From contig CAIYRQ010000071.1 of the NCBI GenBank assembly GCA_903928635.1, positions 1 through 33,384 on the forward strand: a stretch of 33,384 bases of DNA, given 5' to 3'. Made by a program: the position numbers and the translations under genes. Source of the stretch: an uncultured beta proteobacterium. GTDB lineage: Bacteria > Pseudomonadota > Gammaproteobacteria > Burkholderiales > Burkholderiaceae_C. Below the pieces are notes generated by a model. That model worked only from the letters and a program-made list of their open reading frames with translations, was not told the DNA's origin and made no database searches. This document shows positions 1-33,384 of the stretch, piece by piece. Every line of letters begins with the position of its first letter. Within the stretch, counting starts at the first letter, position 1.

Positions 1-192
1 GCCGAGATGCTGGCCGAGTATGTGCTGGCCATGCGCAAGGGCCTGGGCCTGAAGGCCGTGCTGGGCACGGTGCATGCCTACCCCACGTTCACCGAGGCCA
101 ACAAGTATGCGGCAGGTGTCTGGCAGCGCGCGCATGTGTCCGCTCGGCTGCTGCGCGCGGCGCGCTGGTTTCACGCCTGGCGCCGGGGCTGA
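1..192 (+). CDS. C-terminal fragment of pyridine nucleotide-disulfide oxidoreductase (mercuric reductase/dihydrolipoamide dehydrogenase-like), truncated by window start
   Basis: Frame open from base 1; '...KAVLGTVHAYPTFTEANKYAAGVWQR' resembles the PNDR dimerisation-domain C-terminus. Confidence 0.7.
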   Translation, partial: AEMLAEYVLAMRKGLGLKAVLGTVHAYPTFTEANKYAAGVWQRAHVSARLLRAARWFHAWRRG

Positions 193-229
193 AACGCATC
201 CAACCAGCCCCGACTGCACAATCACCCGA

Positions 230-2566
230 ATGCAAGCTGTCACTTCTCCAATTCTGCGCGACCTCGTTCTGGTGGGAGGGGGCCACAGCCACGTGGGTGT
301 GCTCAAAGCCTTTGCCATGCGGCCGGTGCCCGGTCTGCGCATCACCCTGGTCTGCACCGACGCGCACACGCCCTACTCCGGCATGTTGCCGGGCTACGTG
401 GCGGGCCATTACAGCTTCGACGAGGTGCACCTGGACCTGGTGCGATTGTGTGTATTTGCAGGGGCACGGTTTGTGCGCGCCGAGGTCACGGGCATCGACC
501 ACGCGCGTCGCCAGGTGCTGCTGCGCGACCGCCCTGCGCTGGACTACGACCTGCTGGCCATCAACACCGGCTCCACGCCGCAAACGTCGGCGACACCCGG
601 AGCCGCTGCGCACGCCATCAGCGTCAAACCGATTGCGGCCTTCAACAAGCGCTGGTTGGCGCTGTTGGAGGCAGTGCGCGCGGGCCAAGGGCCCCAACGG
701 ATTGCCGTGGTGGGCGCTGGCGCGGGTGGCGTGGAGGTGTTGCTGTCCATGCAATACCGGCTGCGCGCGGAGCGCAAGGCGCTGGGTTTGAGAGGCCCTG
801 AACCGGAGTTCGCGCTTTTTTCGGCGAGTGCGTCGGTGCTGCCTACCCACAACCCGCGGGTGCAGCGCCGCTTCGCCGCCGTGCTGCAGATGCGCGGGGT
901 GCAGGTGCATACCGGGGTGCGGGTCACACAGGTCAGCGGCGAAGCTGTTCAAGTGCAAGACGCTCAAGCTCCTGCCCAGGACGCGGGGCGCTGGGTACCG
1001 GCTGATGCTGTTTTTTGGGTGACCCAGGCAGGGGGCGGTTCGTGGCTGACTGGCACGGGTTTGGCATTGGACGAGGCTCACTGCATTCGGGTCGACCGCC
1101 ATCTGCAGTCCATCAGCGACCCCCGGATTTTTGCGAGCGGTGACGTCGCACACATGGAGGGCGAAGCCCTTGAAAAAGCCGGTGTGTTTGCCGTGCGCAT
1201 GGGCATGCCGCTGGCGCGCAACCTGCGCAGCGCGTTGCTGGGGCGGCCACTGCAGCCCTACCGCCCGCAGCGCCGCTGGCTGGCCTTGATCAGCACCGGC
1301 GACCGCTACGCCGTGGCCTCGCGCGGCGCCCTGGACTTTGCCGGTGCCTGGGTGTGGCGTTGGAAAGACCATATCGACCGGCGCTTTATGCGGCGCTTCT
1401 CGGACCTGGGTGCAGCCCCTATGGCGAGTCCGTCCCCAGCGCCGGCCACTGCGTTTGCGGACCTGAGCGCTGACGAGACGCTGCAATCCCAGGCCGCCCA
1501 GGCCATGCGCTGTGGCGGCTGCGGCGCCAAGGTGGGCGCCAGTGTGCTTTCGCAAGCGCTGGGGGCACTGCGGCCGCTGCCCAACGCCGATGTGCTGATT
1601 GGACTGGGCGCACCGGACGACGCGGCCGTGGTGCGCGTGCCTCCGGGCAAAGCGCTGGTGCAATCGGTGGATTTTTTCCGGGCTTTTGTGGACGACCCCT
1701 ACCGCTTTGGCCGCATCGCCGCCAACCACGCTCTGGGCGATATGTTCGCCATGGGCGCCCAGGCCCACACCGCCACCGCCGTGGCCACGGTGCCGCCGGG
1801 CCTGGACCGGCAAACCCGCATGCTGCTGTCGCAGATGATGGCAGGCGCCGTCGAGGTGCTGAACGCCGCCGGTTGCACCTTGGTGGGTGGCCACACCGGC
1901 GAAGGCCAGGAACTGGCGCTGGGGTTTGCCGTCAATGGTCTGATCAACATCGACGCCCACGGCACGCTGCAGGGTGTGATGACCAAGGGCGGTATGCAGG
2001 CGGGCGAGGTCATTCTGTTGACCAAACCCCTGGGCACCGGCACCTTGTTTGCTGCCCACGCACTGGGCCAGGCGCGGGGCCGCTGGGTGGAGGCCGCGCT
2101 GGACTGCATGGGCCAGTCCAGCCTGCACGCAGCGCAGATCGTGCAAGCCCACGGTGCCAGCGCCTGCACCGATATCACGGGTTTTGGCCTGCTGGGCCAT
2201 CTGGTGGAAATGGCACAGGCCTCCCGCGTGGAGGTGGCAGTCGACCTGCACGCACTGCCCGTGCTCGAAGGTGCTCTGGACTGCTTGCGGTTGGGCATCT
2301 ACAGCTCGCTACAGACGTCCAACGCGCGCCAAGCCAGCGCCATTGGCAACTTTACGGCCCACCGAGACCACCCGACCAACAAGCCACGACTGGACGTGTT
2401 GTTTGATCCGCAAACGGCTGGCGGCCTGCTGTGCAGTGTGCCGGCCCACCGCGCCGAGGCCTGCTTGCAGGCTTTGCGGGATGCCGGCTATACCCACTCT
2501 GCGGCTGTGGCCCAGGTGCGCGCTGCCAGCGATGCAGCGGCCCCTGTCTGGCTCATGGAACAATAG
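230..2566 (+). CDS. selD: Bifunctional NADH dehydrogenase-like FAD oxidoreductase / selenide, water dikinase (SelD) fusion
   Basis: N-term 'LVLVGGGHSHVGVLKAF' Rossmann motif; C-term 'MRCGGCGAKVGASVL', 'DDAAVV', 'VQSVDFFRAFVDDPYRFGRIAANHALGDMFAMGA', 'DITGFGLLGHLVEM' typical of SelD; ATG at 230 chosen over upstream in-frame starts. Confidence 0.9.
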   Translation: MQAVTSPILRDLVLVGGGHSHVGVLKAFAMRPVPGLRITLVCTDAHTPYSGMLPGYVAGHYSFDEVHLDLVRLCVFAGARFVRAEVTGIDHARRQVLLRDRPALDYDLLAINTGSTPQTSATPGAAAHAISVKPIAAFNKRWLALLEAVRAGQGPQRIAVVGAGAGGVEVLLSMQYRLRAERKALGLRGPEPEFALFSASASVLPTHNPRVQRRFAAVLQMRGVQVHTGVRVTQVSGEAVQVQDAQAPAQDAGRWVPADAVFWVTQAGGGSWLTGTGLALDEAHCIRVDRHLQSISDPRIFASGDVAHMEGEALEKAGVFAVRMGMPLARNLRSALLGRPLQPYRPQRRWLALISTGDRYAVASRGALDFAGAWVWRWKDHIDRRFMRRFSDLGAAPMASPSPAPATAFADLSADETLQSQAAQAMRCGGCGAKVGASVLSQALGALRPLPNADVLIGLGAPDDAAVVRVPPGKALVQSVDFFRAFVDDPYRFGRIAANHALGDMFAMGAQAHTATAVATVPPGLDRQTRMLLSQMMAGAVEVLNAAGCTLVGGHTGEGQELALGFAVNGLINIDAHGTLQGVMTKGGMQAGEVILLTKPLGTGTLFAAHALGQARGRWVEAALDCMGQSSLHAAQIVQAHGASACTDITGFGLLGHLVEMAQASRVEVAVDLHALPVLEGALDCLRLGIYSSLQTSNARQASAIGNFTAHRDHPTNKPRLDVLFDPQTAGGLLCSVPAHRAEACLQALRDAGYTHSAAVAQVRAASDAAAPVWLMEQ

Positions 2567-2571
2567 AGGCC

Positions 2572-3720
2572 ATGACAGGCACCACGACAGAACCGGACAC
2601 CGCAGGGCCCAGCGGTCCCTCAACCGCTTTCCCCGAACTCTTGGAGCTCGCGCCCGCTGCTGCAGTCTCCTACCGCCGCCCCACGCGCTTATTGCTTTGG
2701 GGTGCGGGACCGGCCCATTTGCGGTTTTTGAAATCACTGCAAACCCGTCCGATTGCCCATGCCGAAATCACCCTGTTGACTCAACATAGCCAGGTTTTTT
2801 CGCCGCGTATGCTGGCCCGCTTTATGGCCAACGAGGTGAGCTTGGCGCAGTGCCTGACCGATGTTGCGAACTTGCTCAAAGACACCAATGTCCGTTGGGC
2901 AGGCCGCCAGGGACGGGCCATGGATGCGGATTCCCGCACGGTGTTGCTTGATGACCGTCAGGTCCTGGATTACGACGTTTTGTCCATCAACATCGGCGCC
3001 CAGCCGCACCGCGAGGCGATTGAGCGTGCCATGCCGGGCGCTCGGGAGCATGGTCTTTTTGTTCCACCGATTGAGGGCTTCGTCCAACAGTGGCCCAAAG
3101 TTTGTGACATGGGCCGCAGCCGTGCCTTGCGCATTGCCGTCGTGGGCCATTGTCTGGCTGGTTTTGAATTGGCACTGGCAGTTCGCCAACGCATGCCGAC
3201 GGCAGCCGTCACCTGGATTCCGGCCCCGAACGACCCGCTGCGCGACTATTCAGACACCTTGCACCAGCGCATGCTGGCTACCTTGCGCTCCCACCGCGTC
3301 ACCGTGCTGTACGAGCCGGTCGCGGCGTTTGAGCGGGACGACGTGGTCCTCGCCAGTGGCGCCCGACTGGCCTGTGACGTTCCCCTGCTCGTGCTCTCGC
3401 AGTCCACGCCGGCTTGGCTACAGGACTCCGGCTTGGCTGACAACGCAGAGAGCTCAGTCGCTTTGGATCAGCATCTGCGAATGGACCCCCACCAACGCAG
3501 CACCAGTCACCCTGAAGTGTTTTTCGTCCAAGAGGACAGCCTGGTACTGCCTGGCAATCTGCGCGCCGTGATGCATGCCGAACCCGCCCAATTGCGGGCC
3601 GCCAAGGCGCCGTCAGCGCAATTTCTTTATGCGGGGGCAGACCACGCACTGGCCATGTGGCGCGGCCACTGCATCCAGGGTCGAATGGCAGGCTGGCTTA
3701 AACAACTTTTCAATGCTTAG
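2572..3720 (+). CDS. FAD-dependent oxidoreductase, NDH-2-like, diverged paralog of the N-terminal half of the upstream fusion
   Basis: 'LLLWGAGPAHLRFLKSLQ' and 'RTVLLDDRQVLDYDVLSINIGAQP' align to 'LVLVGGGHSHVGVLKAF' and 'RQVLLRDRPALDYDLLAINTGSTP' upstream; start 5 bp after upstream stop. Confidence 0.8.
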   Translation: MTGTTTEPDTAGPSGPSTAFPELLELAPAAAVSYRRPTRLLLWGAGPAHLRFLKSLQTRPIAHAEITLLTQHSQVFSPRMLARFMANEVSLAQCLTDVANLLKDTNVRWAGRQGRAMDADSRTVLLDDRQVLDYDVLSINIGAQPHREAIERAMPGAREHGLFVPPIEGFVQQWPKVCDMGRSRALRIAVVGHCLAGFELALAVRQRMPTAAVTWIPAPNDPLRDYSDTLHQRMLATLRSHRVTVLYEPVAAFERDDVVLASGARLACDVPLLVLSQSTPAWLQDSGLADNAESSVALDQHLRMDPHQRSTSHPEVFFVQEDSLVLPGNLRAVMHAEPAQLRAAKAPSAQFLYAGADHALAMWRGHCIQGRMAGWLKQLFNA

Positions 3721-3767
3721 CCTGCGCAACCAAACCCTCAGCTCTTACCTCACCACAGGACACTGCT

Positions 3768-4250
3768 ATGCAAACCAATGCCCAAACCGATGACGGCGCC
3801 ATTCACGATGCGGTGCCGGTGCGAAAAGTCGACGCCTTGCTAGACCACTATGCATTGAGCCACACGCACCCCACCAACGAGCTGATTCACTTCATCGCGA
3901 TCCCCGCCATCATGCTGAGCCTGGTTGGAATGATGTTTGCCGTGCACCCCGCCATCGCCGTGTTATTTTTTGCGGCCAGCATGGTCTATTACGCCCGACT
4001 TTCCTGGCGTTTTACCGCCTGCATGCTGCTGGTGTCTTCGGTGATTCTGGCCGCCGTGGATGCTTTGGACGCGCGGGGTCTGCTGCTGCCAGTATCGGTA
4101 GCGGTCTTCGTCATCGCCTGGATTTTTCAATTCATCGGACACCGCCTGGAAGGTAAAAAACCCTCTTTTTTTGAAGATGTGCAGTACCTGTGGGTGGGAC
4201 CGCTGTTTGTCTTGAGCAAGTTATTTTTGCGTTGGGGTGTGCGCTGGTGA
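3768..4250 (+). CDS. Mpo1-like (DUF962/YGL010w) membrane protein
   Basis: 'DHYALSHTHPTNELIHFIAIPAIMLSLVGM...QFIGHRLEGKKPSFFEDVQYLWVGPLFVLSKLF' matches the DUF962 pattern. Confidence 0.85.
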   Translation: MQTNAQTDDGAIHDAVPVRKVDALLDHYALSHTHPTNELIHFIAIPAIMLSLVGMMFAVHPAIAVLFFAASMVYYARLSWRFTACMLLVSSVILAAVDALDARGLLLPVSVAVFVIAWIFQFIGHRLEGKKPSFFEDVQYLWVGPLFVLSKLFLRWGVRW

Positions 4251-6229
4251 AATCGGAAGGCGGCACAGGCTTTGTCGGCTCGCTCAAACGCCGACCTTGG
4301 GCCTTGCTGCGCCAAATCCGCTGGCTGGTCCGCCTTGAGTCGCCCTATTTCTTCGGGGGTATTCGGCCACTGCTTGCGGTATTGGCCGTGTCGCTCATTC
4401 CCGCGCTTTATGTGGTGATTTATCTCTCCAGCCTGTGGGACCCGGTTGCCAATAGCGGAGCTTTGCAAGTGGGTTTGGTGGACCTGGACCAGGGCGTGGT
4501 CTACCGGGAACAGAACGTCAATATGGGGCGGGAACTGTTAGCGCAGCTGGAGCGCAACCCCCGATTCGGCTACATCCGCCTGGACAATGCGGATGCGGCA
4601 CGCCAACAAGTACGCCACGGCACGCTGGCATTTGCGCTCATTATTCCCAGGGACTTCAGTTCCAACGCAGTGCCCGGCGCCCTGCCAGGCGCTGGCAAGC
4701 TGGTGGTGTATGCGTCTGAGGGCAACAGCTTTGAAGGCGCACGCATCGCGCAGCTCTTTGCTGCCGAACTCGGACACAAAGTCAATGAAAGCTTGAACGA
4801 GCAGCGCTGGAACTTGGTGTTGCTAAGTGCAGCCGGCTCCAAAAACAGCGTGGAACGGCTGCGCCAGGCAGCGGCGCAGTTGCATGAAGCTGCTGAACAG
4901 CTCAGCGGTGGCGCCTCGAAAGCCGCCATGGGTGCTGGCGCCCTGAGCAGCAGTGCGGCCCGGCTGAGTGACGGTGTCAGCCAGTTGGGTGGTGGCATGC
5001 GCCAGCTCGCCGGAGGTTTGCGCGCGCTGGATGCCAAGCGCCCCCGAAACTCCGAGCTCACCGCCTTGACCACGGGCGCGGACGCATTGGCCGCCAACCA
5101 GGACGAGCTGCGGAAGGCGCTTCAAAGTTTGCAAGAAGGCAGCCAGGCACTCAACACGGGCGTGGAGGCCTTCAAGAAAGACGCCGACAGCAGCTTGCTG
5201 GTGCGCCCGGCAGTGCGGGACGCCGTGACTGAACTGGCGCGCGGCCTGACTCAGCTCGATAGCGGCCTGCGCGGTGTGGGTGTGGGCCAGCAAAAAATCA
5301 GCGAAGGTGCAGGTCAACTGAGCGCAGGCGTTGGCGCACTGACAAATGGCGTTCGAAGTATGAACGGGGCGATTCGGACCATGGCTGGAAAGTTACCTGA
5401 AGACGCGCAAATCGACAGCCTCTCGGAGGGCGCAAGCGAACTCGCGCGTGCCAGCGCCCTCTTGGCGCAGGCCAACGACAAAATCAGTGGCGCCAGCCGC
5501 GCCATGTTGAGCGGCACTGCGATGCTGGTCAACGCTTTACCCCAAACACAGGATGCGCCCGTGGGCAGCGCACGGGGCTTGGCAAACTCGGTGCAGCCGA
5601 CCCTTGAAGTTGAGGCCAGCGTGCAAAACAGTGGCAGCGGCTTTTCCGCCAACATCATTCCGGCAGCGCTTTGGCTGGGCGCGGGCATCGCCGCATTTTT
5701 GGTCAACCTGCGTGTGCTGCCAAGGGCGGCGCGGCACTTCAACCCGCTGGCACGCCTTATCGGCAAACTCGTGCTGCCGTCTTGCGTGGTGTTGTTACAG
5801 GCGATTTTGGTGCTGATCACTGTGGAATATGTGCTGCACATCAAGGTTATGCAACCGGCGGCCTTGGCCTGCACCGTCATCACCGCTGCACTTGCATTTT
5901 TGTTGATCGTCTGCGCATTCATCCGGCTTTTCGGCGACGCGGGTAAAGCACTGTCCATGCTGTTTCTGGCCGTGCAGCTGTCGTCCTCCGGAGGTGTTTT
6001 GCCGGTCGAACTCAGCGGAACATTTTTCGCCAGCATGAGCCCCTGGCTGCCCATCACCTGGGTGGTCCACGGGCTCAAAGCGAGCCTGTTTGGTGCCTTT
6101 GACGGAGTCTGGCAAACCTCCTGGCACCAGGTGCTCATGGCTGCGGCCATTGCAGCATTGGCAGCCACCGCGCTGGGACGCTGGCGTTACGTGCCACGCA
6201 GCGCACTTCGTCCAGCGCTGGACCTCTAG
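4247..6229 (+). CDS. YhgE/Pip-domain ABC-2-like membrane protein
   Basis: N-terminal TM, long Gly/Ala/Ser/Leu/Gln-rich quasi-repeat region (LSDGVSQLGGGMRQLAGGLRAL etc.), C-terminal ABC-2-type TM cluster; GTG start overlapping upstream TGA (GTGA). Confidence 0.8.
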   Translation: MKSEGGTGFVGSLKRRPWALLRQIRWLVRLESPYFFGGIRPLLAVLAVSLIPALYVVIYLSSLWDPVANSGALQVGLVDLDQGVVYREQNVNMGRELLAQLERNPRFGYIRLDNADAARQQVRHGTLAFALIIPRDFSSNAVPGALPGAGKLVVYASEGNSFEGARIAQLFAAELGHKVNESLNEQRWNLVLLSAAGSKNSVERLRQAAAQLHEAAEQLSGGASKAAMGAGALSSSAARLSDGVSQLGGGMRQLAGGLRALDAKRPRNSELTALTTGADALAANQDELRKALQSLQEGSQALNTGVEAFKKDADSSLLVRPAVRDAVTELARGLTQLDSGLRGVGVGQQKISEGAGQLSAGVGALTNGVRSMNGAIRTMAGKLPEDAQIDSLSEGASELARASALLAQANDKISGASRAMLSGTAMLVNALPQTQDAPVGSARGLANSVQPTLEVEASVQNSGSGFSANIIPAALWLGAGIAAFLVNLRVLPRAARHFNPLARLIGKLVLPSCVVLLQAILVLITVEYVLHIKVMQPAALACTVITAALAFLLIVCAFIRLFGDAGKALSMLFLAVQLSSSGGVLPVELSGTFFASMSPWLPITWVVHGLKASLFGAFDGVWQTSWHQVLMAAAIAALAATALGRWRYVPRSALRPALDL

Positions 6230-6617
6230 CGCCCACGTCGAGCAGCACCGGCTTCGTGCTATCGATACACCCTGTGCGCGGGCTTCCGACTCCGATCAAG
6301 CAATTTTTTTTGCACCTTCAGCGGCCTCTAGCGCACATCAGAGATGACTTGAATTAATATCGGAAAATTAAATCAATAAGTTTCAGTGAATTAATAATGA
6401 GATCCATATTGCGCATAGTCCACATGCCAAACCGGCTCGATTCAGTCCCAAAGCCAGTCGCATTGCGCTACTTGGACAAAGACGCGCAGGGTCACACCCG
6501 GATTCGCGCTCGTACACCCAGCCTCGAGCAAGGAGACAAGCACCGACCCACGTTGCTGGCAGATCTCGTCGCATCCAAAAAACAGGGCTAGTGCAAGGCT
6601 CCTGCGCCAAGACGCCT

Positions 6618-7856
6618 CTAGGGCTGCGATGTCACGATGTCTGCTCCAATGCGGGGCCAGCGGCGGCGCATCCACATCCAAGCGCATAAGCCTACGCCCA
6701 TCATGCCCAAGGACGCGCCCGCCAAGGCCACCGTGGAGTGCATGACCCAGGGGGAAATCAAACCTGCGACGATGCCATTGGCCGTGGAGCCAATAAACAT
6801 TTGCAACGACGAAGCCATGCCCCTGCGATCAGGGTGCAAGTCCAACACCAACAAGGTGACAACGGGCACCATCATCGCCCAGCCAAAGGCAAATATTCCC
6901 AGCGGCAGCAGGGCCCAGGCCACGTGCGCTGTAAATAACACATTGGCCAGAAGATTGAGCACGCCCACGCACAGCATGATGACAAAGCCGTCGCGTATTT
7001 GGCGTTTGGGTGTGCGTTTGCCCGCTGATCTGCCACTGACCCAGGCACCGGCCATGATGCCGGTAATCACCACCAGGAAAAACCAGAAAAACTGCTGGGG
7101 AACCAAGTGCAAGTGCTCACCCAAGAACACGGGTGCGCTCAGCACATACAAAAAAACGCCGTTGAACGGGATGCCGCTGGCCAGCGCCAGCAGCAAAAAC
7201 CGCGGGTCCGCTCCCAGCTGCCAGTAGCCGGCGAGCAGATTTTTTGGATGGAAGTGTTGTCGTTGGCTGGGGTGAAGTGTCTCAGGCAGTAAACGGTAAT
7301 TCGCCACCCCCAGCAGCAGTCCAACCGCCGTCAGAAACCAAAATATTGCGTGCCACGTGCTGTGAATCAAGAGCCATCCGCCCAGCAGCGGCGCGATGGC
7401 GGGCGCCAAACCAAAAAAGATGGTGATCTGGCTCATGACCTTTTGTGCATCCTGAGGCGCATACATATCGCGCACCACGGCCCTTGCGATGACGATGCCG
7501 GCACCGGTCGACAAGCCCTGCAATCCGCGGAAAAAAATCAACTGTCCTATGCTTTGTGAAAGAGCACACCCTGCGGAGGCCAGGGTGAATACCGCCAAGC
7601 CCCACAAGACCACGGGGCGCCGCCCAAAGCTGTCCGAGATTGCGCCATGAAACAGCGCCATGAAGGCGAAGCACAGCAAATAGGCCGATAGCGTTTGCTG
7701 CATTTGCAGCGGCGTGGCGCCCAACGAGGCTGAAATGCCGGAGAAAGCGGGCAAATACGTGTCAATCGAGAACGGGCCCAGCATGCCCAGTGCCGCCAGC
7801 AGAATGGCAAACGTCCATTTTGGAAGGCGCCACAGGGTGTCTGCTTGGGGATGCAT
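6618..7856 (-). CDS. Bcr/CflA-family multidrug efflux MFS transporter
   Basis: 'GMLGPFSIDTYLPAFSGISASLGATPLQMQQTLSAYLL...GAISDSFGRRPVVLWGL' is Bcr/CflA-like. Confidence 0.88.
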   Translation of the reverse strand: MHPQADTLWRLPKWTFAILLAALGMLGPFSIDTYLPAFSGISASLGATPLQMQQTLSAYLLCFAFMALFHGAISDSFGRRPVVLWGLAVFTLASAGCALSQSIGQLIFFRGLQGLSTGAGIVIARAVVRDMYAPQDAQKVMSQITIFFGLAPAIAPLLGGWLLIHSTWHAIFWFLTAVGLLLGVANYRLLPETLHPSQRQHFHPKNLLAGYWQLGADPRFLLLALASGIPFNGVFLYVLSAPVFLGEHLHLVPQQFFWFFLVVITGIMAGAWVSGRSAGKRTPKRQIRDGFVIMLCVGVLNLLANVLFTAHVAWALLPLGIFAFGWAMMVPVVTLLVLDLHPDRRGMASSLQMFIGSTANGIVAGLISPWVMHSTVALAGASLGMMGVGLCAWMWMRRRWPRIGADIVTSQP

Positions 7857-7873
7857 AGGAGTCCGAGGGGCAA

Positions 7874-8800
7874 TCAGGGTTGAACAGTGGCAGGACAGGC
7901 TGGCAGCCACCGCCCGCCAAATACATTGAGCAGCAGACCCGCCATCAGCAAGCCGCCGCCCGCCAAGTGCACGGGTTGCAGCGCCTCCCCAAATATCACC
8001 CATCCGCTGGACAGGCCCACCAGAGGCACGAGCAAGCTAAAAGGCGCCACCCGGTTGGCCGGATAGCGCTGCAGCATGCGGGTCCATACCCCGTAGCCAA
8101 ACAAGGTGGCGCCCCACGACAGGTAGACCAGCGCCGCAAGCGACGCCCCGCGAAAGCTCATCAATGCCTCTGCCATGGCCTGGGTCCCTTCAAGCCACAC
8201 CGACAGCAGCAAAAAGGGAACGGGCGGCACCAGGCTGGCCCACACCACAAACGCTTGTTGGTCGAAGGGCGCAAAGCGCGCCAATTTGCGCGTCACGATG
8301 TTGCCGGCTGCCCACATGAGCGCAGCCGCCACCGTCAACGCAAATCCAAGCAGCGGCATGCTGAGGCCATGGGCGCTGCCAATGAGCACCAGCCCTGCGC
8401 CGGCCAGCACCAAGCCCGCGAGCTGGTGGCGCTGCCAGCGCTCTTGGAGCCAGAGCGCCGCAAACACCATGGTGAAAAATGCCTGCGACTGCAGGACCAA
8501 AGACGCCAGGCCCGACGGCATGCCCAAGTGGATAGCAGAAAACAAAAATGCAAATTGTCCCACCGAGATGCTGAGGCCATAGGCGAGGTACCAGCGCAGT
8601 GGCAGCTTGGGTGCTTTGAAAAAAAGCAGCGCCGGAAATGCCGCCAGCATGAACCGCAATGCCCCAAGAAACAAGGGAGGGATACCGGCGACGCCGATCT
8701 TGATGGCGGCGAAGTTCATGCCCCAGACTACCACCACCAGCATCAAGAGCCCGAAGTCGCGCGGGGTAACAGAAGTGTGGGCGGTGGATAAATCGGGCAT
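7874..8800 (-). CDS. EamA/DMT-superfamily permease
   Basis: Multiple TM segments, 'VVVWGMNFAAIKIG' N-terminus, duplicated EamA architecture; ATG at 8800 chosen. Confidence 0.85.
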   Translation of the reverse strand: MPDLSTAHTSVTPRDFGLLMLVVVVWGMNFAAIKIGVAGIPPLFLGALRFMLAAFPALLFFKAPKLPLRWYLAYGLSISVGQFAFLFSAIHLGMPSGLASLVLQSQAFFTMVFAALWLQERWQRHQLAGLVLAGAGLVLIGSAHGLSMPLLGFALTVAAALMWAAGNIVTRKLARFAPFDQQAFVVWASLVPPVPFLLLSVWLEGTQAMAEALMSFRGASLAALVYLSWGATLFGYGVWTRMLQRYPANRVAPFSLLVPLVGLSSGWVIFGEALQPVHLAGGGLLMAGLLLNVFGGRWLPACPATVQP

Positions 8801-8822
8801 GGAAGCCCGCGAGTATCCCCTA

Positions 8823-10388
8823 CTATCCCAGTGGCCCCAGATCGTCTCCGTACAAACTGGAGCCCGGACCACGCGCTTCACGGCGGGTTGCCTCGCTCCA
8901 CTCATCGTCTGCGCCGAGTTCCGCAAGTTGCTCAAACGGCAGCGCCTGTTTGACCAAAATCACCGTGCAGGGTGCATCCATCGCCACCTTGATGGGGACG
9001 GTGGCGACAAAGCGCTGTGTCTTCAGCCCGTGCGTGGCCGCGCCCATCACGATCACACTGACCTGGTTGCCGTTGGCGTAGTCGAGCAAAGCCTTGGCTA
9101 CGTCACCGGACTCCAACACATGGCAAGACGTTTGGTGCCCCGGATGGTCCAGCGGCTGGGCCCATTGGTGCAATTGGGTGAGGTAGCGCCGGTGCAACTG
9201 GGTTTCGCTGCGCTCTTCGTGGGTGCTGCTGCTCAAGCTGCTGGGGATCACCGTTACGCATGCCAGCCGGGCGCCCGGGCGCGTGCCCAAGGACCGGGCC
9301 ACCGCCTGTCGCAGCGAATAAAGCGTCGCATCCGTCGCGTCGCGGTAGGGCACAGCCACCATCACGATGGGCACTTCGTCAATTTGTTGCGCCGGCAAGG
9401 GGCTGGGCTGGTAGTGCATGCCCGCAGCCTTGATCCAGCGCTTGAAATGGGTGCGAAACGGCGTGGGCTCCGTGTTGGTGCCCCGTGCAGTGACGTGCAC
9501 TTGCGTGGGGTGAGACAAGTCGAAGGCCAGCAAGGCAGCAGACGCGTAGCGCTTGGCCGCCTCCGGCTCCAGGCAGCGCAACACCACCTCTTGCAGCCAG
9601 GCCGGCAGGTCGCTGCGGCGTTTGCGTGGCGGCACCGGGTCCACCCACAGGCGTTGGCGCATTCCAGCGGCCGTTTGCGGCTCGCCAAAGGGCAGCTCGC
9701 CCGTGCACAGCTGGTACAGCATGACGCCAATCGCAAATACATCGCTGCGCGGGTCTGCACGCACGCCGACCACTTGCTCTGGTGCAATCCAGGCGGGCGA
9801 ACCCACCGCCTTTCGCAGCTGCTCGGCCAACAAGTCGGGGTAGTGCGCATGGTGGGACAAACCGAAGTCCAGCAGCACAGCGGCGCCAAACTCGTTCAAA
9901 GGCGGGTCAGTGGAATTGTCTGCAGACACTCCAGACGCAGGCCGAAACAACACGTTTTGAGGTTTGAGGTCCAAATGCACCGTGTTTTGCAAGTGCAAGG
10001 CATGGGCGGCGCGCGCCATGGCCACGCCCAGGCGGCAAATCACATCGACGTCCAAAGGCTGTGGTGCATCCAACCAATGTTGCAGTGTTCGGCCTTGGAT
10101 GTACTCCATCACCAAGTAGGGCATGCGCTCCAAATCGCCGGCCGCGACAAAGCGCGGTACATGGACGCCTGTGAGCACCTGTTGGATCTGGCACTCCACT
10201 TCAAAGCTAACGATATTTTCTGCACCGTCACCGGTGGCCATGCGCGGCACTTTCATGGCCATGGGAAACCCAGGGTCGTGCGTGCTTTGCGCATAGGTGA
10301 CGTGGTAAATGTGGGCCATGCCGCCGCTGTGAATGCATTCACCGATAGTGAAACCGTTGAGCTCGCTGCCCAGAGTCAGCAGTTTCAT
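8823..10388 (-). CDS. Ser/Thr protein kinase with C-terminal universal stress protein (UspA-like) domain
   Basis: 'GECIHSGGMAHIYHV' glycine loop, 'MAMKVPRM' Lys, 'HLDLKPQNV' catalytic loop, 'LDFGLS', 'SPAWIAPEQ', 'DVFAIGVMLYQLCTGELPF'; C-term 'VPIVMVAVPYRDATDATLYSLRQAV...VIVMGAATHG...TVILVKQ' USP-like. Confidence 0.88.
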   Translation of the reverse strand: MKLLTLGSELNGFTIGECIHSGGMAHIYHVTYAQSTHDPGFPMAMKVPRMATGDGAENIVSFEVECQIQQVLTGVHVPRFVAAGDLERMPYLVMEYIQGRTLQHWLDAPQPLDVDVICRLGVAMARAAHALHLQNTVHLDLKPQNVLFRPASGVSADNSTDPPLNEFGAAVLLDFGLSHHAHYPDLLAEQLRKAVGSPAWIAPEQVVGVRADPRSDVFAIGVMLYQLCTGELPFGEPQTAAGMRQRLWVDPVPPRKRRSDLPAWLQEVVLRCLEPEAAKRYASAALLAFDLSHPTQVHVTARGTNTEPTPFRTHFKRWIKAAGMHYQPSPLPAQQIDEVPIVMVAVPYRDATDATLYSLRQAVARSLGTRPGARLACVTVIPSSLSSSTHEERSETQLHRRYLTQLHQWAQPLDHPGHQTSCHVLESGDVAKALLDYANGNQVSVIVMGAATHGLKTQRFVATVPIKVAMDAPCTVILVKQALPFEQLAELGADDEWSEATRREARGPGSSLYGDDLGPLG

Positions 10389-11143
10389 CGGCCCATCTCC
10401 AGGCGGGAGGCAAACATCTCGGGCAGCCCCGCACGCCGGATGGCGTCTGCGGCAGCCACATGGTCGTAGTGCACCCGGTGGAATGTCAGCACCTGGGCGC
10501 TGGTGTCCAGCAAGGCGTACATCGCCTGCGGGTTGCCGTCGCGCGGCTGGCCCACCGAACCCACGGTAGCCAGCCAATGGCGGTGCCGAGGCACGGGAAT
10601 CGCCATGCCGGCCTGGGGTTGAAAGGGCATGAGCCGCCCCTCTGCGCCCCGGTAATACAAGGTTTGGGCATGCACGTGGCCACCAAACACATAGCGCACC
10701 TCTGGCCATGCCCGTGCAGCATCCAGGCTGGCGGTGGCGGTCAATGCGTCTGTCACATACCGCCAACGCTCGGGTTCATTGACACTGGCGTGAACCAGCA
10801 AAACGGTGTCGACGGCATGGGTGAGTGGCAACTGGGCGAGCCACTGCCGCTGCGCCGGGCTGAGCTGGTCGTGGGTCCATTGCGCGCCCAAGTCGCCTAT
10901 TTTCTGAACGGCGCCAGGGGGCGCGACGGCCACTTCATCGTGGTTGCCACGCAGTACCCAAGCGCCCTCTGCCTGCAGGTCCCTGATGCAATCAATGACT
11001 TCGCCCGGCTGCGCGCCATAGCCCACCATATCGCCCAAGAACGCGAGCTGCTGCGCGCCAAGTCCGCGCGCGTGCGCCAAGCAGGCTTGCAAGGCCTGCA
11101 AATTGCTGTGGATGTCGGAGAGCAGCGCCAGTTTCACGACCAA
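10385..11143 (-). CDS. Metallophosphoesterase (calcineurin-like, YfcE/PrpE-type)
   Basis: 'LLSDIHSN', 'LGDMVGYG', 'LRGNHDEV', 'VFGGHVHAQ' metallophosphatase motifs; stop overlaps the kinase start. Confidence 0.88.
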   Translation of the reverse strand: MVVKLALLSDIHSNLQALQACLAHARGLGAQQLAFLGDMVGYGAQPGEVIDCIRDLQAEGAWVLRGNHDEVAVAPPGAVQKIGDLGAQWTHDQLSPAQRQWLAQLPLTHAVDTVLLVHASVNEPERWRYVTDALTATASLDAARAWPEVRYVFGGHVHAQTLYYRGAEGRLMPFQPQAGMAIPVPRHRHWLATVGSVGQPRDGNPQAMYALLDTSAQVLTFHRVHYDHVAAADAIRRAGLPEMFASRLEMGR

Positions 11144-11218
11144 AGAGTCCGCTTGGAATGATGAAACAACATCATGCCGCAGTTAACTGACGCGGCGATT
11201 TCGGGGTGGTTGGCTTTT

Positions 11219-12031
11219 TTAACCCAGCGTGGCCAGACCGTGCCAGCCTTCCCAGGCCATCCAGGCCGCCACCAGCAGCATCAAGACCACCGACAAATAA
11301 GGCGCTTTGTCCGCCCACTTGCCAAAGCCACCCCAATGCCGCGCGGCATGGCGCACGCTCAAGGCCGCCAGTGCCCCGGACGCAACCATGGTGAGTGCCA
11401 AGCCCAGACTAAAGCCCAGCACCAAGGTCGCCCCCAACGCTACTTGCTTGAGCTGCAGGCACAAGAGGAGCACGGTGATCGAAGCAGGGCATGGGATCAG
11501 GCCGCCGGTCAGACCGAACACCACAATTTGCCCGGTCGTGACCTCTTGCCCTGGCTTGCCAAAGCGCCGCGCAATGTCGTCGGCATGCGCCTGCGCATGG
11601 CTGTCCAACACAGGGCCGTCATGGTCATGGTCATGGTCGTGATTGTGATTGTGATCGTGATCGTGATCGTGGTGATGGTGGTCGTGCACCGCCCGCCCGG
11701 TACGCGCCCACATCCACACAGCGGTACCGGCAATCAACATGCTGGAAACCAGCTGCATATAAGGCTCGCTGGCAGCTGCGTTCCAGTGCTGGCCGAAATA
11801 CAGGCCGCCCATGGCCACCGCCCATACCACGGCAGTGTGCGACAGGGTGGCCGCCAAGCCCAGTAACACTGCCTGTGCCACCGTGCCCCGGATGGCAATG
11901 ATGAACGCCGCCATCACCGTCTTGGAGTGTCCGGGCTCCAACCCATGCAAGGCACCCAGGGCAACGGCGCTGGGAAGGAACAGCCAGGCGCTGGCGCCCC
12001 CTTGCTGCAATAGACTGGATAAATCGTTCAT
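11219..12031 (-). CDS. RcnA-like nickel/cobalt efflux transporter with His/Asp-rich cytoplasmic loop
   Basis: 'ALGALHGLEPGHSKTVMAAFIIAIRGT...ATLSHTAVVW' plus 'HDHHHHDHDHDHNHNHDHDHDHD' loop and 'GLTGGLIPCPASITVLLL'. Confidence 0.87.
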   Translation of the reverse strand: MNDLSSLLQQGGASAWLFLPSAVALGALHGLEPGHSKTVMAAFIIAIRGTVAQAVLLGLAATLSHTAVVWAVAMGGLYFGQHWNAAASEPYMQLVSSMLIAGTAVWMWARTGRAVHDHHHHDHDHDHNHNHDHDHDHDGPVLDSHAQAHADDIARRFGKPGQEVTTGQIVVFGLTGGLIPCPASITVLLLCLQLKQVALGATLVLGFSLGLALTMVASGALAALSVRHAARHWGGFGKWADKAPYLSVVLMLLVAAWMAWEGWHGLATLG

Positions 12032-12076
12032 CTTCCCAGTGTAGATGCGTTGGATCAAGGGTTAACCAGTAGAGAA

Positions 12077-12103
12077 TTAGCACTCTTTGCCGTTGAGTGC
12101 TAA
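12077..12103. promoter_or_regulatory. CIRCE operator (HrcA-binding inverted repeat) upstream of rpoH
   Basis: TTAGCACTC-TTTGCCGTT-GAGTGCTAA: exact match to consensus TTAGCACTC-N9-GAGTGCTAA. Confidence 0.93.
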
Positions 12104-12134
12104 TATTGCGGTCATGGACACAAGGAGTGCTGCA

Positions 12135-13073
12135 ATGTCTTACGCAATCGGAACAACTACCGCGCTGGCCACGGCCAATCCCTGGTCATTGGTGCCGTCG
12201 CTGGGCAATTTGGACGCCTATATCTCTGCGGCCAACCGCATGCCGATGCTCACCTTAGAGGAAGAGCAGCGTTTTGCGCGCCAGTTCAAAGAACACAACG
12301 ACCTGGACGCGGCTGGAAAGCTGGTGCTCTCGCACCTGCGCTTGGTCGTTTCCGTGGCACGGCAGTACCTGGGCTACGGCCTGGCCCATGGCGACTTGAT
12401 CCAGGAAGGCAATGTCGGCCTGATGAAAGCCGTCAAGCGCTTTGACCCGGACCAAGGCGTGCGCCTGGTGAGCTATGCGCTGCACTGGATCAAGGCCGAA
12501 ATCCATGAATACATTCTGAAAAACTGGCGCATGGTCAAGGTGGCGACCACCAAGGCCCAGCGCAAGCTGTTTTTCAACTTGCGCTCCATGAAGCAGCGCT
12601 TCAAATCCGATGACGCCGCGGCCGATTTGGGCACCCACCGCGACACGCTGACCCCTGAGCAAGTCGACGCCATGGCGCGTGAGCTTAACGTCAAGCCGGA
12701 AGAAGTGCTGGAAATGGAGACCCGCCTTTCCGGCGGCGATGTGTTACTTGACCCCACTGCCAGCGAGGACGGCGAAGACGCCTTTGGCCCGATCGCTTAC
12801 CTCACCGACAGCAGCCACGAACCCTTGGCCATGATCGAAGCGCACCGTCGCGACGTGCTGGCCTCGGACGGAATTGCCAGCGCGCTCGAAACACTGGACG
12901 CGCGCAGTCGCCGCATTGTGGAAGAGCGCTGGCTCAAGGTGAACGACGACAACTCAGGCGGCATGACGCTGCATGATCTGGCCGCCGAGTACGGTGTCAG
13001 CGCCGAGCGCATCCGCCAAATCGAGGTGGCGGCCATGAAGAAGATGAAAACGGCGCTGGTCGATTACGCCTAA
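12135..13073 (+). CDS. rpoH: RNA polymerase heat-shock sigma factor (sigma-32)
   Basis: 'LVLSHLRLVVSVARQYLGYGLAHGDLIQEGNVGLMKAVKRFDPDQGVRLVSYALHWIKAEIHEYILKNWRMVKVATTKAQRKLFFNLR'; SD AAGGAG at 12122-12127 before ATG 12135. Confidence 0.95.
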   Translation: MSYAIGTTTALATANPWSLVPSLGNLDAYISAANRMPMLTLEEEQRFARQFKEHNDLDAAGKLVLSHLRLVVSVARQYLGYGLAHGDLIQEGNVGLMKAVKRFDPDQGVRLVSYALHWIKAEIHEYILKNWRMVKVATTKAQRKLFFNLRSMKQRFKSDDAAADLGTHRDTLTPEQVDAMARELNVKPEEVLEMETRLSGGDVLLDPTASEDGEDAFGPIAYLTDSSHEPLAMIEAHRRDVLASDGIASALETLDARSRRIVEERWLKVNDDNSGGMTLHDLAAEYGVSAERIRQIEVAAMKKMKTALVDYA

Positions 13074-13079
13074 TCAAGC

Positions 13080-13688
13080 CTAGTTGCGCAGCAACTGCGC
13101 GATGTCGGCGGCCAACACCGAAGCACCGCTGCCGTAGCGGGTAAACAGGCGCAGTTGCCCCTTGCTGTCGTACACATAGCTGCCCGCGGAATGGTCCATG
13201 GTGTAGCTGGTGGCACTGGCGCCCGGCACCTTTTTGTAATAGATCTTGAACTCCTTGGCGACGGCAGCGAGCTCCTCGGGCGTCGGACGCAAGGCCAGGA
13301 AGCTGGCGTCGAAATTGGCCATGTACGCTTTGAGCAGCTCAGGCGTATCGCGCTCAGGGTCCACGGTGACAAAGAGACCTTGCACGCGGTCGCCATCTTT
13401 GCCCAACAGTTTTTTCACCTCGGCAAGCTCCGCCAACGTAGTGGGACAGACGTCCGGGCATTGGGTGTAACCAAAAAACACCACGACCACCTTGCCCGCA
13501 AAGTCCGACAAGTGCCGCACCTGTCCGTTGTGGTCTGCCAGCGCCACCGCCTTACCGTAGTCAGCGCCGGTGATGTCAATGGAGCTGAATACGGGTTTTT
13601 TCTCGCCGCATGCGGTCAAGTTGCCCGCCAAAAGTGCAGCTGCTGCAAGTGCGGGCAGCGCTTTGAGGAATTGACGCAGAGAGTTCAT
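13080..13688 (-). CDS. SCO1/SenC-family cytochrome oxidase copper chaperone lipoprotein
   Basis: Lipoprotein-like signal ('[10 protein letters not shown]'), '[18 protein letters not shown]' CxxxC motif, '[11 protein letters not shown]'. Confidence 0.93.
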
Positions 13689-14590
13689 AGCAGGTAATGG
13701 TCCAGCAGCAGCGCGGCGAACAAAGCGCTCAAGTGAATCAAGGAAAAGCGAAAGGTCTTGCGCGCCAGAGCATCGGAGTAGTCGCGCATCAGTTGCCATG
13801 CATACCAGCAAAACCCCAGGCTCAGCACCACCGCAGTGGCCAAATACAGCCAGGAGCTCATGCCCAGCATGAACGGCAACAGGCAGGCAGCAAACAACAC
13901 CCAGGTGTAGAGCAGGATCTGCAGGCGGGTGAACTCACTGCCATGCGTCACCGGCAGCATCGGCAGGCCCGACTTGCGGTAATCCTCCACCCGGTACAGT
14001 GCCAGGGCCCAGAAATGCGGCGGCGTCCACAGGAAGATGATGAGAAACAAGACCAAGGCCTCAGGCCCCACATCACCCGTCATGGCAGCCCACCCGAGCA
14101 CGGGCGGCATGGCACCCGAGGCGCCGCCGATCACAATATTCTGCGGCGTCAGAGGTTTGAGGATGACGGTGTAAATCACCGCGTAACCCACAAAAGTGGC
14201 GAAGGTGAGCCACATGGTGAGCGGATTGACGGTCCAGTACAAAATTGCCGAACCCGCCGCAGCCAAGATCGCTGAAAACAGCAAGGTTTGTGTGTTGCTC
14301 AACTCCCCGCGCGCAGTGGGGCGCCACGCGGTGCGCTTCATCTTGGCGTCAATGCCCTGCTCTACGATGCAGTTAAAAGCTGCTGCGGCAGCCGCGACCA
14401 GCCAAATTCCGATACAGGCACGAGCCGCCACGCCCACCTGGTCCAGTGACGGCACGCCCGGCACAGCGAGCACCATGCCAATCAGCGCGCAAAAAACGAT
14501 CAGTTGAATCACGCGTGGCTTGGTCAGCGCATTGAACTGGCGCAGCACAGACAGTGAAGGCGCTGCAGGTGTTGGGTTGAGGTCGGTCAC
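13685..14590 (-). CDS. ctaB: Protoheme IX farnesyltransferase (heme O synthase)
   Basis: '[19 protein letters not shown]', '[20 protein letters not shown]', '[25 protein letters not shown]'; GTG start at 14590 inferred. Confidence 0.93.
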
Positions 14591-14601
14591 AGAGATACTT
14601 T

Positions 14602-15753
14602 CTAGCTGCGCTTGTTCGCAGAGGAGGTTCGCGGGTGCGCGGATGTCGCGGCCAACAGCCACACCAGGATGGCGCCCAAGGCACCGGCGCCGCCGGTATG
14701 CAGCACGGCAGCCAACAGCGGCCAGCCGAGCACCACATTGCTCAGCCCGGTAGCCAATTGCAAAATCAACAAGGCGAAAAGGCAGCGCACAGGGGTCGCC
14801 AGCGCGGAAATTTTGCGCAACCGCCAGGCCAGCCAAGCCAGTGCGAGTACAGCCACCACTGCGAACAGACGGTGGGACATATGAATCGCTGTGAGCGCCT
14901 GAAAGCTCAAGGGCGAACCATCGCTCGCAAGTCCTAAGGGTCGCCACATTTCAAATCCCTGTGCGAAGTCCGTCATCGGCCACCAACTGCCCTGGCAGGC
15001 CGGGAATTCAGAGCACGCCAGCACCGCGTAATTGGTGCTGACCCAGGCGCCTAAAGCAGCTTGCAACAGCCACACCAACAACACTGCCAGCAGTGCCCCG
15101 CGCATGGACATGGCGATTGGCCAAGCCTTCTGCGAACCCAGTGCCTGTGACTGGCGCACGGCCTGCACTGACAGCAGCGCCAGCAACACGTAGCCGCCCA
15201 ACAGGTGCATGCTGACAATGGCCGGGAACAATTTCATGGTGACCGTTAGCGCGCCGAATGCACCTTGAATGCATACCCACAGCAAGGTGGCAGTTGCCCA
15301 CCAGGGACTGATGTATTGGGCGTCGTCAGTCTCCCGACGGCCCCGCGCCAGGATCCAGGCGCTCACCGCCAAAGCCAGGATGAGCAAACCGACGCTGGAC
15401 GCCAGGTAGCGGTGCACCATTTCAATCCAGGCCTTGCCGTGGGTGACCGGGCCGTCAGGCGACGATGTCTGGGCAATATCGATCGGCACTTGGGCGCCCA
15501 CGGGTGTCGCATGCCCATAGCATCCAGGCCAATCGGGGCAACCGAGGCCACTGTCGGTCAGGCGGGTAAACGCTCCAAAAAGCACCAAGTCAAAAGTCAG
15601 GAACAGGGTCAGCAAGGTCAGTGAATGCATGCGCCCCACAGGCAATGCCCGGCGCTGGCGCCACGCCCACCAGGCCAAGGGCACGGCGGCAACGGCTAGG
15701 CCCACGCCTGCCAGACGCAGCAAAGCCAACCAATCAAAAGATACCGTTTGCAT
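14602..15753 (-). CDS. ctaA: Heme A synthase (COX15/CtaA)
   Basis: '[22 protein letters not shown]', 'EMVHRYLAS', '[12 protein letters not shown]', '[11 protein letters not shown]'. Confidence 0.93.
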
Positions 15754-15781
15754 TGTGGTGTTCTGACGAGGTGCTGACGGC

Positions 15782-16465
15782 TTAACGTCCAGCTTTGTCC
15801 CAGGACTCAGACGCGCGCATCAGGCGTTCCAGATCACGTTTGACTTTGGGCGCCTGCTCGGCACTCAACAATGCAGGAAAACGCATCATCCAATTACCCA
15901 AGGGATCGACGAGGTACAAATGGTCGCTCAGCTTGGAACCTTGTGCTGAACTAAGCCATTTTCGCAATTCTGTGGCGGGCACTCGCAGTACCGTAGCAGT
16001 CTTGAGCGCTGGCAAAATTTCTGCCGGCACCGGAAACGAATCGTCAATCAGCCAAACCCAGTCCAGACGGTCTTTGTCTTTGCCTAAACCTTCGCGCAGT
16101 TGACGCTGCAAGTAGAGGTGGCGGGCACAGATGGCATCACATTGCGCGCCCGCCACACTGATGAGCAACCACTGGTCTTTCAGAGCACGCAAGTTGACCG
16201 GGTTTCCATCCATCGCTTGGGCGATGACATCGGGTAGCGGACGTTGGGGATCGATCAACTCTCCAAAATTGCGCCGCCCTTCTGGCCGAACCACGTAATA
16301 GGTGAGGTAAGACGCGACCACAGGCGCAGCGCACACCAGCAGCACCAGCAACATCTTCCAGCGACCCATGCGCGTTTGCGCAGGTGCAGCCATGGCATGC
16401 GGGTCGGGCATGGAATGCACCGTCAAGCCCAAAGGCTGTTCATCAAAGGCTGGGGGATGGGACAT
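15782..16465 (-). CDS. Membrane-anchored protein of the cytochrome oxidase cluster, function unassigned
   Basis: Single N-terminal TM after 'RMGRWKMLLVLLVCAAPVVASYLTYYVVRPEGRRNFGELI'; located between ctaA and surf1; weak thioredoxin-like resemblance. Confidence 0.7.
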   Translation of the reverse strand: MSHPPAFDEQPLGLTVHSMPDPHAMAAPAQTRMGRWKMLLVLLVCAAPVVASYLTYYVVRPEGRRNFGELIDPQRPLPDVIAQAMDGNPVNLRALKDQWLLISVAGAQCDAICARHLYLQRQLREGLGKDKDRLDWVWLIDDSFPVPAEILPALKTATVLRVPATELRKWLSSAQGSKLSDHLYLVDPLGNWMMRFPALLSAEQAPKVKRDLERLMRASESWDKAGR

Positions 16466-16472
16466 GTTGCGC

Positions 16473-17195
16473 TTATTCCTGAAACCGCGCCGGTACCCGG
16501 CGAATCAATTGAAACCAAAAATACAGGCCGATGATCAGCGCCGCCAGTGCGAACCACTGGAAGGCGTAGCCGTAATGCTTTTCCACGCCCAGTGCCACGG
16601 CGGGCCAATTGCGAAGCAGTCCATCGCTGGCCTCACCTGTTTGGCGAATCGTAAATTCCACCAACGGCAGGCTGGTTTCTCTGCGAAATTGGTCTAGGTC
16701 GAGATTTTGCCGTATGGGTCCGCTCGCTGCCGTGCCGAGCTCGAAAAGCTTAGACGGCGCCGGGGCAATCGTGCCCTCCACCCAGACCAAGCCTGAAGAA
16801 GTCTCCACCTGCGGAATCTGGGTCCGCACCTCGAAGTTGCGCGCTACCCAGCCGCGCTGCACCACCACGACCTGACCGGTCTCCTGCAGGCGCAAGGGCG
16901 TCAACACAAAGAAGCCCACTTTGTCGTTCATTTGGCGGTTATCCAGATACACCGTGTGCGCGGTCTCCCAGGTTCCTGCCACGCGTACCGGCCGGTAGAG
17001 CACTGGCGCACCTTGAGGCATCGCCCGCAAATCCTTCGCAGCAAGGGGTATTTGACCCGCTTGGCTTTGAATCTGGACCTGCATCACTTCCTTCTGCGAA
17101 GCGCGACTGAGCTGCCAAAACCCCAACGCAATGGCCAATCCTGTAAAAAACAAAGTCGCCAGCGTAATGAAATAATACTTTCGAGTGAACTTCAC
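16473..17195 (-). CDS. SURF1-family cytochrome oxidase biogenesis protein
   Basis: 'ALGFWQLSRASQKE', 'PVRVAGTWETAHTVYLDNRQMNDKVGFFVLTPLRL', 'VVVQRGWV', 'YAFQWFALAALIIGLYFWF'; GTG start. Confidence 0.92.
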   Translation of the reverse strand: MKFTRKYYFITLATLFFTGLAIALGFWQLSRASQKEVMQVQIQSQAGQIPLAAKDLRAMPQGAPVLYRPVRVAGTWETAHTVYLDNRQMNDKVGFFVLTPLRLQETGQVVVVQRGWVARNFEVRTQIPQVETSSGLVWVEGTIAPAPSKLFELGTAASGPIRQNLDLDQFRRETSLPLVEFTIRQTGEASDGLLRNWPAVALGVEKHYGYAFQWFALAALIIGLYFWFQLIRRVPARFQE

Positions 17196-17210
17196 AAGAT
17201 AATCCGGGTT

Positions 17211-17432
17211 ATGACCTACCTCGTAAGCCTTGCTTTCTTTGCCATTCTCGCCAGCTTGGCCACTGCCCTGTTTTTCATGCTGCGTGGATCAAACAGTGGC
17301 CCGCGTCAATCGCGGCGCATGGCGCGCGCGCTTGCACTGCGCGTGGGGGTCTCTATTTTGCTGTTTGCAGGGATCTTGTTGTCATGGAAGTTGGGACTCA
17401 TTCACCCGACCGGCATTCCGGCGGGAACATAA
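17211..17432 (+). CDS. Twin-transmembrane protein (DUF2909-like)
   Basis: 73-aa ORF with two TM segments: MTYLVSLAFFAILASLATALFFMLRG...MARALALRVGVSILLFAGILLSWKLGLIHPTGIP. Confidence 0.75.
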   Translation: MTYLVSLAFFAILASLATALFFMLRGSNSGPRQSRRMARALALRVGVSILLFAGILLSWKLGLIHPTGIPAGT

Positions 17433-17461
17433 AACCCAGCCACCGCTTCAACCCATCAAAC

Positions 17462-17487
17462 AAAAAGGCACCGAGCGGTGCCTTTTT
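17462..17487. terminator. Bidirectional intrinsic terminator between convergent genes
   Basis: AAAAAGGCACC-GAGC-GGTGCCTTTTT, perfect 11-bp stem with A/T tracts both sides. Confidence 0.9.
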
Positions 17488-17504
17488 CGTTCGTAGAAGG
17501 CTGT

Positions 17505-18386
17505 TTACAGCCAGTACACCAAGATGTACAGACCCAACCACACCACGTCCACGAAGTGCCAGTACCACGCGGCACCTTCAAATCCGAAATGACGCTCGGC
17601 CGAAAAATGGCCTTTTTGCAAACGTAAAGTCGTCGCCAGCAACATCAGCATGCCCACGAACACGTGAAAGCCGTGGAAGCCCGTCAACATGAAAAAGGTC
17701 GATCCATAGATACCGGAGGTGAGCTTGAGGTTGTACTCCGTGTAGGCATGGTAGTACTCATAGCCTTGCACACACAGGAAAGTCACGCCCAACAGGACGG
17801 TCAGCCACATAAAGGCAACGGTCTTGCTGCGGTTGCTGTCCAGCAGCGCATGGTGAGCAATCGTCAATGTCACGCCCGACGTCAACAACAACGCCGTGTT
17901 GATCGTGGGCAGCCAGAAGGGGCCCATGGTGGTGAAGGGCTCGATGATGCCAGCAGGCGAACCCGTCACACCTGCCGCCAGACTGGGCCATACAGCCTTG
18001 AAGTCAGGCCACAAAAGCGCGTTGTCCAAGCTACCCAGCGAAGGCACGGAGTGGGCGCGCCCCCACCACAATGCGCTGAAAAATGCGCCGAAAAACATGA
18101 CTTCGGAGAAGATGAACCAGCTCATGCTCCAACGGAAGGACAGGTCAATTTTGCGACCGTATTGACCGCCTTCGCTCTCGGAAATCGCATCACCAAACCA
18201 CTGATACAGCACACCGAGCCAAAAGGCCAAACCAAATGCCAGGGCATATTTGCCCCATTCGGCACCATTGACCCACTGGCCGGCACCCATGATCACAAAC
18301 AACAAGCCAAAGGCGGCCATCACCGGGTGACGCGAAGGTCCGGGGACAAAGTAGTACGGTGTAGTTCCGTGTGCGCTAGTACTCAT
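17505..18386 (-). CDS. ctaE: Cytochrome c oxidase subunit III
   Basis: 'YYFVPGPSRHPVMAAFGLLF', 'FSEVMFFGAFFSALWWGR', 'TGFHGFHVFVGMLML', 'GAAWYWHFVDVVWLGLYILVYWL'. Confidence 0.96.
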   Translation of the reverse strand: MSTSAHGTTPYYFVPGPSRHPVMAAFGLLFVIMGAGQWVNGAEWGKYALAFGLAFWLGVLYQWFGDAISESEGGQYGRKIDLSFRWSMSWFIFSEVMFFGAFFSALWWGRAHSVPSLGSLDNALLWPDFKAVWPSLAAGVTGSPAGIIEPFTTMGPFWLPTINTALLLTSGVTLTIAHHALLDSNRSKTVAFMWLTVLLGVTFLCVQGYEYYHAYTEYNLKLTSGIYGSTFFMLTGFHGFHVFVGMLMLLATTLRLQKGHFSAERHFGFEGAAWYWHFVDVVWLGLYILVYWL

Positions 18387-18445
18387 TTCAACTCCATTTT
18401 TCCGAATACGTTTCTAAATCTCACTGGCACTGCCCATGCGGCGCC

Positions 18446-18661
18446 TTATTTTCCTACCACCCATGTGGCCAAGCCGATCAGCCCCACCACCAACACCAGC
18501 CCGCCTACCAGGCCGACGACAACAACGTGCATAGGGTTCACCTTGGCCAAGTCTTCCTCGTAGCCTGCGCGACTGCGAATACCCAAGAACGACCAGGCAA
18601 CCAATTTCACACTGCGCCAAAACGACTGCGCTGGCACCCGGTGGTTTTTCGTCGCCATCAT
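18446..18661 (-). CDS. DUF2970 small membrane protein
   Basis: 'QSFWRSVKLVAWSFLGIRSRAGYEEDLAKVNPMHVVVVGLVGGLVLVVGLIGLATWVVG'; ATGA overlap with ctaG. Confidence 0.85.
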   Translation of the reverse strand: MMATKNHRVPAQSFWRSVKLVAWSFLGIRSRAGYEEDLAKVNPMHVVVVGLVGGLVLVVGLIGLATWVVGK

Positions 18662-19257
18662 GTTCCGCTCAGTACCGCATTACCCGTTTGCACCTGAGCC
18701 ACGGGCGCAGCCGGCGTATGGCCACCCACCTCAAAAAATGTGTACGACAGCGTTATGGTGCGCACGTCTTTGGACAGCTTGGGGTCAATCACAAATGCCA
18801 CAGGCCATGACTTTTTCTCACCGGGCTCCAGCGTGTACTGGTTAAAGCAAAAGCACTCTACCTTGTTAAAGTGCGCTGCAGCCTGTTGAGGCGCGTAACT
18901 GGGGATCGCTTGCGCAGACATACGACGGTTTTGCACGTTTTGAAACTCGTACATCACCGTTGTCAACTCCCCGGGGTGCACCTGTACCGAACGCTGTGCC
19001 GGTTTGAAATCCCACGGGCCGTTGGCATTGGCATCAAATTCCACCGTAATGGTGCGCGAAGCATCAATCTGTGTGTTTTGCACCGGCACCGGCTTTGCAC
19101 CTGCGATCACCTGCTCATTCAGGGCCAACACATTGAGGCCCGTCATTTCACAAATCGCACGGTACAGAGGCACCAGCGCATAGCCAAAGGCAAACATCAT
19201 GCTGACCACGACGGCCAGCTTGCCGACCATCTGAAAATTTGCGCGCTGCAGGTTCAT
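18658..19257 (-). CDS. ctaG: Cytochrome c oxidase copper assembly protein CtaG/Cox11
   Basis: 'FGYALVPLYRAICEMTGLN', 'VEFDANANGPWDFKPAQRSVQVHPGELTTVMYEFQN', 'ECFCFNQYTLEPGEKKSWPVAFVIDPKL'. Confidence 0.95.
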   Translation of the reverse strand: MNLQRANFQMVGKLAVVVSMMFAFGYALVPLYRAICEMTGLNVLALNEQVIAGAKPVPVQNTQIDASRTITVEFDANANGPWDFKPAQRSVQVHPGELTTVMYEFQNVQNRRMSAQAIPSYAPQQAAAHFNKVECFCFNQYTLEPGEKKSWPVAFVIDPKLSKDVRTITLSYTFFEVGGHTPAAPVAQVQTGNAVLSGT

Positions 19258-19264
19258 GGTGGAC

Positions 19265-19375
19265 TCACGCGCCCAACACAGCCAGTTTGAAAACAAAACC
19301 ACAGAAAAAGGCGACAGCCACCGACGCCAGAATCAGCGCAAGCTTCAGGTTCGACTTTTTTTGTGTTGGCGTCAT
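19265..19375 (-). CDS. 36-aa cytochrome oxidase small assembly-type membrane protein
   Basis: Hand translation of complement: MTPTQKKSNLKLALILASVAVAFFCGFVFKLAVLGA*; single TM; between ctaD and ctaG; below the ORF-track length cut-off. Confidence 0.75.
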   Translation of the reverse strand: MTPTQKKSNLKLALILASVAVAFFCGFVFKLAVLGA

Positions 19376-19405
19376 GGGTAGCCTGATGGTCTCAGCCGAC
19401 AGGGC

Positions 19406-21034
19406 TTAGCCGATCACCTTATTGGCAGCAGCATTCAACTTGGGAGGCGTCTCAAAGGTGTGGAAAGGTGCTGGCGAGGGAACTTCCCACTCCAGGCCTT
19501 CTGCCGATTCCCAGGGGCTTTGGGCTGCTTTCGCACCCTGGCCGCGCATGGTAGGCAGAACCACAAACAAGAAGAAGTAAACCTGCGCAAAACCGAAAGC
19601 GAAACCACCGACTGTCGCGATCGCATTGAAGTCAGCGAACTGCATGGGGTAATCGGCATAGCGACGCGGCATACCGGCCAGACCCAAGAAGTGCATGGGG
19701 AAGAAGGTCACGTTGAACGCGATCAGCGACCACCAGAAGTGGATCTTGCCGCGTGTCTCGTTGTACATCACGCCCGTCCACTTGGGGCTCCAGTAGTAGT
19801 AACCGGAGAACATGGCATACAAAGAACCCGCCACCAACACGTAATGGAAGTGAGCCACCACGTAGTAGGTGTCGTGAATCTGAATATCGATAGGGGCCAT
19901 GGCCAAAATCAGACCGGTGAAACCACCCATCGTGAACACGAAGATAAAGCCCACTGCGAACAGCATAGGCGTCTCAAACGTCATGGAGCCTTGCCACATG
20001 GTGGCAATCCAGTTGAATATCTTCACAGCGGTAGGCACTGCGATCAACATCGTGGCGTACATAAAGAACAGCTGTCCCGTGACCGGCATGCCCGACGTGA
20101 ACATGTGGTGGGCCCAGACGATGAACGACAGGATCGCGATGCTAGATGTGGCGTACACCATAGACGCGTAGCCAAACAGCTTCTTGCGCGCAAAGGTGGG
20201 AACCACGTGGCTGATGATGCCGAAGGCCGGCAAAATCATGATGTACACCTCGGGGTGTCCGAAGAACCAGAAAATGTGCTGGTACATCACGGGGTCACCG
20301 CCACCGGCGGGGTTGAAGAAGCTGGTGCCGAAGTGGCGGTCCGTCAGCGTCATGGTGATGGCACCGGCCAGCACGGGCATCACGGCGATCAGCAAGTAAG
20401 CGGTGATCAACCAGGTCCATGCGAACATGGGCATCTTCATCAATGTCATGCCAGGCGCGCGCATGTTGAGGATGGTGACGATGATGTTGATCGAGCCCAT
20501 GATGGACGAGGCGCCCAAAATGTGCAGCGCAAAAATACCGGCGTCCATGCTGGGGCCCATTTGCAGGGTCAGCGGGGCATACAGCGTCCAGCCCGCAGCA
20601 GGTGCGCCACCGGGCATGAAGAAGGAGCTCACGATCATCAGCGCTGCGGGAATCATCAGCCAGAAGCTGAAGTTGTTCATGCGGGCAAAAGCCATGTCAG
20701 AGGCGCCAATTTGCAGCGGAATCATCCAGTTCGCAAAACCCACAAAGGCCGGCATGATGGCGCCGAACACCATGATGAGACCATGCATGGTGGTGAGCTG
20801 GTTAAACAACTCAGGGTTGACCAGTTGCAGACCCGGCTGAAACAGCTCAGCGCGAATAATGAGCGCCAAAACCCCACCCACCATCAGCATGGTGAAGGCA
20901 AACAGGAGGTACAGCGTGCCAATGTCTTTATGGTTGGTTGCGAACACCCAGCGGCGCCATCCGGTGGGGGCATGGTGATCGTGGTCGTCGTGGTGTGCAT
21001 GACCGTGGTCATGGTGGTCTAAAACAGCGCTCAT
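19406..21034 (-). CDS. ctaD: Cytochrome c oxidase subunit I (aa3-type)
   Basis: '[19 protein letters not shown]', '[10 protein letters not shown]', '[13 protein letters not shown]', His-rich N-terminus. Confidence 0.97.
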
Positions 21035-21089
21035 ACGAACTTCCTTTTCACAATTCTTAATTCAATTTGCAAGCGACGGCAACAACGTC

Positions 21090-22274
21090 TTACTTGCGCA
21101 GGGCAGCCACATCAGAGGGTTGCACAAGCTGTCCGGTTTTGTTGGACCAATGGTTTTTCGTAAAGCTGATCACTGCAGCAATGTCAGTGTTGCTCAAGGC
21201 TTTCCAAGAAGGCATGGCGCCATTGTTTTGACCATTCAGCAAGACCATGATTTGCTTGGATTTGTCGGCATCCAACACCACAGCAGCAGCATCCAAGGGC
21301 TTCACAGCGCCGCCGCCTTTGCCATTGGCTTGGTGGCAGGCCACGCAGTTTTGGGCATAGACCTTCTCACCACGCTTGGTGATGTCGTCCAATGTCCAGA
21401 CTTTGCTGGGGTCGTCCGCCAAAGCGGCCATTTTCTTTTGCTCAGCGGCAACCCACTTGGTGTAATCCTCCGCCGACACGACTTTGACGTGGATGGGCAT
21501 GTAGGAATGCTCCTTGCCGCACAGCTGAGAGCACTGGCCGTAGTAGTCACCGATTTTTTCAGCACGGAACCAGGTGTCACGCACAAACCCGGGAATAGCA
21601 GCTTGCTGAATCCCGAACGCTGGCACCATGAAGGCGTGAATCACGTCGTTGGCAGTGGTGATCAGGCGAACCTTCTGATCTACAGGAACCACCAGAGGGT
21701 TATCGACTTTGAGCAAGTAATTGTCAACGTCTTCGCCTTTCTTGGGGCCGCCGTTGTTGGACATTTCGCGTTGCGCCGCATCGATGGTAGACAAAAAGCC
21801 GATGCCTTCGCCTTCGCCTTTGAGGTAGTCATAACCCCACTTCCACTGCATGCCGGTGACCTTGATGGTCAAATCTGCATTGGTCGTGTCTTTCATGGCC
21901 ACCACGGACTTCGTCGCGGGCAGCGCCATCAAAATCACGATGACGAAAGGGATTACTGTCCAAATAATTTCCACCGTCACCGACTCATGGAAGGTAGCGG
22001 CCTTGTGGCCCACCGATTTGCGATGCTTCCAAATGGAATAGAACATCACACTGAACACGGCGACAAAAATGACCGCGCACAAAATGAGCATGAACCAGTG
22101 CAACCACTGCTGATCCCGTGCCACGGAGGTAACCGGCGGGTACAAGTTCAATTGATTGACGGCAGGACCGCCGGGCAAATCGTTAACGGCATGCGCCAAA
22201 TTGATCCCCGCGCTGGCAAACCACAGGGTGGCGGTGGCCAACATTGAAGCCAAATTTTTCCAAATGCTCTTCAT
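21090..22274 (-). CDS. ctaC: Cytochrome c oxidase subunit II with C-terminal cytochrome c domain
   Basis: 'VTGMQWKWGYDY', CuA motif 'GQCSQLCGKEHSYMPI', C-terminal 'CVACHQANGKGGG' heme-binding CxxCH. Confidence 0.95.
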   Translation of the reverse strand: MKSIWKNLASMLATATLWFASAGINLAHAVNDLPGGPAVNQLNLYPPVTSVARDQQWLHWFMLILCAVIFVAVFSVMFYSIWKHRKSVGHKAATFHESVTVEIIWTVIPFVIVILMALPATKSVVAMKDTTNADLTIKVTGMQWKWGYDYLKGEGEGIGFLSTIDAAQREMSNNGGPKKGEDVDNYLLKVDNPLVVPVDQKVRLITTANDVIHAFMVPAFGIQQAAIPGFVRDTWFRAEKIGDYYGQCSQLCGKEHSYMPIHVKVVSAEDYTKWVAAEQKKMAALADDPSKVWTLDDITKRGEKVYAQNCVACHQANGKGGGAVKPLDAAAVVLDADKSKQIMVLLNGQNNGAMPSWKALSNTDIAAVISFTKNHWSNKTGQLVQPSDVAALRK

Positions 22275-22404
22275 CGTATTCACTTTCAATGCCTCAAAGT
22301 ATGCAAACCCAGTAACAAAAGCCATCTCAACGTTAACAAATGATTGTAGCCCAACGGTTTCCTCAGACGGACCCTCTGGCCACGGGTAAAAAGACCGCAT
22401 CAGA

Positions 22405-23343
22405 CTAAGCCGATGAATCCCTCGGCCCCCCGACCGGGCTATTTCGCAATGCGGTACGAAAATCATCCAAAGACACGCTGGTTTGCGGTCGAACGGCCAT
22501 GCGGGGCTGTGGTTTGAAAGCGTGACCGTAAATAATTTCAAACTGCAGACGCAGGCGCCCACCATGTGCCGGATCGGCCAGGTGCTGCGCGATCCGCGCC
22601 TGCAAATCCGCGTACCAGCGGCGCCCGCGCAGCCCGGCAAAGCGCTGCGCATGCAAATTGCGCCCTAGACCGCGCAATTCAGCCAACAGGTGGGCTGCCG
22701 ACGAAAAAGTCAGCGTAATGCGCTCCATGTCCATGACCGGCTCGGCAAAACCGGCTTGCACCAGCATGTCTCCCCAGTCATGCATATCAGTGAACTCGTG
22801 GGCAGGCGCGGGCCAGCCCAGCTGGGCGTACAAAGAGCGCAACTCGCGTAAAGTGTCTGGCCCCAAACAAGAAAACATCAAGAATCCATCGGATTCCAGC
22901 ATGCCGTGCCAGCGCGCGATCAGTGACTGCGGATCCGCGGCCATGTGCAGGGCCATGTTCGCCCACAGCATCTGAACCGGCTGTCCTGGAGCCTCAAAGT
23001 GCAAGGCTGCACCGCGCCAGTGGCGCACATCCCACCAGGGCGCAGACAAGGCCCGGCGTACGGTTGGCACTGCCTGTTCCGGACTTTGGGTGACAAAGCA
23101 CGCGGACTGCGGGTAGCGCTTTGCCAATGCCGCATGAATTTCCAAGCCGCCGCGCAAGGGGTCCCAGTGCATCCAACGTTCGGGCTTTTTGACAATCCAT
23201 TGGAGCCGCTCTTCCATGCGGCGGGCCACCTCTTCATGCAGCCATGGCGACGACGACTTCGCGGTCATTGCGGCCAAATCCTCCCAGCGTGCGGCCGCAA
23301 TGGCGTCAATGGTGGGGGGGCGCTGTGAAGGGAGTGGGGGCAT
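22405..23343 (-). CDS. SAM-dependent methyltransferase, BioC-like
   Basis: 'WLHEEVARRMEERLQWIVKKPERWMHWDPLRGG...LWANMALHMAADPQSLIARWHGMLESDGFLMFSCLGPDTLRELRSLY' BioC-like pattern. Confidence 0.75.
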   Translation of the reverse strand: MPPLPSQRPPTIDAIAAARWEDLAAMTAKSSSPWLHEEVARRMEERLQWIVKKPERWMHWDPLRGGLEIHAALAKRYPQSACFVTQSPEQAVPTVRRALSAPWWDVRHWRGAALHFEAPGQPVQMLWANMALHMAADPQSLIARWHGMLESDGFLMFSCLGPDTLRELRSLYAQLGWPAPAHEFTDMHDWGDMLVQAGFAEPVMDMERITLTFSSAAHLLAELRGLGRNLHAQRFAGLRGRRWYADLQARIAQHLADPAHGGRLRLQFEIIYGHAFKPQPRMAVRPQTSVSLDDFRTALRNSPVGGPRDSSA

Positions 23344-23399
23344 AAGAATCGACTGCGGGCGGGGCTGCATGCCACGTCAGCTCGCAGTATATTGGCTGC

Positions 23400-24104
23400 A
23401 TGCCATGGCCTTGGTTTCAACAACTTGCCCTGCGCCTGCCCAGCCAGTGCGCTGTTTGCCATGCCTGGCCAAGCGCCCCCGTGTGTGAGGCCTGTGTGCA
23501 GCTGTTTGCACAACCGTGTGCCCGGTGCCAGCGCTGTGCCTTGCCGGTGCCTGCAGGTCAAACACAGTGCGGTAGTTGCATCACTGCAAACAGCCCCTTG
23601 GACGCCGCGTTTGCAGCAGTGCCTTATGCCTATCCCTGGTCTGGCTTGGTAGTTGAGTTCAAGTTTGCCCAGCACCCCGGTTGGGCGCGCAGCATGGCAC
23701 TTTTGATGCGCAGCGCACCATGGGTTGAACCTGCACTGGAGTTAGCCGACATGGTGCTACCCATGCCACTGTCGCGCGAACGCCTGCAAGAGCGAGGGTT
23801 CAACCAGGCCTTGTTGCTGGCCAAAGCCTTAAATCCCCGAAAAACACAGCCGCATTTGTTGCTGCGTATTCGAGACACACCACCCCAAAGCAGCCTTTCA
23901 CGGGCGGCGCGCCTGCAAAACGTACAAAAGGCCTTTGCAATAGAGCCCCAACATCACGCGGCAATGACGGGTAAGCGCATCGTGCTGGTGGACGACGTCA
24001 TGACCAGCGGCGCGTCCTTAACGGCGGCGGCGCAGTGCCTGCGCCAAGCAGGCGCGGCGCACATCACGGCGCTAGTGTTCGCAAGGGCCGAACGCGGCAC
24101 CTGA
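23400..24104 (+). CDS. ComF-family amidophosphoribosyltransferase-like protein
   Basis: Zn-type Cys pairs (CAVCHAWPSAPVCEAC...CARCQRCALPV), 'RLQERGFNQALLLAKAL', PRPP motif 'RIVLVDDVMTSGASL'. Confidence 0.9.
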   Translation: MPWPWFQQLALRLPSQCAVCHAWPSAPVCEACVQLFAQPCARCQRCALPVPAGQTQCGSCITANSPLDAAFAAVPYAYPWSGLVVEFKFAQHPGWARSMALLMRSAPWVEPALELADMVLPMPLSRERLQERGFNQALLLAKALNPRKTQPHLLLRIRDTPPQSSLSRAARLQNVQKAFAIEPQHHAAMTGKRIVLVDDVMTSGASLTAAAQCLRQAGAAHITALVFARAERGT

Positions 24105-24143
24105 ACCGCCCACGCTGTTTCGCAGGGCGGCGACAATGGACCC

Positions 24144-24620
24144 ATGTTTCACATTGTTTTGGTCGAACCCGAAATCCCACCCAATACGGGCAACGTCATT
24201 CGCTTGGCCGCCAATACCGGATGCCACCTGCACCTGGTGGAGCCGCTGGGGTTTTCTATGGACGACAAGCACATGCGCCGGGCCGGACTGGACTACCACG
24301 AATACGCCACGCTGCAGCGGCACGCGAGCTGGGAGGCGTTTCTTGAAGCCGAGCGCCCCAACCCGCAGCGCATGTTCACGCTGACCACCCGAGGCATCCA
24401 AAGCCCTTATGACGTCTCGTTTCTGCCAGGTGACTGGCTGGTGTTTGGCTCAGAGACCAAGGGCATCTCCGACACGGTGCGTGCATCGTTTGGCCCGGGC
24501 CAAAGCCTGAAGCTGCCCATGCTGACCGGTCAGCGCAGCTTGAATTTATCTAACGCCGTGGCCGTCACGGTGTTTGAAGCCTGGCGGCAGAACGGCTTTG
24601 CCGCAGCGCCTCAGGCGTAA
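24144..24620 (+). CDS. trmL: tRNA (cytidine(34)-2'-O)-methyltransferase (TrmL, SPOUT)
   Basis: 'MFHIVLVEPEIPPNTGNVIRLAANTGCHLHLVEPLGFSMDDKHMRRAGLDY', 'VFGSETKGIS', 'MLTGQRSLNLSNAVAVTVFEAWRQ'. Confidence 0.95.
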   Translation: MFHIVLVEPEIPPNTGNVIRLAANTGCHLHLVEPLGFSMDDKHMRRAGLDYHEYATLQRHASWEAFLEAERPNPQRMFTLTTRGIQSPYDVSFLPGDWLVFGSETKGISDTVRASFGPGQSLKLPMLTGQRSLNLSNAVAVTVFEAWRQNGFAAAPQA

Positions 24621-25066
24621 AGCCGGGAGATCGATTCAGCGATGCACACCGGCTTGGCTGCGCCTTCGCGCTCGGTGGTGACTTCCCAGGTCAGTTGAAA
24701 ACCGTTGTTCTCAATGGCTTCTGCCTTGAGCAAAGTCAGGTTGGCGCGCAGCCGGCTGCCCACAGGCACCGGCCCCATAAAGCGCACCCGGTTCAGGCCA
24801 TAGTTCACACCCATGCGCACATCGGCGATGTGCAAAGCAGACTCGAAAAACTTCGGGATCAATGACAAAGTGAGAAACCCGTGGGCAATCGGCGCACCGA
24901 AGGGGCCGGCCTTGGCACGCTCCACGTCCACATGAATCCATTGGTGATCGCCTGTGGCCTCGGCAAACTGGTTGACGGCTTCCTGGGTCACGGTGATCCA
25001 GTCGCTGGTGGCTACGGCTTGTCCGACCAAACCGGCCAGTTCTTGCAAGGTGTTGATGGTTTTCAT
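24611..25066 (-). CDS. MaoC-family dehydratase
   Basis: 'VTQEAVNQFAEATGDHQWIHVDVERAKAGPFGAPIAHGFLTLSLIP' hot-dog MaoC motif. Confidence 0.92.
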   Translation of the reverse strand: MKTINTLQELAGLVGQAVATSDWITVTQEAVNQFAEATGDHQWIHVDVERAKAGPFGAPIAHGFLTLSLIPKFFESALHIADVRMGVNYGLNRVRFMGPVPVGSRLRANLTLLKAEAIENNGFQLTWEVTTEREGAAKPVCIAESISRLYA

Positions 25067-25107
25067 GGGGAAGGTCGTTGGGTGTTAAGAAAAAAGGCGT
25101 GGCGCGC

Positions 25108-25731
25108 TCAGATCGGCTGCGACAGCCACTGGCAGATCGGTTGCCACTGCGCCAGGTCGCGTTCGGTTCGGCTGGTGTGCACATCAAAAACGGACAGGCC
25201 GCTAACCGCCAGATGCACATAGTTCTGGGTGTCGCGCAATGTGCCGACCAGCGGCAAGTCCAAGCCGCTCACGAAATGGGTGAATTGCTCCGCAGCCAAA
25301 GTGCGTTCATCCACGCGCATGCCGACGATTCCCACATCAAGCCTGTCTGCATGGCGGCTTTTCGCAAGCGTGTCCAAAAAATCCCGCGTGGCATACATGT
25401 CAAAAATACTGGCCTGCAGCGGCACCACCACTTTGTCGGCCATTTTGAGCACATCCTTGAGTGCCCTGCCGCTCAGGCCTGCCGGGGTGTCCAGCACCAC
25501 ATGACCAGCCTCCTTTGGCGGCTTCGCCAGATCGTCCGGATCGACTTTCCATTCAGCGATGGGATGCGCATGGGCAGGCCGCAAGCTCAGCCACAGGCTG
25601 GAGGATTTCTGCGGATCCGCGTCGCCCAGACGCACGGCATGGCCCTGCGCAGCGAGATAACCAGCGATATTGGTGGACAAGGTGGATTTGCCTGCACCCC
25701 CCTTGGGGTTGATAACGACGATAAGGCTCAT
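25108..25731 (-). CDS. ParA/MinD-family P-loop ATPase, orphan
   Basis: 'MSLIVVINPKGGAGKSTLSTNIAGYLA' deviant Walker A; no ParB-like gene adjacent. Confidence 0.88.
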   Translation of the reverse strand: MSLIVVINPKGGAGKSTLSTNIAGYLAAQGHAVRLGDADPQKSSSLWLSLRPAHAHPIAEWKVDPDDLAKPPKEAGHVVLDTPAGLSGRALKDVLKMADKVVVPLQASIFDMYATRDFLDTLAKSRHADRLDVGIVGMRVDERTLAAEQFTHFVSGLDLPLVGTLRDTQNYVHLAVSGLSVFDVHTSRTERDLAQWQPICQWLSQPI

Positions 25732-25786
25732 GGCGCGCTCCTGAATTCCGGGTAAGACATGGGCTGCATTATGGAATGTTGCAGGG

Positions 25787-26548
25787 TCAGGCCAAACCGT
25801 CCCACAGCAGTTTCACACCGGTCAGCAACATTCCCGCGTACAAAAACCGGTAAAAAAGCACCTGGCTGATGCGCCGCGCCAGCCACACGCCCATCCACAC
25901 GCCTACGGGCGCCAGGGGCAACAGCACCAGCGAAGTGCTCATATTGCGCATGTCCAACAGACCCAGCCAGGCATAGGGAATCCATTTGCACAGGTTCACC
26001 ACAAAAAAGAAAAATGCCATGGTGGCGGTAAATTTGACTGGGCTCAAGCGCAAGCCGATGACATAGGCATTGATCGGTGGCCCACCCGCATGAGCAATGA
26101 AGCTGGTGAACCCGGAGGTGGTGGCCAACATCGCGCCCAGCCAGACAGGGGGCGGAGCACTGCCTGCCTTGGGCGGAAACAGCAGCCTCTGGGCCAAAAA
26201 CAAGAGGGTAAAGCCGCCCACAATCGCAGCAACTGCATGGGCCTGCAGAATTTTGAAAAGTAGCGCGCCGATGGCGATGCCCAGCACACCAAACGGCAGT
26301 ATTTGCCGCACCAGGGGCAGGTCAAAGTCCTTGCGGTACGCCGCCATGCCCAGCACGTCCATGACGAACAAGACCGGCATCAAAATGGCCGCAGCTTCTG
26401 GCACTGTCACTGCCAAGGCCATCATGGGTACCGCCAAGGACCCGAACCCTGCACCAAAACCGCTTTTGCTGATACCCAGCAACAGAACCGCAGGAATCGA
26501 CACCGCGTAGAAAAACGGATCGGTAATGATGGGCCAAGCGTCAGTCAT
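25787..26548 (-). CDS. TauE/SafE (TSUP) family membrane permease
   Basis: 'LLLGISKSGFGAGFGSLAVPMMALAV', 'GFTSFIAHAGGPPINAYVIGLRLS'. Confidence 0.9.
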   Translation of the reverse strand: MTDAWPIITDPFFYAVSIPAVLLLGISKSGFGAGFGSLAVPMMALAVTVPEAAAILMPVLFVMDVLGMAAYRKDFDLPLVRQILPFGVLGIAIGALLFKILQAHAVAAIVGGFTLLFLAQRLLFPPKAGSAPPPVWLGAMLATTSGFTSFIAHAGGPPINAYVIGLRLSPVKFTATMAFFFFVVNLCKWIPYAWLGLLDMRNMSTSLVLLPLAPVGVWMGVWLARRISQVLFYRFLYAGMLLTGVKLLWDGLA

Positions 26549-26579
26549 GGGCGCAAAGCCCCATGGTAACCTTCTGGGG

Positions 26580-27014
26580 ATGTTCAACCCCTCTCAAGCC
26601 GACGTTCGCCGCTATTTTTGCGCTGTCTATGCCAAGGCACGCGCGGCCCAACCCTTGGAGGCGCTCGAAACCATCGCAGCCCAGTGGATTGACGAGCACC
26701 CGGAGTACCACGCCGATTTGCGCGACGCCGACACGGCTGTCGCCGCAGTCTATGGCGGCAACGACGGGCATACCAACCCTTTTTTGCACCTGTCCATGCA
26801 CCTGTCGATCAGCGAGCAGAGCTCCATCGACCAGCCACGCGGCATTCGTCAGGCCGTGGAATTGCTCACCCACAAGCGCAACTCACTGCACAAAGCACAC
26901 CATGAAGCCATGGAATGCCTGGGGACCATGCTGTGGGAAAGTCAACGTGCAGGCCGCCCGCCCGATGGCAACGCCTATATTGATTGCGTGCAACGCCACG
27001 CCACCAAAGATTGA
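26580..27014 (+). CDS. DUF1841 family protein
   Basis: 'MFNPSQADVRRYFCAVYAKARAAQPLEALETIAAQWIDEHPEYHADL...NPFLHLSMHLSISEQSSIDQPRGIR'. Confidence 0.88.
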   Translation: MFNPSQADVRRYFCAVYAKARAAQPLEALETIAAQWIDEHPEYHADLRDADTAVAAVYGGNDGHTNPFLHLSMHLSISEQSSIDQPRGIRQAVELLTHKRNSLHKAHHEAMECLGTMLWESQRAGRPPDGNAYIDCVQRHATKD

Positions 27015-27038
27015 TAGGCAAACCACACGAATAGACAT

Positions 27039-27067
27039 AAAAAAACCGCCCGAAGGCGGTTTTTTTA
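27039..27067. terminator. Bidirectional intrinsic terminator between DUF1841 gene and cytochrome c4 gene
   Basis: AAAAAAACCGCC-CGAA-GGCGGTTTTTTT between convergent genes. Confidence 0.9.
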
Positions 27068-27082
27068 TTGAGTCAGTCAATT

Positions 27083-27748
27083 TCAGCGGAAACGGCTTTG
27101 CGGCACGGTTTTCAATTCGCCAGGCAGACTACCCACATAGTTGGCCAGAACCTTGAGTTCGGCGTTGGAGAACTGTTTGGCCACGCCGCCCATGATGGCG
27201 TTGCCACGGCCTACTTGGGGGTTGCCTTCGGTTTTGTACGCCTTCAGAGCCACAAAAACGTAGTCACTGTACTGGCCAGCCAGCTTGGGGTAGCTCGGGT
27301 CGATGGGTTTGCTCAGGCTCTCGCCATGGCAGGATGTGCAAGCGCCTTTGGCAACCAACTCGACGGCTTTGGCAGAGCCGTCAGCCGCTTTTTCCAGAGG
27401 CTTGGCGTTCGCGTCCACACCGCTTTCGGAGTAAAACGCGGCCAAATCGGCCATGTCCTGGTCACTCAAGGTCGTCGCAATGCCACGCATAGAAGGGTGC
27501 TTGCGCTCGCCCTTTTTGTAGGCGTTCAGCGCCGAAATAATGTACTTTTCGCCCTGGCCCGAAATTTTGGGAACCTTGTAAATCTCAGGGAAACTGGCTT
27601 GGTAGCCAGGGATGCCGTGGCAGCCGATGCACATGGCGTTTTTCTTGGAACCGGCAGCGGCGTCACCCTTGATATCTTCGGCTTGGGCAGAGAAGACCGT
27701 CACAGAAGCGACAAGAACAGCAGTCAGGGAACGAAGCGATAGATTCAT
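27083..27748 (-). CDS. Cytochrome c4-type diheme cytochrome
   Basis: Signal peptide and two CxxCH motifs (CIGCHG, CTSCHG), duplicated class I cytochrome c architecture. Confidence 0.92.
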   Translation of the reverse strand: MNLSLRSLTAVLVASVTVFSAQAEDIKGDAAAGSKKNAMCIGCHGIPGYQASFPEIYKVPKISGQGEKYIISALNAYKKGERKHPSMRGIATTLSDQDMADLAAFYSESGVDANAKPLEKAADGSAKAVELVAKGACTSCHGESLSKPIDPSYPKLAGQYSDYVFVALKAYKTEGNPQVGRGNAIMGGVAKQFSNAELKVLANYVGSLPGELKTVPQSRFR

Positions 27749-27915
27749 TTTGCGCAGACAATCGAAAGGGAATTGGTATAAATTGACTGCGCGGATTATA
27801 TCGGCCAGTCTGAAGTACCTCCCGCACCCTCCTGTTGCCCAGCGGACAGTGCCCCCGTGGCACGGCGCGCCGGGTTTTGGAGGGTTTCACCCCGTCTTGT
27901 TCGATTGCCTCATCC

Positions 27916-28770
27916 ATGAAATTTAACGGTACTAAAAATTACATTGCCACCCAGGACCTGATGCTGTCGGTCAATGCCGCAGCCACTTTGCAGCGCCCCC
28001 TGCTCGTTAAAGGCGAACCTGGAACTGGTAAGACCATGCTGGCCGAGGAAGTGGCATCTGCCCTGAACCTGCCACTGCTGCAGTGGCACATCAAGTCCAC
28101 GACCAAAGCGCAGCAAGGCCTGTACGAGTACGACGCTGTAAGCCGCCTGCGTGATTCGCAGCTCTCGGATATCGACGGCGGCGAGCGCGTCAAAGACATC
28201 CACAACTACATCGTCAAAGGCGTGCTGTGGCAAGCCTTTACCAGCGACACCCCGGTGGCGCTGCTGATCGACGAAATCGACAAAGCCGACATTGAATTCC
28301 CCAATGACTTGCTGCGCGAAATCGACCGCATGGAATTTTATTGCTACGAAACCCGCGAGTTGATCCGCGCCAAACACCGACCGCTGGTGTTCATTACCTC
28401 GAACAACGAAAAAGAGCTCCCCGACGCCTTTTTGCGCCGCTGCTTCTTCCACTACATCAAATTTCCCGACGCGCCCACCATGCAAAGCATCGTGGATGTG
28501 CACTTCCCCGGACTCAAGAAAGAGCTGCTCAGCGCCGCCATGAAAACCTTTTACGAGGTGCGCAACCTGCCGGGCCTGAAGAAAAAGCCGTCTACCAGCG
28601 AACTGCTGGACTGGCTCAAGCTGCTGCTGGCTGAAGACATTCCCGTGTCGGCTTTGCAGTCGCAGGACGAAAAAATGGCAGTTCCGCCCTTGGTGGGCGC
28701 GCTGTTGAAGAACGAGCAGGACGTCAGCCTGTTCGAAAAACTGATGTTCATGCAGCGCAACAACCGCTGA
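27916..28770 (+). CDS. MoxR-family AAA+ ATPase
   Basis: 'LVKGEPGTGKTMLAEEVA' Walker A, 'VALLIDEIDKADIEFPNDLLREID' Walker B, 'VFITSNNEKELPDAFLRRC'. Confidence 0.92.
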   Translation: MKFNGTKNYIATQDLMLSVNAAATLQRPLLVKGEPGTGKTMLAEEVASALNLPLLQWHIKSTTKAQQGLYEYDAVSRLRDSQLSDIDGGERVKDIHNYIVKGVLWQAFTSDTPVALLIDEIDKADIEFPNDLLREIDRMEFYCYETRELIRAKHRPLVFITSNNEKELPDAFLRRCFFHYIKFPDAPTMQSIVDVHFPGLKKELLSAAMKTFYEVRNLPGLKKKPSTSELLDWLKLLLAEDIPVSALQSQDEKMAVPPLVGALLKNEQDVSLFEKLMFMQRNNR

Positions 28771-28773
28771 TCT

Positions 28774-29004
28774 ATGAACAAACCCAAAAAACTCGATTTT
28801 TTCGCTGTCGGTTTGTCCGACGCACTCGGCTTTTTGGCTGGTTCGCTGGCCGGGTATGGGCTTGGCAAGTTGCTCGGGCTGGATACCTTTGCGCCCGGTT
28901 ACGGTGCATCGAGCATAGGCGCGATCTTGCTGGTGGGTTGGGGCGGCGGATTGGGCTTGCAATTGGCCCGGCGCTGGCAACAAAGCCGGTCGGGCGACAA
29001 ATAA
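28774..29004 (+). CDS. Small Gly-rich membrane protein, unknown function
   Basis: 76-aa ORF 3 bp after the moxR stop; two hydrophobic segments. Confidence 0.7.
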   Translation: MNKPKKLDFFAVGLSDALGFLAGSLAGYGLGKLLGLDTFAPGYGASSIGAILLVGWGGGLGLQLARRWQQSRSGDK

Positions 29005-29013
29005 GGCATTTTT

Positions 29014-29607
29014 ATGGCATTTGTAGAACCCATCACCCTCTCAAGTGGCGGCGTGCGCCTCGTCCCGTTGGCGCTGGAGCACGAGGAAGGTCTGCGCCAA
29101 GCGGCTGCAGACGGCATGCTGTGGAACATCCGCGTGACCTCGGTACCCGAGCCACAAGACACCCGCAAGTACATCGAAGACGCCTTGGCCATGCGTGAGG
29201 CAGGCCAGCGCTTTGCCTTTTGTGTGGTGGACGAAGCCAGCGGCCGCGTGCTGGGCAGCAGCAGCTACCACGACATCGTGCCGGCCATCAAGCGGGTTGA
29301 GATTGGTTACACCTGGTACGCCAAAAGTGTGCAGCGCAGCCATGTGAACACCACTTGCAAGCTGCTGCTCATGACCCATGCTTTTGAAACCTTGGGCTGC
29401 CACGTGGTCGGTTGGCGCACCGACAACTTCAACTTTGCCTCACAAGCCGCCATTGAACGCCTGGGCGCCCGCAAAGACGGGGTGCTGCGCGGCCACGCCC
29501 TGCGCCGCGACGGCACTATTCGTGACACTGTGATGTACAGCCTGCGCAGTGGCGAGTGGCCCGAAGTGAAAGCGCAGTTGCTGCACAGCCTGTCCAAGCC
29601 CCGCTAA
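29014..29607 (+). CDS. GNAT N-acetyltransferase (RimJ/RimL-like)
   Basis: 'LVPLALEHEEGLRQAAADG...FAFCVVDEASGRVLGSSSYHDIVPAIKRVEIGYTWYAKSVQRSHVNTTCKLLLMTHAFETLGCHVVGWRTDNFNFASQAAIERLGARKDGVLRGH'. Confidence 0.92.
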   Translation: MAFVEPITLSSGGVRLVPLALEHEEGLRQAAADGMLWNIRVTSVPEPQDTRKYIEDALAMREAGQRFAFCVVDEASGRVLGSSSYHDIVPAIKRVEIGYTWYAKSVQRSHVNTTCKLLLMTHAFETLGCHVVGWRTDNFNFASQAAIERLGARKDGVLRGHALRRDGTIRDTVMYSLRSGEWPEVKAQLLHSLSKPR

Positions 29608-29619
29608 ACACACATCACT

Positions 29620-30834
29620 ATGCTGCTCGATTTTTTTTACACGCTGCGAAGCGCCAAACTGCCGGTCTCGGTCAAAGAGTTCCTCACGCTGCTCGAAGCC
29701 CTGCAAAAAGGCGTGGTTGGCCCCAATGCAGCGGAACCAGCGGACGGTGAAGAAGTGCAGGGCTACAAAGTCGACGACTTCTACTACCTGAGCCGCGCGG
29801 CGCTGGTGAAAGACGAGAAGCACTACGATAAGTTCGACCGCGCATTTGCCGCTTACTTCAAAGGCGTCGAGCTGATTGCCGATTTCACCAAAGAAGTGCC
29901 CCTGGAGTGGTTGCGCAAAAACCTGGAGCTGCAACTCAGCCCCGAAGAACTGGCCAAAATTGAAAAAATGGGCTGGGACGAGCTCATGGAGACGTTAAAA
30001 AAGCGCTTTGAAGAACAGAAAGAGCGCCACGAAGGCGGCAGCAAATGGATCGGTACGGGCGGTACTTCGCCTTTCGGCGCCTACGGCCACAACCCGCAAG
30101 GCATACGCATTGGCCAAGACAAAAGCCGCAACCGCAGTGCCGTCAAGGTGTGGGACCAACGCGCCTACAAAGACTATGACGACACCCAGGAACTGGGCAC
30201 GCGCAACATCAAGGTCGCATTGCGCCGCTTGCGCAAGTTCGCCCGCGAAGGCAACGATCTCGAACTCGACCTGGACGACACCATCCGCAGCACAGCGGCC
30301 AATGCAGGCTACCTGGACATCAAGATGATTCCGGAACGGCACAATAACGTCAAAGTGCTGCTGCTGATGGACGTGGGCGGCACCATGGATGACCACATTG
30401 CGAGGGTCGAGGAGCTTTTCAGCGCGACCAAGACGGAGTTCAAGCACCTGGAGTTTTATTACTTCCACAACTGCGTCTATGACTTCATGTGGAAGAACAA
30501 CCGGCGCCGCTTTGCCGAAAAATTTGCGACCTGGGACATCATCCGCAAGTACAACAAAGACTACAAGCTCATCTTTGTCGGCGACGCCACCATGAGCCCG
30601 TATGAGATCTTGCAACCCGGCGGCAGCGTGGAATACAACAACGAAGAGCCCGGCGCCGACTGGCTGCAGCGCCTGACCAGTGCCTTCCCCAAGTTCGCCT
30701 GGATTAACCCCGAACCCCAGGGCGTTTGGCAATACCGCCAAAGCATCAGCGTGATTCAGCAGCTGATGCAGCAACGCATGTACCCCCTCACCCTCAAAGG
30801 ATTGGAGGAGGCGATGCGGATGTTGACGAAGTGA
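29620..30834 (+). CDS. VWA domain (CoxE-like) protein partner of MoxR
   Basis: 'VKVLLLMDVGGTMDDHIARVEELFSATKTEFKHLEFYYFHNCVYDFMW' degenerate MIDAS; downstream of moxR on the same strand. Confidence 0.9.
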   Translation: MLLDFFYTLRSAKLPVSVKEFLTLLEALQKGVVGPNAAEPADGEEVQGYKVDDFYYLSRAALVKDEKHYDKFDRAFAAYFKGVELIADFTKEVPLEWLRKNLELQLSPEELAKIEKMGWDELMETLKKRFEEQKERHEGGSKWIGTGGTSPFGAYGHNPQGIRIGQDKSRNRSAVKVWDQRAYKDYDDTQELGTRNIKVALRRLRKFAREGNDLELDLDDTIRSTAANAGYLDIKMIPERHNNVKVLLLMDVGGTMDDHIARVEELFSATKTEFKHLEFYYFHNCVYDFMWKNNRRRFAEKFATWDIIRKYNKDYKLIFVGDATMSPYEILQPGGSVEYNNEEPGADWLQRLTSAFPKFAWINPEPQGVWQYRQSISVIQQLMQQRMYPLTLKGLEEAMRMLTK

Positions 30835-30942
30835 AGCTTCGTTCACCGGTCGCACCACCTCGTTGATTGATAGGGTACTTCCGTTTCAACCTTGATAGCC
30901 ATCCCCTCAACCATTTCTTCAGCCAATAAAGGGCCAACTACC

Positions 30943-32196
30943 ATGGCATTGCCAATCGCTTTCACATTGAAAAAAATCCCCTTCACCGCTTTGGTGGCCA
31001 CCGCTCTGTTAGGGGCTTTGAGCGCGCACGCCGAGGTCATCAAGATTGGCTTTATCGAGGTGCTGTCCGGCCCCTTCGCCAAGACGGGAGATGGGTCGCT
31101 GAGCCAGTTGCGCGAAGTCGCGCTACAACTCAACGCCAAGGCAAAACCTGGTGAGCCAACGTTTGAGATTGTTCCGTTCGATGGCAAAGGCTCGCCCCAG
31201 GAGAGTGTTGTGGCGCTCAAGTCCGCGGTAGACCAGGGCATTCACTACATCACCCAGGGTGGTGGTAGCGGCGTGGCGTTGGCTTTGACCGAGGCAATTG
31301 GCAAGTTGGCTGAACGCGAACCTGAAAAGGCGGTGGTGTTCCTGAACTACGCCGCGATGGACCCTTTGCTCACCAACGACCGTTGCAATTTTTGGCACTT
31401 TCGCTTTTACCCCTCAAGCGAAATGAAGATCGAAGCCCTGACCACCTACCTGGTCAAACGCCCTGACGTCAAGAAAGTCTTTCTTTTCAACCAAAACTAC
31501 ACCCACGGTCAACAGGTCGCGAAGGCCTCGCGGCTGTACCTGAGCCGCAAACGACCGGACGTCACCATCGTGGGCGACGACATGATTCCGATCGCTCAAG
31601 TGCGCGACTTTTCACCCTACGTCGCCAAAATCAAGGCCTCGGGCGCGGACACGGTCATCACTTCCAACTGGGGCAGCGATCTGACTTTGTTCTTCAAAGC
31701 GGCAAAAGAAGGTGGACTGAACATCAACTTCTTCACCATGAATGCCAACAACCCCGGTACTCCAGCAGAAATGGGATCCTGGGGCGCCGAGAAAGTCGGC
31801 GTTATCTGGAACTGGGGCCATAACGCACCCACGCCAGAGTTGGAGAAAACTTACCTGGCCTACAAGGCCAAATACAACGAAGACTTCATTTTTGCTGCCC
31901 ACTGGAATTCGCTCAGCATGCTGTCGGCAGCCATCCAAAAAGCCAAAACCACCGAAGCCAAGAAAGTCGCCTACGCTCTGGAAGGCATGCAGTACAAGAG
32001 TCCAATCGGCGAAGTGGAAATGCGAAAAACCGATCACCAGTTACTGGCGCCTCTGTTTTTGGGCATCTGGGCCAAACAGGGCAGCAAGGGTGTGAAGTAC
32101 GACGCAGAAAAAACCGGCTATGGCTTCCGCTCGGAAGTCGTTTGGGACTCTTACATCAGCGCACAACCCACGTCTTGCCAGATGGTTCGTCCGTAG
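30943..32196 (+). CDS. ABC transporter periplasmic substrate-binding protein, branched-chain amino acid (LivK/Peripla_BP_6) type
   Basis: Signal peptide, 'IKIGFIEVLSGPFAKTGDGSLSQLREVALQLNAKAKPGEPTFEIVPFDGKGSPQESVVALKSAVDQ'; no permease/ATPase genes in window. Confidence 0.9.
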   Translation: MALPIAFTLKKIPFTALVATALLGALSAHAEVIKIGFIEVLSGPFAKTGDGSLSQLREVALQLNAKAKPGEPTFEIVPFDGKGSPQESVVALKSAVDQGIHYITQGGGSGVALALTEAIGKLAEREPEKAVVFLNYAAMDPLLTNDRCNFWHFRFYPSSEMKIEALTTYLVKRPDVKKVFLFNQNYTHGQQVAKASRLYLSRKRPDVTIVGDDMIPIAQVRDFSPYVAKIKASGADTVITSNWGSDLTLFFKAAKEGGLNINFFTMNANNPGTPAEMGSWGAEKVGVIWNWGHNAPTPELEKTYLAYKAKYNEDFIFAAHWNSLSMLSAAIQKAKTTEAKKVAYALEGMQYKSPIGEVEMRKTDHQLLAPLFLGIWAKQGSKGVKYDAEKTGYGFRSEVVWDSYISAQPTSCQMVRP

Positions 32197-32220
32197 GCCC
32201 GTTGCAGCAAAACATGCTCC

Positions 32221-32245
32221 CCTCCCCTTCAAAAGGTTGGGGAGG
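32221..32245. other. GC-rich hairpin after the substrate-binding protein gene; possible terminator lacking a U tract
   Basis: CCTCCCC-TTCAAAAGGTT-GGGGAGG, 7-bp perfect stem. Confidence 0.4.
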
Positions 32246-32323
32246 AGATGAAGATGTTGACGAAGTACACGCCGTTCAAGGCCACGGCGGCGTCATAGGC
32301 GCACCCTAAAATGCCCTACCCCT

Positions 32324-32360
32324 CGCCGTAGCACAATGGATAGTGCGCATGCCTCCTAAT
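32324..32360 (+). pseudogene. 5' half of a tRNA-Arg(CCT)-like gene, ending at the anticodon loop
   Basis: ...TA-GCAC-AATGGATA-GTGC-G-CATGC-CTCCTAA: perfect D-stem, anticodon 5' stem CATGC and 7-nt loop with CCT; the expected 3' stem GCATG is replaced by TATCT and no T-arm follows. Confidence 0.65.
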
Positions 32361-32415
32361 ATCTCCAATTTGGCAACGAATATCCAGTGTTTATCCTCAG
32401 TGCTCACCATCAGAG

Positions 32416-32464
32416 TGTGTCCAGTGGATTGACACAAACTGGGGGTGGATTGGGTGTCCCCAGT
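32416..32464. repeat. Two consecutive inverted repeats, each with GTGGATT in its loop
   Basis: TGTGTC-CAGTGGATT-GACACA (32416-32436) and ACTGGGG-GTGGATTGGGTGT-CCCCAGT (32438-32464); GTGGATTG recurs at 32424 and 32445. Confidence 0.7.
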
Positions 32465-32515
32465 CTTACCCCACTCTAGATTTCCTCTGCAGCTTGTCCA
32501 GTTAATTGGGCAAAT

Positions 32516-33242
32516 CTACAGGGTTACCTTGTTCAATTTGAACGAAATCTCATACCGGTAGAACGAAATATCTGGGGTCATTGCCAAGGCACGTCTAATC
32601 TTTACGTCGTCTTCCAAAGCAATGATGATGCCCTTGACCACTTGATTCGGATCAGCCAATTCCTGTTTGACAAAGCCCATGTATCTCAGAACCTGCCCGA
32701 CAACGACATCACTGGCACGTCCCTTCTTGAGCTCTACAACAAGCAACTGCGACTTGTCCTTCTTGATCGCCAGAACATCCATCGGACCTGTATCCGTTTG
32801 ATACTGCTGACCAACAAGTTCACCATCTTCCTCAAAAATATCGTAGTCACGTCCAAGGTCGGTTTGCCGCCAGTTCTTGACAAGAAAATCCTCAAGATGT
32901 TTTTCCAAAGCAAATTCAGACGGGTTTTCAACGGTCCCATCGTTGGTGGTGATTAACGTTGGAGCATTACCTGCAATCAGCAATTCAATTTCAGCGGCAT
33001 AACTTGAAATATTGCTAACGGTTCCAATTGAACCGGTGCTGCTCTTCAGGTTGTCAGACATTGCTGCTCTGTCGATCAGCCTCTCCGACCACTTAACTCG
33101 ACGACGGTGGGGAAGCACTCCTCCCGGCTGGTAGTAGTAGCTACCAGTGACCTCACCGACTCGGTACGCACCCATACCATCGGGACACAGAACTGTGTCT
33201 CCAATTTTTATCCCTTTAGAAACCGTCCAAAGAAAACCACAT
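32516..33242 (-). pseudogene. NucS/DUF91-like PD-(D/E)XK nuclease with N-terminal domain remnant; apparently 5'-truncated by an IS
   Basis: 'ENPSEFALEKHLEDFLVKNW...GPMDVLAIKKDKSQLLVVELKKGRASDVVVGQVLRYMGFVKQEL' (D...ExK); the frame continues upstream of the track ATG (33175) as '...CGFLWTVSKGIKIGDTVLCPDGMGAYRVGEVTGSYYYQPGGVLPHRRRVKW' to the putative IS end. Confidence 0.7.
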
Positions 33243-33244
33243 GC

Positions 33245-33384
33245 TGGACGTCACCCGTTTCAATAGACACTTGTTAAGGTCTAAATTGAACTGGAGTGAT
33301 AGTCATGAAGAGAGTGAGATACCCGGCCGAATTCAAGGCTGAAGCGGTGCGCCAAGTAACTGAGCGTGGCCACGGAGTCGTTGA
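33245..33384 (+). mobile_element. Left end of IS3-family insertion sequence, continues past window
   Basis: Terminal-repeat-like TGGACGTCACCCGTTTCAATAGACACTTG followed by a transposase OrfA start; exact end inferred. Confidence 0.65.
33305..33384 (+). CDS. IS3-family transposase OrfA, N-terminus only
   Basis: ATG at 33305: MKRVRYPAEFKAEAVRQVTERGHGVV..., IS3 OrfA HTH-type N-terminus. Confidence 0.88.
   Translation, partial: MKRVRYPAEFKAEAVRQVTERGHGVV

Follow-up and report, generated by a model that had tools for sequence, protein, structure and literature searches.

A displaced tRNA-Arg(CCT) 5′ half, very probably the left attachment site of an integrative element, at a contig end of an uncultured betaproteobacterium

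The window, the whole stretch of 33,384 nucleotides that was analyzed, is contig C71 of a 297-contig bin (genome G000, estimated contamination ∼5%) from an uncultured betaproteobacterium. Toward its right end, core genes encoding a moxR-type ATPase, a GNAT protein, a vWA-domain protein, and then a periplasmic binding protein are followed by a truncated NucS-like nuclease and the end of an insertion sequence (IS), and the switch of gene content that an earlier note on this DNA had placed at the junction is thus real. The region contains the following features.

29620–30834, + strand: vWA-domain (CoxE-like) host gene, the left core flank
30892–32196, + strand: periplasmic binding protein gene (Pfam Peripla_BP_6), on the host side of the junction
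32305–32359, + strand: 55-bp direct repeat (upstream box plus tRNA 5′ half)
32307–32312, + strand: TAAAAT, −10-like box of the tRNA gene, kept in uninterrupted relatives and in element-supplied copies
32322–32359, + strand: displaced 5′ half of tRNA-Arg(CCT), very probably attL, recognized by identity to the intact gene
32353–32359, + strand: anticodon loop CTCCTAA, the presumed crossover (overlap) region, within which the exact exchange point would lie
32360–32520, + strand: conserved left end of an element family, 89–96% identical in C176, G024, and G411
32383–32502, + strand: cluster of direct repeats (TCCAGT / TCCTCAGT / TCCCCAGT) at 32383, 32394, 32420, 32457, and 32497
32516–33175, − strand: NucS-like PDDEXK nuclease lacking its N-terminal third (PADLOC PDC-S02 and Pfam NucS_C)
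33245–33384, + strand: left end of the IS, repeated at the ends of contigs C179, C221, and C87, up to the contig break

A copy of the 3′ tail of the vWA gene (30767–30832), ∼80% identical, is found at 32203–32266, beyond the periplasmic binding protein gene. The latter gene therefore appears to have been inserted between the tRNA and vWA, which are direct neighbors in relatives. On the other side of the junction, the nuclease aligned with positions 93–307 of the 308 positions of PDC-S02 (E = 8e-112), a candidate defense nuclease model; the match was not full-length, and the C-terminal part is clearly homologous. Because the first third of the protein is missing and an IS end lies just upstream at 33245, the gene is probably a defense candidate broken by the IS. 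The contig ends inside this IS, and the integrase and right end of the window element lie outside the sequence seen. A DNA cytosine methyltransferase-like open reading frame on C179 (L011:3958–5307) runs into the same IS end at a contig break.

Comparison of the tRNA-like stretch with bases 1–38 of the intact tRNA-Arg(CCT) that ARAGORN called in the same genome revealed identity at 38 of 38 positions, which excludes a chance match and bears out the earlier claim of a genuine tRNA-Arg(CCT) 5′ half. The broken gene had been placed at 32324–32361; it does lie there, but it starts two bases earlier. The match extends to the end of the anticodon loop and breaks off immediately after CTCCTAA, as had been read, but the GCATG expected next is GCGTG in the intact gene, where it forms the 3′ strand of the anticodon stem. 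No tRNA was called in the window by ARAGORN or Rfam. The TAAAAT box that precedes the fragment may have promoter activity.

The DNA that follows the fragment is the left end (TACCTCCAATTTGGC) shared by the element family. TCCAGT occurs three times within 159 bp of this end, which was seen in 0 of 10,000 shuffles, and the TCCAGT-type repeats are candidate arm-type integrase sites.

DNA searches of the G000 contigs, including searches with the tRNA as query, led to contig C176. Positions 445–658 of this contig are 91% identical to window positions 32301–32514 and comprise the same 5′ half with the 150 bp that follow it, and positions 8005–8059 are 100% identical to the 55-bp repeat of the window and lie ahead of the intact gene. 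Beyond C176, these searches returned no further full-length tRNA-Arg(CCT) or 3′ half in G000. The layout of C176 is as follows.

1–75: right end of the IS, likewise present close to the start of seven further contigs
between the IS end and the first element right end: short open reading frame
just before the 5′ half: element right end of ∼95 bp, which recurs at 7922–8016
466–503, + strand: tRNA-Arg(CCT) 5′ half
between the 5′ half and the integrase gene: shared left end, then a 121-amino acid open reading frame
1290–2375: tyrosine integrase (PF00589, E = 1e-28)
after the integrase: CyRepA1-family helicase-primase of 1005 amino acids (NCBIfam NF042913, 317.4 bits against a curated cut-off of 200)
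between CyRepA1 and the second right end: weak RHH match, small protein, and DEDD exonuclease
8022–8096, + strand: intact tRNA-Arg(CCT) (ARAGORN), then dtd and tyrS

The fragment at 466–503 and the gene at 8022–8096 lie on the same strand with the fragment on the correct side, which is the signature used in the Islander survey (PMC4383910) and is also present in G411; for the window fragment, the intact gene sits on another contig, C176. The integrase gene lies inside the interval on C176, is intact, and is located ∼0.8 kb inside the left end. Tandem occupancy is evident on C176, where a right end abuts a second 5′ half and left end. When the main open reading frames of the ∼7.5-kb C176 element were compared with Pfam, NCBIfam, and PHROGs, no phage structural or conjugation genes were found, and only integration and replication functions were recognized; the window element is incomplete.

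The anticodon loop of tRNA-Arg(CCU) can host group I introns, and the earlier note had allowed for one here, in which case the 5′ half would be an exon cis-spliced to a 3′ exon further on. Introns are indeed known in this very loop, but neither the window nor C176 gave an Rfam group I match, leaving that alternative unsupported, and what follows the 5′ half is the conserved end of an element that carries nuclease or integrase genes. Furthermore, a complete 5′ half already directly precedes the 3′ half present in this genome, and the 55-bp repeat includes the upstream box, which an intron would not duplicate. An intron is accordingly given next to no credence. The other inference in that note, an island attachment-site scar with the other half beyond the window, is by contrast supported, given that the sole matching 3′ half was located on C176 beside an integrase-bearing element and that an uninterrupted gene occupies the syntenic place in a relative, G004.

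In G004, which belongs to the same genus, a single contig carries vWA, ∼9 kb of DNA that we take to hold CO dehydrogenase-like genes, an uninterrupted tRNA-Arg(CCT), dtd, and tyrS, and hence represents an empty site. This contig is collinear both with the left flank of the window (91%) and with C176:8006–14850 (88%). In several other species, moxR, GNAT, and vWA genes lie directly 5′ of the intact tRNA. It had been considered that relatives might have no tRNA at this locus, or that the 5′ match might resemble no tRNA-Arg(CCT); relatives carry tRNA-Arg(CCT) there, and the match is identical.

Occupied sites were also found in the genus. G411 contains a 678-bp remnant consisting of the displaced 5′ half, a left end that is 94% identical to that of the window, a nuclease corresponding to the C-terminal 125 residues of the window nuclease (97%), a right end similar to the right ends on C176, and an intact tRNA. 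In G024, vWA is followed, close to a contig end, by the same 5′ half and by the same left end (96%). Among 103 genomes of the genus, matches confined to tRNA bases 1–38 were found in G000, G024, G411, and G422, and matches confined to bases 30/31 onwards were found in G001, G013, G031, and G397, such that both kinds of fragment break in the anticodon loop. The G422 fragment was rejected as a member of the same family; the family left end does not follow it, and it looks like a different or decayed insertion. G013 was the only 3′-fragment genome inspected more closely. There (L031:6670–11737), this tRNA-Arg(CCT) apparently harbors an unrelated island whose polarity is the usual one: a fragment of bases 31–70, from the 3′ part of the gene, accompanies an integrase with only 24% identity.

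The occupied sites also bear on whether the 5′ half might be a relic of a phage or plasmid tRNA, or an ordinary rearrangement duplicate, rather than the displaced half of the host gene. Partial tRNA copies arise in several ways (PMC9897764), and the duplicated vWA tail nearby would fit a rearrangement. However, the spacing to the vWA tail and the TAAAAT box agree with those of the uninterrupted gene in relatives, G000, G024, and G411 all have a fragment that breaks off at the anticodon loop, and the same element end follows it each time. Such an origin is very unlikely.

The feature is thus, with high confidence, the attL of an integrative element in the sole tRNA-Arg(CCT) found in the genome, with an element-borne 5′ half restoring the gene. 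The following model is proposed. A tyrosine integrase would recombine a circular, presumably mobile element with the tRNA gene within the 7-bp anticodon loop, a position suggested by base 38 being the last of the 5′ fragments and base 30–31 the first of the 3′ fragments seen in relatives. The element would bring its own tRNA 5′ half and −10-like region, so that, once integrated, the element would have at its far end an intact gene composed of its own 5′ half and the host 3′ half, and the original host 5′ half would be stranded at the near, integrase-proximal end as the fragment seen in the window. Because the element would supply its own 5′ half, a working tRNA gene would survive, here on another contig. 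At least two elements would be arranged in tandem, one in the window with the nuclease as IS-broken cargo and one on C176 with the integrase and CyRepA1 that ends at the intact tRNA, and the window would hold the outermost left junction. Two of these points could not be seen by the earlier reader, namely that the element carries the 5′ half, which is the rarer polarity, and that more than one element is present in tandem.

Whether the stranded half has a function of its own, giving rise to a stable tRNA-half RNA or acting as a promoter for element genes from the left end, may be asked because the TAAAAT box is kept and the 38 nucleotides are unchanged in the window, C176, G024, and G411. Recent displacement, selection for re-use of the attachment site, or conversion by the intact copy would likewise explain this conservation, however, and a function is considered very improbable.

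The window and C176 probably belong to a single array, since both flanks are joined in G004, the bin contains a single 3′ half, and the two contigs end in complementary parts of the same IS, the left part at the close of the window and the right part at the start of C176. Joining the two contigs through one IS copy was nonetheless rejected as proof; the IS flanks share no target duplication, and adjacency, with the order window, IS, and C176, is therefore left unproven. The lack of a shared target duplication, together with the ∼5% contamination estimate, would also be compatible with separate insertions in two different strains or species that were binned together, but the ∼88–91% identity of both contigs to the one G004 contig that joins both flanks, the single 3′ half, and the complementary IS ends make this the less favored arrangement, albeit one with an appreciable chance of being correct. 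The attachment-scar reading holds in either case.

Integrases 45–64% identical to that of C176 were present in six genome contigs, and further relatives occurred in two more genomes of the order. In a Comamonadaceae metagenome-assembled genome (MAG; L040) and Limnohabitans sp. Jir61 (L041), the element is bounded by 38- and 55-bp repeats, respectively, of a tRNA-Gly(CCC) 5′ half, with the intact tRNA-Gly(CCC) at the far end. In a Polynucleobacter MAG (L043), the repeat is of a tRNA-Arg(CCT) 5′ half and measures 50 bp, together with a 26-bp upstream repeat that includes TATAAT. The mirror layout was observed in a second Comamonadaceae MAG (L042), in which a 46-bp repeat of a tRNA-Arg(CCG) 3′ half starts at the loop and the intact gene lies at the integrase-proximal end. 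No tRNA half or long repeat was found at the attachment sites of L044, L045, L080, and L081. As the integrases of L040 and L041 are sisters and were counted as one lineage in this small sample, three of the four lineages with a resolved site are 5′-type and one is 3′-type; the inner branches of the integrase tree do not give the order of change between the types. That one lineage uses the other half at the same loop crossover suggests that the carried half would not be fixed by the integrase. It is a tentative possibility, held with less than even confidence, that these integrases constitute a small betaproteobacterial subfamily in which the rare 5′ polarity, giving the host tRNA the 5′ half and upstream region of the element, is overrepresented.

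Several other observations were made on these elements. In L042, a type-B DNA polymerase (11264–13939, − strand; DNA_pol_B_2, E = 9e-13) takes the place of CyRepA1, and the family seems to swap replication modules. A small open reading frame of ∼115–120 amino acids lies just before the integrase gene in L009 (857–1222) and in L040–L045; its products are 35–56% identical, matched no family, and may be an excision or regulatory factor. On a MAG contig labeled Gammaproteobacteria (L045:2428–5260), a head-to-head pair of family integrase genes is present, with identities of 45 and 36% to the query, and the Polynucleobacter element encodes an 825-amino acid protein (L043:3433–5910, − strand) without a Pfam or PADLOC match. 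A phage or plasmid home for the integrase was sought, but none was found: no relatives were found in plasmids, the two found in phages are distant (27%), and IMG/VR yielded none with the single protein as query and one at 30% with an alignment.

In the Islander survey, the fragment was a 3′ one at 3760 islands and a 5′ one at 159, and 2083 anticodon-centered sites and 125 tandems were also counted (PMC4383910). The present case shares with the 5′-fragment islands an intact tRNA gene and a same-strand 5′ fragment that flank a tyrosine-integrase element, an anticodon-loop site, and the occurrence of tandem copies; with this polarity in only 159 of 3919 islands, it belongs to a known, uncommon class, of an ordinary kind but somewhat uncommon polarity. 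It differs from those islands in that a contig end truncates the outer element and in having a decayed relative of 678 bp. As in archaeal pTN3-like elements (PMC8371274), the element would supply the 5′ half and upstream region, leaving the original promoter region unused, but the attachment site of pTN3-like elements lies within the integrase gene and integration splits this gene, whereas the integrase gene here is intact. The helicase-primase belongs, above cut-off, to the same NCBIfam family (NF042913) as the replication proteins of CyRepA1 plasmids, which have been described in cyanobacteria (PMC9978351, PMC10899382); in contrast to those plasmids, its gene, for which a replication role is predicted, lies beside an integrase gene in a chromosomally integrated betaproteobacterial element.

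The additions to what was known are an element family with 5′ polarity, a relative of mirror layout whose integrase is similar, and CyRepA1 in an integrated betaproteobacterial element. An odd half-gene thereby becomes a precisely mapped island end, and the case illustrates how the matching tRNA half may escape notice on another contig when the assembly breaks at an IS. The host tRNA 5′ half and −10-like region would be replaced by copies from the element, a layout described as rare in bacteria. Since either tRNA half may be used by related integrases that share this crossover, the family provides a natural setting in which to test what determines island polarity and whether tRNA expression changes with the element upstream region. 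If the proposed 5′-polarity subfamily is real, its elements could put a single-copy tRNA under element control.
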